A stretch of DNA of 64,000 bases from Flavobacteriales bacterium (GTDB taxonomy: Bacteria > Bacteroidota > Bacteroidia > UBA10329), in the NCBI GenBank assembly GCA_021739695.1, contig JAIPBM010000022.1, forward strand, positions 1-64,000. Direction: 5' to 3'. Below are positions 1-64,000 of the stretch, piece after piece (position 1 is the stretch's first letter; each line of letters starts with the position of its first letter). The notes under the pieces were generated by a model that was given only the letters and a program-made list of their open reading frames with translations, made no database searches and was not told where the DNA came from. The position numbers and the translations under genes were made by a program.

Positions 1-458
1 AAATTCGAAAAAAGGAAAAGGAATAAGGCGAAAGGAATAAGTATAAAGGCGAAAGGAAAAACGTCTCTGCGGCCTTTGCGGCAACTTGGCGTCTTGGCGG
101 TAAAAAGGGCGAAGCACGAAATTCGAAAAAAGGAAAAGGAATAAGGCGAAAGGAATAAGTATAAAGGCGAAAGGAAAAACGTCTCTGCGGCCTTTGCGGC
201 AACTTGGCGTCTTGGCGGTAAAAAGGGCGAAGCACGAAATTCGAAAAAAAGGAAAAGGAATAAGGCGGAAGGAATAAGTATAAAGGCGAAAGGAAAAAGG
301 TCTCTGTGGCCTTTGCGGCAACTTGGCGTCTTTGCGGTAAAAAGGGCGAAGCACGAAATTCGAAAAAAAAGAAAAGGAATAAGGCGGAAGGAATAAGTAT
401 AAAGGCGAAAGGAAAAAGGTCTCTGCGGCCTTTGCGGTAGCTTGGCGTCTTGGCGGTT
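1..458. repeat. Four tandem 118-119 bp direct repeats
   Basis: Copies begin at 1, 119, 237 and 356, giving periods of 118, 118 and 119. Copies 1 and 2 look identical; copies 3 and 4 share a few substitutions and extra A residues. Each unit has a purine-rich half made of AAGGAATAAGG / AAAGGCGAAAGG sub-repeats and a half of alternating motifs such as CTTTGCGGCAACTTGGCG. No ORF follows the repeat. The array may continue upstream of the window. Similar 'tttgcgg...cttggcgt' intergenic repeats are familiar from Bacteroidota genomes; the function is unknown. Confidence 0.95.
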
Positions 459-490
459 AAACAAAAACGAAAAAGGAGCGCATATCCGTC

Positions 491-571
491 TGTCACCCTG
501 ACGATAGGAAGGGTCTCTTTACAAGTTGTTTTTCGGATTCTCTGTAAGATGCTTCCTGCGTCAGCATGACA
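491..571. repeat. REP/MITE-like element with imperfect terminal inverted repeats
   Basis: The stretch starts with TGTCACCCTGAC and ends with GTCAGCATGACA, whose reverse complement TGTCATGCTGAC matches the start at 10 of 12 positions. The internal GAAGGGTCTC motif resembles dispersed intergenic repeats common in Bacteroidota. It is too short to code for a transposase. A 60-codon minus-strand ORF crosses it but is not believable as a gene. Confidence 0.5.
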
Positions 572-603
572 AGCGGGGTGTCTTGAAACAAGTATTGCTC
601 CGT

Positions 604-634
604 GTCTTTGCGGCAACTTGGCGTCTTTGCGGTT
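604..634. repeat. Isolated partial copy of the tandem repeat
   Basis: The segment reproduces the CTTTGCGGCAACTTGGCGTC part of the unit at 1-458, about 145 bp beyond the last full copy and separated from it by the REP-like element. Together these fill the gene-free 1-665 interval. Confidence 0.7.
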
Positions 635-665
635 AAACGAAAAAGGCAAGGTTCTAAAATGAGAA

Positions 666-693
666 AGGCCGCCATGCTTTCGCATAACGGCCT
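666..693 (-). terminator. Rho-independent terminator of the secreted protein gene
   Basis: On the minus strand the stem AGGCCG..ATGC pairs with GCAT..CGGCCT around a short GAAA loop, with one 2-nt internal mismatch. It is followed by TTTCTCATTTT and lies about 20 bp after the stop of the gene at 715-1752. Confidence 0.7.
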
Positions 694-714
694 CGACCCA
701 CAAACTTTCCTGGT

Positions 715-1752
715 TTACTTTAACACGAGGGTTCTCGTATCGTATTTGTTTCGAACCGATTGTTCGAAGGTGTTTAAGTAGCGTGTTTCGGCCAAAGTCG
801 GTTCAGATGATGTTTCCAATTCCTGAACGATGATCTTGTTTTCGGCAGCTACATAAAATCGATGCTGTGTTCCTGTTTCTGTCCGCAAGGTCATTTTTCG
901 GAAAAACACCTCTTTATCCGTATCAAATTGAGCTGGAATCTCGGTTTCGTCTGAGATGACCTCAAGTTTTGAACTTGATTTTTGGTCTTTACTTATAAAG
1001 GTGTTGAAGAAGGCATAACTTACCGTTGGGCCAACCTCAACCACTCGTGTAGCGTAGTGCGATTCATTCTTGGTCAAACTATACGAAGCTTCGTTTCTGT
1101 TCACCTCCAATTGCGGTGTTTCGGGCCATTCGAAGGTGATGGGCGAGTTCTCTAATTTCACTACGCTTCTTCCACTTGCACGCTCTATGACTTTGGCGTG
1201 TTTCAGCTGCTTTTCCTTCGATGTGTATACAAGATCTCCTGCCTTGGCATCTTGAACAGAATACGAATTGGCGAAGAAGTGACCCGGCACAGAAAGCTCC
1301 TTATGATGCGAGTAGATGAAGATGGTCAAGGCATCCTCTGTTGCAATGGCATCGATATGGAACTGCGCATAACCACCTTTACTGTCGGCAGCAATGGTCA
1401 GATTCCCATTTTCGGAACGCATCTTATCCCATTTTAGATTGCTAATAGGAAGGCCGTGAACCTTTTGCATTTCGGCAATGAATTCTTGCGTTCTGCATTC
1501 GATATCGTACGGTTCTGGATTTTCGAGTTTAGCGGCAATAAAGAGTTCATCCTTGAACGAAGCCGAGGTCATGTATCCGTAAGCCAATTGGGTGTTCACA
1601 GGTTTTTCCGGGAACTCGCATTTCAATCCCGTTTCTGGCATTTCCAACTTATACGACCAGCCCCAATCGTATTTTATGTTCTTGGTTATCTGTGCTTGTG
1701 CCGACACGACAAGAGACAACATGGCTGTTGCAGCAATCAGTTTCGTTTTCAT
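715..1752 (-). CDS. Secreted protein of unknown function (345 aa)
   Basis: I do not recognise a family. The protein opens with a signal peptide: Lys-rich start, hydrophobic stretch, then AQAQ around residues 18-21, a typical signal peptidase I site in this phylum. The mature part is about 325 residues of mixed beta-rich sequence with Cys residues near positions 45 and 75 and no transmembrane segment, so a periplasmic or exported location is inferred. I chose the ATG at 1752; a TTG three codons upstream is the alternative. It stands alone, 267 bp after the NUDIX gene on the same strand, in a gap where I see no further gene. A strong hairpin terminator follows. No T9SS sorting domain is obvious at the C-terminus. 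Confidence 0.8.
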   Translation of the reverse strand: MKTKLIAATAMLSLVVSAQAQITKNIKYDWGWSYKLEMPETGLKCEFPEKPVNTQLAYGYMTSASFKDELFIAAKLENPEPYDIECRTQEFIAEMQKVHGLPISNLKWDKMRSENGNLTIAADSKGGYAQFHIDAIATEDALTIFIYSHHKELSVPGHFFANSYSVQDAKAGDLVYTSKEKQLKHAKVIERASGRSVVKLENSPITFEWPETPQLEVNRNEASYSLTKNESHYATRVVEVGPTVSYAFFNTFISKDQKSSSKLEVISDETEIPAQFDTDKEVFFRKMTLRTETGTQHRFYVAAENKIIVQELETSSEPTLAETRYLNTFEQSVRNKYDTRTLVLK

Positions 1753-2019
1753 GAAGATCAACCTTTGGTGAATACGCCAATGGTAGGCGCGAAGAGTTTG
1801 CGGTAGAAACCGCCTTTAAATCGTTGTTTGATATGTGATTTGTTCCACATGGAAAATCAGCCTCAATGGACTGACTTTAACTTGATCGACACGGATTGGG
1901 TTACAATTTTTTTCGAGGAGTACTCTAATTGAAGCGCTTAAGTGCCTGAATTTGAGGGTAAATCGGTGAGCGACACGGTCAGAATGAGGAGCCTTTTGAA
2001 TACTCGTTCGGCAGTCGGT

Positions 2020-2628
2020 CTAGAGTCGAAAACCTTCTTTCACTACTTGCCGAATGGAGCCAAAACTCGCTTCGGCCAGTGCTTTGGCCTTGGTCGGATC
2101 GACCCATTTCACTTCTGTTATTCCTTCTTCCGTTTGAGGGATCAATGCGGCATTGCTTTGGCTTTTCATTAAATACCAATGCGTTTTCTTCAGGATACGC
2201 TCGGCACCTAAGGAGTAGGTGTGAAATGTAGGCGAAAGGGCCTCGGTTATGCTCGGTTCTTCGATGCCGCATTCTTCTGCCACTTCGCGCACCGCGCACT
2301 TTTCTATTGTTTCGCCTTTTTCCAGTTTGCCTTTGGGAAGGTCCCACATTCCATTCCGATGGATGAAAAGCCATTCGTCAGCTTCATTCTGCACCAATCC
2401 GCCAGCAGCTTCAATCAATTTGTAATGCCCAGAAAAATGATCCCAATTGAATGCAACGTTACCCGAAACGAGAACATGCAGCGAACCGGCTTCCAACTGT
2501 GCAATGATCTCTGGCCACATTTCTAGTGATGGATCGGTCAATTGCCTGTTGAAAACTGAGCCGAATTCGGAGTCGTTTCCGAACTCCAAAACCGAACCGC
2601 CTATGAAAACTTTATAGCTTTGCGCCAT
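2020..2628 (-). CDS. NUDIX hydrolase, pyrE-neighbour type
   Basis: A protein of about 202 residues. The N-terminal part begins YKVFIGG, as in flavobacterial NUDIX proteins encoded next to pyrE. Residues about 100-122 carry a complete NUDIX box: GKLEKGE, then seven residues, then REVAEECGI, so all metal-binding glutamates are present and hydrolysis of a nucleoside-diphosphate-linked substrate is expected. The substrate cannot be read from the sequence. The longest ORF runs 39 codons further upstream, but that extension lies antisense to pyrE and lacks family similarity, so I start at the ATG at 2626-2628. That start codon overlaps the pyrE start by two bases on the opposite strand, inside CCATGG. 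Confidence 0.9.
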   Translation of the reverse strand: MAQSYKVFIGGSVLEFGNDSEFGSVFNRQLTDPSLEMWPEIIAQLEAGSLHVLVSGNVAFNWDHFSGHYKLIEAAGGLVQNEADEWLFIHRNGMWDLPKGKLEKGETIEKCAVREVAEECGIEEPSITEALSPTFHTYSLGAERILKKTHWYLMKSQSNAALIPQTEEGITEVKWVDPTKAKALAEASFGSIRQVVKEGFRL

Positions 2629-3271
2629 GGATATTTTGAACTCAGAATTGGCCGCCAAGGTAGCTAATGAACTGCTTCGCATCAAAGCTGTAAAACTGCA
2701 ACCGAATGCCCCATTCACCTGGGCTTCGGGTTGGAAGTCGCCCATCTATTGCGATAATCGAAAAACACTGTCGTTTCCTGATGTGCGAAAGTTGATTGCG
2801 CAAGGTTTGGCCCAAGGCGTGAAAGAGAAATTTGCCGATGCCGAAGTGGTTGCTGGCGTTGCTACTGGCGCCATTGCCATTGGAATGATGGTAGCAGAAG
2901 AGTTGGGACTTCCGTTCGTGTATGTCCGCCCAAAGCCGAAAGAGCACGGTCTGGGAAATCAGATTGAAGGTTACTTGCCCGAGAATAGCAAAGTGGTGGT
3001 GATTGAAGACCTGATCTCTACCGGAGGAAGCAGCCTGAAAGCGGTGGATGCATTGCGCGAAACGAGCTCAACAGTTCTAGGAATGGTGGCTATTTTCACC
3101 TACGGATTCGCAACTGCCGATGAAAATTTTGAAGCTGCTAACTGCAAGATCTACACGCTTTCCAATTATTCGGAACTGGTGAAGTTGGCGGTGAATTCAG
3201 GTTACGTTTCAGAATCAGATCTGGAGCAATTGACCGAATGGCGGAAAGAGCCTTCGGTTTGGAAGGCGTAG
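2627..3271 (+). CDS. pyrE: Orotate phosphoribosyltransferase
   Basis: Transfers phosphoribose from PRPP to orotate to give orotidine 5'-phosphate, the fifth step of pyrimidine synthesis, in the cytoplasm. The 214-residue length is normal. The N-terminal WASGWKSPIYCDNR segment (about residues 32-45) is a PyrE signature, and the PRPP-binding loop VVVIEDLISTGGSS lies at about 123-136. The flexible-loop region around RPKPKEHGLGNQIEG is also typical. The gene is divergent from the NUDIX gene with start codons overlapping by two bases, so any promoter must lie in the neighbour's coding sequence. It is convergent with birA, with only 21 bp between the stops and no clear terminator. Confidence 0.96.
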   Translation: MDILNSELAAKVANELLRIKAVKLQPNAPFTWASGWKSPIYCDNRKTLSFPDVRKLIAQGLAQGVKEKFADAEVVAGVATGAIAIGMMVAEELGLPFVYVRPKPKEHGLGNQIEGYLPENSKVVVIEDLISTGGSSLKAVDALRETSSTVLGMVAIFTYGFATADENFEAANCKIYTLSNYSELVKLAVNSGYVSESDLEQLTEWRKEPSVWKA

Positions 3272-3292
3272 CAATTCGCTTAGTTTTAAGAT

Positions 3293-4051
3293 TTACGACA
3301 GATACCAGCCGATCTCGTGATGTTGATGAAGCGTACGGCTTCCATCAGCGTGTTCCAACTCCAGTTCGCCAGACTGTTGCACGCCAATAATTCTTACCAA
3401 TTCATCCGCGCCATTCACCGAAAGTTGTCGTTCTTCTCCACCACCGAAAAGCACACGGTTCATTTCAGTAAGCACCGTTTCAAGGTTTCCTTGTCGAATT
3501 TGCAGGTAAAACCGTTCCAGTTGTTCGTGGAGGATTTCCATCACCCATTCAATTTCGAGTGCCGAATCGGATAAAAGCCTTAGCGAAGTGGCATTCAATC
3601 CATCGGGAAATGTTGTTTGCTTCACGTTGAGACCGATTCCCACAATGCTTGTCTCCAATTGGCTTCCGCGAAGCATGTTCTCTATAAGAATTCCCGCAAT
3701 CTTTTTAGACCCGACCAGAATGTCATTTGGCCATTTGATAGTCACTTCTTGGTCGTTGACGCAATTGGCAACCGTGGCACGCACTGCCAATGCAACAGCG
3801 GCACTCAATATGAACTGGTCTTTTGCTGCCAAAAAGACAGGCTTAAGAATATAGCTGCATGTTAAGTTCAAATGTGGCTCTGTTACCCACGAATTGAACC
3901 TTTGTCCTCTACCTGCTGTTTGCTCCTCTGCAACGATAACCGTGCCTTCCATCGGCATTTTGTCGCGAACCAGGGCACGGGCATAGTTGTTGGTTGAGTC
4001 GACCGAATTCAAGCGAATTGTGCTTTGTCCTATGAAGAGGGTTTTGGTCAA
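3293..4051 (-). CDS. birA: Biotin--[acetyl-CoA-carboxylase] ligase
   Basis: Activates biotin with ATP and attaches it to the carrier lysine of acetyl-CoA carboxylase. It shows the biotin-ligase motifs AGRGQRFNSW (residues 46-55, the adenylate-binding loop) and KWPNDILV (106-113, with the catalytic-type lysine). At 252 residues it is the short form without an N-terminal DNA-binding domain, so it should not act as a repressor as the E. coli protein does. The start is a TTG at 4049-4051: no ATG occurs before residue 31, and a stop codon lies five codons upstream. It diverges from rsfS across a 47-bp gap. Confidence 0.93.
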   Translation of the reverse strand: MTKTLFIGQSTIRLNSVDSTNNYARALVRDKMPMEGTVIVAEEQTAGRGQRFNSWVTEPHLNLTCSYILKPVFLAAKDQFILSAAVALAVRATVANCVNDQEVTIKWPNDILVGSKKIAGILIENMLRGSQLETSIVGIGLNVKQTTFPDGLNATSLRLLSDSALEIEWVMEILHEQLERFYLQIRQGNLETVLTEMNRVLFGGGEERQLSVNGADELVRIIGVQQSGELELEHADGSRTLHQHHEIGWYLS

Positions 4052-4079
4052 TTTGTAGCAGTTTTAAATGGTAAATTTG
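4052..4079 (+). promoter_or_regulatory. Putative promoter for rsfS-ftsH
   Basis: TAAATTTG at 4072-4079 is an exact match to the Bacteroidota -7 consensus TAnnTTTG. TTTG at 4052-4055 could be the -33 box, with 16 bp between the two. The start would fall near 4086, about a dozen bases before the rsfS ATG. The -7 box overlaps a perfect 12-bp palindrome, AATTTGCAAATT. Confidence 0.5.
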
Positions 4080-4098
4080 CAAATTCTAAACACCCTGA

Positions 4099-4476
4099 AT
4101 GAAGAAAATATCCCGCAAGGCGGAAACTGAACTGCTCGTTAAAGAAATCATTAACGGACTCCAAGAGAAAAAGGGGAAACACATAGTAAGTCTTGACCTA
4201 AGAAAAATTGAGAATGCTGTGACAGAATTTTACGTTGTCTGTAGCGGAGATTCCAACACACACGTGAACGCCTTGGCCGGAAGTGTGGAAGAAGAGGTGA
4301 GAAAAGCACTGAAAGATAAGCCTTGGCACATTGAGGGAACAAGTAATGCCGAATGGGTGTTACTCGATTACGTGAATGTGGTTGTCCACATTTTTCAGCG
4401 TGGAATAAGAGATCATTACAATATAGAAGGTCTGTGGGCCGATGCGGTAACTAAAGAGTACGATGAAGTGGCCTAG
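4099..4476 (+). CDS. rsfS: Ribosome silencing factor RsfS
   Basis: Binds ribosomal protein uL14 on the large subunit and blocks joining with the small subunit when nutrients run short. The length (125 residues) and the central pattern are characteristic of the family: EFYVVCSGDSNTHVNALAGS at about 43-62, then WHIEGTSNAEWVLLDYVNVV, then HIFQRGIRDHYNIEGLW. The gene is followed by ftsH after a 17-bp gap, the usual arrangement in Flavobacteriales. Its own promoter probably lies in the gap to birA. Confidence 0.95.
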   Translation: MKKISRKAETELLVKEIINGLQEKKGKHIVSLDLRKIENAVTEFYVVCSGDSNTHVNALAGSVEEEVRKALKDKPWHIEGTSNAEWVLLDYVNVVVHIFQRGIRDHYNIEGLWADAVTKEYDEVA

Positions 4477-4493
4477 GCCGAAAAATTATTAGG

Positions 4494-6596
4494 ATGTCGA
4501 GCAAGGAAAACAAGGAAAATAAAAACAAAAAGGAAGACGGGAAAAAGCCTTCCAAATCGAAATTCAACTTCGAGTTGAACTTCAACTTCTACTGGGTGTA
4601 TGTCATCATTGCCGTGGCTTTTATCGCCATGACATTCATGCCCAACATGAGTGATACGGAAAGAAAATTGAACGATGATCAACTGAAGGAGTTGTTGGCA
4701 TCGGGCGATGTGCAGAAGTTGGTGATCATCAACAAGGAAATGGCTGAGATTTTCATCAAGCCAGAAGCGCTGAAATCGAATGAAGCTTATAAGGATGTGA
4801 AGGATAATCCCTTCGGAACAGCTTTGAGCACAGGTCCGCAGTATTTCTACCAGATCGTTGAGATTCAGAATTTCGACAACACCTTGAAAGAGGTAAAGGA
4901 GAAATTGCCAAAAGAGGAGCAGTTCACCACAAGTGCTGAAACCCGGCAGAATTGGGCTGATTCATTCATGTGGTTGCTTCCATTCGTACTCATTATCGGT
5001 GTTTGGATATTCCTGATGCGGAGAATGAGTGGAGGTGCCGGAGGCGGTGCTCAGATATTCAATATCGGAAAATCCAAAGCGCAGCTTTTTGAAGGTGACA
5101 CAAAAGTGAACGTGACCTTTAATGACGTGGCTGGTTTGGACGAAGCCAAAGTGGAGATCAAGGAAATTGTGGAATTCTTAAAAAGCCCACAGAAATACAC
5201 GGATCTTGGTGCAAAGATTCCGAAAGGTGCCTTGCTTGTTGGCCCTCCGGGAACAGGAAAAACCCTTTTGGCAAAAGCTGTTGCGGGTGAGGCAAAGGTT
5301 CCTTTCTTCTCACTTTCAGGTTCAGATTTCGTTGAAATGTTTGTGGGAGTAGGCGCAAGCCGCGTTCGCGATCTTTTCAAACAGGCCAAAGAAAAAGCAC
5401 CTGCCATCATCTTTATCGATGAGATTGATGCAATTGGACGAGCTAGAGGCAAAAGCATCTCTCAAGGAGCAAACGATGAGCGCGAGAACACGCTTAACCA
5501 ATTGCTTACCGAGATGGATGGTTTTGGAACCAATAGTGGCGTTATCATTTTGGCTGCCACCAACCGTGCAGACATCTTGGATAGAGCCTTGATGCGTGCT
5601 GGCCGTTTTGACCGTCAGATACTTGTTGATATGCCTGATCTTCCAGAGCGCGTTCAGATTTTCAAAGTTCATCTGAAACCTTTGAAGTTGGGAGGAGATG
5701 TTGATGTGGATTTCCTCGGAAAACAAACTCCTGGTTTTTCCGGTGCTGACATCGCCAACCTTTGCAATGAGGCGGCTTTGATTGCTGCGCGGAAAGACAA
5801 GAAGATGGTAGAGAAGCAGGATTTTCTTGATGCTGTTGACAGGATCATCGGTGGTTTGGAGAAGAAGAACAAGATCATTACCAAGGGAGAGAAAAAAGTA
5901 ATTGCCTATCACGAAGCAGGTCATGCTGCCGTGAGTTGGTTGACTGAACACGCATCTCCGTTGATCAAAGTGACCATTGTTCCGCGCGGAAGATCGTTGG
6001 GCGCTGCTTGGTATTTGCCAGAAGAGCGACAGATCACTACCAAAGAACAGATGTTGGACGAGATGTGCGCTACACTTGGCGGACGAGCTGCAGAAGAGAT
6101 CATTTTCGGAAAAGTATCTACAGGGGCTTTGAGCGATCTGGAAAAAGTGACCAAGCAAGCTTACGCGATGGTGACTGTTTACGGATTGAGCGACAAGATC
6201 GGAAACATCAGTTTCTACGATTCCTCTGGTCAGAACGAGTACAATTTCAATAAGCCTTACAGCGAGAAAACGGCTGAGTTGATCGATCAAGAGGTGAGCG
6301 AGATGGTGGAGGCTGCTTACGAGCGTACAAAGAAGATCTTACTCGACAACAAGGATAAACTCGAGAAATTGGCTGAGAATCTCTTGGAGAAAGAGGTGAT
6401 ATTCAAGGAAAATCTGGAGGTCATTTTTGGAAAACGTCAATGGGATAGGGAAGAAGACCTAGTGGAGAAAAACACAGAAGCGATTGAGGAATTGAACCAA
6501 AGTGTTGCTCCTGCGGTAGATGAGAAAAGTGCTCCTGTTGAAGACGCAGAAATTTCCGCTGCAGCCGAGAAGGACGATACTTTGACCCAAAGTTGA
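4494..6596 (+). CDS. ftsH: ATP-dependent zinc metalloprotease FtsH
   Basis: Membrane-bound AAA+ protease that degrades misassembled membrane proteins and some short-lived regulators. The order is a Lys-rich cytoplasmic start, TM1 at about 33-49, a periplasmic domain, TM2 at about 159-176, and the AAA module with Walker A GPPGTGKT (250-257), Walker B IIFIDE (305-310) and the second-region-of-homology segment RAGRFDR near 368-374. The peptidase domain has the zinc motif HEAGH at 473-477. The C-terminal tail of roughly 60 residues is rich in Glu, Ala and Asp. Length (700) is slightly above the usual because of the charged ends. It is co-directional with rsfS, the DUF2007-like gene and cdsA. Confidence 0.97.
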
Positions 6597-6608
6597 TAAA
6601 TTGCCCGC

Positions 6609-6809
6609 TTGGAAAAAGGTTGGGTAAAGATTCTTTCAGGAGCAAGCAACGAGATTGAAATGAAATCCATGTTGCTCAAAGCACAAGAAATTAACGTGGT
6701 CGTTATCAATAAGCAAGATTCATCTTATCTGTTCGGTGAAGCCGAATTGTATGTTCCGCAGGATGAGGTGATTCTAGCAAAAAGGATGCTCGATGAAGAA
6801 AATGCCTGA
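6609..6809 (+). CDS. Small DUF2007-like protein
   Basis: A protein of 66 residues with the pattern of the DUF2007 family of small putative signal-transducing proteins: a beta strand (WVKILSG), an amphipathic helix (EIEMKSMLLKAQEI), then a strand and a short LYVPQDEVILAK end. The start is TTG at 6609; the next in-frame Met would delete the first strand and part of the helix. It starts 12 bp after ftsH and overlaps cdsA by 17 bp, so translational coupling in the ftsH-cdsA operon is likely. Its biochemical role is unknown. Confidence 0.8.
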   Translation: MEKGWVKILSGASNEIEMKSMLLKAQEINVVVINKQDSSYLFGEAELYVPQDEVILAKRMLDEENA

Positions 6810-7620
6810 GTTAGCTACACGGATCATTGTCGGACTGATCGTGTTCGGCATTTTCCTTTCGTCCATTTTCTTGGGTGGTCCAATCGGGTTTCTGGCTTTT
6901 TTCTCCTTTGCGCTGATCGTTGGACTCATGGAGTTTTACAATCTGGTAGACATGGGCGGTTTTAAACCGCAACGGCTTACGGGTTACTTGTTGGGAATCA
7001 CCATGTTTTTGGGAAATGGCCTCATGACCTTTTATGGCCTCTCCTACAAATTCCTGCTGTTTCCGTTGGTCTGTCTTTTTCTCATTCCACCCATTGAGCT
7101 GTATAGGAAGCGCCAAGATCCGTTTACCAATATTGCGCACGGTTTTTTAGGAATCATTTACGTGGCGGTTCCCGTTACATTATTGATCAATATCGTTCAT
7201 CCGAACGATGAGATCGGCTACAATCCACTGTTCTTTGCCGCATTCCTCCAACTCATTCTTGCCAGCGATTCCGGAGCGTATTTGGCCGGAACTGCCTTCG
7301 GGAAGCACAAATTGTTTGAGCGCATCAGCCCTAAAAAAAGTTGGGAAGGAGCATTTGGTGGTCTGCTTATGAGCATGGCGTTCGCCATCGGATTCTCTTA
7401 TTTCCTCGACTTTCTCAACGTTTGGGAATGGATCGGATTATCCGTGGTTGCAGTAGTTGCAGGCATTTATGGCGACCTGGTTGAAAGCCTTTTGAAGCGT
7501 AATGTGGGCGCCAAAGACAGCGGCACCTTACTGCCTGGGCATGGCGGAGTGCTTGACCGTTTGGACAGTATCATTCTGGCTACGCCATTCGCTTTTGTCT
7601 ATCTCAAGATTTTTCTCTGA
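6793..7620 (+). CDS. cdsA: Phosphatidate cytidylyltransferase
   Basis: Makes CDP-diacylglycerol from phosphatidate and CTP, the branch point of phospholipid synthesis, in the inner membrane. The protein is 275 residues with about seven or eight hydrophobic segments. The family signature is complete near residues 231-258: SLLKRN, KDSGTLLPGHGG and then LDRLDS. The gene overlaps the preceding small ORF by 17 bp; the start could also be the ATG at 6802 (MPEL). psd follows 35 bp downstream, so two steps of the phosphatidylethanolamine route are adjacent. The intermediate enzyme PssA is not in this window. Confidence 0.95.
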   Translation: MKKMPELATRIIVGLIVFGIFLSSIFLGGPIGFLAFFSFALIVGLMEFYNLVDMGGFKPQRLTGYLLGITMFLGNGLMTFYGLSYKFLLFPLVCLFLIPPIELYRKRQDPFTNIAHGFLGIIYVAVPVTLLINIVHPNDEIGYNPLFFAAFLQLILASDSGAYLAGTAFGKHKLFERISPKKSWEGAFGGLLMSMAFAIGFSYFLDFLNVWEWIGLSVVAVVAGIYGDLVESLLKRNVGAKDSGTLLPGHGGVLDRLDSIILATPFAFVYLKIFL

Positions 7621-7640
7621 ACTAAGCACGAACCAAAGCT

Positions 7641-7648
7641 TACATTTG
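7641..7648 (+). promoter_or_regulatory. Possible -7 promoter box before psd
   Basis: TACATTTG matches TAnnTTTG exactly in the 35-bp gap between cdsA and psd. No good TTTG is seen 18 bp upstream. If real, the transcript would start almost at the annotated psd ATG (7656), favouring the ATG at 7665 or a leaderless message. Confidence 0.3.
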
Positions 7649-7655
7649 CGGTTTA

Positions 7656-8324
7656 ATGGCAAGAATGACCATACATAAAGAAGGCTATCGTATGCTAACG
7701 CTGTTGGCGTTTGCAGTGGTAGGGATCACATTTGCTGTGATTCACTTCTTCCCTGAACTTAAATGGCTGCATTTTTTGGTCGGAATTGGCGGTGCGATCA
7801 TCTTTTTGATCTTCCTTCAGTTTTTCAGAAGTCCGAAACGGAAGCTGGTCATTTCATCGCGCAGCATCGTTTGTCCTGCAGATGGAACCGTGGTGGCCAT
7901 TGAAGAAGTGGATGAGCCCGAGTATTTCAATGGTGAGAAACGCATTCAGGTTTCTGTTTTCATGTCACCGCTCAATGTACATCTCAATCGCTATCCGATC
8001 TCTGGGCGTATTGCTTATTCAAAGTACCATCCCGGACTTTTTCTTGTGGCGTGGCATCCAAAGTCGAGTACGGAGAACGAACGTAACACGGTTGTGATTG
8101 AAACGGAGTTTGGAGTATCCGTACTCATTCGTCAGATAGCCGGTTTTGTAGCCAGACGCATCGTATGGTATTGTCACGAAGACGATCAAGTAAAACAAGG
8201 CGATGAACTTGGTTTCATCAAATTCGGTTCACGTGTAGATCTTTTTCTTCCGTTAGATGCGAAGATCAAAGTAGAATTGGAAGAGAAGGTGAAAGGAGGA
8301 ATCAGCGTGCTGGCTGAGATTTAA
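7656..8324 (+). CDS. psd: Phosphatidylserine decarboxylase proenzyme
   Basis: Converts phosphatidylserine to phosphatidylethanolamine at the inner membrane. It is the short form (222 residues) with two hydrophobic segments at about 13-31 and 37-55. The self-cleavage site is KFGS, between Gly191 and Ser192; cleavage would give a beta chain of 191 residues and a 31-residue alpha chain whose N-terminal Ser becomes the pyruvoyl group. The conserved segment FMSPLNVHLNR lies near residues 101-111. An in-frame ATG three codons in (MTIHKEG) matches the start of flavobacterial homologues slightly better. The stop codon overlaps that of the convergent yjjG gene within TTAA. Confidence 0.93.
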   Translation: MARMTIHKEGYRMLTLLAFAVVGITFAVIHFFPELKWLHFLVGIGGAIIFLIFLQFFRSPKRKLVISSRSIVCPADGTVVAIEEVDEPEYFNGEKRIQVSVFMSPLNVHLNRYPISGRIAYSKYHPGLFLVAWHPKSSTENERNTVVIETEFGVSVLIRQIAGFVARRIVWYCHEDDQVKQGDELGFIKFGSRVDLFLPLDAKIKVELEEKVKGGISVLAEI

Positions 8325-9016
8325 AGAATATCCATCAATTCTTTCAGATTATGAATGTGAATGAACTGAGCTTCATTCATTTTGGGCTTGGCTGGTTCAA
8401 ATAAGATCGCCTTCCATTTTGCGTTGATGGCGCCTTGCACATCTGCCTCAAAGTGATCTCCGATCATCACACTATTCGCAGCTACGGCTCCGGTAAGGTT
8501 CTGCGCATGATCGTAAATTACGCCACTCGGTTTTTTGGCACCAGCACTCTCTGATGTTATCACATGTTCGAAGTAAGGACTTAGACCAGAGCTTTCCATC
8601 TTGATGTGCTGCACTTCATCAAACCCGTTGGTGATGATATGAAGCTGATATTTTGGTCTCAGGTATTCCAACACTTCCAACGAGCCATCTACCAGCGCCA
8701 CTTTGCGCGGGCTTCGCCAGATGTACTGTTCGCCCACTGCAACAGAAAGTTCTCTGTCTGAATGATCAAAGAACTTGAATGCGGCTTCAAATCGCGCGTA
8801 GCGCAACGACTCTTTGTTGATCACCCCATTCCTGTAATCTTCCCAGAAGATCTCGTTTATCCGTTTGTATTCGATGATGAATTCATCATCAGAAACGCCT
8901 AGTTTTTCGCTCAGTCCGAACTCTTTGAACAGTTCTTTCAGTGTGGCTTCCGAATTGGTTTCGAAATCCCACAGGGTTCTGTCAAGGTCAAAGAAAACGT
9001 GTTCTATCTTCTTCAA
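8321..9016 (-). CDS. yjjG: YjjG-type HAD noncanonical pyrimidine nucleotidase
   Basis: HAD-superfamily phosphatase of 231 residues. Motif I is FFDLDRT with Asp10 and Asp12, motif II is HIITNGF, the motif III lysine lies near AGAKKPSG, and motif IV is MIGDHFEAD. The WDFETNSEATLKEL cap start is typical of YjjG, which removes phosphate from abnormal nucleoside monophosphates such as 5-substituted dUMP. The start is TTG at 9014-9016 because no ATG precedes the HAD motif. It begins 6 bp after the small membrane protein gene on the same strand, so the two are probably co-transcribed, and it converges with psd. Confidence 0.88.
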   Translation of the reverse strand: MKKIEHVFFDLDRTLWDFETNSEATLKELFKEFGLSEKLGVSDDEFIIEYKRINEIFWEDYRNGVINKESLRYARFEAAFKFFDHSDRELSVAVGEQYIWRSPRKVALVDGSLEVLEYLRPKYQLHIITNGFDEVQHIKMESSGLSPYFEHVITSESAGAKKPSGVIYDHAQNLTGAVAANSVMIGDHFEADVQGAINAKWKAILFEPAKPKMNEAQFIHIHNLKELMDIL

Positions 9017-9022
9017 AACACC

Positions 9023-9469
9023 TTAGAAAATGATGACTACGGAAGAGACAATGACCGACCATACAACAACCGATGCCGACAGATAGAGGATCACTTTGCG
9101 CGGATTGCGGAAAAACCTTGCCGCCAAGAATGTACCGAGCGGAATAGATAGCAGTACTGGTGTAATGGCAGCGAGTCCGATAAGACCGTATTCGCGCTTC
9201 ACGTGCACAATGATCTTATTCTTCCACGTGAATTTCTTCTTGGGCTTAGATGGTTTTTTCTTGTCAGAACCAGCAGCCATTCGGCTGATCAATAGCATGA
9301 TGGCCGAACTCAGGTAGAAGAAGAAGAACACACCTATCAGCCCGCCTATCATGGTAATGATGAGTGTTTCGAGGTAGCCGAAGCCAATATTCAAGGAAGT
9401 AATGGGAGCCGTCAGGAATTTGGTGGCGCTCAGTATGACTATCAACAATATTTGTAGAATTTTCTCCAC
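9023..9469 (-). CDS. Small multi-pass membrane protein
   Basis: About 148 residues with hydrophobic segments near 5-20, 30-62, 98-118 and 125-147, and a Lys-rich cytoplasmic-type loop (about 69-88) between the second and third. The second half (KREYGLIGLAAITPVLLSIP) is loosely like the small multidrug-export/DedA-type membrane proteins, but I cannot assign a family. The listed start is GTG. A strong AGGAGG sits directly against it, so a start a few codons downstream, such as the TTG at codon 8, is possible. It is probably co-transcribed with yjjG. Confidence 0.75.
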   Translation of the reverse strand: MEKILQILLIVILSATKFLTAPITSLNIGFGYLETLIITMIGGLIGVFFFFYLSSAIMLLISRMAAGSDKKKPSKPKKKFTWKNKIIVHVKREYGLIGLAAITPVLLSIPLGTFLAARFFRNPRKVILYLSASVVVWSVIVSSVVIIF

Positions 9470-9525
9470 CTCCTGATTTCCTTCTCTACGCCATTACCAA
9501 CATTAGGATATGCCTTTTTGTATAA

Positions 9526-10176
9526 TTATTCCTTTGCTCCGTAAGCAAGGTCTCCAGCATCGCCCAAACCAGGAACGATGTATGAATGCGCTGTCAATTC
9601 CTCGTCCAATCCGCCTATCCAGATGGTGCAATTCTTTGGCAGATGTCGTTGGCAGTATTCAAGTCCTTCTCTGCTTGCAATGGCCGCCACGATGTGTACG
9701 TGATCAGGATTGCCTCTTCTCAGCAAGGCCTTGAACGCCAACACCATCGATCCGCCTGTGGCCAACATCGGATCGCATAGGATCACGGTTCGTCCTTCAA
9801 CAGATGGGCTCGAAAGGTATTCCACCTTTATATCGAACGTGCCGTCTTCCTTATGGTTCATGCGATAAGCAGAAATGAAACAATTGTCTGCCTGATCGAA
9901 ATAATTCAGAATTCCTTGATGGAGTGGAAGACCTGCGCGAAGAATGGTGGCAACCACTGGCTGAGCACTCAGCTGCGGAACATCAGCCTGACCCAATGGC
10001 GTGGTGACGGATCCATTGGTCCATTTCAATGTCTTACTTATCTCATAGGCCATCAATTCTCCTATCCGTTCCAGATTCCGCCTAAAACGCATGCGGTCAT
10101 TTTGTACGTCAACGTTTCGGAGTTCACCTATGAATTGATCGAAAAGCGACCCGTGGCCGCCAAGTATATTGGCCAT
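9526..10176 (-). CDS. upp: Uracil phosphoribosyltransferase
   Basis: Salvages uracil to UMP using PRPP in the cytoplasm. The 216-residue sequence shows ATILRAGLPLHQG (about 76-88), the PRPP loop VILCDPMLATGGS (131-143) and the uracil-binding C-terminal motif YIVPGLGDAGDLAYG. All are characteristic of Upp and distinguish it from other phosphoribosyltransferases. It lies alone between the yjjG pair and the deacetylase operon, all on the minus strand, with gaps of 56 and 87 bp. I found no convincing promoter box or hairpin terminator in either gap. Confidence 0.96.
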   Translation of the reverse strand: MANILGGHGSLFDQFIGELRNVDVQNDRMRFRRNLERIGELMAYEISKTLKWTNGSVTTPLGQADVPQLSAQPVVATILRAGLPLHQGILNYFDQADNCFISAYRMNHKEDGTFDIKVEYLSSPSVEGRTVILCDPMLATGGSMVLAFKALLRRGNPDHVHIVAAIASREGLEYCQRHLPKNCTIWIGGLDEELTAHSYIVPGLGDAGDLAYGAKE

Positions 10177-10263
10177 CTATTGTGAGATTTTGAAATAAGA
10201 AATCGGAACTAACGTGCCGAAGGCTAAATATACATATTGAACCTAGGCTATGGGTGCCAAAAG

Positions 10264-11568
10264 TTACGCTTGCGCCACTTTTACCATATGCACAAAAACA
10301 TCTCGCCAACCGGCCCAAATGTCGCGGTCTGTTAGTGTCTCGTTGTGCCAAAGTCCAATGAAAGTACCATCCACATCTTTCACCTTTTGCACAATATCGG
10401 AGATGTGCTTCTTGGCTTCATCTGGCGGCAGCTTCATGTAATATTTCAGTGTAGCCTCCATCACTGCAAAGGGATAAACCATCAGTTCGGTATCCGTTTC
10501 CAGATCAAGGTCATAAAAGCGAAAAGGCGTGCACGTACCAGCTCTGAATCCGATATGTTCGGCATAGCCCATCGAGTGATCTTCAAGAATATCGTTGTCA
10601 ATCAGTTTTTGGTACGTGTGGGGCAAATGCAGAATGAGAAAATGCTGACGGCTTTTGGTCACAGATCGGTTGATGATCTTCTCCAATCGTTTTTTCTCCG
10701 TTTTCAGCTTTTCATTCTTCTGGTTGGAATTGAAACTTGGATGAATGCCTATTTCGGCATAATCGCCTAAATGTTTGATAAGTGATTGGAATTCCAAGTT
10801 GTAGAACGGCACATTCTTATCGTTCACTCCGTAATCTGCCAGAAGGAAAAAATAAATGGTTCTAAGCTTGTATTCCTTCTGAATGTCGAGTTGAAAATCG
10901 TAGGTGTCGTAAGGGTCGTGTCCGCTTCCAACAAGCACACTCGTACGCTCCATCACTTCGCCAAAATTCAACTTGGATAGTGCGCGGCCATAGGCGCCAA
11001 CCGTTCGCATAAAACCCTTGTTCTTGTACGCGTAAGCATTATCAATATCGATGGTAGAAATGAACTCGTACTTCCGTTGTTTGAACGCAAGATCTGGATA
11101 GGCCGATTTTATCATTGCCCGAATGCGAAGCAGCCATTGATCTACCAACGGTTCCGTAAGGAATCCATTTTTGAACCCAAGACTTTCGGAAGCTTCAAAT
11201 CGATTGTACTTATCGCGGATGTGTGGCAAACATTCTTCATACCTTGAGAGTAAGAAGAAAGAAGCACTGAATACATCAAAATTGAATGCGGAATCAGTGG
11301 AATTCACCGTGTAGAAATACTTTCCGTTTTCATTTTCTGAAACGCGGATGTTCTGGTCTTTTACACCCGTTTCGTGCAATAGTCCTTGCGAACGGAAGTG
11401 AATTTCATCTCCAACCTTCGAATGCGAATAGCTGATCTTCGCACCTTCAGCGGCTAAGAATTTTTCTTTGCTACCCGTAAATGAGATCTGCAAACCCAGC
11501 ATATCCGCCAGCAGCACATTAAAAATGTACCGAACGCGGGGTGTGATCTTGTGGCTGTAAATCAGCAT
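10264..11568 (-). CDS. Polysaccharide deacetylase family protein
   Basis: A 434-residue protein with an N-terminal domain of about 160 residues and a C-terminal carbohydrate-esterase-4-like domain. The metal/catalytic motif appears as STIDIDNAY near 167-175 (the D-D pair), followed by a later EIGIHPSFNSN segment carrying the His. The C-terminal LWHNE resembles the final strand motif of the fold. N- or O-deacetylation of a cell-surface polysaccharide is inferred; no signal peptide is seen. I start at the ATG at 11566-11568; a TTG one codon upstream also exists. That ATG overlaps the wecB stop by one base, so the two are translationally coupled. Confidence 0.82.
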   Translation of the reverse strand: MLIYSHKITPRVRYIFNVLLADMLGLQISFTGSKEKFLAAEGAKISYSHSKVGDEIHFRSQGLLHETGVKDQNIRVSENENGKYFYTVNSTDSAFNFDVFSASFFLLSRYEECLPHIRDKYNRFEASESLGFKNGFLTEPLVDQWLLRIRAMIKSAYPDLAFKQRKYEFISTIDIDNAYAYKNKGFMRTVGAYGRALSKLNFGEVMERTSVLVGSGHDPYDTYDFQLDIQKEYKLRTIYFFLLADYGVNDKNVPFYNLEFQSLIKHLGDYAEIGIHPSFNSNQKNEKLKTEKKRLEKIINRSVTKSRQHFLILHLPHTYQKLIDNDILEDHSMGYAEHIGFRAGTCTPFRFYDLDLETDTELMVYPFAVMEATLKYYMKLPPDEAKKHISDIVQKVKDVDGTFIGLWHNETLTDRDIWAGWRDVFVHMVKVAQA

Positions 11569-12725
11569 CAATTCAAGTGTTCTATGATGGTAGTGCAGAT
11601 GAAATCGGCAGCATTTCCATCTCCGAAAATGGGCGGAAAGTCCGTTGGCGGTTTGTGCTTGAAATGATCGTAACCGCTTTTGATCTTTTCAGGATCAGAA
11701 CCGGCCAAAATGCCACAACCTAATTCTACAATCTCGGTCCATTCCGTTTCTGGCCGCAGAATAACGCAGGGCTTTTTCATGAAAAACGCTTCTTTCTGAA
11801 CACCACCACTATCGGTCATGATCAATTGCGCATGCTTTTCTAAAAGAAGCATTTCTAAGAACCCAACAGGTTCAATAATGATGAATTTCGGATTCGAATC
11901 CAGTAGTTTGGTGCCCGCATCGTTAGAGTTGGTAATCATCTTTGTGGTACGCGGATGAAGCGGCAATACCACTTGGATGCCTTCTTCCAAAGAGATTTCA
12001 TTCAGTGCTTGGAGAATGCGCGATAGAACCAGAATGTCGTCCGTGTTTTGCGGACGATGAATGGTGGACAAGATGAAGTTGTTCTTGTCAATTCCATGTT
12101 TCTCAAACAGTGATTCGTACGCATCTGCTTTTGTTGAATAGAAAAGCGTGTTATCGTACATCAGATCGCCACAATGGAATATGTAAGGATTGTCGATATC
12201 TGCTTCCCCACGTTTCTGAGCTTCTTTTAATGAATGGAAGCCTTCGTTTTCCAAGTTTCGAATTCCAGCCTTCGTGGGCGAAAAGAGTAGAGTGGAACAG
12301 TGATCGGCAGTTATTCGATTTATTTCTTCTGGCATTCGCTTGTTGAACGAACGAAGTCCTGCTTCAATGTGAATTACAGGAACATGGATTTTAGCCGCGG
12401 CCAACGCACCAGCCAGTGTCGAATTGGTGTCGCCATAAACAACAATTGCGTCTGGTTTTTCCAATAAGATCACCTGCTCAATCTCGTCCAACATTTTTCC
12501 ACTCTGATTTCCGTGGCTTCCAGATCCAATTTCCAATTGATACTTAGGCGATGGAATGCCCATTTCTTGAAAGAAAACATCAGACATTCCATGGTCGTAG
12601 TGTTGGCCTGTGTGAACCAACACTTCTGTCAACTGATCGGAAAAACGAGATTGGATTGACCGATTGAGTGCAGCCGCTTTAATGATCTGCGGACGTGCGC
12701 CAATAATGGTCAGTAATTTCTTCAT
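11568..12725 (-). CDS. wecB: UDP-N-acetylglucosamine 2-epimerase (non-hydrolysing)
   Basis: Interconverts UDP-GlcNAc and UDP-ManNAc, a precursor of surface polysaccharides. The 385-residue length and motifs fit the family: GARPQIIKAAAL at the N-terminus, HTGQHYD near 40, VYGDTNST near 96-103, IEAGLRS, the MPEEINR loop, STIHRPQN and TDSGGVQKEA near the C-terminus. The stop overlaps the deacetylase start and its ATG overlaps the radC stop (TAATG), so the three form one operon. The neighbouring deacetylase suggests both act on an N-acetylated surface glycan. Confidence 0.94.
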   Translation of the reverse strand: MKKLLTIIGARPQIIKAAALNRSIQSRFSDQLTEVLVHTGQHYDHGMSDVFFQEMGIPSPKYQLEIGSGSHGNQSGKMLDEIEQVILLEKPDAIVVYGDTNSTLAGALAAAKIHVPVIHIEAGLRSFNKRMPEEINRITADHCSTLLFSPTKAGIRNLENEGFHSLKEAQKRGEADIDNPYIFHCGDLMYDNTLFYSTKADAYESLFEKHGIDKNNFILSTIHRPQNTDDILVLSRILQALNEISLEEGIQVVLPLHPRTTKMITNSNDAGTKLLDSNPKFIIIEPVGFLEMLLLEKHAQLIMTDSGGVQKEAFFMKKPCVILRPETEWTEIVELGCGILAGSDPEKIKSGYDHFKHKPPTDFPPIFGDGNAADFICTTIIEHLN

Positions 12726-13423
12726 TAAAACACTCCTTCGTCCACAAAGCTAAAGTAATCCCGCTCACCAATTATAAGGTGATCAAGAACGGGAATATCC
12801 AAAGCATTTCCTGCTTCTTTCAGCTTTTTGGTCAGTTGATGATCTGCTTGACTTGGTTTTAATTGACCTGACGGATGATTGTGTGCTAAGATGATTGCGG
12901 AAGCTGGAAACTGAACAGCCAATTTGAATACCACTTTAGGGTCAACGGTTGTTCCAGAAACACCTCCTTTGGAGATGTTCTCTTTTCCGATCACAGCGTT
13001 GGCCCGATTCAGAAAAATAACCCAAAATTCTTCGTGCCTTAGGTCGCCCAAATGCGGGTAGACCACATCAAAGGCAGAACGGCTGTCCGTGATCTTAACT
13101 CGTTTTTCGGGCTCGCTATCTTTTCGTCTTCTACCTAATTCAAGTGCGGCAATAATGCTGATGGCCTTTGCCTCGCCTATTCCTTTGAATTTCGTTAGGT
13201 CTTTTACGGATAGTTTTCCGAGTTCGGAAAGTTGATTGTTCAAGCTCAGAAGAATACGTTTCGAAAGGTCAACAGCTGTTTCTTCCGTATTTCCAGAACC
13301 GATCAGAATAGCAATCAACTCAGCATCGCTCAATGCGGATTTTCCTTTCAGAAGTAGCTTTTCCCGCGGTCTGTCATCTTCGGCCCAAGAGCGGATTCCT
13401 TTTGTCTGCTGATACGTTTCCAT
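12725..13423 (-). CDS. radC: RadC-family JAB-domain protein
   Basis: A 232-residue protein from the ATG at 13421-13423; the longer frame begins at a TTG and is less likely. An N-terminal helix-hairpin-helix region (LTKFKGIGEAKAISIIAALE, about 76-95) precedes the JAB/MPN domain with the JAMM zinc motif HNHPSGQLKPSQAD near 180-193 and an upstream Glu in the EEFWVIFLN strand. The family was named for DNA repair, but a repair role is not well supported; a metallopeptidase-like fold is what the sequence shows. It is first in the operon with wecB, after the rpsT terminator. Confidence 0.93.
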   Translation of the reverse strand: METYQQTKGIRSWAEDDRPREKLLLKGKSALSDAELIAILIGSGNTEETAVDLSKRILLSLNNQLSELGKLSVKDLTKFKGIGEAKAISIIAALELGRRRKDSEPEKRVKITDSRSAFDVVYPHLGDLRHEEFWVIFLNRANAVIGKENISKGGVSGTTVDPKVVFKLAVQFPASAIILAHNHPSGQLKPSQADHQLTKKLKEAGNALDIPVLDHLIIGERDYFSFVDEGVF

Positions 13424-13455
13424 CGTAGACCGAATATACAGAAACTGCAAAACAA

Positions 13456-13487
13456 AAGCTCCGTCCCAACGAATTGGAACGGAGCTT
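13456..13487 (-). terminator. rpsT terminator
   Basis: On the minus strand AAGCTCCGT..CCAA pairs with TTGG..ACGGAGCTT around a TTCG loop with a single mismatch, followed by TTGTTTTG. It sits 22 bp after the rpsT stop and would separate rpsT from radC. Confidence 0.85.
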
Positions 13488-13508
13488 CAATATGGGCGAA
13501 CGGTGCGC

Positions 13509-13760
13509 TTAAAGCGCGTTCACATGTAGGGCCAACTTCGATTTCAAGTTGGATGCTTTGTTCTTATGAATGATGTTGTTCTTGGCCAATTTATCAACCA
13601 ATGCAGCCACTTTAGGAAACAATTCCTCAGCAACAGCTTTCTCAGTTGTGCCACGCAATTCCTTTACGGCATTACGAGTGGTTTTGTGAACGTATTTGTT
13701 TCTCAAACGCTTGGTTTCGTTTGAACGGATTCTTTTGAGAGTTGATTTGTGATTAGCCAT
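13509..13760 (-). CDS. rpsT: Small-subunit ribosomal protein bS20
   Basis: An 83-residue basic helical protein that binds 16S rRNA early in 30S assembly. It has the family start [18 protein letters not shown], the central [12 protein letters not shown], and the C-terminal [18 protein letters not shown]. It is monocistronic: a hairpin terminator lies 22 bp downstream and a promoter-like box lies about 30 bp upstream. Confidence 0.97.
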
Positions 13761-13788
13761 TGCTTCTCGTAGTCAAATTTTAGGGCTG

Positions 13789-13819
13789 CAAATGTAAGAA
13801 TTAGTTTTTGAGTTACAAG
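13789..13819 (-). promoter_or_regulatory. Putative rpsT promoter
   Basis: On the minus strand TACATTTG (13789-13796) matches TAnnTTTG exactly, and CTTG (13816-13819) lies 19 bp further upstream in place of the TTTG box. Transcription would start near 13782, giving a leader of about 20 nt before the rpsT ATG. Confidence 0.5.
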
Positions 13820-13871
13820 CAGCAAATTGAAGTAAATAATTCTGTGCTGAATCTGTGCTCGGTTTTTCGCA

Positions 13872-15137
13872 TCAATTCATGTGGGCAATGATCTCATCTC
13901 CGAATTCAGAAGAGGAAAGCAAGGTTGCTCCATCCATCAATCGTTCGAAATCGAAGGTCACTCGTTTGCTTGCGATGGCTCTTTCAACAGCGTTTTCAAT
14001 CAAGCGCGAAACTTCCGTCCAACCCATGTATTCAAACATCATTGCTCCAGACAAAATGATGGAACTCGGATTGACCATGTTCTTACCAGCTAATTTGGGC
14101 GCAGTTCCATGCGTTGCCTCAAAAATAGCGTACCCGGTAGCGTAATTGATATTGGCTCCGGGAGCAATGCCAATTCCACCAACGCAAGCCGCCAAGGCAT
14201 CCGAAATGTAATCTCCGTTCAAATTAAGCGTGGCTACAACCGAATGCTGCTTCGGATAAAGAAGAATTTCTTGCAAAAAGGCATCTGCGATGCAATCCTT
14301 GATAAGCACTTTTCCAGCGTTCAAGGCATCTTCCTGTGCCTGATTGGCAGCGTCAGTTCCATCTACCGAAAGAATACGATCGTACATGTCCCAAGTGAAT
14401 ACTTGATCATGGAAATGTTTTTCGGCATAATCGTATCCCCATTTCTTGAAGCTTCCTTCGGTATATTTCATTATGTTCCCTTTGTGAACAATGGTCACAG
14501 AAGGTTTTTTGTGCTCAATGGCGTATTCAATGGAAGCTTTTATCAATCGTTCCGTTCCTTGTCTGGAAACAGGTTTAATGCCGATAGAAGTTGTTTCTGG
14601 AAAGCGGATTCCGCGAGCTCCAAAATCATCTTGAAGTATATTTATCAGTTTCACACATTCTAGTGTTTCTGCTTGATATTCAATCCCTGCATAGATATCT
14701 TCCGTGTTCTCTCGGAAGATGACCATATCCGTATATTCAGGGTGTACCAAGGGAGAAGGCACGCCTTTGAACCAACGTACAGGCCGAAGACATACGTATA
14801 GATCAAGTGTTTGACGAAGCTGCACATTCAATGATCGGATGCCGCCACCGATCGGTGTCGTCAACGGTCCTTTAATGGCAACCAAATGTGTCTGAATGGC
14901 CTTCAGCGATTCTTCTGGCAGCCATTCACCAGTTTGGTGATATGCCTTTTCGCCAGCTAGAATTTCCAGCCAATCAATTTTCCGTTCTTTTCCGTACGCT
15001 TTTTCAACTGCTGCATCAAAAACTTTCTTTGCCGGTTCCCAAATATCTACTCCAATTCCATCTCCTTCAATAAATGGAATGGTTGGGTTTGATGGCACAT
15101 TAAGTTTTCCGTTCTCTTCTAGTGTAATGGATGACAT
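13872..15137 (-). CDS. icd: Isocitrate dehydrogenase (NADP type)
   Basis: Oxidatively decarboxylates isocitrate to 2-oxoglutarate in the TCA cycle. At 421 residues it is the E. coli-like homodimeric form. Visible motifs are PFIEGDGIG at the start, the phosphate-loop region [20 protein letters not shown] (substrate Ser and Arg residues), [12 protein letters not shown] with the catalytic Lys, and [15 protein letters not shown] for the cofactor site. The Lys after HGTAP is the one found in NADP-dependent enzymes, though the following Tyr is replaced by Leu, so cofactor preference is inferred. It is probably monocistronic; no clear terminator was found in the 111 bp before rpsT. Confidence 0.95.
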
Positions 15138-15173
15138 GTTACTTTATTTTTCTGGCGGCCGAAGTTATTCTAT

Positions 15174-15917
15174 CTACTGTAAATCGAACACAGGCCGAAA
15201 GGTTTGGTTGTAAGCTTTAACATTAAATTGGAATAGGCGAGCCGGTTTATGCGCCACGCCTTGCTGTTTTTCGTCCAAATGCAGGAGGAAATCCAAGCTC
15301 ATCACTTTCCTTCTGAAATTGCGTTTGTCAATTTCTATTCCTAGCACAGCCTCGTACAACGATTGAAGCTGACGAAGCGTGAACTTTTTCGGAAGCAGTT
15401 CAAAGCCGATCGGTTCCACGCGGATCTTCTTTCGAAGTGCTTCTAAGGCAGATTCTAGGATTAAGTTGTGGTCGAAAGCCAATTCAGGCACTTCGTTCAA
15501 TCCGATCCATTCGGCCTTGCGGGCAAATGAGTTTGCAGATGGTTTGAAATTCTCTGGTTTGATGAGCGAATAATAACCGATGGTCACTACACGTGCATCA
15601 GGATCCTTACGCACGCTGCGCAACCATTCGAGGTCGTTCTCCCTTTTGGCGCGAAGCGGATCTCCAAAAGCCGCGAATTGTTCGAGAAAAAGATCGTTCA
15701 GTCCTGTCAGTTCCTTTAATACACGGTTCGCTGCCTGATCAAGATTCTCATCGTTTCTGATCAAGTCGCCTGGAAGTTGGAAATTCTTGCCTTCGGTGTT
15801 GTCAGGATTGTCTCGTTCGATCAACAACACTTTCAATCCTTGCACGTCAAATCCGAAAATCACACAATCTACCGAAACGTTCGGGTTCAGATTATAAGGA
15901 AGGTGATTTTGATCCAT
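15174..15917 (-). CDS. NUDIX-fold transcription regulator, copy 1
   Basis: A 247-residue protein combining a NUDIX-like domain (about 14-150) with a C-terminal winged helix (about 180-247). The box region at 50-73 reads GDLIRND-E then RVLKELTGL: the RE and EE pairs have become RV and EL, so hydrolysis is probably lost and the fold likely senses a ligand. This two-domain plan is that of the NrtR/AraR-type regulators. The winged helix carries LYEAVLGIEIDKRNFRRKV, shared with the next gene. It lies 17 bp downstream of copy 2 and opposite an alpha-glucan operon, which suggests local control of sugar use. It could instead control NAD or pentose genes elsewhere. Confidence 0.85.
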   Translation of the reverse strand: MDQNHLPYNLNPNVSVDCVIFGFDVQGLKVLLIERDNPDNTEGKNFQLPGDLIRNDENLDQAANRVLKELTGLNDLFLEQFAAFGDPLRAKRENDLEWLRSVRKDPDARVVTIGYYSLIKPENFKPSANSFARKAEWIGLNEVPELAFDHNLILESALEALRKKIRVEPIGFELLPKKFTLRQLQSLYEAVLGIEIDKRNFRRKVMSLDFLLHLDEKQQGVAHKPARLFQFNVKAYNQTFRPVFDLQ

Positions 15918-15934
15918 GCGCGAATATGCGTGTT

Positions 15935-16645
15935 TTAAAATAGAACCACAGGCAATTTCTCAAGTTCTCTGTCGAGGAGATTTTGAAATTTCATTCGGTC
16001 AAATGCAAAGAGTTTGGCTGGTCTGAAATTCTGTCCGGTCAGCATTTTGCCCGAATCGTTCAGATATCCTTTACTTAAAATGGCACGTCTGAAATTCCGT
16101 TTGTCGAGTCGCTCTTCTAGAATTGTCTCGTACAGTTGTTGAATTTCGGTGATAGTGAACGGTTCAGGCATTCCTCCAAGCGGAAGTAGATGATTTGCTG
16201 TTGCTCGTTTCAGCGTATTCAGAGCTGCATTCAGAATGTCGCGATGATCGTAAAGCAATTTTTCCGGCACTTCGCTTATCGGGCAAAAACCACCAGAAGC
16301 AGCCAACGATCCAAATGTCAGTTTCGTATTGTTCGTAAACCCAACAAAAGCCTTGGTGATAACACGGCTTTCAGACGGATCTGGGCGGTTCAGCCTTGCT
16401 GGATCTTCGAACGAACGAAATCGGTACAATGGAATTTCCAAGCTTGCTTGGTCAAGTAGTACCCGATTGGCAGCATCCAGAATGAGTTCATTCGCCATTA
16501 CCTCATCGCCAGGTAAAGAAAGTGTCGGTTGACCAGCAACCACAGACTTTCGATGGACCAAAAGCACACTTAATTGTTCGGTTTCTTGGTCGAAGTGAAA
16601 TACTACACAGTCAACCGAAATGCTTGGTTTTGAGTTGATTGGCAA
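15935..16645 (-). CDS. NUDIX-fold transcription regulator, copy 2
   Basis: A paralogue of the gene at 15174-15917, 236 residues, with the same order of NUDIX-like domain and winged helix. Its box (46-69) is more degraded: GDEVMANE followed by RVLLDQAS, with no catalytic EE pair, so it should not hydrolyse. The DNA-binding part contains LYETILEERLDKRNFRR. The start is TTG at 16643-16645 because there is no ATG before the VDCVVFHF strand and a stop lies upstream in frame. It diverges from the sugar kinase gene across 111 bp containing a palindrome I propose as its operator, so autoregulation is plausible. The two regulators are probably co-transcribed. Confidence 0.82.
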   Translation of the reverse strand: MPINSKPSISVDCVVFHFDQETEQLSVLLVHRKSVVAGQPTLSLPGDEVMANELILDAANRVLLDQASLEIPLYRFRSFEDPARLNRPDPSESRVITKAFVGFTNNTKLTFGSLAASGGFCPISEVPEKLLYDHRDILNAALNTLKRATANHLLPLGGMPEPFTITEIQQLYETILEERLDKRNFRRAILSKGYLNDSGKMLTGQNFRPAKLFAFDRMKFQNLLDRELEKLPVVLF

Positions 16646-16693
16646 CTTGCGATTGATTAATTGATGGTGTTAATTGTATGCGTCATTTTTCAG

Positions 16694-16710
16694 TGTGTCA
16701 ATTTAACACT
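16694..16710. promoter_or_regulatory. Candidate operator O1 (regulator/kinase intergenic)
   Basis: TGTGTCAATTTAACACT contains the arms GTGTCAA and TTAACAC about a central T (one mismatch between arms). The site matches 13 of 17 positions of the palindrome before susC (23875-23891). It lies between the divergent NUDIX regulators and the kinase operon. A further GTGTTAATTG lies at 16667-16676. No exact -7 box is seen in this gap. Confidence 0.55.
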
Positions 16711-16756
16711 AACTTGGCTTTCTTTGCAAACCGAAATGTTAATATTCTGATTAGAA

Positions 16757-17614
16757 ATGGTATTGATTGCAGATAGCGGAAGCACCAAGTGCGACTGGAA
16801 ATTAATGGATGGTGATCGTGAGGTAGGAGCGGTAAGTACCATGGGTTTCAACCCGTTTTTTCATAGCGAATCCATAATCAGCGCAACCATTAAAGCGCAA
16901 GGAATGCTTTATAAATATGCGGATCAGATCACGGATGTATACATATACAGCGCAGGTTGTTCCAGTCCGGAACTGAATAAGGTAGTTGAAAACGCGCTTC
17001 GTACGCTTTTTAGAAAAGCAAACATCCGAGTAGATCACGATGTGCTTGGCGCGGCTTTGGCTGCTTGCCAAGGACAAGAAGGCATTGCATGCATTTTAGG
17101 AACGGGTTCCAATTCGTGCTACTACGATGGAAACGGAGGGATTTATGAGGAGATTCCTTCCTTGGCGTATATTTTAGGAGATGAAGGGAGCGGCAGTTGG
17201 TACGGAAAGCAAGTGCTGCGCGATTATCTTTATAAAGAACCGATTCCAGAGGAATTGCGAGAAGAATTGGTCAATCAAGGTCACACCAAAACATCAATTC
17301 TCGAGAACATTTATATGCAGCCGCACGCCAATGTCTATTTGGCATCTTTCATGAAGACCATTTCCAAGTTTCGTGAAACGGAGTATGTCAAAAACATGAT
17401 TCATGATGGTATGCGTGCTTTTCTATTGCGTCATGTTTGTTGCTTCAAAAATCACAAAGAGGTTCAGGTCAATTTTGTGGGTTCCATTGCTTATTACTTT
17501 CAGGATATTCTGAAGGAGGAAGCCGAAAAATTGGGAATTACAGTCGGGAATGTTGTCAAAAAACCGATTGACGGATTGGTTGAATATCACCTGAAACACG
17601 CCATTCAAGGATGA
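16757..17614 (+). CDS. BadF/BadG-type sugar kinase
   Basis: A 285-residue ATPase of the ASKHA fold. It shows the phosphate-1 loop DSGSTKCDWKLMD at residues 6-18, phosphate-2 ILGTGSNSC near 113-121 and LGDEGSGSWYG near 138-148. Members are often annotated N-acetylglucosamine kinase. Here the stop overlaps the start of a cytoplasmic alpha-glucosidase by 4 bp, so phosphorylation of the released glucose is the more economical reading, but this is inference. There is no signal peptide; it acts in the cytoplasm. It is the first gene of the plus-strand glucan operon and lies downstream of candidate operator O1. Confidence 0.85.
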   Translation: MVLIADSGSTKCDWKLMDGDREVGAVSTMGFNPFFHSESIISATIKAQGMLYKYADQITDVYIYSAGCSSPELNKVVENALRTLFRKANIRVDHDVLGAALAACQGQEGIACILGTGSNSCYYDGNGGIYEEIPSLAYILGDEGSGSWYGKQVLRDYLYKEPIPEELREELVNQGHTKTSILENIYMQPHANVYLASFMKTISKFRETEYVKNMIHDGMRAFLLRHVCCFKNHKEVQVNFVGSIAYYFQDILKEEAEKLGITVGNVVKKPIDGLVEYHLKHAIQG

Positions 17615-20040
17615 AAAGATTATTCCGATCGCTTGGTTCGGTCATTTCCTTTCAGGAATCAACAAATGGCGTTTTACTGAGCACAGATGATGCTGAGGTT
17701 CGTCTCACCATCTATTCGCCATCCATTGTTCGGGTTTATGTCGAAAAGACGCAGAATGAAGCGTCAGAATTGCCATATGCAGTTGTAGAAAAACCTCAGA
17801 AAACGGCTTTCGAGGTGAAGCAGACAGAAGATGTCATCTTCATAACCACAGCTAAATTGAAGGTGATGATTGCTCGGAAACCACTTCGAATCTCATTTAC
17901 AGATCGCAATGGAAATTTCTTGAACGAAGACGATTGCGCACTCGGAACGGGTTGGATAGGCGATACGGTTGTCACTTACAAATCCTTAATGGAAGGTGAG
18001 AAATTCATCGGTTTGGGTGAGAAAACCGGTCCGCTTGACCGAGCTGGAAACGCTTACACGCAATGGAATACAGATCATTTTGGATATCCGACCAATGCCG
18101 ACCCGATCTATCTGAGCACACCTTTTTACATGGGAATTCATGCCGAAGGTCATTACGGCATTTTCTTGAATAATTCTCACCGTTCAGTGGTCAATTTTGG
18201 TGCAAGTAACGACCGTTTTTCTTCGTTTCAGGCCGAGGGCGGACCGATGGATTATTTCTTTTTTCATAATGATTCGGTGGTCGAAATGGTGTCGGATTAT
18301 TCTTGGCTCACGGGAAGAATTCCGCTTCCTCCAAAATGGGCGCTTGGTTTTCAGCAATGTCGCTACAGCTATTATCCCGATTTGGAGGTTCTGAACGTAG
18401 CAAGAACGTTTCGCGAGAAGAAAATCCCTGCGGATGTCATTTACCTCGACATCCATTACATGCAGGATTACAAGGTTTTCACCTTTGATAAGGAACGATT
18501 TCCAGATCCGAAGAAATTGACAGCCGATCTGGAGAAAGATGGTTTCAAAACGGTCGTGATTGTCGATCCTGGTGTGAAGAAGGAAAAAGGCTACGAGCCT
18601 TGTGAAGATGGTGTGAAGAAGGATGTGTTTGTGAAATATCCTGATGGAGAATTGCACTGCGCACAGGTTTGGCCAGGCTGGAGTTACTTCCCAGATTTCA
18701 CCAAAGAATCAGCCCGTAATTGGTGGTCGGATAAGATGAAATTCTACACCGATAACGGCATTCGTGGTTTCTGGAATGATATGAACGAACCTGCAAGTTG
18801 GGGACAGATGACGCCTGACCTTATTGAGTTTGATTGGGAAGGTGACACTACCACGCATCGCGAAGCAAGAAACGTTTACGGTGGGTTGATGTCTCGCGCC
18901 ACAAAAGAAGGCGCGGATAAATACTTGGATAACAAGCGTCCGTTGATGTTGACGCGTGCTGGATTTTCGGGTGTTCAGCGCTATTCAGCCGTTTGGACCG
19001 GAGATAACGTTGCTTCTGATGAGCACATGATGGCTGGCGTTCGACTAATCAACAGCATGGGTTTGACCGGAATTCCATTTGCTGGTTATGACGTTGGCGG
19101 CTTTGTTGGCGAAGCATCTTCCGATCTGTTTGCCCGATGGATTTCCATCGGAGCGTTCAGCCCGTTTTTCCGTGCGCACAGCATGATCGGAACGCGCAAT
19201 GCCGAGCCTTGGACCTTTGGCGAAACTTCAGAAGCCATCGCTCGGAATTACATCAACTTGCGTTATAAGTTGATGCCAACGATTTACACGGCCATGCATC
19301 GCGCTACGCAAGATGGAATGCCACTGGTGAGGTCGTTGGCGTTGCTCCATCCAAGAGATGAAAAGATTTACGAGCCAGCGTATCAGAATCAATACATGTT
19401 TGGCGAATCATTGCTGATCTGTCCAGTGGAAAGTACCAAAGATCTGGTTCGTGTTTATTTGCCAGAAGGCGATTGGTACGACCTTTTTACAGACAAACAT
19501 TACAGAGGAAATCAAGAAGTTGTAGTTGATTGTCCGGTGGAGAAATTGCCTGTTTTTGTGAAACGTGGAGCACCGATCATTACGCAAAGTCTGGTTCAAT
19601 CAACTTCTCATAAGCACGATGGTGTTCTGAGCCTTCATGTTTGGTTCAGCGCAGAAGGAACTGCTTGCATTTATGAGGATGATGGAGAAAGCTATGATTT
19701 CGAGAAAGGCAAATGGAGCTCTCGCGAGATAAAGTATGATTGTCCGAACAATACGATTCTATTTGGAGCTCAAGAGGGAGATTTTGCTTCAGAATTCAAT
19801 AAAGTGAAAGTCATTTGGCATGGATTCCATGATAGAAAAGTGACATCGGTAGATGTCACCCAGAGTGGAGTCGAAGGGTTGTTGGCTAAGAGTGAGGATT
19901 ACCGTTGGGTTGATGCACTGCCGAATTTTGATCCACTGGGAGCAACTGTAGTTGACTACAAGTGTGATGTGTTTGCGGTGGAATTTGAGAACACATCAAA
20001 CGCTTTTGTGCTAACGTGGGAAAGTGAATTAAACGACTAA
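17611..20040 (+). CDS. GH31 alpha-glucosidase, cytoplasmic
   Basis: Releases glucose from the non-reducing ends of malto-oligosaccharides. The 809-residue protein has the GH31 plan: N-terminal beta-sandwich (to about 230), catalytic barrel and C-terminal beta domains. The nucleophile is Asp390 in FWNDMNEPASW and the acid/base is Asp465 in WTGDN. It has no signal peptide, which places it in the cytoplasm, unlike many Bacteroidota GH31 enzymes that are exported. The 4-bp ATGA overlap with the kinase gene indicates coupled translation. A GH13 lipoprotein gene follows after 9 bp. Confidence 0.93.
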   Translation: MKRLFRSLGSVISFQESTNGVLLSTDDAEVRLTIYSPSIVRVYVEKTQNEASELPYAVVEKPQKTAFEVKQTEDVIFITTAKLKVMIARKPLRISFTDRNGNFLNEDDCALGTGWIGDTVVTYKSLMEGEKFIGLGEKTGPLDRAGNAYTQWNTDHFGYPTNADPIYLSTPFYMGIHAEGHYGIFLNNSHRSVVNFGASNDRFSSFQAEGGPMDYFFFHNDSVVEMVSDYSWLTGRIPLPPKWALGFQQCRYSYYPDLEVLNVARTFREKKIPADVIYLDIHYMQDYKVFTFDKERFPDPKKLTADLEKDGFKTVVIVDPGVKKEKGYEPCEDGVKKDVFVKYPDGELHCAQVWPGWSYFPDFTKESARNWWSDKMKFYTDNGIRGFWNDMNEPASWGQMTPDLIEFDWEGDTTTHREARNVYGGLMSRATKEGADKYLDNKRPLMLTRAGFSGVQRYSAVWTGDNVASDEHMMAGVRLINSMGLTGIPFAGYDVGGFVGEASSDLFARWISIGAFSPFFRAHSMIGTRNAEPWTFGETSEAIARNYINLRYKLMPTIYTAMHRATQDGMPLVRSLALLHPRDEKIYEPAYQNQYMFGESLLICPVESTKDLVRVYLPEGDWYDLFTDKHYRGNQEVVVDCPVEKLPVFVKRGAPIITQSLVQSTSHKHDGVLSLHVWFSAEGTACIYEDDGESYDFEKGKWSSREIKYDCPNNTILFGAQEGDFASEFNKVKVIWHGFHDRKVTSVDVTQSGVEGLLAKSEDYRWVDALPNFDPLGATVVDYKCDVFAVEFENTSNAFVLTWESELND

Positions 20041-20049
20041 ACATCGATT

Positions 20050-22404
20050 ATGGTCAACCGAATTACGATTGCTGCACTCTCCCTTTTTATGTTTTCCTGT
20101 TCAGGTGATAAAAGGGTAGAAGTCAAACATTCAAATCTGATTCTTGGATTAGGTTCGCCAATCAATCTTCCAGTAGAAAGTCCGGCAACCATTGATATTA
20201 ACGATTACGTTCTGGAAATGGAACAGCTCGACAGTGTTTCCATAAAAGCTCCATTTTCGTCAAGCCTTGATCCGGAAACTTCGAAATTGACGATTTCTTG
20301 GAATGGAGAAATTCCTGCCATTGCCGAATTGCAGCTTTGGGCAGATGGAATCCCTTCTTTCATCATTCTTCAAAAATCTAAAAAGCAGAAAGTTGAGCTG
20401 ATGTATTCTGGAAAGGCGGAATCAGTTCAAGTTGCGGCCGAGTTCACGAGTTGGAGTGTAAAAGATCAGGATTTTGAGAGGAAAAATGATGTTTGGACCA
20501 GAACGCTTTATCTCGATCCAGGATTGTATCAATATCAACTTGTTGTAAATGATAAGTGGATACTCGACCCGGCCAATCCGGATAGTGTGGATAATAATGT
20601 GGGCGGATTCAATTCGCTGCTCACAGTGGGAGGTTTGGAGCAGGAGGGAAGTCCGCTGTTGCTTGCCAGAAGTTTTGATGAAGGAAATATCCGTTTCGAA
20701 CTGAAGAACGAACCAACTGAGGTTTTCGCGCTTTGGGAAAATCATCGAATTCCTTCTGATATGGTCGGTGTTCAGGGAAACGAACTTACGGTTGGGCTGC
20801 CAACGCTTGCAAAGCAGGCAGCAAACTCAACCTTGCGTGTTTGGTCTTATAATGAGAAAGGCGTTTCTAATGATATTTACATTCCAATTCAGAATGGAAA
20901 ACCAATTCAGAATGCGGATGATGTGTCTCGAAATGAGTGGCACGCTGCGCAGATGTATTTCATGATGGTTGACCGTTTCGTAAACGGAGATTCGTTGAAT
21001 GATCAGCCTGTTGTTGACCCAGGAATCGATTACAGAGCCAATTATCAAGGTGGCGACTTGACAGGAATTCATCAGACCCTCGATAAAGGTTATTTTGAGG
21101 CGTTGAGCATGAACACGGTTTGGGTTTCTCCCATCACCCAAAACCCTGAAATTGGTTACGTTGAGTTTCCTGCTCGACACAGAAAGTTCTCTGGATATCA
21201 CGGTTATTGGCCCATTCTGAACACGGTGGTTGATCATCGTTTGGGAACTTCAGATGAACTCAGAAGCCTGATTGACGATGTGCATGGAAAAGACATGAAC
21301 ATCATTCTTGATTTCGTTTCCAATCATGTTCACGAAGATCATCCGATTGTGAAAGAACATCCTGAATGGCGCACACAATTGGATCTTCCTGATGGAACCA
21401 AAAACATCCGCATTTGGGAAGATCAGCGATTGACAACTTGGTTCGATACGTTCTTGCCAAGCCTCGATCACTCCAAACCGGAAGTAACCGAAATGCTTTC
21501 GGACACGGCATTGTTTTGGGTGACAGAATATGGTTTCGATGGTTTCCGACATGATGCCACGAAGCATATTCCGCAAGAATTCTGGCGAACGCTTACTAGA
21601 AAGATCAAGCAAGAAGTGATCGTTGAAAAAGGGAAACCGGTTTTTCAGATCGGTGAAACCTTCGGAAGCCGCGAGTTGATCGGTTCTTATATCGGTTCAG
21701 GAATGATGGATGGGAAATTCGACTTTAACTTGTATTTCGATGCGCGGAACGTTTTCGCGCTCGATGCCGAAGATTTTAATCGCTTGGGAACGTCACTTCA
21801 ATCGAGTTTGAGTTACTACGGACATCATCATTTGATGGGAAATATCACAGGGAATCACGATCTGCCTCGCTTCATTTCCTATGCTGGAGAAGCCTTGAAA
21901 TTCGGTGAAGATGAAAAAGAAGCAGGCTGGAATCGCGACATCAAAGTGGAAAATCCGGTAGGCTACAAGAAGCTGGAGCAGCTCATTGCTTTCATGTGGA
22001 CAATCCCAGGAATTCCCGTGATGTATTATGGAGATGAGTTCGGAATGCCAGGCGCTGGCGACCCAGATAACAGGCGATTGATGCGCTTCGATCTATCTGA
22101 AAAAGAAAACGAAACTTTAGAAATTGCAAAATCAATCACTGCCTTACGTAAGAATCATTTGGCGCTTCAATTCGGAGATATTTACGACATCTGCGCAGAC
22201 GGAAAAATGATGCATTATCGCAGGAAATATTTCGATGACGAAGTAATCATCATCTTCAATAAAGACAGCGCGCAACACATGCTTCCTGTGCATGATGACA
22301 GTGACGAATGGACAGTTCACTTCGGAAGTGAATTGCACTATTCTAGCGGAAACCTAGAAGTGAATGTGCCTGCTTATGGCTTCGAAATTTTGATCAAAAA
22401 ATAG
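20050..22404 (+). CDS. GH13 alpha-amylase-family lipoprotein with glycogen-binding-like domain
   Basis: A 784-residue lipoprotein: short hydrophobic leader with a lipobox ending FSC, Cys17. The N-terminal part (about 115-190) looks like an AMPK-beta/CBM48-type E-set domain (FTSWSVKDQ, LYLDPGLYQYQLVVN), followed by a second E-set region typical of cyclomaltodextrinase-like enzymes. The GH13 barrel begins with MYFMMVDRF. The catalytic triad is Asp502 (FRHD), Glu536 (QIGETFG) and Asp604 (TGNHD). Cleavage of alpha-1,4-glucan or cyclodextrin at the periplasm or cell surface is expected. It starts 9 bp after the GH31 gene, in the same operon. Confidence 0.92.
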   Translation: MVNRITIAALSLFMFSCSGDKRVEVKHSNLILGLGSPINLPVESPATIDINDYVLEMEQLDSVSIKAPFSSSLDPETSKLTISWNGEIPAIAELQLWADGIPSFIILQKSKKQKVELMYSGKAESVQVAAEFTSWSVKDQDFERKNDVWTRTLYLDPGLYQYQLVVNDKWILDPANPDSVDNNVGGFNSLLTVGGLEQEGSPLLLARSFDEGNIRFELKNEPTEVFALWENHRIPSDMVGVQGNELTVGLPTLAKQAANSTLRVWSYNEKGVSNDIYIPIQNGKPIQNADDVSRNEWHAAQMYFMMVDRFVNGDSLNDQPVVDPGIDYRANYQGGDLTGIHQTLDKGYFEALSMNTVWVSPITQNPEIGYVEFPARHRKFSGYHGYWPILNTVVDHRLGTSDELRSLIDDVHGKDMNIILDFVSNHVHEDHPIVKEHPEWRTQLDLPDGTKNIRIWEDQRLTTWFDTFLPSLDHSKPEVTEMLSDTALFWVTEYGFDGFRHDATKHIPQEFWRTLTRKIKQEVIVEKGKPVFQIGETFGSRELIGSYIGSGMMDGKFDFNLYFDARNVFALDAEDFNRLGTSLQSSLSYYGHHHLMGNITGNHDLPRFISYAGEALKFGEDEKEAGWNRDIKVENPVGYKKLEQLIAFMWTIPGIPVMYYGDEFGMPGAGDPDNRRLMRFDLSEKENETLEIAKSITALRKNHLALQFGDIYDICADGKMMHYRRKYFDDEVIIIFNKDSAQHMLPVHDDSDEWTVHFGSELHYSSGNLEVNVPAYGFEILIKK

Positions 22405-22500
22405 AACACGGATGACACAGATTAAATGGATGAATGTGTTTTCAATCTTGCCTCTGTGCCTCTCCAAATCTCAATACAGTCTCTGTGTAAAAACAATCCA
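22405..22500. other. Intergenic stretch with dispersed-repeat debris
   Basis: The 96 bp between two amylase genes contains AACACGGATGACACAGATTA and CTCTGTGCCTCTCC-type sequence, a style of low-complexity repeat often scattered in Bacteroidota genomes. It reads through in frame to the next ORF from an ATG at 22426, but that extension has no signal-peptide character and I treat it as non-coding. Confidence 0.45.
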
Positions 22501-23859
22501 ATGAAACACATCTTTTTCCTTTTCACTCTTTTTCTTTTTTCCTGCACCGATCCAAAACCGCCAATAGAAGAAACGCCCGTTCCTGACAAACACTGGTCGA
22601 CAAACAGCACCATTTACGAGGTGAATCTTCGTCAGATGACCGAAGAAGGAACCTTCAAAGCGTTTCAAGAACAGCACTTGGATCGTCTGGCAGATATGGG
22701 CGTTGAAATCCTGTGGTTCATGCCGATCTATCCTATTGGAGAACAGAATCGGAAAGGTGCGCTGGGAAGCTATTATGCGGTGAAGGATTACCAAGCGGTG
22801 AGTGCTGAACATGGATCGATGGAAGATTTTAAAGCTTTGGTGGATGCAGCGCACGCTAAAGGCATGAAAGTGATCTTGGATTGGGTTGCCAATCACACGG
22901 CATGGGACAATGCGTGGGTTACGGATCATCCAGATTGGTACACCACCGATTCAACTGGAAAAATGCTTCCGCCAGTTGCCGATTGGGCCGATGTGGTTGA
23001 TCTGAATTACGATAATGCCGACATGCGCGAAGCGATGATCCAAAGTCTCGAATTCTGGCTTCGGGAAGCAGATATCGATGGTTTTAGATGTGATGTTGCG
23101 GAGATGGTTCCTTTGGATTTTTGGATTGCTGCCAGAGCACGAATTGATTCTGTAAAACCTAATTTCTTCTTGGCAGAAGGCGAACCAGCTGAACTACATC
23201 AAGCGTTTGATATGACTTATGCTTGGAGCTTTCATCACTTGATGAATGAGGTTTCGAGAGGAGAGAAAGGAGCTTCTGATCTGAAAGCGTATTGGGAAGA
23301 GCAATCCACCAAATACAAACCTGAAGATTATCGCATGCAGTTCATTACCAATCACGATGAGAACTCGTGGAATGGAACTGCCATTGAACGAATGGGCGAC
23401 AATCGAAAAGCGTTTGCCGTGATGAGTTTCACGGTTCCTGGAATGCCGCTGATCTACAGCGGACAGGAAGCGGACTTGAACAAACGACTAAAGTTTTTTG
23501 AGAAAGATGTCATTGATTGGAGTAACGATTCACTGGCTGATTTCTATAAGAATTTGGTTTCAATCAAAGCTGATCACGATGTTTTGGCTACTGGTGCTGA
23601 TGGAGCTCCGATCAAATTCATTGATGCTGGAAACGAACGCGTAGTGGTTTATTCGAGAGCCGATGAGTTTTCGGAAATCCTCGTAATGCTGAATTTCTCT
23701 GCGGAAGCTGTCTCCATTGATCTTGAGGGTGATGAATTCTCAGGATTTTATTCGAGCCACATTGACAAAGGTTCAATTGATGCACATGGAAATCTGCATT
23801 GGGAGCTAGAACCACATGGTTACCAGATTTTCGAACGGATGATAGAGGATAAACACTGA
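22501..23859 (+). CDS. GH13 alpha-amylase lipoprotein
   Basis: A 452-residue lipoprotein from the ATG at 22501, whose leader ends LFSC with Cys15. Starting at the upstream ATG (22426) would bury the lipobox behind 25 unrelated residues. It is a compact GH13 barrel without an N-terminal binding domain: the barrel starts IYEVNLRQMT, and the triad is Asp198 (FRCDVAE), Glu226 (FLAEGEP) and Asp286 (TNHDENSW). The C-terminal beta domain is short. It ends the first glucan operon; candidate operator O2 and susC follow. Confidence 0.92.
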   Translation: MKHIFFLFTLFLFSCTDPKPPIEETPVPDKHWSTNSTIYEVNLRQMTEEGTFKAFQEQHLDRLADMGVEILWFMPIYPIGEQNRKGALGSYYAVKDYQAVSAEHGSMEDFKALVDAAHAKGMKVILDWVANHTAWDNAWVTDHPDWYTTDSTGKMLPPVADWADVVDLNYDNADMREAMIQSLEFWLREADIDGFRCDVAEMVPLDFWIAARARIDSVKPNFFLAEGEPAELHQAFDMTYAWSFHHLMNEVSRGEKGASDLKAYWEEQSTKYKPEDYRMQFITNHDENSWNGTAIERMGDNRKAFAVMSFTVPGMPLIYSGQEADLNKRLKFFEKDVIDWSNDSLADFYKNLVSIKADHDVLATGADGAPIKFIDAGNERVVVYSRADEFSEILVMLNFSAEAVSIDLEGDEFSGFYSSHIDKGSIDAHGNLHWELEPHGYQIFERMIEDKH

Positions 23860-23874
23860 CCTTTTTCAACACTT

Positions 23875-23891
23875 AGTGTCATCTTGACACT
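23875..23891. promoter_or_regulatory. Candidate operator O2 upstream of susC
   Basis: AGTGTCATCTTGACACT has perfect 7-bp arms, AGTGTCA and TGACACT, around TCT. A second small palindrome, ACACTTAGTGT, overlaps its left edge. It resembles O1 at 16694-16710. TAAAATTG at 23911-23918 is a one-mismatch -7 box downstream, with TTGACA of the operator near the -33 region, so a bound protein would block the promoter. An RNA hairpin is the alternative reading. Confidence 0.6.
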
Positions 23892-23941
23892 TAATATTAT
23901 ATTAGTGGTCTAAAATTGCTTTTCTGAACTAAATTAGGGCA

Positions 23942-26900
23942 ATGACCAAACATCTACTTTCTGCCTTTTTCGTACTTATTAGTTCTTGGGCCTTGGCCCA
24001 AACTGGAACCCTGAAAGGTGTCATGACCGGAGATGATGGCTTGTCCATTATTGGTGGTTCGGTGGTGCTTGAGGGAACGACAATCGGAACTTCCACAGAT
24101 TTTGATGGGAATTTTGAACTCAAAAACGTGCCTGTTGGAGAAAAGACCTTTGTGTTTTCCTTCATTGGATTGAAGACACAAAAGCAAGTTCTCACCATCA
24201 AATCTGGCGAAACGACTACGTTCAATATTAAGCTATCGGAAGATGTGATGTTGCTGGATCAGGTGGTTGTGGTCGGTTACGGAACAACTCAAAAACGCGA
24301 TATCACAGGTTCGATTGCAACAGTGAAAGCGGAAGCAATTGAAAGCTCTACGCAACCAAGTGTCGATCAAGCTTTGCAAGGGCAAGCAGCAGGAGTAAGC
24401 ATCATCTCTCAGAATGGTATTTCTGGTTCGGCAGTCAAGATAAACGTGCGTGGAACCAATTCCATTGCGGCAGGAAGTCAACCGTTGATTGTGGTGGATG
24501 GAATTCCGATCACCACAGGAAGTTTCGACCCGGGAAATCTCGGTTCAAGTTCTAATGCATTATCTGATCTGAACCCGAACGATATTGAAAGTGTGGAGGT
24601 TTTGAAAGATGCAGCGGCCACATCCATTTACGGTTCGCGAGGTGCGAATGGCGTTGTGCTGATCACCACCAAACACGGAAAGTCGGGGAAATCCAGAATC
24701 AACGTTGGTTACAGTTATGGCATCATGAACGAAACCAATCGGGTGAAGTTTTTAAGTGCTGAAGAGCATTTGGCTTTGCGCGATCAGGCTCGTGCTGATC
24801 AAGGATTGGCTCCAGAAACGGCAACGACATCAGTTGGTGGCGGATTGACCAGAGCCGAAGCAGATTCCATCGCCCGAAACGGAGGCACGGATTGGGTCAG
24901 CCAAATGTTGCGTACTGGAAGCGTTCACCAGCTGGATGTTTCGGCAAGCGGAGGCTCTGAGAAAGTACGCTATTACCTCGGTGGAGCTTATCGTGGTGAA
25001 AAAGGATTTCTGGTTGGCAACAACTACAATCGGGCAAACGCTCGACTGAATCTGGATGCGGATGCAAGCGAACGTCTTCGTATTGGAGGCAATCTGGCTT
25101 TCACTTACACAAGCATTGATCGAATCCGTACGGGTGACGCTGGAGGGTTGGGAACCGCTCAACAGATTCTTCCATACATTCCTATTTACGACCCGAATGG
25201 CGATTACAACGATAATATCTACAATCCGGTTTGGGCGCTGAACAATCAGACATTCAATACAGAGATCATCCGTAATATCAACTCTGTTTATGTCGATTAC
25301 AAGTTCCACAAAAATGTCAGCTTCCATTCCGATTTCGGGATTGATTTCATGAATCAGCAGGAAGATGAGTTCAATTTCAGGAACATCAATCAGCAAGGAA
25401 GCACTTCTTCTGCTTGGGATAGAACCACGCGCGTGGTCAATTGGAACTTGAACAACTATTTGACCTACGAGAAAGATTGGGCTGAACGCCACTATTTCAA
25501 GATCATGGTGGGGCAAACATCGCAGCGGGTAAAATCGGAAGGATTTGGGCTTTACGGTTTTGGTTTTCCGAACGATTACCTTAAAAATCCATCCGATGCT
25601 CCAAAAGAAAATCAAAGCGGATACAGCTACGAAACAGCCAACGGATTGCTCTCGTTCTTTTCGAGGATCAATTATAAGTTGAAGAACAAATACCTGCTCG
25701 GAATAAGCGTGCGAGGTGATGCCAGTTCTCGTTTCGGCCCAGGAAATAAATGGGGTTTCTTTCCTGCATTTTCGGCAGGATGGATCATCTCTGACGAGAA
25801 ATTTATGAAGGATTCAAAAGCCGTTCCGTACTTGAAAGTGAGTGCTAGCTTTGGATATACGGGCAACAACGCCATTCCAGATTTTGCACATTGGTCGCTT
25901 TATTCTGCTGGTTTTGGTTATGCAGATAGCTCTGGCGTGGCACCGATTCAGCTCGATAATCGGAACTTGAAATGGGAGCGTTCTCAGCAATTGGATGTCA
26001 ATCTCGATTTTGCCTTTTTCGATAGCAAGATTTTTGGAAATATCACCTACTACCGAAAGACCAGTTCCGATCTGCTTCTCTTCGTTTCGTTACCAACTTC
26101 ATCTGGTTATGATGGTGTTTGGCAGAACGTTGGTAAGCTTGAGAACTGGGGTATGGAATTCAGCCTGACGAGCCGAAACCTCAATCGCAAATTCAAGTGG
26201 GAAACCAATTTGAACCTTGCATTCAATCGCAATAAAGTGCTGAATGCTGCGGGCCTTCCGCCTGATGCGTTCGAGAGTGGACAAGCAGGAGAAGGTCGGG
26301 TCATTGAAGGTTATCCCGTAGGGCAAGCGTTTTTGGTTGAGTTTGCGGGAGTGCAGAAAGCTGATGGTCAAATTGGCGCCTTCAACTTAGATGGTTCGCA
26401 AATGCTAGATGGTTCTGGCAATCAGGTCATGTATGATGTGGCTGGAGGAACAGAGCTTTTCTATGATAAGAATGGCAACGTTATGACCTTTGCAAACCCA
26501 ACTGGAGGATTGTTTTACGAGAACAACCGAAAGCCGATGGGAAGTCCGCTTCCGATCTTCTACGGTGGTATTACCAACACCTTTTCTTTTGCAGGATTTG
26601 AGCTAAGCGCCTTGTTCAGTTTTGCGTATGGCAACACGATTTACGATGATGCTGCCAAAACGCAGGTCGGAAATTGGCAAAGCATCGCGCAGCGCGAGGA
26701 GATCAAAAACGCTTGGTCGCCAACAAATACAGATACAGATGTTCCGGGTTTGAATAATTACACACCGGTAAATTCATCGCGCTTTTTGTATGATGGATCG
26801 TACTTACGACTACGAACACTCACATTCGGCTATGGATTTTCGAAGAAAGTGTGCGAGCGCATCAAGATCCAGAAACTTCGCATTTACGTGAAAGGAGGAA

Positions 26901-27055
26901 ACCTTTGGACATTGACAGCTTTCCCAGGTTGGGATCCCGAAGTGTTGAGAAATGTGGACCCGAATTCACAATCAGGTAATGTATCGTTTGCGGGTCCGTA
27001 TTTGGGAACGCCACAGGCCAGAACCATTTCATTCGGTATTCAAATAGGAATTTAA
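23942..27055 (+). CDS. SusC/RagA-type TonB-linked outer-membrane protein
   Basis: Outer-membrane channel for oligosaccharides driven by TonB. The 1037 residues comprise a signal peptide cut after ALA near residue 20, a carboxypeptidase-regulatory-like beta-sandwich (about 23-100), a TonB-box-like DQVVVVGYGT near 107-116, a plug domain with INVRGTNSI and PLIVVDGIPI, and a 22-stranded barrel ending in an aromatic/Ile-rich last strand (TISFGIQIGI). The first gene of the second transcription unit, preceded by candidate operator O2. susD follows after 11 bp. The amylase neighbours make malto-oligosaccharide the likely cargo. Confidence 0.95.
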   Translation: MTKHLLSAFFVLISSWALAQTGTLKGVMTGDDGLSIIGGSVVLEGTTIGTSTDFDGNFELKNVPVGEKTFVFSFIGLKTQKQVLTIKSGETTTFNIKLSEDVMLLDQVVVVGYGTTQKRDITGSIATVKAEAIESSTQPSVDQALQGQAAGVSIISQNGISGSAVKINVRGTNSIAAGSQPLIVVDGIPITTGSFDPGNLGSSSNALSDLNPNDIESVEVLKDAAATSIYGSRGANGVVLITTKHGKSGKSRINVGYSYGIMNETNRVKFLSAEEHLALRDQARADQGLAPETATTSVGGGLTRAEADSIARNGGTDWVSQMLRTGSVHQLDVSASGGSEKVRYYLGGAYRGEKGFLVGNNYNRANARLNLDADASERLRIGGNLAFTYTSIDRIRTGDAGGLGTAQQILPYIPIYDPNGDYNDNIYNPVWALNNQTFNTEIIRNINSVYVDYKFHKNVSFHSDFGIDFMNQQEDEFNFRNINQQGSTSSAWDRTTRVVNWNLNNYLTYEKDWAERHYFKIMVGQTSQRVKSEGFGLYGFGFPNDYLKNPSDAPKENQSGYSYETANGLLSFFSRINYKLKNKYLLGISVRGDASSRFGPGNKWGFFPAFSAGWIISDEKFMKDSKAVPYLKVSASFGYTGNNAIPDFAHWSLYSAGFGYADSSGVAPIQLDNRNLKWERSQQLDVNLDFAFFDSKIFGNITYYRKTSSDLLLFVSLPTSSGYDGVWQNVGKLENWGMEFSLTSRNLNRKFKWETNLNLAFNRNKVLNAAGLPPDAFESGQAGEGRVIEGYPVGQAFLVEFAGVQKADGQIGAFNLDGSQMLDGSGNQVMYDVAGGTELFYDKNGNVMTFANPTGGLFYENNRKPMGSPLPIFYGGITNTFSFAGFELSALFSFAYGNTIYDDAAKTQVGNWQSIAQREEIKNAWSPTNTDTDVPGLNNYTPVNSSRFLYDGSYLRLRTLTFGYGFSKKVCERIKIQKLRIYVKGGNLWTLTAFPGWDPEVLRNVDPNSQSGNVSFAGPYLGTPQARTISFGIQIGI

Positions 27056-27066
27056 TCGGCAACAGA

Positions 27067-28482
27067 ATGAAAAGACTATCGATCATATTTCTCTCCGTTA
27101 TTGTTCTCAGTTCGTGCGAAGACCTGCTGAACATTGAACCGGTTAACAGCATTCCGTCCGGTCAAGCGATCACCACGTATCAGGATTTGGACAATTTGGC
27201 CAATTCCATGTACAATGGTTTGCAGGGAAGTTCGCTTTATGGTGGCAATTTGCAATTGTATGCCGACCTCATGGCAGAAGATACGCAAGTAGATGAATCG
27301 CGGCTTTCGCCTTTCGGAACGTTAGAGATCTATCAGCGTGCTACTACCATTCAGATCGGAACGTTGCGCAGCACATGGCGCGAAGCCTACAAGGTGATCA
27401 ATCGTGCAAACAACATCATCCGAGTAGTTGATGAAAACCTGCTTTCCGGAACAGAATTCGAAAACAAGAAAGGAACATTGAAGGCCGAAGCACTGTTCGT
27501 TCGAGCTCTTTGTCATTTTGAATTGTGCCGATTTTGGGCCTTGCCTTATGATGTGGATAAGCAGGGAAACAACAGTCAGGCTGGTGTTCCTTACCGAACG
27601 GAACCAACCTTGTCTTTTGAGCAAGATCTGGCAATTGCACGTTCTTCTGTAGAACAAGTTTATGCCAACGTGCTGAGCGATCTTGAAGAATCAGAAGCCT
27701 TATTTCAGGAGCAAGGTGTTAGAAGATCAACACATCGGGCATCGCAAATGGCCGCAACAGCCATCAAAGCGCGGGTGTTATTTGCAAAAGGCGATTATTT
27801 GGGAGCTTCGGATGCGGCAGGAGCAGTGATTTCGAGCAATCTATACAGCCTTTATCCTACCAATGCAGAAGACGATGCCTTGCTTATTCCATTCCGGTCG
27901 CAAGGTTACGCAACAGCCAACGAATCGATTTTTCAGCTCGCATTTACCACTTTCGATAACGGCCTGAATGAATCTTATTCGCAGTTCAATAATCTTCCTG
28001 TTTTTCAATATGCTTCTGAAGCGCTGATCACAAGTTATGCGCCTGGCGATCAACGGAAAACCAAATGGTTTTTGCAAAATCCGGTCAACTTGAAAGGGCG
28101 AATCATCAAGTATGATCGTCCGGGAGATGTGTTTTATAATGTGCCAGTTGTTCGCCTTGCAGAAATGCATTTGATACGTGCAGAAGCCAACATTAGCGCA
28201 GCCGGAAACGGCAATACTGCCGATGCATTGGCAAGTTATAATGCCATTCGGGAACGCGCTTTCGGTGTCGATTTCATTGAGGAAACGGGCACCAATCAGC
28301 TCTTGGAAAAGATCCAATTGGAAAGGCGCTGGGAATTGTGTTTTGAAAACGACCGCTATCACGAATTGAAGAGAAGGAAAGCGCCTTTGCGCGATGATGT
28401 TTCGTACAATGCTGCATCTTTACTATTCAAAATTCCTCAAGAAGAAATTGCTGGAAATCCTTCAATAGAACAAAACCCTTAA
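27067..28482 (+). CDS. SusD/RagB-type glycan-binding lipoprotein
   Basis: Surface lipoprotein that caps the SusC channel and binds glycan. The leader ends VLSSC with Cys17, followed by acidic EDLL, in keeping with surface export of lipoproteins in this phylum. The 471-residue body has the SusD landmarks: LNIEPVNSIP after the Cys, the LRSTWREAYKVINRANNII helix pair, KAEALFVRALCHFELCRFW, and the C-terminal RRWELCFENDRYHELKR segment. It is paired with susC and followed after 10 bp by a T9SS-sorted protein in the place usually held by SusE/SusF. Confidence 0.94.
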   Translation: MKRLSIIFLSVIVLSSCEDLLNIEPVNSIPSGQAITTYQDLDNLANSMYNGLQGSSLYGGNLQLYADLMAEDTQVDESRLSPFGTLEIYQRATTIQIGTLRSTWREAYKVINRANNIIRVVDENLLSGTEFENKKGTLKAEALFVRALCHFELCRFWALPYDVDKQGNNSQAGVPYRTEPTLSFEQDLAIARSSVEQVYANVLSDLEESEALFQEQGVRRSTHRASQMAATAIKARVLFAKGDYLGASDAAGAVISSNLYSLYPTNAEDDALLIPFRSQGYATANESIFQLAFTTFDNGLNESYSQFNNLPVFQYASEALITSYAPGDQRKTKWFLQNPVNLKGRIIKYDRPGDVFYNVPVVRLAEMHLIRAEANISAAGNGNTADALASYNAIRERAFGVDFIEETGTNQLLEKIQLERRWELCFENDRYHELKRRKAPLRDDVSYNAASLLFKIPQEEIAGNPSIEQNP

Positions 28483-28492
28483 CATTCTCATC

Positions 28493-29521
28493 ATGAAAAA
28501 AATCTACTCTTTTTGTCTTGTGCTGATGGCCGCTAGTGGCTTTGCGCAAGTGCCTACCAATTTCGGCTCGAATGCCGAGGATGGAATCTCCTATCAAACC
28601 TACAATCTCATTGATCATGGGGTGGTGAGTTCAGTGCGTTTTCAAGCACAGAATGCTATTCAAGCAGGAGATGGAACTTGGGAGTTTTTCACTGGTAATT
28701 ACGATCCGGTTTGGCGACCTTACAGTGCAAATGACACTTTATCGTCTTTCAATGCGATCATTGATCCAACGCTTGAAACTGCAAGTGCTCGACTCAATAC
28801 ACAAGCTTTGGGTGGAGGTGCCACTGGTTTGTTGCCGGCCATTCAAGCAGGCTATTACTACACGACCATTATCCAAGATGGAGGAGGAGACAATTTTATG
28901 TCAATCATTGAAACAGCTTTCTCGCCAGTGGCGATTGACACCGTTTACAACTCGCCAACAAGTCCGACAGAAGCTGATAACGTAACCGTGACTGTTGAAT
29001 TGGCGAATGCACTTGTATTGAGCCCAGGAGAGCACCTTTTTATTCGTTCCAGTGTTGATGGTTACTCAAGTTCTAACTTCTTAGAGGTGACGAATTTTGC
29101 AAATGGCGTTGGCACGGTCACCGTTCCAGCTGGGGTGATTCCAGCAGGAACTACCGTAAGCTATTACGCTTTGGTTACGGAAGAGACCAATCCAGTTGCA
29201 GAAACCATTGATTATTTCACGCTTTTCTTCGGAAACAATAGTGGAAACAACTATGAATTCACCGTTTCTGCTGTCACAGCAATAGAAGATGTGACTACCG
29301 AATTCGGAATCGCAAGAACCTTAGATGGAATTATTATCCAAAATGCAGCAGAGCTTAAATCTGTTGAGTTGGTATCGGTAGATGGAAAACAGGTTTACGC
29401 ACAAACAGTAAACGGGCAATCGCAGATTTCTATTGCTGCAAACCATCTTCCAACAGGAATCTATGTGTTGAAATTGAGTTGTGCTGATTTCCAAAAATCA
29501 ACCAAGATCATGGTTGATTGA
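28493..29521 (+). CDS. T9SS-sorted protein in the SusE/F position
   Basis: A 342-residue secreted protein with a signal peptide (cut near GFAQ, residue 19) and no lipobox. The middle contains a beta-sandwich with the SPTEADNVTVTVELA start of an Fn3/Ig-like domain (about 160-260). The last 75 residues form a type A T9SS sorting domain: VELVSVDGKQVYAQ, LPTGIYVLKL and a basic-hydrophobic end KIMVD. Surface delivery by type IX secretion is therefore expected. Its place directly after susD suggests a glycan-binding auxiliary; no binding residues can be pointed to. A strong terminator follows. Confidence 0.82.
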   Translation: MKKIYSFCLVLMAASGFAQVPTNFGSNAEDGISYQTYNLIDHGVVSSVRFQAQNAIQAGDGTWEFFTGNYDPVWRPYSANDTLSSFNAIIDPTLETASARLNTQALGGGATGLLPAIQAGYYYTTIIQDGGGDNFMSIIETAFSPVAIDTVYNSPTSPTEADNVTVTVELANALVLSPGEHLFIRSSVDGYSSSNFLEVTNFANGVGTVTVPAGVIPAGTTVSYYALVTEETNPVAETIDYFTLFFGNNSGNNYEFTVSAVTAIEDVTTEFGIARTLDGIIIQNAAELKSVELVSVDGKQVYAQTVNGQSQISIAANHLPTGIYVLKLSCADFQKSTKIMVD

Positions 29522-29540
29522 TCTAAGACTTTAACTGTTC

Positions 29541-29578
29541 AAGGCCGTCCGAGCTGCTCGTGACGGCCTTTATTTTAT
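29541..29578 (+). terminator. Rho-independent terminator after the susCD unit
   Basis: AAGGCCGTC pairs perfectly with GACGGCCTT, extended by CGAG/CTCG around CTG, followed by TATTTTAT. It lies only 8 bp before the start of the next GH13 gene, so downstream expression requires readthrough or a promoter inside this region. Confidence 0.88.
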
Positions 29579-29585
29579 CCAGACG

Positions 29586-31418
29586 ATGAGATTTTTCCTA
29601 TTCATTTTCCTTTTAGCAAGCACAGCATTTGGGCAAGATGCGAGCACGGTCAAATGTTATCCGCCCAATTGGTGGATTGGAATGCCCGAACAGGAATTTC
29701 AGCTGATGATCTATGGTGTAGATGAAGGTTGGAACGTGGCGCTGCCAAGCAATGCTGGAGTTCTCGTTACGGAAACGCACAAAGTCGAAAATCCGAAATA
29801 TCTGTTCTTGGACATTTCGATTCCAACGGAGTTTTCTGGAAATAATGTTGAACTCAATTTTACGAATGGAGAAAAGTCGTTCAAACTCAATTATCCGCTT
29901 TTAAAGCGCGATGAATCTTCGAAAGTTCATCAAGGATTGAATCAGTCAGACCTTATCTACCTCATATTTCCAGACCGTTTTGCAAACGGAAATGAGCAGA
30001 ATGATGTGATTGCAGGATTGACCGACACACGCGTGCTTCGCGATTCATTGAAAGTGAGACACGGAGGAGATATTCAGGGAATTCGCGAGAAACTATTTCA
30101 CGTTAAAGATCTTGGTGCTACAGCGCTTTGGATCAATCCGCTGCTGACAAACGATCAGCCTTACGAGAGTTACCACGGCTATGCAGCCACCGATCATTAT
30201 CAGATCGATCCGCGTTTTGGTACGCTGGAAGAATACAAAGCACTGATCAGCGAGTGCCATCAATCTGGAATGAAGATGATCATGGATATCGTTTTCAATC
30301 ATGTTGGAGCCAATCATCATTTGATCAAAGATCTTCCAAGTAAGGATTGGATCCATCAGTGGGATGGTTTTCAGCGGACAAGTTATCGTGCGCCAACCTT
30401 GATGGATCCCTACGTTTCTAAAGCGGACAAAAAGGTGATGACCGATGGTTGGTTCGATCGTCACATGCCAGACCTCAATCAGCAGAACGAATTGCTGGCC
30501 AACTTCCTCATTTATAATTCTATCTGGTGGATTGAGATGACAGGAATTGATGCTTATCGCATTGATACTTACGCATATTCGGATGCAGAATTCATGGCCA
30601 ACTGGGCCAAGATGATTAAGAAGTATTATCCCAAATTCAGTTTTTTTGGAGAGACCTGGGTTCACGGAACGCCCATTCAAGCGCATTTTACTCAGAACAA
30701 TAATATGAATGGCGATTTCAATACGGAGTTGCCAGCTGTCACGGATTTTCAACTCTATTACGCCATTAACGATGCTTTAACGAAACCGCAAGGTTGGACG
30801 GATGGTGTGGCCAAATTGTATTACACCATGGCCAAGGATTTTGTTTACGAAGACCCGACACGAAACGTGATCTTCTTGGATAACCATGATCTCGGCCGCT
30901 TTTATTCCATGGTTGGGGAAGATTTCGACAAATGGAAAATGGGAATCGGTTGGTTGCTCACCACTCGTGGCATTCCCATGTTGTATTATGGAAGTGAAAT
31001 TCTAATGACGGGATTTACCGATCCAGATGCGAAAGTCAGAGCAGATTATCCCGGAGGATGGAAAACGGATAAGCTTGATAAGTTCACTGAAAACGGACGG
31101 ACGGCTTTCGAAAACGAAGCGTTCGCTTACATCCAGAAATTGGCACAGTTCCGCAAGGAAAGTAAGGCGCTGAAGCAAGGAAAAACCATGCAATTTGTTC
31201 CTGTTGATGGCTTGTATGTCTATTTCCGATACACCGATTCGGAAACGGTGATGTGTGCGATGAATACTTCCGATAAACCGATGGATATTGATTTAACACG
31301 TTTTCAGGAAAGACTGAAAGGAAAAACAGCGGCAACCAACGTGGTAACAGAGCAGAACGTGAACTTGAATGGGCTCACAATCAATCCGAAAAATTTGTTA
31401 ATTCTTCATCTCAATTGA
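29586..31418 (+). CDS. GH13 neopullulanase/cyclomaltodextrinase-like enzyme (SusA-like)
   Basis: A 610-residue exported enzyme: signal peptide cut near AFGQ, no lipobox, so soluble periplasmic or secreted. The N-terminal E-set domain (about 22-115, starting VKCYPPNWWIGM) is the cyclomaltodextrinase N-terminal type. The GH13 barrel opens IYLIFPDRFANG; the triad is Asp327 (AYRID), Glu356 (FGETW) and Asp435 (LDNHD). A C-terminal beta domain ends NPKNLLILHLN. It resembles SusA of the classical starch system. It follows a terminator by 8 bp, which may make its expression lower or conditional. Confidence 0.92.
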   Translation: MRFFLFIFLLASTAFGQDASTVKCYPPNWWIGMPEQEFQLMIYGVDEGWNVALPSNAGVLVTETHKVENPKYLFLDISIPTEFSGNNVELNFTNGEKSFKLNYPLLKRDESSKVHQGLNQSDLIYLIFPDRFANGNEQNDVIAGLTDTRVLRDSLKVRHGGDIQGIREKLFHVKDLGATALWINPLLTNDQPYESYHGYAATDHYQIDPRFGTLEEYKALISECHQSGMKMIMDIVFNHVGANHHLIKDLPSKDWIHQWDGFQRTSYRAPTLMDPYVSKADKKVMTDGWFDRHMPDLNQQNELLANFLIYNSIWWIEMTGIDAYRIDTYAYSDAEFMANWAKMIKKYYPKFSFFGETWVHGTPIQAHFTQNNNMNGDFNTELPAVTDFQLYYAINDALTKPQGWTDGVAKLYYTMAKDFVYEDPTRNVIFLDNHDLGRFYSMVGEDFDKWKMGIGWLLTTRGIPMLYYGSEILMTGFTDPDAKVRADYPGGWKTDKLDKFTENGRTAFENEAFAYIQKLAQFRKESKALKQGKTMQFVPVDGLYVYFRYTDSETVMCAMNTSDKPMDIDLTRFQERLKGKTAATNVVTEQNVNLNGLTINPKNLLILHLN

Positions 31419-31467
31419 CGGAAGTAGGAATTGTCTGTGTAACTTTTCGCTTCAAATTCTGAATGAC

Positions 31468-32310
31468 ATGAGAACATTTACACGTTTTTTAGGAACAATG
31501 AGTTTAATGCTGACTGTTGCCGCAACTGCATTTTCGCAGAGCTACAGTCAGAATCAGGAGCAACTCCGCAAGTACGAATCAGACGAATTGTACGAGCAAG
31601 ATTGTAAATACGATCTGAGCGGAAAATGGGTTGGAACAGAAATTCAGTACGATGAAACCGGAACGTTCATCAAGGTGAAATTCGATATCGTTTTCGATTT
31701 CGTACAGGATGGAAATAAGGTCACTGGTACTTCATACATCAAGGACAAACTGCACGAAGATGTGGGTTACATGAACATCCGCGGCTACGTGATAGGGGAT
31801 AAGCTGCATTTTGAAGAATACGAATTGACAGGACAACAGTGGGAAACACCAAACCGTGTGTGGTGCTTTAGAACTGGAGAGTTGGATCTGACCAAGATCA
31901 GAAGGAAAATGCAGCTTTCTGGCGATTATGATTCCTACGCAGCGTACGATTATCGTCCATGTCGCGATTACTGCCATACGGTGGTTCAGAAAGATGCAGG
32001 AGAGGATGATCAGCCAGAAGTTGCCGACCACAAATTCAGCTCGTTTGACGAGGATAATCTCATCACAGTGGCTCCAAGTCCATTCCGTGATCAGACCACA
32101 CTTTCATATACACTTACAGAAAATGCAAAAGTGCAGTTGGATGTCTTTGACCTATCTGGCAGAAAATTGGTGGAAATCATAAACGGAAATCAAGCTGCTG
32201 GAAAGTATCGACAGGTTTTTGAAGCTGCTGGAAATCCTCCTGGAAGTTATTTGGTTCGCTTATTCGTGAATGACAAATTGTATACGAAGCAGGTAGTGTT
32301 GATGAGATGA
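31468..32310 (+). CDS. Secreted protein with type A T9SS sorting domain
   Basis: A 280-residue protein of unknown function. A signal peptide (cut near AFSQ, residue 24) is followed by an acidic lipocalin-like beta-rich region (about 45-170: LSGKWVGTEIQYDE, VTGTSYIKDK, YVIGDKLHFEEYE) with Cys residues near 47, 129, 162 and 166. The last 80 residues are a type A T9SS domain: NLITVAPSPFRDQTTLSYTL, VFDLSGRKLVEI and YTKQVVLMR. Small-ligand binding at the surface is only a guess from the fold pattern. It closes the glucan region and ends at a strong terminator. Confidence 0.82.
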   Translation: MRTFTRFLGTMSLMLTVAATAFSQSYSQNQEQLRKYESDELYEQDCKYDLSGKWVGTEIQYDETGTFIKVKFDIVFDFVQDGNKVTGTSYIKDKLHEDVGYMNIRGYVIGDKLHFEEYELTGQQWETPNRVWCFRTGELDLTKIRRKMQLSGDYDSYAAYDYRPCRDYCHTVVQKDAGEDDQPEVADHKFSSFDEDNLITVAPSPFRDQTTLSYTLTENAKVQLDVFDLSGRKLVEIINGNQAAGKYRQVFEAAGNPPGSYLVRLFVNDKLYTKQVVLMR

Positions 32311-32340
32311 TTCTCTTGGTTCTAGATTAGAAAAGAACTG

Positions 32341-32372
32341 GCCTCGAAGAATTTCTTCTTCGAGGCTTTTTT
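32341..32372 (+). terminator. Terminator closing the glucan region
   Basis: GCCTCGAAGAA pairs perfectly (11 bp) with TTCTTCGAGGC around TTTC and is followed by six T residues. It lies between converging genes; the minus side lacks an equally good T tract. Confidence 0.92.
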
Positions 32373-32375
32373 CTG

Positions 32376-33287
32376 CTATTTGCAATTGTACACAATCACA
32401 CCTTTTGCTTCCATGTGTCCAAGTTCGGCTGCCTTTTTCCAATCTACACAGGCTTTTTCGGTATCACCCAAACGTGCTTTGGCCTGGCCGCGATTGTAGT
32501 GCGCATCTGCCAAATTCGGATTCATCTCTATCACTCGCGTATAGTCAACAATAGCAGCTTCGTAGTTTTTCAATTTTTCAAATGTTTCTCCACGGATCAA
32601 GAACAATTGCGCTTCCGGCTTGTCAAGTTCATCTATTGCCCGCGAGTAATAGGTCAGTGCATCCACGTATTCTTCCGCTTCGTACGAAATGCGCCCGATA
32701 TCCCACGTAAGTTGAACATTGGAAGGGTCTAGTTCAACCACCTTTTTGTAGTCTTTTAGAGCAGATTTTTGGTCATTCATTCGCATGTGCAATTGACCTC
32801 GATCGAAATGCGCTTGCATCAGACGTTGATCTTTTTTTACGATCACGCTATCATAATCGGCAAGCGCTTTTTGGTTCTTGCCCATTCGGATAAATGTTTG
32901 AGCACGATTCATATATGCTTGCGTCCCTTGTTCAGAACCAAGTTCTAAAGCCTTTGAATTTCCCTTCACTGACGATTCATAATCGCCCACATTGAAGGCG
33001 CAGAGTGCCATCCAGAAATGCGTATTGCCCTCGTTTGGAGCAAGTTCTGTAGCCTTGTGGAAGTCTTCGAAAGCACCTTGGAAATCATTCAACGCCCTTT
33101 TGGTATGCGCACGGTTTGAGATAGCGACCAGATCGGTAGAATCAGCTTTCAGTGCCCAATCAAACCAGCGTTTGGCCTGTTTGTAATCGCCTTCATTGAA
33201 TGAGCTGACACCTCGTTCCAAGAAAGTCTGTCCAACCGCGAGTTGGAAACTTGAAATGAAAACTAAGATGAATAGAAATCGGCTCAT
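32376..33287 (-). CDS. Periplasmic TPR-repeat protein
   Basis: A 303-residue protein with a signal peptide (cut near AVGQ, residue 20) followed by about eight tetratricopeptide repeats filling the rest of the protein, for example the FNEGDYKQAKRWFDWALKAD and YNRGQAKARLGDTEKACVDW units. TPR arrays bind partner proteins; no enzymatic domain is present. Location in the periplasm is inferred from the leader. It lies 65 bp downstream of the giant adhesin terminator on the same strand, so it probably has its own promoter, though no clear box was seen. A role in envelope or secretion assembly is possible but not shown. Confidence 0.85.
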   Translation of the reverse strand: MSRFLFILVFISSFQLAVGQTFLERGVSSFNEGDYKQAKRWFDWALKADSTDLVAISNRAHTKRALNDFQGAFEDFHKATELAPNEGNTHFWMALCAFNVGDYESSVKGNSKALELGSEQGTQAYMNRAQTFIRMGKNQKALADYDSVIVKKDQRLMQAHFDRGQLHMRMNDQKSALKDYKKVVELDPSNVQLTWDIGRISYEAEEYVDALTYYSRAIDELDKPEAQLFLIRGETFEKLKNYEAAIVDYTRVIEMNPNLADAHYNRGQAKARLGDTEKACVDWKKAAELGHMEAKGVIVYNCK

Positions 33288-33351
33288 TCGGATTCAGAAA
33301 CGAAGACACAAGTTAGCCATCCCCATTTAGAAATCGAGACGGACAAAAACA

Positions 33352-33387
33352 AAAAGCCGTGAAAATCATGTGATTTTCACGGCTTTT
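33352..33387 (-). terminator. Terminator of the giant adhesin gene
   Basis: AAAAGCCGTGAAAATCA pairs perfectly with TGATTTTCACGGCTTTT (17 bp, only TG between). On the minus strand a T-rich tract follows. It sits 18 bp past the stop of the giant gene. Confidence 0.93.
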
Positions 33388-33405
33388 AACATTCCTTGTG
33401 TTCCT

Positions 33406-36400
33406 CTAGCGGATCAGGGTAACCGTACCTGTTTTCTCCAAGTTTCCGAGGCTTCCTTCGTTCTTCACTTTAAGAACGTAGTAGTATGTTCCAGCTTTCG
33501 CTTCTTCGCCTGCAGGAGTGCGACCGTCCCAGAAAATTTCTCCCGATTTATCGTAGTGCATCACCATTCCCCATCTGTTATAGATAGTAAGTTCATAATC
33601 GATCACTCCGAAATTATCGATGAAGAGGTTGTCATTGTATCCATCATGATTTGGCGTAAATACGTTTGGAATATCAATCACTTGTGTGATCTCTACTTCA
33701 ACACTGGCAGTATCTGTACATCCAAATTCATTGGTCACGGTTAATACCACATTGAAGAATCCTTCATCGCTAAATGGATGCAATGGGTTTTGCTCCTCAG
33801 CAAATTCGCCATCTCCAAACTCCCAAAACCAATCAGTGATGGAAGTATCGCCAGAAGCATCAGTAAACAAATGTCCAACCTCAAGCATTCCGGTCAAATT
33901 AGTTTCAATCACCGCATTTGGAGAAGGATAAAGACCGATAGCAACAGAATCTGAACTTGTAATAGAGCAGAATTGGTTGGAAACTGTAACTGTGTAAACC
34001 GTAGCAGAATCAGGTGTTACCGTGATGCTCGGTCCTGTTGAACCATTGCTCCAGAGGTAGTTGTCTCCACCCGAAGCAATCAGCGTAATGCTATCGCTGG
34101 CACAGATGAATTGATCTTCAGAAACAACAGCCACAGGCACAGGAACGAATTGAAGTACTGGCGCATTATCCGAATCAGAACAGCCATTTGCGTCCGTTAC
34201 CGTCACGCTATACGTAGAAGACTCGAACACATTCAGCAGAGAATCAACTTCACCGGTCATCGGTTGCACACCATCAAACCATTGATAGCTTACGTTGCTT
34301 GGAACCGAAGTGGCTGACAGCGTGATGGTATCGCCTTCGCAAGTTGTATTCGGGCCATCAACAGAAACCACAACTGTTGGAAGCTCAAACACGTTCACTT
34401 CCGTTGTGTCTGAATCAGTAGAACATCCGTTCGCATCCACAACTGTAACCACGTATTCGCCAGATGCACTTACGGTAATTGATTGCGTTTGCTCACCGTT
34501 CGGTTCCCACAAGTAAGATTGACCGCCCGTTGCAGTAAGAACCACATCTCCACCATCGCAGAAAGAAGTTGGTCCGCTTGCAGAAACTTGAATTGGCTCC
34601 ACTTCGAAGATCAACACCTCAACCGTATCAGAAGTTCCAACACAAGTATTTGCGTCAGCTACTTGAAGCGAGTAAGAACCCGAATTGAACACAGTGATAG
34701 ATTGAGTCGTTTCACCTCCTGGTTCCCACAGATAAGCAGACGAACTTGGAGCTGTAAGCGTCACCGAATCGCCTTCGCAGAATGTGGTGGTTCCCGAAGC
34801 ACTGATAACAGCTGTTGGCGAATCGAATACCGTCACATCAATACTTGCTGATGTTGAAGAACAGCCATTTTGGTCAGTTGCGGTCACGGTATAAGAACCT
34901 GTTTGTGTAACAGATATCGATTGGTCGGTTTCGCCATTTGGCAACCAAGAATAAGATGAAGCTGACGATGCAGTTAAAATAACTTCTCCTCCTTCGCAGA
35001 ACTCAGTCGGCCCATTCACAGAAATGGTAACCGTGTCAGGTTCGAAAACCACAACTTCAACGGCTGTAAGTGCCGAACCTTCGCATCCGTTAGCATCAAC
35101 AACCGTTACGGAATAAACTCCGGATTCGTCAACTGTGATAGACTGTGTGGTTTCGCCATTCGGTGTCCAATCGTAAGAATCTGCAGATGAAGATGTCAAC
35201 GTGATTGAACCACCTCGACAGATTTCCGTAGGGCCATTAGCCACGATGACAGGTTCAGGACTTTCGTTTACGATTACTTGTGTCGGAGTGGATGTTCCCT
35301 GACATCCGTTTTCATCCGTTATCGTCACTCGGTAAATTCCGGATTCAGTCAGAATAACCGACTGAGTAGTTTGTCCGAATGGTGCCCAAGCGTATGATTC
35401 GCCAACACTTGAAGTAAGCGTTACAGAACCACCTTCGCAGAATGTCAACGGGCCATCAGCCGTAACTGTTGGAACAGGAAGATCATAAACAGTGATGGTG
35501 GTTTCAGCAGATGATGACTCGCAACCGTTAACATCCGTTACAGTTACCGAATACGTTCCCGAAGTAGTAATTGTGATTGAAGAAGTTGTTTCGCCATTTG
35601 GCAACCAAGCGTAAGATGAACCTTGCGAAGCAGATAACGTGACCGATCCACCTTGGCAGAATTCCGTTGGGTCAGAAACGTTGATTGTGGCATCCGCAAC
35701 AGTGAAGTTGCCTACAGAAACAGTATCTGAAGAACCTGTACAGCCGTTCTGATCGGTTACAACCACCCAGTAATCACCAGCTTCGGAAACCGTTATCGAG
35801 GAGCTGATCTCTGAATTTGGATGCCAATCATACTGATCAAAATTTCCTGTGGTAAGAACAACCGAATCGCCTTCGCAGAAGGTCAATGGGCCGTTTGCAC
35901 TTACAATTGGAGTAGGATTTTCATGTGCGATCACATCAATTGTGTCTGACTGTGAAATACATCCATTCGCATCTGTAATGGTTACAGAATACGCACCAGA
36001 AGTCGTTGCAAGAACGATTTGTGATGTTTCTCCAGATGGTGCCCATAGGTAAGATGATGCAGAAGAAGCAGTAAGCGCAAGTTCTTTTCCTTCACAGAAT
36101 TCCGTTGGCCCGCTTGCAAAAATTTGAGCAGTGTCCACATCAAAATTGGTTACTGTGATGATGTTTGAAATGCCTGTACATCCCTGTTCATCCGTAACCG
36201 TCAACTGATAATCTCCTGTTTCTGTAACAAGAATCGATTGGTTTGTTTCTCCGTTTGGAGACCAGTTATATATGAATCCGCTTGGTCCGGAAAGCTCCAC
36301 AGAACCACCTTCACAGAATTGTGTTGGGCCATTTGCAATGATCACAGGTTCTGGATTTTGATTCGCAACCACCTGAATTGGGGTGGAAGTTCCCTGACAT

Positions 36401-39400
36401 CCATTCTCGTCTGTTACAGTCACTCGGTAAATTCCGGATTCAGTCAGAATTACGGACTGAGTAGTCTGTCCGAATGGCGCCCAAGCGTAAGATTCAGCTT
36501 CGCTAGACGTGAGCGTTACCGAACCACCTTCGCAGAAAGTTAGTGGTCCGTCAGCTGTAACTGTTGGAACAGGAAGATCATAAACCGTGATGGTCGCTTC
36601 AGCAGAAGTTGATTCGCAACCGTTAACATCCGTTACGGTAACCGAATACGTTCCTGAAGTAGAAACCGTGATTGAAGAAGTCGTTTCACCGTTTGGTAAC
36701 CAAGCGTAAGATGAACCCTGCGAAGCAGATAATGTCACTGATGCGCCTTGGCAGAATTCCGTTGGTCCCGAAACATCAATAGTTGCTGGATCAACTTGGA
36801 ACATGGTTACAGAAGTTGCAGCAGATGTTCCGTTACAACCATGTTCAGTTACCACGCTCACGCTGTAATCTCCTGCATCGTAAACAGTAATTGACTGAGT
36901 TGTTTCTCCGTTCGGGCTCCAAGAATAGCTAGCATTTTCACTTGCGGTGAGCGTTACAGAATCTCCTTCGCAGAAGATGATTGGACCATCAGCCGTAATG
37001 GTTGGAACAACCAGATTCGGTTCAGTCAGCGTAGTTGAATAGGTGTAGATACATCCATTCTGATCTACGATGGTTGCCACATAAGTTCCTGCGCTCAGAC
37101 CCGAAATATCTGCGGTGTTGCCACCATTGTCCCACGAAACCAAGTAAGGTCCAAGACCACCGGAAACCGTTAGGTCAATCGAGCCATCGTTTCCTTCAAA
37201 ACAAGTTGGATTTATATCAATGCTTGATGCTTGAAGCGTATCAGGCTCAGTAACCGTTGCAGAAGCTGAAACGGTACATCCATTCTCATCTGTAACAAGA
37301 ACATTGTAAGAACCTGGGCCAATGTTGTTCAAATCTTCAGTTGTTGCTCCGTTGTCCCAATCGAAAACGTATGGGGCAGTTCCACCAGTTACGGTCAATT
37401 CCACCACACCATTTCCAACTCCATGACAAGAAACATTGTCAACTGCAGTAGCAGCTTCGAGAAGTGCTGGTTGCGTTACGTTTCCACTAACAGTTTGCGA
37501 ACAGTTAACCGCATCAACAACGGTAACCGTGTATTGTCCAGCAGCCAATCCAGAGATCGAGCTGTCCGTTCCACCATTGCTCCATGAGTAAGTGAATGGA
37601 GCCGTTCCGCCTGTTACAACAGCGGTGGCAGAACCATCGCCAGCTTGAAAACAGCTGAGTCTTTGGGTATTGATTGCTACTGTGAATCCGGTACAAAGCA
37701 ATGGGTTGACGGTGATGGTGATCGTTTCGTCACAACCGTTCGCATCTGTTACAGTTACCGTGTACGTTCCTGGGCAAAGGTCAGTAGCGGTTTGATTAGA
37801 TTGACCATCGCTCCAATCGTACGAATATGGAGGTGTTCCACCTGAAGGATTTGCAGTAGCCGAACCATCGCAACCATTGAATGTCTGCTCATCAACCACA
37901 ACGCTTGATACACTCAAGGCAGTTGGCTCAGAAATAACCACAGAACCTGAAGCTTCGCAACCGATTGAGTCGGTTACAACCACTGAATAAGGTCCGGCAG
38001 TAATTCCATCAATGGTCTGTGTCGTTCCTGAATTGTTCCACAGATACGTGAATGGCGTGTTGTTTTGAACTGTGATCGGAGTGGCAGTTGCAGTTCCATC
38101 TTCACCGTCATTACAGCTTGCGTCAGTTCCAGTAACATCTACATCAAGATCACAAGATGGTGGGTTAACGATATTGCTCGTGGTGAATTCACATTCGTTA
38201 GCATCGGTGACGATAACGGTGTAGGTTCCAGCGCAAAGGTCAACCGCAGTTTGCGTGGTTTGGCCATCGCTCCACTCATATGTGTAAGGAGGTGTCCCGC
38301 CTATTGGGTTGGCCGTTGCCGAACCATTGCAACCGTTCACCAATGTCTCATCCTGAACAACCACCACCGCGTTCAGTACATCAGGTTCACCAACAACTGA
38401 ACTACAGTTGGAAACGCATCCGTTTTCATCGGTAACAGTTACAACATACGTTCCTGCAACCAAACCAGTTTGAGACGCATCTGTGCTTCCATTGCTCCAA
38501 GAATAGGAGAACGGAGCGGTTCCTCCAGCCACCGAAACTTCGACAGTTCCGTTATCATCGCCATTACAGAGCGCATCTTCAGAACTGCAGGTCAAGTCGA
38601 GTGCATCCGGTTCCGAAATGGTCGTTTCGTACGTAAATAGACATCCGTTCTGATCGGCAAATGTGACTGAATATGTTCCTGCCGAAAGGTCACTGATATC
38701 TTGCGTATGAGCACCTGTGCTCCAAGTATATAAATATGGTCCAAGACCACCGGTTGGAGTAAGGTCAATGGAGCCGTTGTCACCAGCATTGCAGGAAACA
38801 TCCACATCAATGCTCGAAGCGCCAAGTGTATCTGGTTGAGTAACCGTTCCAGAAGAAGTTGTGGTACAGCCATTATCGTCCGTGATCAAAACGTTATAAA
38901 TACCAGGCCCAAGGTCTTCAAGGTCTTCAGAGGTTGCTCCGTTATCCCAATCAAAAACATAAGGAGCTGTTCCGCCAGTTACGGTCAATTCGACAACTCC
39001 ATTTTCAACTCCGTTACACGAAACGTTATCAACTGCCGTAGCTGCTTCGAGAAGCGCAGGCTGCGTCACATTTCCGCTTACTGTCTGAGAGCAGTTGACA
39101 TCGTCAACAACGGTAACTGTGTATGAACCAGCGGCCAATCCTGAGATGTTGCTAGTTGTTTCAGCATTGTTCCAAGAGTAAGTGAACGGAGACGTTCCGC
39201 CAGTTACAATTGCAGTGGCAGAACCATCACCAGCTTGAAAACAGCTCAATCGTTCCGTGTTCACCGCTACGGAGAAACCAGTACAAAGAAGTGGGTTCAC
39301 CGTGATAGTAACCGTTTCATCACAACCGTTGGCATCGGTTACGGTAACTGTGTAAGTTCCTGGACAAAGGTCAGAAGCTGTCTGTGTGGTTTGAGCGTCA

Positions 39401-42400
39401 GCATCGTTCCAAGCATAGTCATATGGAGGCGTTCCGCCAGATGGATTTGCTGTTGCAGAACCATCGCATCCGTTGAAGTTTTGCTCATCAATTACACTCG
39501 TTCCAACAGAAAGAGCCGTTGGTTCTGAAACCACCACCGAACCTGAGGCTTGACAACCGATGGAATCTGTTACGACCACAGAGTACGGTCCAGCAGAAAT
39601 TCCGTTTATCGTTTGTGTTGTTCCTGAATTGTTCCACAGATATGTGAAAGGAGTGTTGTTTTGCTGAGTAAGCGGTGTAGCTGTTGCTGTTCCGTCAGAA
39701 CCGTCATTGCAACTTACATCAGACGCGGTTACGTCCACATCCAAATCGCAAGTTGGTGGATTGATGACCACACTTGTAGTGAATTCGCAACCGTTGGCAT
39801 CCGTAACCGTGATGGAATAAATTCCGTCACAAAGATCAATTGCGGTCGAATCTGTTTGCCCATCGCTCCACTCGTAACTGTAAGGAGCAGTCCCACCAGT
39901 TGGCGTAGCAATTGCAGAACCGTTACAGCCATTCACCAAGGTTTCGTCAAAAGCCGTAACCACAGCGTTCAGCACGTTAGGCTCGCCAACAACTGAACTA
40001 CAGGTGATGATGCATCCGTTTGCATCCGTAACGGTTACACCATATGTTCCAGCTGTAAGTTCAGATTGAGAAGCATCCGTGTTTCCGTTGCTCCAAGCGT
40101 ACGTGTACGGAGAAGTTCCTCCAGCTATAGCTACTTCAACACTTCCGTTAGCATCGCCATTACAAAGCGCGTCTTCCGAAGTACAGGTCGGAACCAGTGC
40201 ATCAGGTTCAGAAACAGTATAAGTACCAGTTGTTGAACAGCCGTTTACATCCTCAATTGTAACCGTGTATGAACCAGCTTCAAGTCCAGTCAGATCTTCG
40301 GAGGAAGAAGTGAATCCGTTGGGGCCGGTCCAGCTGAAACTATAAGCTTGACAAGTAGCACCTCCAATAACAGTGATGTCAATTTCGCCATCTGGAGCTC
40401 CATTACAGGAAACACCTGCACCACCAACATATTCCGACACTTCGAAACCATCGATTTCCAACGCGTCTGGCTCGGCTAGCGTTATTAATTCCGTTTCAGT
40501 AGAACCATTAGCGTCTGTGACAATTACAGTATATGTTCCTGCTGCAAGACCTGTTGCCGTTTCAGTAGTTTGACCATCAGACCAATCGTAAGAATAAGGA
40601 AGACATCCGCCAGAAACATTTGCCGTAGCTGTTCCATCCGTTGCACCATTGCAGCTAACGTTTGCACCACAATTAACCGTTGATGGGTCAATTGCAAGAA
40701 CAAGAACCGATGGCGTGATGGTTACATCGAATGAGCAATCGAAGGTGTTGCCAGCGAGGTCAGTGGCCGTGTAGGTAACCGTTGTTGTTCCAACCGGGAA
40801 TGAATCGCCCGAATTGTGAGTGCTTGAAAGTGACGCTGAGCAGTTGTCGTCTGCCTGCGGAATATTCCAAGTAACAACTGGAGTACAATCATTGCTTGCT
40901 GGAGTAACATCAATATTTGATGGACAGCCAAGAATCGTTGGGTCTTCATCATCAGAAACCACCACATCCTGCGTGCAAGTTGCCGTATTTCCGTTCACAT
41001 CCGTAGCGGTCCAGGTCACGGTTGTTGTTCCGACTGAATACGGCCCAGCATTGTCAACCAGAGTTGAAGCAACGCCACAGTTATCGGAAGAAGTTGCTGT
41101 TCCGATGGAAGAGGAAGAAGAACACAACCCAGCATCAGTAGAGATGTTTGCAGTCGCTGGACAGGTGACTGATGGGTCTTCATCATCAGAAACAACCACA
41201 TCTTGAGAACAAGTGGCCGTGTTGCCGTTCACATCGGTGGCAGTCCAAGTAACGGTTGTTGTTCCAACCGAATAAGGACCTGAGTTGTCGACCAATGTTG
41301 AAGCAACGCCACAGTTGTCAGAAGAAGTTACCGTTCCGATAGAAGCAGAAGAAGTACATAGACCAGCATCTGTGGAGATGTTGGCAGTTGCAGGGCAGGA
41401 AACCGATGGGTTCTCATCATCCGAAACCACCACATCCTGCGTACAGGTGGCCGTGTTGCCGTTCACGTCCGTAGCTGTCCAAGTAACGATTGTTGGTCCA
41501 ACTGAATAAGGACCTGAGTTGTCAGGCAGAGTTGAAGTAACGCCACAGTTATCAGAAGAAGTTGCTGTTCCGATAGAAGCAGTAGAAGTACAAAGGCCAG
41601 CATCGGTGCTGATATTGGCTGTTGCTGGACAGATGACTGAGGGGGCTTCATCATCCGTTACAACCACATCCTGCGAGCAACTTGCGGTGTTTCCGGTAAA
41701 GTCCGTTGCCGTCCAAGTAACGGTTGTTGTTCCAACTGAATAAGGGCCAGCGTTATCTACAATTGTTGATTGAACACCACAGTTGTCAGACGAAGTAGCC
41801 GTTCCGATTGAAGCAGAAGAAGTGCACAACCCAGCGTCAGTAGTGATGTTCGCAGTTGCGGGACATGTGATTGTCGGTGGAACCGGGTCATTCTGATTTA
41901 TAGACGCACTTGCGTCATCAGTACAGCCATTCGCATCAGTAACAACAACTGAATAATTCCCAACCCCGAGAGAAGATATGTTTGCAGTTGACATTCCTCC
42001 AGGAGTCCAAACGTATCCGTAAGCTGCAGTTCCTCCAGAAATGGATGTTGAAATGGCACCTTCTGTTCCGCCTGCGCAAATCACATTGGCATCTGTAGTT
42101 GCAGTAATTACAGGTTCAGGGAAAACTGTGATTGATTCTGAAGCGTTTGTTGTACAAGCTGAAGCAGTAAAAATCACAAAATGAGTTACGGTGTAAGAGC
42201 CATCGGCACCATAAGAGTGCGTTGGGTTTTCTTGCGTTGATGAGTTTCCATCTCCGAAGGTCCAATAGTGTGAAACCGTTCCGCCAGACGTCCCAGTATT
42301 GCTAAATGCGAAACTATTTCCATCAAAACATTGGCTTGGATCATTAGCGTTAAAATCAGGACGAATTACGGTGACAGTTTCGGTTGAAGTCTGTGTTTGA

Positions 42401-43737
42401 GAATTGCAGGCATCAGTCACCGTGTAAGTGTACGTGGTGGTATTTGCAGGAGAGACTGTCACGTTTGCGCCAACTGGAGCTCCATTATCCCATGAACCTG
42501 AATAAGGAGGCAAACTTCCGCTGACGTTGGCAGTCAAGTTAGCAGATTGTCCAAGACAGATGGTGGTTTCACCAGTCGTAGTCAATGCAAGTGGAACATC
42601 ATTATCAATCACGTTGATTGTAGCAGATCCCGGAGCCAAACAATCACATGGAGGTTGGTCCATGTTGACCACGATTGTTTCGATTCCTTCAGCAATGAAG
42701 TCAAGTGGAACAACAATTGGAATTATGACTGAATTCTGACCTGCGGGAATAGTTACCGTTGTTGGAAATGAATTGTAATCAACGCCATTGGTGGCTGTTC
42801 CGCTCACGCTATAAGTAGCACTTATCGGAGTTCCGTTGTTCGCAACATCAACTCTTGAGAATACAATGTACTCGTCAGAACATCCTTCTTCAATTTGCGT
42901 GTTGGTGAAATCTACCGTTATTCCACCTCCGGCAGTAAAACTTCCTGCTTCGAGGAAGACACCTGAATCGTATATGTGGTCTCCAGCGTCAGCAATCGCC
43001 AATCGTATATGATACGTTTGGCAAGGCGTTACAACAGCTTTGGCTGTTAAAACAGTTGTGTAACCATCGTACTGAACCGCAGGTCCATTGTGGTTTTCAA
43101 CATAGTAAGCACAATTTTCGCAAGGACCATTGGCAGGCTCGTTTTGGCTGTAGCCATTGTTGACGTTATTGATAGCTACTGGAGTAGTGGTGTTTGGAAT
43201 CAGCGCAATATTTGCCGAATTACCAACGTAAGGACCGCTTATTCCTGGGCCAGAAATAAAGAATCCGAACACATCATTGTATTGTGAGTTTACCCATTCT
43301 GGATATTCTTCCGAAGCAAAAACATATCTGAACGAAAGTGAATCATCTTGTGGTACGAAATCGAATTCCAAAATAACCGCATCGTAAGTGGTTACTCCTG
43401 CAAGACTTGTAAGGTTTGCATCTCCAGTTCTTCCTTGGTCGACCCCGGCATTGTTATCATCGTCAGGGCCAATGGCAGTATTGGCACTTCCAGTGGTAAG
43501 AAGAATACCATTCTGCATGGCAAAAGTGGTTCCTGTTGCGTTGAAAGTTCCAGCGGCAGATGCAGGCCCGATATAATTTACGTTGGAAACTGTAACACAT
43601 GAACCAAGAAGTACATTTTCAACCAATGCTTGCACTTGGTTTGTTGTAGATGACTGATTGACAGTAATCTGTGCAAAAGCCCCACTTGCTCCAAGAAAAA
43701 ACAGCGTAATGAAGGGCAATGACTTTATGCGCATCAT
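33406..43737 (-). CDS. Giant T9SS-secreted repeat adhesin (3443 aa)
   Basis: A surface protein of 3443 residues. Order: signal peptide (cut near AFAQ); choice-of-anchor-L-like domain (about 24-270); Calx-beta-like domain (270-380); PKD/SprB-like segment (385-615); five HYR domains (about 616-1012); sixteen SprB-type repeats (about 1020-2243); about fourteen Ig-like repeats with FCEG..SVTL motifs (2246-3269); a PKD domain; and a C-terminal type B T9SS domain (about 3357-3443, IPNVFTPNHDGYND and YNRWG). Such proteins act in gliding, adhesion or biofilm. I start at the ATG at 43737; ATG at 43734 or 43779 are alternatives. It is divergent from an outer-membrane barrel gene with a shared promoter region. 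Confidence 0.93.
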   Translation of the reverse strand: MMRIKSLPFITLFFLGASGAFAQITVNQSSTTNQVQALVENVLLGSCVTVSNVNYIGPASAAGTFNATGTTFAMQNGILLTTGSANTAIGPDDDNNAGVDQGRTGDANLTSLAGVTTYDAVILEFDFVPQDDSLSFRYVFASEEYPEWVNSQYNDVFGFFISGPGISGPYVGNSANIALIPNTTTPVAINNVNNGYSQNEPANGPCENCAYYVENHNGPAVQYDGYTTVLTAKAVVTPCQTYHIRLAIADAGDHIYDSGVFLEAGSFTAGGGITVDFTNTQIEEGCSDEYIVFSRVDVANNGTPISATYSVSGTATNGVDYNSFPTTVTIPAGQNSVIIPIVVPLDFIAEGIETIVVNMDQPPCDCLAPGSATINVIDNDVPLALTTTGETTICLGQSANLTANVSGSLPPYSGSWDNGAPVGANVTVSPANTTTYTYTVTDACNSQTQTSTETVTVIRPDFNANDPSQCFDGNSFAFSNTGTSGGTVSHYWTFGDGNSSTQENPTHSYGADGSYTVTHFVIFTASACTTNASESITVFPEPVITATTDANVICAGGTEGAISTSISGGTAAYGYVWTPGGMSTANISSLGVGNYSVVVTDANGCTDDASASINQNDPVPPTITCPATANITTDAGLCTSSASIGTATSSDNCGVQSTIVDNAGPYSVGTTTVTWTATDFTGNTASCSQDVVVTDDEAPSVICPATANISTDAGLCTSTASIGTATSSDNCGVTSTLPDNSGPYSVGPTIVTWTATDVNGNTATCTQDVVVSDDENPSVSCPATANISTDAGLCTSSASIGTVTSSDNCGVASTLVDNSGPYSVGTTTVTWTATDVNGNTATCSQDVVVSDDEDPSVTCPATANISTDAGLCSSSSSIGTATSSDNCGVASTLVDNAGPYSVGTTTVTWTATDVNGNTATCTQDVVVSDDEDPTILGCPSNIDVTPASNDCTPVVTWNIPQADDNCSASLSSTHNSGDSFPVGTTTVTYTATDLAGNTFDCSFDVTITPSVLVLAIDPSTVNCGANVSCNGATDGTATANVSGGCLPYSYDWSDGQTTETATGLAAGTYTVIVTDANGSTETELITLAEPDALEIDGFEVSEYVGGAGVSCNGAPDGEIDITVIGGATCQAYSFSWTGPNGFTSSSEDLTGLEAGSYTVTIEDVNGCSTTGTYTVSEPDALVPTCTSEDALCNGDANGSVEVAIAGGTSPYTYAWSNGNTDASQSELTAGTYGVTVTDANGCIITCSSVVGEPNVLNAVVTAFDETLVNGCNGSAIATPTGGTAPYSYEWSDGQTDSTAIDLCDGIYSITVTDANGCEFTTSVVINPPTCDLDVDVTASDVSCNDGSDGTATATPLTQQNNTPFTYLWNNSGTTQTINGISAGPYSVVVTDSIGCQASGSVVVSEPTALSVGTSVIDEQNFNGCDGSATANPSGGTPPYDYAWNDADAQTTQTASDLCPGTYTVTVTDANGCDETVTITVNPLLCTGFSVAVNTERLSCFQAGDGSATAIVTGGTSPFTYSWNNAETTSNISGLAAGSYTVTVVDDVNCSQTVSGNVTQPALLEAATAVDNVSCNGVENGVVELTVTGGTAPYVFDWDNGATSEDLEDLGPGIYNVLITDDNGCTTTSSGTVTQPDTLGASSIDVDVSCNAGDNGSIDLTPTGGLGPYLYTWSTGAHTQDISDLSAGTYSVTFADQNGCLFTYETTISEPDALDLTCSSEDALCNGDDNGTVEVSVAGGTAPFSYSWSNGSTDASQTGLVAGTYVVTVTDENGCVSNCSSVVGEPDVLNAVVVVQDETLVNGCNGSATANPIGGTPPYTYEWSDGQTTQTAVDLCAGTYTVIVTDANECEFTTSNIVNPPSCDLDVDVTGTDASCNDGEDGTATATPITVQNNTPFTYLWNNSGTTQTIDGITAGPYSVVVTDSIGCEASGSVVISEPTALSVSSVVVDEQTFNGCDGSATANPSGGTPPYSYDWSDGQSNQTATDLCPGTYTVTVTDANGCDETITITVNPLLCTGFTVAINTQRLSCFQAGDGSATAVVTGGTAPFTYSWSNGGTDSSISGLAAGQYTVTVVDAVNCSQTVSGNVTQPALLEAATAVDNVSCHGVGNGVVELTVTGGTAPYVFDWDNGATTEDLNNIGPGSYNVLVTDENGCTVSASATVTEPDTLQASSIDINPTCFEGNDGSIDLTVSGGLGPYLVSWDNGGNTADISGLSAGTYVATIVDQNGCIYTYSTTLTEPNLVVPTITADGPIIFCEGDSVTLTASENASYSWSPNGETTQSITVYDAGDYSVSVVTEHGCNGTSAATSVTMFQVDPATIDVSGPTEFCQGASVTLSASQGSSYAWLPNGETTSSITVSTSGTYSVTVTDVNGCESTSAEATITVYDLPVPTVTADGPLTFCEGGSVTLTSSEAESYAWAPFGQTTQSVILTESGIYRVTVTDENGCQGTSTPIQVVANQNPEPVIIANGPTQFCEGGSVELSGPSGFIYNWSPNGETNQSILVTETGDYQLTVTDEQGCTGISNIITVTNFDVDTAQIFASGPTEFCEGKELALTASSASSYLWAPSGETSQIVLATTSGAYSVTITDANGCISQSDTIDVIAHENPTPIVSANGPLTFCEGDSVVLTTGNFDQYDWHPNSEISSSITVSEAGDYWVVVTDQNGCTGSSDTVSVGNFTVADATINVSDPTEFCQGGSVTLSASQGSSYAWLPNGETTSSITITTSGTYSVTVTDVNGCESSSAETTITVYDLPVPTVTADGPLTFCEGGSVTLTSSVGESYAWAPFGQTTQSVILTESGIYRVTITDENGCQGTSTPTQVIVNESPEPVIVANGPTEICRGGSITLTSSSADSYDWTPNGETTQSITVDESGVYSVTVVDANGCEGSALTAVEVVVFEPDTVTISVNGPTEFCEGGEVILTASSASSYSWLPNGETDQSISVTQTGSYTVTATDQNGCSSTSASIDVTVFDSPTAVISASGTTTFCEGDSVTLTAPSSSAYLWEPGGETTQSITVFNSGSYSLQVADANTCVGTSDTVEVLIFEVEPIQVSASGPTSFCDGGDVVLTATGGQSYLWEPNGEQTQSITVSASGEYVVTVVDANGCSTDSDTTEVNVFELPTVVVSVDGPNTTCEGDTITLSATSVPSNVSYQWFDGVQPMTGEVDSLLNVFESSTYSVTVTDANGCSDSDNAPVLQFVPVPVAVVSEDQFICASDSITLIASGGDNYLWSNGSTGPSITVTPDSATVYTVTVSNQFCSITSSDSVAIGLYPSPNAVIETNLTGMLEVGHLFTDASGDTSITDWFWEFGDGEFAEEQNPLHPFSDEGFFNVVLTVTNEFGCTDTASVEVEITQVIDIPNVFTPNHDGYNDNLFIDNFGVIDYELTIYNRWGMVMHYDKSGEIFWDGRTPAGEEAKAGTYYYVLKVKNEGSLGNLEKTGTVTLIR
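34970..37000 (-). repeat. Duplicated block of about five Ig-like repeats, 1095-bp offset
   Basis: Sequence near 36571 (AGGAAGATCA onward) recurs near 35476, an offset of 1095 bp, or 365 codons. Ig repeats 2-3 and 7-8 of the series are almost identical in protein; the flanking members are more diverged. This indicates duplication of a block of about five 73-residue units inside the giant gene. Confidence 0.75.
37010..40210 (-). repeat. Tandem duplication of a seven-repeat SprB block, about 1.59 kb
   Basis: SprB repeats 3-9 match repeats 10-16 one for one in the same order. Anchors: TACAAAGCGC at 40161 against TACAGAGCGC at 38565 (offset 1596) and CAGCTTGAAA at 39231 against 37641 (offset 1590). 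The two blocks are about 530 residues each. Confidence 0.85.
40950..41890 (-). repeat. Four HYR-domain repeats at an exact 234-bp period
   Basis: ACCACATC recurs at 40961, 41195, 41429 and 41663, exactly 234 bp (78 codons) apart, with high similarity between copies. Each encodes an HYR module with CPATANI, SSDNCGV and TTVTWTATD motifs. A fifth, more diverged copy lies at about 40700-40940. Confidence 0.9.
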
Positions 43738-43810
43738 ATTTGTTGTTGAGTAGATGTTTCTAAGGAATCTTATTTCCATGCTGCTTGTCGAATTCGTTTC
43801 TGACGGACGT

Positions 43811-43818
43811 CAAATCTA
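43811..43818 (-). promoter_or_regulatory. -7 box toward the giant adhesin
   Basis: On the minus strand TAGATTTG matches TAnnTTTG exactly. ATTG at 43841-43844 is a weak -33 candidate, 22 bp away. The start would be near 43804, giving a leader of about 67 nt to the ATG at 43737. Confidence 0.5.
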
Positions 43819-43830
43819 CGTCTTCGTCTA

Positions 43831-43838
43831 TACATTTG
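43831..43838 (+). promoter_or_regulatory. -7 box toward the EF-hand barrel gene
   Basis: TACATTTG matches TAnnTTTG exactly, 12 bp from the opposing box for the adhesin. The start would be near 43845, with a leader of about 75 nt. No clear TTTG is seen at the -33 distance. Confidence 0.45.
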
Positions 43839-43920
43839 CACAATTAATCGACAATCAACAATGATTTATCGAGAATCGGACAGAGGTCCGCTCTAGGGGC
43901 GTTCACTGCATTTTAACAAT

Positions 43921-46281
43921 ATGTGTATGAGGTATTTGGGAATTGTGTCAATTTTATGGATGGTCACGTTGTGTAAAGCTGGTTTGGCCCAAGATTCTGT
44001 TGAGTCTGTAACGGATTCAACCAAGCGGCCCATAAATTTTGTTTTCAGTGTTGGCGGTGGTGTGACTAAGTTTTTGGGAGATGTTCAAGATGCATCGGCA
44101 AAGGCTAACGTTCATATATTAGGAAATAGAGCCGCGTATGACCTTAATCTAGGTCTTGGATTTTCTAAATCGTTCACGCTGAATTTCAATGTCATCTATG
44201 GTAAACTGAGTGGTAACGAGAATGCATTTAAGGAGCATCGCAATTTTGAAACGCAAATGGTTCAGGCAGGGATTAATGTAGAATACAACTTTGCGGGACT
44301 ATACAAATATCGATTGCCTGTGGTCAATCCATTTCTTGTAGCTGGAGCCTACTACAGTAACTATTTCAATCTGCGCACCGATTTACTTTATGATGGTGAG
44401 AACCAATACAATTATTGGTCTGATGGAACCATCCGAAATCTTGCTGAGACACCAGGGAATCGCGATCTAGCTCAGAATGTTTCACGCGATTTCGAATACG
44501 AAACGCTGGTCAAGAAATCGATGAGCACGTTCACGGCATCTGCTGGTTTAGGTGTTGATTTACATTTGAGTAGAGCCTTTTCCGTACGATTAATGAGCAG
44601 ATACTTCTTTTCGGTGAACGATGAAGTTGATGGCAATTCCACTGGCAATTCCGCTGGATTGAATGACGGATTCTTTTTGAATCAACTTTCGTTGGTGGTA
44701 AACACAATGGCATTCAATACATCGCGAAATGCAGAACTGCCTAATTACAAATTCCTGTTCGATCCGTCTCAATTATCTATTGTTGAAAATGAAGATAGGG
44801 ACGAAGATGGCGTGAAGGATATTTTGGATAAGTGTGCTGCTACACCGAGCGGAGTTAAAGTTGACAAAGCGGGATGTCCGTTAGATGAGGACGTTGACGG
44901 AATTCCTGATTACCGCGACAATAGTTTGAACACGGGAAAGGATGAGGTGGTTGACCAGACCGGCAAGCCGATCGATTATGAATTGGTGGCCGAGAAATGG
45001 ATGGTTTCGGAAAACGTTTACGGTATCAATTGGGATAAGAGATATCCTAACCCAAGATTTGTGGAGAACAAAGGTTATACAGTAAATGTGGCCACTGATA
45101 AAGAGCAGGAGGGAAAAGAGGTGAATCCGCGTCTTTTGAAAATTCCAGAATTGAGGAAGCAAGTGCTGAACGATTCCCTCATCATATACAGACTTGGGGT
45201 TTTTGAAAAGTTCGAAGACGCTGAGTCGCAAAGATTGGAATTGGAGAAAGAAGGTATTTATTCCTCTTACGAAGTGCCTGAATCCTATTCGATTCAAGCT
45301 GCTGAACAATTGGCAGGTTCTGGTCAAGTGCAAAAAGCGTTTAATGCAACTTCTTATGGGATGCAAGAAGCGATTGAAAACATTAAAGCCAGTGAAACTG
45401 TCCAGTCAGCAGAATTGGACTACACCGTTTCTAGATTCGAACGTTACCTATTCGATGGAACTCCAGAGGTAATGTTGGTGAAGGATTTTCTGTTGAGCAT
45501 GAATGCTTTCATTTATGATCCAGTTGTCAGCAATTCGATAGCTCCAGTTCAAGAAAAACTGGACGCAAACCCTGTTCCCAAGGCAACTTTTGTTCTGAAT
45601 GTACCTGTCGATGAATCAGAGGTAGAGCACCCGATAATGGAGGAGAAATCAGAGCCGATAGTAGATGTTCAAGCAGATATCACAACAGATGAATTGAGAA
45701 CGCCAGAATCGTCAGAAGTTGATCAGCCAGAAGTGGGTGTTGCAGTTGAAAATAGAATGTCAGAGCCGGTGCCAAGCACGCTTACCGGAGCCCCTTTGAA
45801 GGAAGCGATCAAAGAAATTCGTTCAACCTCGAACTTGAAAAAACAACCGCGTATCAATTACGCACCCGTAAAACCTCAGTTTAAAATGGCCGATCAAAAT
45901 AATGACGGGCTCATTTCTGCGGTAGAGATTCAAAAGGTTCTGGATCAGATCTTAGAAGGCAATTCTTCGGTGACAACCGAACAATTCAATGAGATGAATG
46001 CCTACTTCACAGACTTTACCGAAAATGTTGAGCCAATCGACTTTGGAGGAACCAAAGTGGCATTCGTAAATGGAGTGCTGACAATTTTGAAAACAGAAGG
46101 TGGCGAGTACAAAGAAGAATCTAGAAGACTACTTGCAAAGAAATATAAGGAAGCTGATTTCAATAAGGACGGAGAATTGACACCTGATGAAGTGCAGCAA
46201 ATGATTGATCTATTCCTAAAAGGTGGCTCTTCTTACTCGCAAGAGAAAGTACACGAGCTGATTGATCTCTACTTTGAGTAG
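43921..46281 (+). CDS. Outer-membrane barrel protein with TSP3 and EF-hand motifs
   Basis: A 786-residue protein. The leader (cut near GLAQ) is followed by an outer-membrane beta-barrel-like region (about 38-285, beginning NFVFSVGGGVTKFLGD), then a thrombospondin-type-3 calcium motif (about 293-330, DRDEDGVKDILDKC and DEDVDGIPDYRD). A SPOR-like stretch lies near 420-455 and an acidic linker near 540-625. Two canonical EF-hand loops are visible: DQNNDGLISAVE at 658-669 and DFNKDGELTPDE at 746-757. Calcium binding in the periplasm is inferred. The start may be the third codon. It is divergent from the giant adhesin, so a role in its export, anchoring or gliding is a reasonable guess. Confidence 0.85.
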   Translation: MCMRYLGIVSILWMVTLCKAGLAQDSVESVTDSTKRPINFVFSVGGGVTKFLGDVQDASAKANVHILGNRAAYDLNLGLGFSKSFTLNFNVIYGKLSGNENAFKEHRNFETQMVQAGINVEYNFAGLYKYRLPVVNPFLVAGAYYSNYFNLRTDLLYDGENQYNYWSDGTIRNLAETPGNRDLAQNVSRDFEYETLVKKSMSTFTASAGLGVDLHLSRAFSVRLMSRYFFSVNDEVDGNSTGNSAGLNDGFFLNQLSLVVNTMAFNTSRNAELPNYKFLFDPSQLSIVENEDRDEDGVKDILDKCAATPSGVKVDKAGCPLDEDVDGIPDYRDNSLNTGKDEVVDQTGKPIDYELVAEKWMVSENVYGINWDKRYPNPRFVENKGYTVNVATDKEQEGKEVNPRLLKIPELRKQVLNDSLIIYRLGVFEKFEDAESQRLELEKEGIYSSYEVPESYSIQAAEQLAGSGQVQKAFNATSYGMQEAIENIKASETVQSAELDYTVSRFERYLFDGTPEVMLVKDFLLSMNAFIYDPVVSNSIAPVQEKLDANPVPKATFVLNVPVDESEVEHPIMEEKSEPIVDVQADITTDELRTPESSEVDQPEVGVAVENRMSEPVPSTLTGAPLKEAIKEIRSTSNLKKQPRINYAPVKPQFKMADQNNDGLISAVEIQKVLDQILEGNSSVTTEQFNEMNAYFTDFTENVEPIDFGGTKVAFVNGVLTILKTEGGEYKEESRRLLAKKYKEADFNKDGELTPDEVQQMIDLFLKGGSSYSQEKVHELIDLYFE

Positions 46282-46301
46282 AACTTGAAGTTATTTGAAA
46301 T

Positions 46302-46333
46302 AAAAAAGGCTTTCCAAACGGAAAGCCTTTTTT
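46302..46333 (+). terminator. Terminator after the EF-hand barrel gene
   Basis: AAAAAAGGCTTTCC pairs perfectly with GGAAAGCCTTTTTT (14 bp) around AAAC, 21 bp past the stop. It is symmetrical enough to work in both directions, serving also the DUF4139 gene ending at 46432. Confidence 0.92.
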
Positions 46334-46431
46334 GTAGCCCGTAGGGGACAGATCTCGAACATTTGGAAGGATTTTGAAGCATTGCTTCGAATTTGAATAA
46401 CTAGTCTCGAATTTGACCCGCCTTCTTACAT

Positions 46432-48687
46432 TCAATCTAAAGAGACCGTTCTCCAACTGGGACGTTTTACAAGGTATTTGAAGGTGACCTGTTTGCTTTC
46501 TCCAGGTAACAGCGTCAATTTCCAATCGAGAATTCCCTTGTCTTCATCCAGTTTCACACCTTCGGTATCGATCAACGAAATGGAAATGTCTCGAGATGTG
46601 GAGACCGGTAATTGGTCCTGTAAATGAAGCCTCACCAGTTTGTCTTTGTTGTTCTTTAGCTTGATGGTGAAGCCTCGATAATCAATCGTCTTGTTGCCAA
46701 TTATCTGCTGCTTGGTAAACTCCTTCATTTGCTCTCGTTCCACCACCAAAGATTTATCAGAGCCAAGCGAAACGAGCATGGTATCTCCTGTGTTTTGAGG
46801 CGATAAGAGCGATTGTCCAATGTAAGTGCCAGAAACATAGAGGCTAACAATACCTTCCAATAGCTCAAATCGTTCCCAGTCGGTGATCTTGGCTACCAGA
46901 AAAGCGTGAGGTACTTCGATGGGGGCGGAGAAGTAGCTCATGTCTGCGTTCATTTCCAGTTCATCTATTTGCACGGTGTAATCCTTATCGTCAGAAAGCA
47001 CGGTGAAAGGAGTCTCCACCTTGTAAAAAACGCGGGTTTCCTTTTTAGCAACCGAAGTGTTCACCGATATTCGCTTGTTCCTCGCCCGAAAATCTGATGT
47101 GTAATTATTACTGAAATATGGTTGAGAACTGATAGACGCTATTCCTCCATCCACATCGCCATATTGTGCTGGAATGCCACCTGTAAGTACGCGTACGCTT
47201 TCGTAGGCCGATTGCGGAAGCGAGGAAGATCCGCGCACCTTCACGCCATCAATGTAGGGATTCAAAGCACCATCCCGCGAGCCTCGAATCAAACCAAGTT
47301 CATTTTGCATGCCAGCCACAGTTGTAACTACCGAATTTGCACCGCGCGCTGGCATTTTTTCAATTTCTACACCAGCAACCGAACTGAGCAGGTTTCCACC
47401 TCCATACCCTCCGGGCCTAATTTCACTGGCTGAAAATGAAGAGCCAGAACCTCCGTCTTTCTGTATGAGTGGAACGGTATAGGCAATCACACAGACTTCA
47501 TCCAGCTGTACGCCTGCGCTCAATTTAAAATCGGCAATTGCAATCTGATCACCATGAACTGGAATTCCTTTCCGTTCCTGCGAAGTGAAACCGACCGAAC
47601 TGACCTTGAGGTCGTACATTCCGGCACTGATGTTTTTCAGTTTAAAGACTCCGTCAAAATCTGTGGTCGAACCGGTTACTATTTCCCCTTCATTCAGTAG
47701 CGCCACATTGGCAAATGGAATCGGTTCAGAACGGTCGTCTGATACCGTTCCCTGGATACTTCCCGAACCAGTAAGTTCCATGCTGGCAATATTGAGTTCA
47801 GGTGTTGGCTTAGAATTTCTCAAGCTGCCAAGATCCCAGCGTTTTAGTTCTGGCATTTGGCCGCTTTCAAACGGATTTTCAGAGGTCAGATTGAGCTTCA
47901 CATCTTTCCAGTCTGACCCGCTGCTTTGACGCACGTTGGCCTTTAGAATCAGATTGATCGGTTCGTCTATGTCCTCAGCCCGTAGGTCGTAAATGGGAGT
48001 CCAACCGGCATTCGGAATGATGTATTTGAGCGAGATGTTTCCTTTGAAAGTGTCTTCGCAACTTGCTTCAACAACAATTTCACTTGTTTTTGGAGGAACA
48101 ATACTGGTTATCTCCTGCTTTTGAGCGGTTTTTTCGCGCAGCAGTTTTTCCAGATCCTTGATTCTTCTATGGCTTTTTCGTTGAGCCATTTTCACTTCCT
48201 TTAGCTTCACCTCATAGAATTCAACGGTCTCGATGAGTTCATTTACCCGCACACCTTCCTGCTGTCCGCCTATTTCGTTGTTCAGAGCCAATATCTTCTC
48301 TTGGTTCTGATACAAAGCCAGCACGTCCGATTCGTCCTCTATAATAATCTGTAGACTGTCCAGACTTGTTTGAAGCGCCTCGGATTTTTCATTCTTGTCA
48401 AGGTGCTTTAGGAAGTTCGAACGCTTGTTAACGTAGTTGATCACAAGTCCATCGTCTACCTTCACCTGAAGGCTATTGTCCATCAGGTCGGGTTCCAAAC
48501 CCTCAAACACCAGCCTGTATTTTCCCGGTTTCAGCTTTAATGGCTTTACTCGTTTTACCTGAGCTCCTTTAAAGTAAACGGTCACTTCGCTCACTTCAGA
48601 GTTCAACTTTTTTTCTTCAATAGCTGTGTCTTGGGCCAAAGCAACTTCAGCCAACAGCATCACCAAAATGAGCAGTAGATTTTTCAT
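46432..48687 (-). CDS. DUF4139/MuiA-type protein with inserted carboxypeptidase-regulatory and TonB-plug-like domains
   Basis: A 751-residue exported protein (signal peptide cut near ALAQ). The N-terminal DUF4140-like domain (about 30-130, SEVTVYFKGAQVKR) leads into a helical/coiled-coil stretch (about 105-200). The DUF4139 domain begins near 208 (NISLKYIIPNAGWTPIYDLR). It is interrupted at about 308-395 by a carboxypeptidase-regulatory-like domain (IQGTVSDDRSEPIPFANVAL) and at about 400-530 by a TonB-plug-like segment (YIDGVKVRG, GGIPAQYGDVDGG). DUF4139 sequence resumes at about 535 and runs to the end. No barrel follows the plug, so transport is unlikely. Function unknown; the MuiA name comes from mucoidy effects in other bacteria. 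Confidence 0.85.
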   Translation of the reverse strand: MKNLLLILVMLLAEVALAQDTAIEEKKLNSEVSEVTVYFKGAQVKRVKPLKLKPGKYRLVFEGLEPDLMDNSLQVKVDDGLVINYVNKRSNFLKHLDKNEKSEALQTSLDSLQIIIEDESDVLALYQNQEKILALNNEIGGQQEGVRVNELIETVEFYEVKLKEVKMAQRKSHRRIKDLEKLLREKTAQKQEITSIVPPKTSEIVVEASCEDTFKGNISLKYIIPNAGWTPIYDLRAEDIDEPINLILKANVRQSSGSDWKDVKLNLTSENPFESGQMPELKRWDLGSLRNSKPTPELNIASMELTGSGSIQGTVSDDRSEPIPFANVALLNEGEIVTGSTTDFDGVFKLKNISAGMYDLKVSSVGFTSQERKGIPVHGDQIAIADFKLSAGVQLDEVCVIAYTVPLIQKDGGSGSSFSASEIRPGGYGGGNLLSSVAGVEIEKMPARGANSVVTTVAGMQNELGLIRGSRDGALNPYIDGVKVRGSSSLPQSAYESVRVLTGGIPAQYGDVDGGIASISSQPYFSNNYTSDFRARNKRISVNTSVAKKETRVFYKVETPFTVLSDDKDYTVQIDELEMNADMSYFSAPIEVPHAFLVAKITDWERFELLEGIVSLYVSGTYIGQSLLSPQNTGDTMLVSLGSDKSLVVEREQMKEFTKQQIIGNKTIDYRGFTIKLKNNKDKLVRLHLQDQLPVSTSRDISISLIDTEGVKLDEDKGILDWKLTLLPGESKQVTFKYLVKRPSWRTVSLD

Positions 48688-49081
48688 GACTTATGGGTTT
48701 TTAGGATTTCCATTCAAGTTACCCAACATTACAGTCTTACGGGGTCTGTTTTTTGCCAATATCTCCGTATTCATTGCAAGTCTGAATAGGTGAATAATGA
48801 AGGATTGGCTATGGATTTGAACTGGGAGCGGACAGGCTAAAATAACAGACCCAAAAAATATCAGGATGGACCGAAAACATCAATTGACGTCCATTTTTAT
48901 GAAAATTGTCACCTCCTTAGGCATCGAGGTTGCCACGCTAATCTCTAATAATTGTTAATAAACAGTTGGGCGAAAGCAACCCAAACAATTTTTGTTTTCG
49001 GGCCAGCGTAGTACATGTAACATCATTTCAAAAAATCTCAAAATAATGTAGTTGAAACCTTAGATTTAAAAAATTCTTGCC
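48688..49081. other. 394-bp divergent intergenic region
   Basis: No gene is seen. It separates the DUF4139 gene from the alpha-2-macroglobulin gene and should hold both promoters. TAGATTTA at 49061-49068 is a one-mismatch -7 box toward the macroglobulin gene. ATGGAC and GTCCAT near 48865-48895 could form a weak hairpin. No exact TAnnTTTG was found toward the DUF4139 gene. Confidence 0.45.
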
Positions 49082-52000
49082 ATGAAAACACCAGCCCCTT
49101 CCGCCCTAAGAATTGCCAGTCTTGCTTTCATCATCCTCGTACTGTTCGGATGTAAGGATAAAAGCAATGAACCTATTGATCCGGCATTTGCTGGATACAT
49201 CTCTGCATTTACCAGCGGAGTGGTAAGCAATAGCACAACCATTCAGATAAAACTAGCAGAGTCGCACCCCGATGCTGAGATCAACACGCGGATTGAAAAA
49301 GAACTGTTCGATTTCAGTCCGAATGTGGATGGTGAAGCGTTTTGGCTGGATAACCGAACCATTGAGTTTCGTCCGAAAGAGCGGTTGAAATCAGGCAAGG
49401 CGTATGAGGTGGAATTCGACCTCTACAAACTGGTTGACGTGCCGGAAAACCTGAAAACGTTGGTATTCCAGATTCAGGTGATGAAGCAATCGATGGCAGT
49501 GGCATTTGATGGAATGGAAGCCTACGATACCGACCTGAAATGGCAGATGATGCGCGGCTATGTGACCACCTACGATGTGGCTTTTGCAGATGATGTGGAA
49601 GCTTCGCTGGTGGCTTTGCAGAATGGCAAGGAACTCAGTCTGAGCTGGGAACATGAAGGTGGAGGTAAGCTGCATCGATTCATCATCGATAGCATTAGCA
49701 GAACGGAAGATCGCGGGCAAGTGATCTTACAGTGGAACGGAGAAAAACTTGGTTTTGAAGGAGAAGAGGAGCGAAGCTATGACATTCCGCCATTGGGAGA
49801 ATTCACGGTTTTGGATGTGAAAACCACTACACAGCCCGAGCAGATGATCACCATCTTCTTTTCCGATCCAATTAGTACGGAGATTGACCTCAATGGCCTG
49901 ATTTACCTAAGACCACAAGCTGATATTCGCTTGGTGCGCGAAGGAAATTCAGTAAAACTGTATCCTGTCAAACGCCTTATTGGTGACATCACACTTATTG
50001 TGACCGATGGCGTGCGCAACTCACTCAACTATCAATTGATGGCTGAATATCAGAAAAAGGTCAAGTTCACCAGCATCAAACCTTCGGTTGAATTGATTGG
50101 AAAAGGTGTTATTCTGCCAAGTTCTGATGGATTGACCTTCCCGTTCAAAGCGGTGAGTCTGAAGGCTGTAAATGTGCGTGTTCTCAGGATTTTTGAGAAC
50201 AATATGGCGCAGTTCTTTCAAGTAAATCAGTTTGATGGAACTGACGAAATGAAGCGCGTGGCCCGTCCGGTTTTCAATGGCGAAGTAGAACTCAAATCCG
50301 AAAAACCGATTGACTACGGCAGCTGGAACAATTTCTCCATCGACCTCTCGAAACTCATAAAGGCCGAACCCGGAGCGCTCTATCGCGTGCAGGTCAGTTT
50401 CACCAAAAAGCAATCGCTTTATCCTTGCGAAAGTGGCGGAACGAAGGAAGAGGATGAGGTTTGGGACGAGCCCGATTATGAGAATGAGTTTGATAGCCCA
50501 CCGCGCTGGGATTACTACGATGACGAAGATTATTATGATTATCGCCACTATAAATATGAAGACAGGGATAATCCGTGCTCGCAATCATACTATATGCGAG
50601 GCGATCGTTTTCCTGCCAGAAACTTCTTGGCATCCGACCTCGGAATCATTGCTAAAAGCGGCCGTGGCACGGATATGTTGGTGGCCGTTACCGACCTCAG
50701 AACTACCGATCCGATGTCGAATGTGGAAGTGGAGATTTACAACTTTCAACAACAATTGGTAGGGAGTTCTACTACCGATGGTGATGGTTTTGTAAAGATC
50801 GACCTGAAGCGAAAGCCTTATCTGCTTATTGCCAAAAAAGATGGACAGCGCGGTTATTTGCGCCTGGATGATGGTTCGGCCCTTTCCATGAGCATGTTCG
50901 ATATTGGTGGACAGCAGAATAAGAAAGGTGTCAAAGGATTCATTTATGGCGAGCGTGGCGTGTGGCGTCCGGGCGATTCGCTGTTCGTGTCCTTCATTTT
51001 GCAAGATGAGAACCACGTTCTACCCAAAGATCATCCGGTGGTTTTTGAGCTCTACACACCGCAACAACAGCTTTTTGAACGGAAAGTGCGCACCACTTCG
51101 ATCAATGGATTCTACGATTTCAGAACCTCAACAGCTGTAGATGCGCCAACTGGAAACTGGTTGGCGAAGATCAAAGTGGGTGGTTCCGAATTCACAAAGA
51201 CCATCAAAATAGAAACCATCAAACCGAATCGACTCAAGATCAAGATTGATTTTGGAAGTGAGATTCTGACCGATGTTGTGAAACCAAAAGGAACGCTTGA
51301 AGTGAAATGGCTGCATGGCGCCATTGCCGATAACCTGAAAGCGGATGTGGAATTGAACCTTACCAAAGGCTCAACAGTATTTGAAAAGTATCCTGATTAC
51401 ATCTTTGATGACCCTGCAAAAGACTTTGATGCGGAAGAGAAAATGGTGTTCGAAGGCAAGTTGGATGCTGATGGAAAAGCCACCGTTCAACCAGACATTC
51501 AGGTTGCGAAAAACGCACCCGGAATGCTGTCTGCCAATTTCAAGATACGTGCGTTTGAGCAAGGAGGCGATTTCTCAGTCGATCGGTTCAGCATGCCGTA
51601 TTCGCCTTATCGCGGATACGTTGGTTTGAAAGTGCCGCAGGGAGATGCTTGGAATGGCGCGCTCTATTCCAACGAGCCTAATCTGATACCGATCGTTACG
51701 GTGGATGAATTCGGAAAACCCGTTGATCGCAAAGGCGTTAAGATTGAGATTTTCGATGTGTATTGGAGATGGTGGTGGGAGCGTTCGTCTGAGAACGATC
51801 TGGCCCGATATGTAAGCAACTACAATCGTAATCTGGTGAAATCAGCCACCATCGACACCAAAAATGGGAAGGCGATCTACGAACTCAATTTAGGCGAGCG
51901 CCAATATGGTCGCAAGTTTATCCGTGTCACCGATCCGGTTACAGGCCACAGCGCAGGACAGACCTTTTATGTAACCTACAAAGGTTGGTGGAATGATGAT

Positions 52001-54682
52001 AGCGGCAACTCGCCCGGAGCTGCGGAGTTGCTCACCTTCAGCACCGACAAGAAAACATACGAAGTAGGCGAAAAGGTGAAGGTGAGCGTGCCGTCCGCCA
52101 AGCAAGGTCGCATCTTGGCCAGCATCGAATCGGGCAGTAAGATCATCAACGCTTTTTGGGTGGACCTGAAGAAAGGCGAGAACAGTTTTGAGTTGGAAAC
52201 AACCAAGGAAATGGCTCCGAACGTGTTCGTTCATCTGTCGCTTATTCAGCCTCATAAGAACGTGAAGAACGACCTTCCAATCCGTTTGTACGGCATTCAA
52301 CCCATTACGATTGAGAATCCGCAATCGCACCTCGACCCGATCATTACCATGCCAAACGAATTGGCGCCTGAGGCACCTTTCGAAGTGAAAGTGCGCGAAG
52401 GAATGGGTCGAAAAATGACCTACACCTTAGCCGTTGTAGATGAAGGATTGCTTGATCTTACGCGTTTCAAAACACCCGATCCATGGTCGCATTTCTACGC
52501 CAAGGAAGCGTTGAGCGTGAAAACGTGGGACATGTACCAATATGTGATTGGCACATTCTCAGGAGAAATGGCCGGATTGCTTGCCTTGGGTGGAGATGAA
52601 TACAGTCGGAAAAACGGTGGCGCCAAAGCCAATCGATTCAAACCTGTGGTAAAATTCATCGGTCCGTTTGTGGTGGAAGCCGGCAAAGAGAACGTGCACA
52701 AATTGGAGATGCCGAACTACGTTGGATCAGTGCGAACGATGGTTGTGGCTGGGCAGGGAAATGCTTACGGTTCTACTGAAAAGACAACGCCCGTCAAAAA
52801 ACCGTTGATGGTCATTGCTACCGTTCCGCGCGTGGTTGGCCCACAGGAAAAAGTGGACATTCCAGTAACTGTTTTTGCCATGGACGATAAGGTGAAGAAT
52901 GTGACGGTTACCATCGAAAGCAATGAGCTATTTCACATCAACGGGGAGAAATCCAAGACCATCAAATTCTCACGGGTTGGTGATGAAGTCGTGACCTTCA
53001 ACCTAAGCGTTGCCGAAAAACTTGGCATTGGAAAATTGAAAGTGGTTGCGAAAAGTGGTTCTGAACGTGCTGAATACGAGGTGGAATTGGACGTGCGAAC
53101 GCCTAATCCGCGTATTACAGAAGTGAAAGACGCCTTGCTCGAACCGGGTCAAAGTTGGGAAATTGATTATCTGCCAATTGGCATGGCCGGAACAAACAAA
53201 GGCGTGGTTGAACTTTCCAATATTCCATCGATGGATCTTGAAAAACGCTTGCAGTATCTGGTGCAATATCCGCATGGTTGCATCGAACAGACCACTTCAT
53301 CTGTTTTTCCCCAGTTGTTTCTGAGCAACCTGATGGAGCTTTCTCCAGAGCAGAAGCAGGAGATTGAGGACAACATCAAGGCTGGAATCAATCGTTTGCG
53401 CAACTTCCAGATCTATTCTGGCGGATTGTCTTATTGGCCAGGCGAAATGGATGAGGCGAGCGATTGGGGAACAAACTACGCAGGGCATTTCATGCTCGAA
53501 GCGAAAGCCAAAGGATATGATATGCCTCCAGGTTTCATCGAGAATTGGACGAAATTCCAGCAGCAACGCGCCAATAGTTGGACGGCCGATATGGATGGGC
53601 AGCACAACCATTACTATTCAAGGGGACAGCTCATTCAGGCGTACAGGCTTTACACGCTTGCCTTGGCAGGAACGCCTTCGCTAGGCGCGATGAACCGCAT
53701 GCGAACCATCAAAAATTTGGAAACAGCGGCACGATGGAGACTGGCTGTGGCCTATCAGTTGATCGGCAAGCAAAGCATTGCTGAGGGACTCATCGCAGGG
53801 CAATCAACGACCATCAAGTCCTACCGCGAATTGAGCTATTCGTATGGAAGTTCGGAGCGCGACCGTGCGATGATCTTGGAAGCGTTGACGATGCTTGACC
53901 GAAAAACCGATGCCAAGAAAATTTTGGATGAACTTACCACAGGTCTGTCCTCCAATAGTTGGTATAGCACGCAAACGACCGCGTATTCGCTTTTGGCCAT
54001 TTCCAAGTTCATTGGACAAACCGGTGGAGCGGCAAAGTCGCTCAAATTCAGCTATGTTTTGGGCAATTCCAAGCCAAAACAGCGCAATTCTGAGACAGCC
54101 ATTTCGCAGGTTGGTTTGCCGATGTCCGGAACCGAAGGCGGCCATTTCAAGGTTACGAACACGGGCACATCCACGCTGTTTGTGAAGATGATTTCGGAAG
54201 GAATTCCAGCGGCTGGAGATTTGACCAGTTCGGAACATGACCTGGTGATGAAAGTGCGCTACACCGATCTTAATTTCAAGGAAATCGACCCCAAGGTTTT
54301 GGAGCAAGGTTCCGACCTTATTGCGGAGGTTACGGTCACACATCCGGGTATAAGAAAGGATTACAGCGAGATGGCGCTCACGCAGATTTTTCCTTCAGGT
54401 TGGGAAATCCGCAACCTGCGGATGGATGAAGGCGAAAGCACCAAAGTGGCTGATGAACCAGAATATCAGGACATCCGTGACGACCGTGTGTACTCGTATT
54501 TCGACCTAAAGAAGAACGAAACCAAGACTTTCCGCATTCTGCTGAATGCCACGTATCTGGGCGAATTCTATCTACCAACGGTTGCATGCGAAGCGATGTA
54601 TGATAACGAGATCAACGCTCACAAGGCAGGGAAATGGGTGAAAGTGGTAGAGGCTGGTAATCCAACCTCGGAAGCAAAGTGA
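49082..54682 (+). CDS. Bacterial alpha-2-macroglobulin lipoprotein
   Basis: A protease trap of 1866 residues anchored by a lipobox ending LFGC (Cys24). It follows the plan of bacterial alpha-2-macroglobulins: N-terminal macroglobulin domains, a bait-like variable region, the MG10/thioester domain and a C-terminal receptor-like beta domain. The thioester motif is intact as C1400-I-E-Q1403 in YPHGCIEQTTS, so covalent trapping of proteases is expected. An acidic Asp/Tyr-rich stretch (about 455-500) looks like an insertion. pbpC follows 139 bp downstream, the same pairing as yfhM-pbpC of E. coli; the pair is thought to protect and repair the envelope after protease attack. Confidence 0.94.
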   Translation: MKTPAPSALRIASLAFIILVLFGCKDKSNEPIDPAFAGYISAFTSGVVSNSTTIQIKLAESHPDAEINTRIEKELFDFSPNVDGEAFWLDNRTIEFRPKERLKSGKAYEVEFDLYKLVDVPENLKTLVFQIQVMKQSMAVAFDGMEAYDTDLKWQMMRGYVTTYDVAFADDVEASLVALQNGKELSLSWEHEGGGKLHRFIIDSISRTEDRGQVILQWNGEKLGFEGEEERSYDIPPLGEFTVLDVKTTTQPEQMITIFFSDPISTEIDLNGLIYLRPQADIRLVREGNSVKLYPVKRLIGDITLIVTDGVRNSLNYQLMAEYQKKVKFTSIKPSVELIGKGVILPSSDGLTFPFKAVSLKAVNVRVLRIFENNMAQFFQVNQFDGTDEMKRVARPVFNGEVELKSEKPIDYGSWNNFSIDLSKLIKAEPGALYRVQVSFTKKQSLYPCESGGTKEEDEVWDEPDYENEFDSPPRWDYYDDEDYYDYRHYKYEDRDNPCSQSYYMRGDRFPARNFLASDLGIIAKSGRGTDMLVAVTDLRTTDPMSNVEVEIYNFQQQLVGSSTTDGDGFVKIDLKRKPYLLIAKKDGQRGYLRLDDGSALSMSMFDIGGQQNKKGVKGFIYGERGVWRPGDSLFVSFILQDENHVLPKDHPVVFELYTPQQQLFERKVRTTSINGFYDFRTSTAVDAPTGNWLAKIKVGGSEFTKTIKIETIKPNRLKIKIDFGSEILTDVVKPKGTLEVKWLHGAIADNLKADVELNLTKGSTVFEKYPDYIFDDPAKDFDAEEKMVFEGKLDADGKATVQPDIQVAKNAPGMLSANFKIRAFEQGGDFSVDRFSMPYSPYRGYVGLKVPQGDAWNGALYSNEPNLIPIVTVDEFGKPVDRKGVKIEIFDVYWRWWWERSSENDLARYVSNYNRNLVKSATIDTKNGKAIYELNLGERQYGRKFIRVTDPVTGHSAGQTFYVTYKGWWNDDSGNSPGAAELLTFSTDKKTYEVGEKVKVSVPSAKQGRILASIESGSKIINAFWVDLKKGENSFELETTKEMAPNVFVHLSLIQPHKNVKNDLPIRLYGIQPITIENPQSHLDPIITMPNELAPEAPFEVKVREGMGRKMTYTLAVVDEGLLDLTRFKTPDPWSHFYAKEALSVKTWDMYQYVIGTFSGEMAGLLALGGDEYSRKNGGAKANRFKPVVKFIGPFVVEAGKENVHKLEMPNYVGSVRTMVVAGQGNAYGSTEKTTPVKKPLMVIATVPRVVGPQEKVDIPVTVFAMDDKVKNVTVTIESNELFHINGEKSKTIKFSRVGDEVVTFNLSVAEKLGIGKLKVVAKSGSERAEYEVELDVRTPNPRITEVKDALLEPGQSWEIDYLPIGMAGTNKGVVELSNIPSMDLEKRLQYLVQYPHGCIEQTTSSVFPQLFLSNLMELSPEQKQEIEDNIKAGINRLRNFQIYSGGLSYWPGEMDEASDWGTNYAGHFMLEAKAKGYDMPPGFIENWTKFQQQRANSWTADMDGQHNHYYSRGQLIQAYRLYTLALAGTPSLGAMNRMRTIKNLETAARWRLAVAYQLIGKQSIAEGLIAGQSTTIKSYRELSYSYGSSERDRAMILEALTMLDRKTDAKKILDELTTGLSSNSWYSTQTTAYSLLAISKFIGQTGGAAKSLKFSYVLGNSKPKQRNSETAISQVGLPMSGTEGGHFKVTNTGTSTLFVKMISEGIPAAGDLTSSEHDLVMKVRYTDLNFKEIDPKVLEQGSDLIAEVTVTHPGIRKDYSEMALTQIFPSGWEIRNLRMDEGESTKVADEPEYQDIRDDRVYSYFDLKKNETKTFRILLNATYLGEFYLPTVACEAMYDNEINAHKAGKWVKVVEAGNPTSEAK

Positions 54683-54821
54683 TTGAAAGTGAAAATCCTC
54701 CGCTTTGCATCGGCACCTCTTTTAAGAAGGAGGAATCCGCCTTCCCCCTTTTAAAGGAGGTGGACTGAAAGTGAAGCTTGCGGAACATTTCAGGACGGGG
54801 GATTTTTGAGCTCAGGCAAAA
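54683..54821. repeat. Intergenic repeat-like segment between the macroglobulin gene and pbpC
   Basis: The 139 bp contain CCTCCGC / GGAGGAATCCGCC and CCTTTTAAAGGAGG motifs in inverted and direct order, plus TTGAAAGTGAA and CTGAAAGTGAAG at the two sides. Its style is that of short dispersed intergenic repeats; it has no ORF. Confidence 0.5.
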
Positions 54822-57146
54822 ATGAAAGAAGTTCTCTCATACAGGAAGAAATGGGTCATTGGAGGCACATTCCTCGGACTGGTCATCTGGTTCGCGGTGT
54901 GCCTTCCAAACCCGCTTTTCACTACGCCCACAAGTACAATCCTTGAAGATGAGAACGGGCGTTTGTTGGCTGGAAGAATTGCTTCGGACGGGCAATGGCG
55001 ATTTCCGAAATCAGACAGTTTGCCAGACAAATTCATCCAATCCATCCGCTATTTCGAGGACGAATATTTCTATCAGCATCCTGGATTCAACCCTGTTTCA
55101 TTCGGAAGGGCGATGAAGCAGAACATCAAAGCCAAGCATGTGGTGAGTGGCGGAAGTACGCTAACGATGCAGACCATTCGCCTTTCGCGTAAAGGGCAAT
55201 CGCGCAGCATATTTGAAAAGCTGATTGAAGTGATTCTAGCGGTTCGTTTAGAGATCAGGGAATCAAAAGATGAGATTCTGAAACTCTATGCTTCCAACGC
55301 GCCTTTCGGTGGGAATGTCGTTGGCTTGGATGCCGCAGCTTGGCGCTATTACGGCAGAAATCCATACCAACTTTCGTGGGGCGAAATGACCGTGCTGGCC
55401 GTGTTGCCCAATGCGCCATCGCTTGTTTATCCTGGAAAAAACAGCAACAAACTAAGGCAGAAGCGCAATCGGCTTTTGGACAAACTGAGAGAAAAGGGAG
55501 TGATTGATGCCGAAACCTGTGAGCTGGCCAAAGAAGAACCGTTGCCCGGAAAACCGCATTCCATGCCCAATACAGCGCCCCACTTGTTGAACCGTGTGAT
55601 GAAAGAAGGTCATACGGGAGAACGCGTCCGAACCACCATCAAACAGGCCTTGCAGGAAAACGTAAATCGGATTGTGAGTGATTATCATGGCGTGCTCAGT
55701 CAGAACGAAATTCACAACATGGCGGTGCTTGTTTTGAATGTGAGAACGGGCAAAGTAATGGCGTATGTTGGCAATAGTAATTGCCCCGATGAAGGTTCGG
55801 GACGAGCTGTGGATGTGATCACGGCACCCAGAAGCACAGGCAGCATCCTTAAACCATTCTTGTATACGTTCATGTTGCAGGATGGCGCACTCTTGCCGAA
55901 TCAGCTCATACCTGATATTCCAACGCGCATTGCGGGCTACGCGCCCAAGAATTTCGATCAGAACTATGACGGTGCCGTGCCTGCTGGAGAAGCATTGGCG
56001 CGGTCGCTCAATATTCCTGCGGTGAGGATGCTGCAAGATTATGGTTTAGAGCAATTCTATCATCAATTGCAAAAACTCCATTTTTCTACGATTTCAAGGC
56101 CAGCGGATCATTACGGGCTTTCAATCATTTTGGGCGGTGCTGAGGCCACGCTTTGGGATCTTGGCACTTCCTACATGAATATGGCCCGAACGCTTAATGG
56201 TCAAGAGAATCTGATTCAGTCAACGTTCGTTAGCAACGATTCTGTTCAAGTTCGAACGGATGGAGAAAACGTCTTCGATCCCGCAGCGTTGTGGTGGACA
56301 GTTCAGGCCATGTCAATGCTGAACCGACCTTCGCAGGAAATGGGTTGGCAGGAATTCGGTTCTTCGCAAAAAGTGGCGTGGAAAACAGGGACAAGTTTCG
56401 GCCATAGAGATGCATGGGCAATCGGTTTTACACCAGACCATTTGGTGGGCGTTTGGGTGGGAAATGCTGATGGCGAAGGTCGTCCGGGATTGACCGGTTT
56501 GAATGTAGCCGCTCCGGTCATGTTCAAGGTTTTTAAGCATTTACCGCGAGATGGATGGTTTGATGAACCGCAGATCAAAATGACAGGCGTGAATACCTGC
56601 AAACAATCGGGTTTTCTTGCAACGGCAAATTGTCCTGAGCAGCTTATCATTCATGTTCCGGGTAATGCCAATCGCGCGGAATCATGTCCTTATCACCAGA
56701 ACATTCATCTCGACAGCACATCGCAATACCGCGTGTCGAGCAGTTGCTATTCGGTTAGCGCTATGGTAAACAAACCGTGGTTCGTGCTTCCGCCCATTCA
56801 GGAATGGTATTATAAACGGAAGAACCCAACGTATCGTCCGCTTCCTCCATTTAGAAAAGACTGCTTGGTCAATGCCATTCAGAACATTGCGGTCATTTAT
56901 CCGAAGAATGGTTCGGGCATTTTCATTCCCAGAAACCTGAATGGTTCGTGGGAAAAGGTGGTTTTTGAAATTGCACATCGTCAGCCAGAGACGCTTGTCT
57001 ATTGGCATTTGGACAATGAGTTTATCGGCACAACCCAATTTGAACACAACCTCGAAGTAAGTGCTGCAGCAGGCCAACACACCATGACGGTAGTTGACGA
57101 AAAAGGCGAATCCGTGAGTTGGCGTTTTGAGGCGTTGGAGAAATAA
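54822..57146 (+). CDS. pbpC: Penicillin-binding protein 1C
   Basis: Bifunctional peptidoglycan synthase, 774 residues, anchored by an N-terminal TM (about 11-28). The glycosyltransferase domain shows EDEYFYQHPG (about 78-87) and GGSTLTMQTIRL. The transpeptidase domain has SILK with Ser341, SLN at 395-397 and KTGTS at 521-525, all intact. The C-terminal domain (about 690-774) is the immunoglobulin-like BiPBP_C type. In E. coli and others PBP1C sits next to an alpha-2-macroglobulin, as here. The convergent gene begins its 3' end 4 bp beyond the stop, and no terminator is visible. Confidence 0.94.
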   Translation: MKEVLSYRKKWVIGGTFLGLVIWFAVCLPNPLFTTPTSTILEDENGRLLAGRIASDGQWRFPKSDSLPDKFIQSIRYFEDEYFYQHPGFNPVSFGRAMKQNIKAKHVVSGGSTLTMQTIRLSRKGQSRSIFEKLIEVILAVRLEIRESKDEILKLYASNAPFGGNVVGLDAAAWRYYGRNPYQLSWGEMTVLAVLPNAPSLVYPGKNSNKLRQKRNRLLDKLREKGVIDAETCELAKEEPLPGKPHSMPNTAPHLLNRVMKEGHTGERVRTTIKQALQENVNRIVSDYHGVLSQNEIHNMAVLVLNVRTGKVMAYVGNSNCPDEGSGRAVDVITAPRSTGSILKPFLYTFMLQDGALLPNQLIPDIPTRIAGYAPKNFDQNYDGAVPAGEALARSLNIPAVRMLQDYGLEQFYHQLQKLHFSTISRPADHYGLSIILGGAEATLWDLGTSYMNMARTLNGQENLIQSTFVSNDSVQVRTDGENVFDPAALWWTVQAMSMLNRPSQEMGWQEFGSSQKVAWKTGTSFGHRDAWAIGFTPDHLVGVWVGNADGEGRPGLTGLNVAAPVMFKVFKHLPRDGWFDEPQIKMTGVNTCKQSGFLATANCPEQLIIHVPGNANRAESCPYHQNIHLDSTSQYRVSSSCYSVSAMVNKPWFVLPPIQEWYYKRKNPTYRPLPPFRKDCLVNAIQNIAVIYPKNGSGIFIPRNLNGSWEKVVFEIAHRQPETLVYWHLDNEFIGTTQFEHNLEVSAAAGQHTMTVVDEKGESVSWRFEALEK

Positions 57147-57150
57147 GGTT

Positions 57151-58746
57151 CTATTCCGAATCCCAATAACCCTTCATCTGCCTCTCAGCCTCTCGCAGCC
57201 AAGACTCTGAGTCCATAAGCGAATCCTGTGCTATCCAAGTTACTTTGCCGTATACGGCATCGGTCAGGCATATCTCTGGAATGCTTCCTCCGATGTACTC
57301 ACCTTCGTTCTTTCCTGCCCGTGACACGATGGTGCTCAGCCAAAAGAAACGCGTTTTGCCGTCAACATTACGAACGTACGGGCGAGATTCGGCCGGATAG
57401 TTCACCGACCAATCGTAGTTTTTCTTGCTCTCCACAATTTTGGCAGAAATGGCTCCGCTGCCGATGTACTTCTCGCTTCGGTGATTGATAAAATACACGG
57501 TGTGATCATTATCGCCCGGAATGAAAAGGCTCAAACTCAAACCCTTTTTGTTCTCCTCATAAGGTTCCATGCCAAAATAGTTGTAGAGTTTTCCTTCTCC
57601 TTTTATGGTGAAGTAAGTGATGAACGGCATCGGATTCTGATCACTTGCCACTTCAGGGATCCGCACATCACCTTCGTGATAACCGGGAAATGGAGCTAAA
57701 AATCCGTTGGCGAATTTGAAGCTATTGGCCGTGTAATTCAGCGCTTTAAAAGGCTGTAGGTTCTGTCCAACGAGATACTTGTGCTTGAGCAGTTCTTCTG
57801 GCGAAAGAAAATCTCCTTTTCCGAGAAAAACACGCTTCAAGTAGTTGTCGCTTCCACCTTCTTGCTGAATGACGTAAACACCTCCGAAAACAGGACGTGG
57901 AAAGAGAAAACCTTTCCATCTGACAATCGGAACCACTTGCACCCAATTACCGCTGTCGTCTTGCAGATAAAGTGGAGCCGCTGGCTCGCAGTTCAGGAAT
58001 TCATTCACCCCAAAACGTTTTACCACCGCATTCTCCGTTTTGTGGCTAAACAGTAACTGTTCGCCAATCTCGAAATTGACCTTTGCGCGATGCTTACTGT
58101 CAAAAACAGGTGATGGCAGATAAGCAGGAACATTCAGCACCTCGTACATGTGTTTGCTAAAGCGTTGAATCCAATAATTCGTTGCAGGCCCAACGGCAGC
58201 CGTGAAGTAATAGTTGCCATCAGCACCTTTTGTGAAACGTGGTTGCGTGGCATCTTCTGTCTCGCTCAGTGCTTCTTGGTTAATGAGTGTTCGAATGGAA
58301 TTTACAGGCTGAATCCGTTCGTGACCTGACACAGGAATTTCGCTCAATTCAACCTTATTCAAACTTGAATAATGGATGTAGAGGCTGAAGTAGTTGTGGA
58401 TATAAGGACCTGAAAAAAAGCTGAGCACCAGAAAAGCCACTAACAAAATAGAAGGAACGATGGCTCGTTTCCATGTTCGTTTTCGCACAAAAAGAATGAA
58501 AAGCCCGAACACCAAAAGAACCAGCACCACAAGAGCCAAATACTGGCGAATGGCAAGCAGAATCGGTTGAAACGTGGCGCGGTCGACAACGAGCGTGAAA
58601 AGCAATACGATCATGATGATGGCTACCCAAACTGGATGGCGTTTCATCCAAGCTTTTACACCGCTTCCGATTCTTGTTCTGAGGTTGAAGAAGAACCAAT
58701 AAACGTGGTTTTTTTCCTCGTCTGGAGTTTGAATCTGGTCAGTCAT
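57151..58746 (-). CDS. Membrane protein with large extracytoplasmic domain, unknown
   Basis: I do not recognise the family. The 531 residues start with about 40 cytoplasmic residues, then three TM helices (about 41-58, 66-88 and 94-112), then about 415 mixed alpha/beta residues predicted outside the cytoplasm. Conserved-looking stretches include VVPIVRWKGFLFPRPVFGGV, YFTIKGEGKLYNYFGMEPY and YIGGSIPEICLTDAVYGKVT. There is no enzymatic motif I can name. The gene is last in the AAA ATPase operon: its ATG overlaps the stop of the preceding gene by 8 bp, so translation is coupled. Confidence 0.8.
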   Translation of the reverse strand: MTDQIQTPDEEKNHVYWFFFNLRTRIGSGVKAWMKRHPVWVAIIMIVLLFTLVVDRATFQPILLAIRQYLALVVLVLLVFGLFILFVRKRTWKRAIVPSILLVAFLVLSFFSGPYIHNYFSLYIHYSSLNKVELSEIPVSGHERIQPVNSIRTLINQEALSETEDATQPRFTKGADGNYYFTAAVGPATNYWIQRFSKHMYEVLNVPAYLPSPVFDSKHRAKVNFEIGEQLLFSHKTENAVVKRFGVNEFLNCEPAAPLYLQDDSGNWVQVVPIVRWKGFLFPRPVFGGVYVIQQEGGSDNYLKRVFLGKGDFLSPEELLKHKYLVGQNLQPFKALNYTANSFKFANGFLAPFPGYHEGDVRIPEVASDQNPMPFITYFTIKGEGKLYNYFGMEPYEENKKGLSLSLFIPGDNDHTVYFINHRSEKYIGSGAISAKIVESKKNYDWSVNYPAESRPYVRNVDGKTRFFWLSTIVSRAGKNEGEYIGGSIPEICLTDAVYGKVTWIAQDSLMDSESWLREAERQMKGYWDSE

Positions 58747-59275
58747 TCACGTAGCCTTTTATGCCTTTTCGCCAATCGTCATCTTTCGGTTTGTCCTTCG
58801 CGCTATCCGCAGGTTTTTTGTCTGGTTCCCGTTCTTGTTTGATGGCTTCAATAGGTTTGGGCTTCTCTTCAATCTTGTTCACCCCAAGATCAGATTCCAT
58901 TTTATCGATCTGGTCGAGTTTGCTTTTCAGTTTGGATAGGTTGCTTGGCGCATGTCTAAAAATCAGCGGAGCAACATAGAATGCAACCATCAACCCAAGA
59001 GTGATGAACACACCATACAATAGTTGTATGAGAATATTGGCGCTACCAGTGAGAATGACAATGCCAGTGATGATGACTGCGAGAAAAATGGCGCTGTAAA
59101 GCTTTCCAGAGAATGGCTGTGCGTATACGAAGCCTTGTTCCAGGTCATCGGGCATCGGGTCTTTGTGGGTGAGTTTATACCAATTCCGATAACTCTTGGT
59201 CATGCTTTTGTAATCGAAGAAGTAGTAAACGATACCGGATGCCAGACCGATGAAAAAGGCGAGTAGCGTATCCAT
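58739..59275 (-). CDS. Small membrane protein with charged tail, unknown
   Basis: 178 residues. A hydrophobic N-terminal helix (about 3-20), two central TM helices (about 59-77 and 81-103), then a cytoplasmic tail with a short coiled-coil-like stretch (LSKLKSKLDQIDKMESDLG) and a Lys/Asp/Pro-rich end. It could be the docking partner that joins the ATPase to the membrane, but this is inference. Its ATG overlaps the stop of the upstream 423-residue gene by 1 bp (TAATG) and its end overlaps the next gene by 8 bp. Confidence 0.8.
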   Translation of the reverse strand: MDTLLAFFIGLASGIVYYFFDYKSMTKSYRNWYKLTHKDPMPDDLEQGFVYAQPFSGKLYSAIFLAVIITGIVILTGSANILIQLLYGVFITLGLMVAFYVAPLIFRHAPSNLSKLKSKLDQIDKMESDLGVNKIEEKPKPIEAIKQEREPDKKPADSAKDKPKDDDWRKGIKGYVND

Positions 59276-60546
59276 TATTTGATGAGTTTAGAGTAAATGC
59301 CTCGGTGTTTTAAGATACTATTGATAGCCCATTCTTTCATGGGTTCTTTCCAAGTTTGATAATCGTGGTAAAATGCAGTCTTATCAAAAGCAAACTGAAG
59401 AACAGGATTGTTGTTCTGAATTTTTGAGATAAGATGCCAGAGCACCCGCTTCTGTTCAGGGCTTGTTCGAGTGTGTGGCTGGAGCATAAACTGATTCAGA
59501 TTCTCTGAGATCTTCGGCTTTTCCTGCCCACCATTGATCAACTTATTGACCACCTTTTCGAGTTCGAAATAGCGATCATCTAACAGTTTCGCTTTCTCCA
59601 ATTTGCTTATCAGTCCTTTACGCTGCGTGGGCGTCATCTGACCCACCGGAATAGTATCATCCAACTCCATGGCTGCTGAAACGATCATATGCTCCAACTG
59701 TAGTTCCAACAGTTCAATATGTTCCTGAAAGAAATCGGTTTCGCTATCTAAAAGATCTAAGTTGTAGAGGTAGGGAATGAAACTCAAATCCTTCATATTG
59801 AACTCTACATGCAAATGCCCGCTGTCTCCACTCAGCTGTGAAGCATCATCTTCGAAAATCATGATCGGCTTGCCACCCATCACCTTTTTGAACACGAAAA
59901 CACCGTTGAACGCCAAGGTGTAAAAAGCTGTGATATTCGAGAACGGAAAGTCTGGCAACTCCAAATTCCGATAGCGCAGGTCGCCATGCTTTTTGCTGCT
60001 TTCAATGATTGCCTCGCGCAATTTCGAGTTCATCCAAGCTCGCGGATCGTTCATGTATCGGTTGACAAGTGCCTTTTGTTCGGCAGCAGCCGCGGCCAAA
60101 TCGCCCGCCACGTTGAACTTCAAATTCACCACTTCCATCATCAACAGATCTTGTGGCGTGCGATACGAACTGATGTTCTGGTCGAGTTCAAACCAGATGG
60201 CATTCAGCGAGGTGATGTCCTCAATTTGCAACGCATAATTCTCAAAAACACGCCTGTGAATTTCCCAATCGAAGGTGTGGTATGGCATGTACACTGGACA
60301 ATCCTTCTGATCGGGCGAAATGATGATGGCAAATGGGTTGGCAACACCGTGAGAAAGATAAAATCGATCGTCCTTTTCTCTTGCTATTTCAGGACTCCAA
60401 CCCCAACCATCAACATGAAACTGATTGAGCTCGGTAGGCGCTATTCCGATGTCTTCCAAACATCGATTGTACCGCTTCTGCATCAGCGTATTGTCGATGT
60501 AATACAGCCGATCGCCAAACAGTTTTGATTCGCTGAGCTTAATCAT
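59275..60546 (-). CDS. Soluble protein of unknown function, ATPase partner candidate
   Basis: 423 residues, no signal peptide and no TM. I cannot assign a family. The N-terminal half is mixed (FHVDGWGWSPEIA near 44-56, VYMPYHTFDWEIHRRVFENY near 85-104). The centre contains an Ala-rich helix (LAAAAAEQKALVNRYMN) and the C-terminal half is mostly helical. No metal or nucleotide-binding motif is obvious. Its start overlaps the AAA ATPase stop by 8 bp, so the two are made together and probably act together. Confidence 0.8.
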   Translation of the reverse strand: MIKLSESKLFGDRLYYIDNTLMQKRYNRCLEDIGIAPTELNQFHVDGWGWSPEIAREKDDRFYLSHGVANPFAIIISPDQKDCPVYMPYHTFDWEIHRRVFENYALQIEDITSLNAIWFELDQNISSYRTPQDLLMMEVVNLKFNVAGDLAAAAAEQKALVNRYMNDPRAWMNSKLREAIIESSKKHGDLRYRNLELPDFPFSNITAFYTLAFNGVFVFKKVMGGKPIMIFEDDASQLSGDSGHLHVEFNMKDLSFIPYLYNLDLLDSETDFFQEHIELLELQLEHMIVSAAMELDDTIPVGQMTPTQRKGLISKLEKAKLLDDRYFELEKVVNKLINGGQEKPKISENLNQFMLQPHTRTSPEQKRVLWHLISKIQNNNPVLQFAFDKTAFYHDYQTWKEPMKEWAINSILKHRGIYSKLIK

Positions 60547-62500
60547 GGATCTGCCCTTTGCTTGCCAGATCTCGGGCTTCTCCTTGGATGAAAAGTCGCT
60601 TGGCAGCTTCTTTTATCTCGCGGTTGATGCCCGTTTCGTTAATACGGATGGAAGTTTCCACGTAATTCAATGCTTCGTACAATCGTAGTTGCGAGAAATT
60701 CGAATCTTTCAGATTTTCCTTCATCAACACTTTCAGCATGTCCACTTTGGTGTCGTATGCTTTTCGGAAGAACTCATCTGGCTTTTCCCACCAGATCTCT
60801 GGTAGGTCAAAGTCGATAACGCGCGCGTCTACCGCTTTCTGAATGTTTCGCAGATCGCGTGATGAGAAGAACGGATACTTCCGTTGAATGGCCGCGTAGA
60901 AATCTCCGAAGAAATCGTGCGAATGCACACCAGCACTTGCCATTGTTTCATCGAAAATGGCCTTCACATCCTCATTCGTGAAGGTGTAATTATGGTCAAG
61001 CAGTTCGTTCAGCGATTCCGCTCGTTTCTGACTTGCCATGTAATCGTATCCACTCGGTGGAGGTGAGTTCACAAAGCCACTTTCCAGCTTTTCATATTTG
61101 CGCCACCACAGGTAATCCTGATCGATAAAATCCTTGTCGGTGCCCGCTCCATCCATTTTCACACGCATCTGAATTCGCGATAGCACCGCCTTATCAATCT
61201 GATCGGGAATGTTGGTGAAAAGGCTGATCAAACGGTTGCCGTAATTGACCGCATAAGCACCTTCCGTGTTTCTCAAGAAAACTCCGATAAACTCACGCAC
61301 ACCGGCCGAAACACCCTGACGCGTGCGTTCCTCCAAGTTATTCTCAGCATCATCAATCGGAGCGAAAATGATCTTGCTTGGGTCTTGCATCGGCTTGAAC
61401 CATTCCATGGCGCGTTCTGCCGTTCCGCCTTGGTATGTGGAAACGATGTTCTCTGGCAACGGCCAAAAAAGAAAGTCGTACCCGAGCATATCGCAACGCT
61501 CTTTAAGCAAGGTTGCCGTGGCGGCAATCAGCATGCTTTTCCCCGTTCCGGGCTTTCCATCAGCCATGGTCACATTGGGCAAACCGCCTAATTCGTTCAG
61601 CGGATTCCGCTTCGTTTCCATGTCGTAGCAAAGCAAGCGTTCAGCATAGCGCTTAAAAAGATGCTTTGCTTCCTTGTTGGCCACAATGTCTTCCATCTTG
61701 GTAGGATTGAACGCCATGCCAACCGTAACATTGGTCGACATCGTTTCAAAACCTTGCACCACAAACTCGGTCTTTTCCAGTTTGTAATGATTGTCGGTAA
61801 ACAGGTCAACGTACTTGAAACCGTCTTTTCTGAGCTTCAATTCTTCGCTCAAACGCTCAAAATATAGCTGACTGATCTTGAGGAAATGAAGATCCTGATT
61901 CACTACGCCCGAACGCTCCAAGTACGCGCCATAATAATAAAGCGAGCATTGAATAGCCTTGGAAGGACGGTTCAGGTTTACTTCTGGAATGCCGTTGAAA
62001 TCGATGTTGATGGATGAGACTTCATCTGCCCGATGATCGCGAAGCCCATACAGAATGTAGTTTGCTGCTACCATCAGTAAAATGGCCGCCTGCGTTTGCG
62101 ATTTATCATGAAACTCGGGTAGCTCCGATTGATGCAGACTTCCGTCACGGTTCTTCTGCATCAACAGTTCCAGACCTGATGCGCGTTCATATTGCTTGGC
62201 GATGTATTTACCGATGCAATAACCTTTCTTCAGCGCGTTCAGAATGACATTCGAAGTATTGGAAAGAATGATGCGATCATTACTGATACGGATGGCGCTT
62301 TTGATGATGGAAAGCTCATCCGTTTCGTTGATGTTCAAGGCTTTTCCTGCCTGAATGAGAAACGATAGATCGATATCGCCTTTGGCCTTTTTCACGTCAG
62401 TAATCCAGCCAACGCTTTTCAAATACGTGGTTATTTCTTCCTTGAACTCTTCAAGGTATTCTTCTTTGATTATCAGTAAGGATGAATCTGTTTTTTCCAT
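60539..62500 (-). CDS. AAA+ ATPase of an uncharacterised operon
   Basis: 653 residues without leader or TM. The first 300 residues are mainly helical and of unknown fold. The AAA+ core follows: Walker A GKPGTGKS (315-322), Walker B IIFAPIDD (377-384), where the usual catalytic Glu position reads Asp, a sensor-1-like Asn430 in SLFTN, and arginine-finger candidates R442/R446 in SRIQMRVKMD. The C-terminal 200 residues are helical. The motif spacing fits a classical AAA remodelling ATPase rather than an ABC or helicase protein. It is in the centre of a six-gene operon with two membrane proteins, which suggests a membrane-linked protein-remodelling role. Confidence 0.85.
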   Translation of the reverse strand: MEKTDSSLLIIKEEYLEEFKEEITTYLKSVGWITDVKKAKGDIDLSFLIQAGKALNINETDELSIIKSAIRISNDRIILSNTSNVILNALKKGYCIGKYIAKQYERASGLELLMQKNRDGSLHQSELPEFHDKSQTQAAILLMVAANYILYGLRDHRADEVSSINIDFNGIPEVNLNRPSKAIQCSLYYYGAYLERSGVVNQDLHFLKISQLYFERLSEELKLRKDGFKYVDLFTDNHYKLEKTEFVVQGFETMSTNVTVGMAFNPTKMEDIVANKEAKHLFKRYAERLLCYDMETKRNPLNELGGLPNVTMADGKPGTGKSMLIAATATLLKERCDMLGYDFLFWPLPENIVSTYQGGTAERAMEWFKPMQDPSKIIFAPIDDAENNLEERTRQGVSAGVREFIGVFLRNTEGAYAVNYGNRLISLFTNIPDQIDKAVLSRIQMRVKMDGAGTDKDFIDQDYLWWRKYEKLESGFVNSPPPSGYDYMASQKRAESLNELLDHNYTFTNEDVKAIFDETMASAGVHSHDFFGDFYAAIQRKYPFFSSRDLRNIQKAVDARVIDFDLPEIWWEKPDEFFRKAYDTKVDMLKVLMKENLKDSNFSQLRLYEALNYVETSIRINETGINREIKEAAKRLFIQGEARDLASKGQIHD

Positions 62501-62508
62501 CTAGATTT

Positions 62509-63135
62509 TCAGTTTGCCTTAAGGAGTTGATCTGTCCATAATGTATAAACCGATCCAATTGGTTTATACTGGTCATTCAATGGAAAAGCCAAGCGGATCT
62601 TATCCATAAAATCGATTAGTTGCCAATCCTCATTGTTGTAGGTGTCGTTTGGGTAGGCTTTTGTTGGTTCTTTGCCCCATTCCCACCTGACCAAATAATT
62701 ACTTACATCTTGCGCTTTAAGCTTTGGAATCAACTCAGCCAACAATTGTGGATTTCCCTTCTGAGCAGTAATTTCTTCTTCAGAGACATTCTCATCCCAG
62801 TAATCCGGTATAGGAATGAACTGATCTACTTGATCACCTCGGTTGTAAAGTACATACATCCAAAAATCTCCATCATGGATATGGAAGGAGAAAACCGGGC
62901 AATTTAGTTGCTGGGAAATGTATTGTGAGCAGGAGTCCCATTCAACAAACCCCATGGGATAAACAACGGCAGTTCCATTTTCACCTTCATGGATTATACA
63001 AGTGTTTTCTTTCAGATCATTATCTACTTGCTGTTCAAGTCCGCCAGACTTTGATTCGGCATAATCTCTTACGCAAGACACAACTTCTTCGGTAGTTCGA
63101 CCAATTACGCCTGACATTGACAAAAACATTCCCAT
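62509..63135 (-). CDS. Soluble protein of unknown function (208 aa)
   Basis: I do not recognise a characterised family. The protein starts MGMFLSMSGVIGRTTEEVV (the second Met is an alternative start) and shows VVYPMGFVEWDSCSQYIS, VFSFHIHDGDFWMYVLYN, a FIPIPDYWDE loop and a C-terminal WQLIDFMDKIRLAFP helix. It is acidic and lacks a leader or TM, so cytoplasmic. The composition and size are like small sensor or immunity-type proteins, but no evidence supports either. It lies 8 bp upstream of the ATPase gene and 11 bp after the next gene. Confidence 0.78.
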   Translation of the reverse strand: MGMFLSMSGVIGRTTEEVVSCVRDYAESKSGGLEQQVDNDLKENTCIIHEGENGTAVVYPMGFVEWDSCSQYISQQLNCPVFSFHIHDGDFWMYVLYNRGDQVDQFIPIPDYWDENVSEEEITAQKGNPQLLAELIPKLKAQDVSNYLVRWEWGKEPTKAYPNDTYNNEDWQLIDFMDKIRLAFPLNDQYKPIGSVYTLWTDQLLKAN

Positions 63136-63146
63136 GGCAAGTGATT

Positions 63147-63998
63147 CTAGTTATCGTGATAAATGTATGGCGGCACCACCAATTCATTGAGCGCCTCTGG
63201 ATGATATTCGCTCAGATATTGCCACACTCCGTGGCTGGTAATGCTGTATTTGTTCAACTTGGAGATCATCTTCTCCATGCATTCCTTGTTCGACTCATCG
63301 ATGTAAAAGATCTGTCGCAACTCACCTTTGGTCAGGAAGCTTTCTTTGCGTTGCTGCCCAACGGAAAAGATCACTTCCGCATCATATCGAAAGATGAAAT
63401 CGCTGTAGTCGAATCGCTTCTTCAGCATTTTTGAAAATGGATGTTCGTCCTGCGAATACTCGCCATAGATCGGCCCGATGGCGATGCGTTTCAGCACTTT
63501 CGGCATCATCAACTCGCTGAGCGAATCGATGTCGGAGATCATCACTTTCAGCGGAGCCGTATTGTGTGTGATCTTGCGGATGCTTTCCACAAAACCGTAG
63601 CTGCGCAATGCCTTTTCTGCTTCGGCATCTTCGCGGTGATGGTCGAACACCAGCATGTAGATGTATGGGCGATTGGTGACACTATCGAACGAGCCCCAAC
63701 TGTAGAGGTAACGCCAATTGAAATCGGCACCTTTTGATAGCAACTCCAGCGGCCCAGAAGTGAATTCCTTGAACAGTTTCCAGGTATCAAGCGTTTCGAA
63801 ATAAGTGCGCTTGCTGATCTGTTTGAGCAAGCGAACGGGTTCGGTTTTGCTACGGATCATGTGATCCAAGATCAAGGTGCGCAGCGTATCCACCGACTGG
63901 CCATCTTTCAACTCCTCGGCCTGTTTGGTAAGGTCGTCTGCCAAGCGTCTGAACTCCATGTGATTCGGGAATCCCGACTCTGTAAGATCCACCAACAT
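63147..63998 (-). CDS. Unknown protein, possibly cut by the window edge
   Basis: At least 283 residues. The frame is open to the right edge: the first Met lies 2 bp from the end and may not be the true start. No leader or TM is seen. The sequence is helical at first (RRLADDLTKQAEELKDG), then alpha/beta (YLYSWGSFDSVTNRPYIYML, APLKVMISDIDSLSELMM). The last 80 residues (FLTKGELRQIFYIDES, LNKYSITSHGVWQYLSEYHP) look like a winged-helix-type module. It is co-directional with the ATPase operon, 11 bp before the next gene, and is probably its first known member in view. Confidence 0.72.
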   Translation of the reverse strand: MLVDLTESGFPNHMEFRRLADDLTKQAEELKDGQSVDTLRTLILDHMIRSKTEPVRLLKQISKRTYFETLDTWKLFKEFTSGPLELLSKGADFNWRYLYSWGSFDSVTNRPYIYMLVFDHHREDAEAEKALRSYGFVESIRKITHNTAPLKVMISDIDSLSELMMPKVLKRIAIGPIYGEYSQDEHPFSKMLKKRFDYSDFIFRYDAEVIFSVGQQRKESFLTKGELRQIFYIDESNKECMEKMISKLNKYSITSHGVWQYLSEYHPEALNELVVPPYIYHDN

Positions 63999-64000
63999 CG

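Follow-up and report, generated by a model that had tools for sequence, protein, structure and literature searches.

A conserved six-gene Bacteroidota operon that may encode an AAA+ machine acting on a coiled-coil protein at the cytoplasmic membrane

The window analyzed here, positions 1-64000 of a 70,929-base Flavobacteriales contig (C22; JAIPBM010000022.1), closes with a run of genes that all lie on the minus strand (Table 1). The initial annotation had placed six ORFs here, and their positions, strand and spacing are confirmed: from P1 to P6, successive genes are separated by -8, -1, -8, +8 and +11 bp, with P2 sharing 8 bp with P1 and 1 bp with P3. As that annotation also proposed, we read on past position 64000, which completed P6 and revealed two further genes, with gaps of 18 bp between P6 and P7 and 92 bp between P7 and P8; the operon runs beyond the window edge. 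On its other side, the end of P1 lies 4 bp from the end of a convergent penicillin-binding-protein-like gene. The stretch from 49082 to 57146 carries a gene for an 1866-aa alpha-2-macroglobulin-like protein followed by one for a 774-aa penicillin-binding-protein-1C-like protein (both named by eye from sequence), convergent with the operon.

Table 1. Genes of the operon and its immediate surroundings in the source genome; positions are those of the window unless marked as contig positions.
Gene	Description	Position	Strand	Basis
P1	531-aa membrane protein, last operon gene	57151..58746	-	ORF
P2	178-aa membrane protein, charged cytoplasmic-type tail	58739..59275	-	ORF
P3	423-aa soluble protein, DUF6638 (PF20343), proposed adaptor	59275..60546	-	Pfam
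P4	653-aa classical AAA ATPase, proposed threading motor	60539..62500	-	Pfam AAA
P5	208-aa protein, non-core insertion separating P6 from P4	62509..63135	-	ORF
P6	364-aa protein, proposed adaptor; window holds the C-terminal part (283-aa ORF)	63147..64000, gene to contig 64241	-	full ORF
P7	proposed client, 456 aa, helical/coiled-coil; first gene of the core	contig 64260-65630	-	ORF past window
P8	247-aa protein with two TM segments, probably non-core	contig 65723-66466	-	ORF past window

Comparison with other genomes redraws the boundaries of this gene set. P5, an acidic protein that had been counted as a member, has no homologue in 19 relatives, including the operon-bearing sister genome (G008), and no match at any other operon locus examined; it is an insertion confined to the source genome and stands outside the conserved unit. 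P8 is common only to the source and sister genomes. The conserved unit is P7-P6-P4-P3-P2-P1, that is, a helical protein, a second soluble protein, an AAA+ ATPase, a DUF6638 protein, a small membrane protein, and a membrane protein with three transmembrane segments and a predicted periplasmic domain.

These six genes almost certainly form one system, as their behavior across the Bacteroidota indicates. A search with P4 of 84,980 species genomes returned 26 loci, nearly all of which carry close relatives of the adjoining genes where the contig is long enough. Among 299 Flavobacteriaceae genomes, P4 was found in 87 (about 30% of those sampled), as a single copy in each, and all six genes occur in identical order and strand in 39 of the 40 Flavobacteriaceae loci fetched. 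The incomplete locus belongs to a genome (G911) in which P1 lies about 0.85 Mb from P7-P6-P4 on the same chromosome. In another (G945) the operon is split, with P7-P6-P4-P3 and P2-P1 on separate contigs. Since both split operons retain their pieces within the genome, we count them as support for a single system. The co-occurrence test suggested in the initial annotation points the same way: P1 and P4 are both present in 75 of the 78 genomes that have either, counted over genome handles up to G1062, the range with listed matches in both samples, and among 395 genomes of the phylum, the five in which P3 was detected were also the five in which P4 was.

Two loci carry P1 in genomes where no P4 was detected, one with the other operon genes absent (G973:C4:175262-176896) and one with only P2 alongside (G977:C52:14163-15803); these may be relics, or P1 may be used separately there. 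In 19 of the 40 Flavobacteriaceae loci (e.g. L101:7402-7989), P4 and P3 are separated by a gene for a NUDIX hydrolase, a recurrent passenger and not a universal one. One further locus (L009; CATLPG010000082.1) is titled Saccharospirillaceae, a gammaproteobacterial family. We rejected this placement; the title is probably wrong, because a phylum search centered on its genome returned the same Bacteroidota loci.

The gene content of the unit is the same in at least three distinct chromosomal neighborhoods, in which the adjoining gene resembles ABC-F or acyl-CoA dehydrogenase, or the operon lies beside a TraB/ferrochelatase-like pair (identities assigned by eye from sequence). Among the six proteins, pairwise distances are correlated at 0.80-0.94, which fits common and mostly vertical descent. 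Between the source and sister genomes, pS is 0.66-0.84 (near saturation) and pN is 0.07-0.14, indicating purifying selection on all six genes. Within the source genus the distribution is patchy, with the operon in two of nine genomes.

The core of the system extends well beyond the Bacteroidota. Using tblastn against plasmid records, we found full-length relatives of P4 in Vibrio, on replicons of about 0.9 Mb, and in rhizobia, on large replicons such as pSymB. All seven of the Vibrio and rhizobial loci examined contain P7-P6-P4-P3 in the same order, each gene confirmed by profile, and the order of this four-gene cytoplasmic core is thus conserved from Bacteroidota to Gamma- and Alphaproteobacteria. 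No homologues of P1 or P2 were detected at these loci. A DUF2333 membrane protein follows P3 in three of the four rhizobial loci, and no obvious membrane partner adjoins the core in the Vibrio loci. Taken together, the invariant core order and the rhizobial DUF2333 protein imply a core of four soluble proteins whose membrane partner depends on the lineage: P2 and P1 in Bacteroidota, DUF2333 in most of the rhizobia examined.

The initial annotation was right to place a real AAA+ ATPase, P4, at the center of a co-conserved set. P4 matches Pfam AAA above the cut-off (E=4.5e-9), and its motifs mark it as a classical AAA ATPase with a complete ATPase site: Walker A (GxPGTGK[ST]), Walker B, a sensor-1 Asn, arginines after sensor 1, and an aromatic pore loop of the form aromatic-Q-G, present in 22 of 22 homologues from three lineages. 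Aromatic pore loops of this kind grip polypeptides. Profile matches to the core include VAT/Cdc48, Rpt4, Vps4 and Pch2, with VAT/Cdc48 and Rpt4 scoring above Vps4. The N-terminal domain of about 290 aa gave no match, and Pfam detected no MIT domain. Throughout the homologues of alignment A8, Walker B has an invariant DD where DE is usual; the catalytic glutamate is thus replaced, which is unusual, and the replacement has been kept across phyla.

P7, first in order, is the most conserved member of the operon. It has no transmembrane segment, and its model is all-helical at low confidence (pLDDT 65, pTM 0.42). The signature L[KT]xDT[ED]xRx3Y occurs in 22 of 22 homologues from all lineages. In Bacteroidota, P7 also has a low-complexity linker followed by a conserved acidic-hydrophobic C-terminal tail (DDLL/NDLM), which is absent from Vibrio or rhizobial P7; this tail could plausibly serve as a docking or threading end. 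Several identities for P7 were considered and rejected. TelA, suggested by eye, shares with P7 an elongated helical soluble form and a similar length, and differs in showing no profile similarity (no PF05816 Pfam match; hhalign probability 0.1%). Foldseek and VIA-align comparisons of the low-confidence model returned F-BAR proteins, alpha-pore-forming toxins and SMC/MukB arms, with Z scores in the helical-bundle range and many unrelated bundles at similar Z; we regard these as generic helical bundles and did not retain F-BAR or toxin assignments. Genome-wide searches found no TelA in the source genome (G000) and one among 39 relatives, and no PspA gene in the source genome and two among the 39. 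Common coiled-coil envelope systems are, therefore, rare in this neighborhood.

The remaining proteins are mostly new to the libraries; among the operon proteins, the Pfam/NCBIfam-type libraries used recognized only the AAA core and DUF6638. P3 is a clear DUF6638 member (PF20343; E=4e-36, 125 bits against a cut-off of 27), with membership evident in all three lineages; this is a family of unknown function, with no mention in the open-licence literature searched, and no solved structural relative of P3 was found. For P6, an AF2 model of a homologue (L006; pLDDT 81) shows a helical N-terminal half followed by a sheet of two strands, two helices and two strands. The solved structures that rank best against the model are T-fold enzymes (uricase, DHNA, PTPS, GTP cyclohydrolase), a weak hint of such a fold in the C-terminal half at Z of about 5, below the trust threshold. 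The winged-helix-like end that had been read into this protein is not borne out, as the model ends in a long-stranded sheet and not in a wHTH. P3 and P6 are not homologous to one another.

Two membrane proteins had been recognized from the start, and both stand. P1 has transmembrane-like segments at residues 34-66, 67-92 and 93-118 and a large conserved domain of about 400 aa that is predicted to be periplasmic; it has no Pfam, NCBIfam or PDB relative. P2 has two to three transmembrane-like segments and no relative of known function.

How might these parts work together? We start from four findings: the set is conserved, P4 has an intact ATPase site, P7 is helical, and P1 and P2 have membrane segments. 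From these we infer interactions among the proteins, polymerization of P7 and a physiological role. In the reading we favor, with a probability of roughly 45%, the operon encodes a machine at the cytoplasmic membrane whose AAA+ motor threads P7 assemblies or takes them apart, following a logic like that of Vps4 and ESCRT-III with unrelated parts. P7 would form assemblies on the cytoplasmic membrane, at its inner face, both P7 polymerization and P7 membrane binding being putative, and a P4 hexamer would thread these assemblies so that they are pulled apart or recycled. P6 and P3 may be the adaptors through which P7 is recruited or selected, and P1 and P2 could tether the machine and link it to the periplasm, a task that might fall to DUF2333 in rhizobia. 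We consider it an even chance that P4 acts on P7, and only tentatively do we assign the system a role in cell-envelope maintenance or remodeling. Weighed against the main reading are the low confidence of the P7 model and its lack of a convincing fold match, the tail that is not universal, the DD form of Walker B in P4, and the lack of an obvious membrane partner in Vibrio. A broader claim, that this is an independently evolved counterpart of ESCRT-III/Vps4 in Bacteroidota and Pseudomonadota, in which an AAA+ motor disassembles a non-homologous coiled-coil polymer and lineage-specific transmembrane modules reach into the periplasm, is one we hold to be doubtful.

The strongest alternative, and still a rather unlikely one, is that P4 works with P6 and P3 as an unfoldase or insertase in the maturation of a single envelope complex containing P1 and P2, in the manner of MoxR/VWA or Bcs1-type systems; P7 would then be a scaffold or tether and not a substrate. 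The presence of P1 and P2 in almost all genomes with the core, the large conserved periplasmic domain of P1 and the classical AAA core of P4 would all suit such an assembly chaperone. Against it, the Vibrio and rhizobial cores come without a detected P1 or P2 homologue at the locus, and hence P1/P2 cannot be the universal client.

It could also be asked whether the system belongs to the ESCRT-III/PspA family proper, with P7 as a divergent Vipp1/PspA/Snf7 protein and P4 as a bacterial Vps4. Like Vps4/ESCRT-III and archaeal CdvBC, the operon joins a classical AAA ATPase bearing an aromatic pore loop to a protein that is long and helical and to partners in the membrane, and the source genome, in which no PspA gene was found, also speaks for this reading. 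Associations of PspA or Snf7 with AAA+ ATPases have, moreover, been described in bacteria, and the bacterial PspA operons with AAA+ genes in that survey likewise join a coiled-coil protein to an AAA+ ATPase and membrane proteins (Ravi et al., 2024; PMC11237479). The details are less favorable. P7 has no match to Pfam PspA_IM30 or Snf7 at E values up to 1, and we rejected it as a PspA on an hhalign probability of 0.3-0.6%, compared with 98% for a P7-P7 positive control; nor is P7 an ESCRT-III protein by profile. In profile comparisons of the AAA core, P4 is no nearer to Vps4 than to Cdc48/Rpt4, and the domain at its N-terminus is a different one. The operon contains no PspA, Snf7, band-7, beta-propeller AAA or CesT-like gene, and the AAA+ associations described in that survey are others than the P7-P6-P4-P3-P2-P1 set (PMC11237479). 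A survey of ESCRT systems, in addition, reports that ESCRT components have no bacterial homologues (PMC10936438). Membership in this family is, in our view, improbable.

Similarly improbable is a role in stress-related or regulated proteolysis, in which P4 would unfold substrates for a protease whose gene lies elsewhere. An AAA core like those of Cdc48/Rpt/FtsH-type unfoldases, with its aromatic pore loop, is consistent with this idea, and the absence of any protease gene from the conserved unit counts against it.

Finally, the initial annotation raised the possibility of a defense system. We consider an anti-phage system built around the AAA+ ATPase highly improbable, since the Flavobacteriaceae copies are single per genome and mostly in recurrent chromosomal contexts, the genes are under strong purifying selection with uniform content and no effector domain, and there are no full-length viral or phage homologues (a virus search gave AAA-core matches only with the P4 alignment, A8, and none with alignment A2). 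PADLOC matches the generic AAA core only (IetA) and yields no multi-gene system; the IetA match (E=7e-7 for Vibrio P4) is confined to the ATPase core. IetAS includes a subtilisin-like partner, which is absent here. In favor of defense are the patchy occurrence in the source genus and, in the source genome only, a pair of genes resembling PD-T4-9 that lies, with a serine recombinase, 3-6 kb upstream. This pair, at contig C22 68632-69815 (L004:11633-12816), about 3 kb upstream of the operon, comprises PD-T4-9_C (E=5e-40) and weak PD-T4-9_A matches in PADLOC; a serine-recombinase-like gene (L004:10979-11593) adjoins it, a small defense or mobile patch in the source genome. A housekeeping or envelope role fits better than defense.

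We found no description of this operon in the open-licence literature searched. Its parts are nearly all unannotated, and it would be a widespread machine, carried by about 30% of the sampled Flavobacteriaceae genomes and by large Vibrio and rhizobial replicons. The operon gives five unassigned protein families a common context. With culturable carriers such as Cellulophaga, Muriicola, Ulvibacter and Sinorhizobium, the idea that P4 works on P7 assemblies at the membrane is directly testable. If the reading of P4 as a motor and P7 as a filament is true, ATP-driven remodeling of coiled-coil assemblies at membranes would have been invented more than once.
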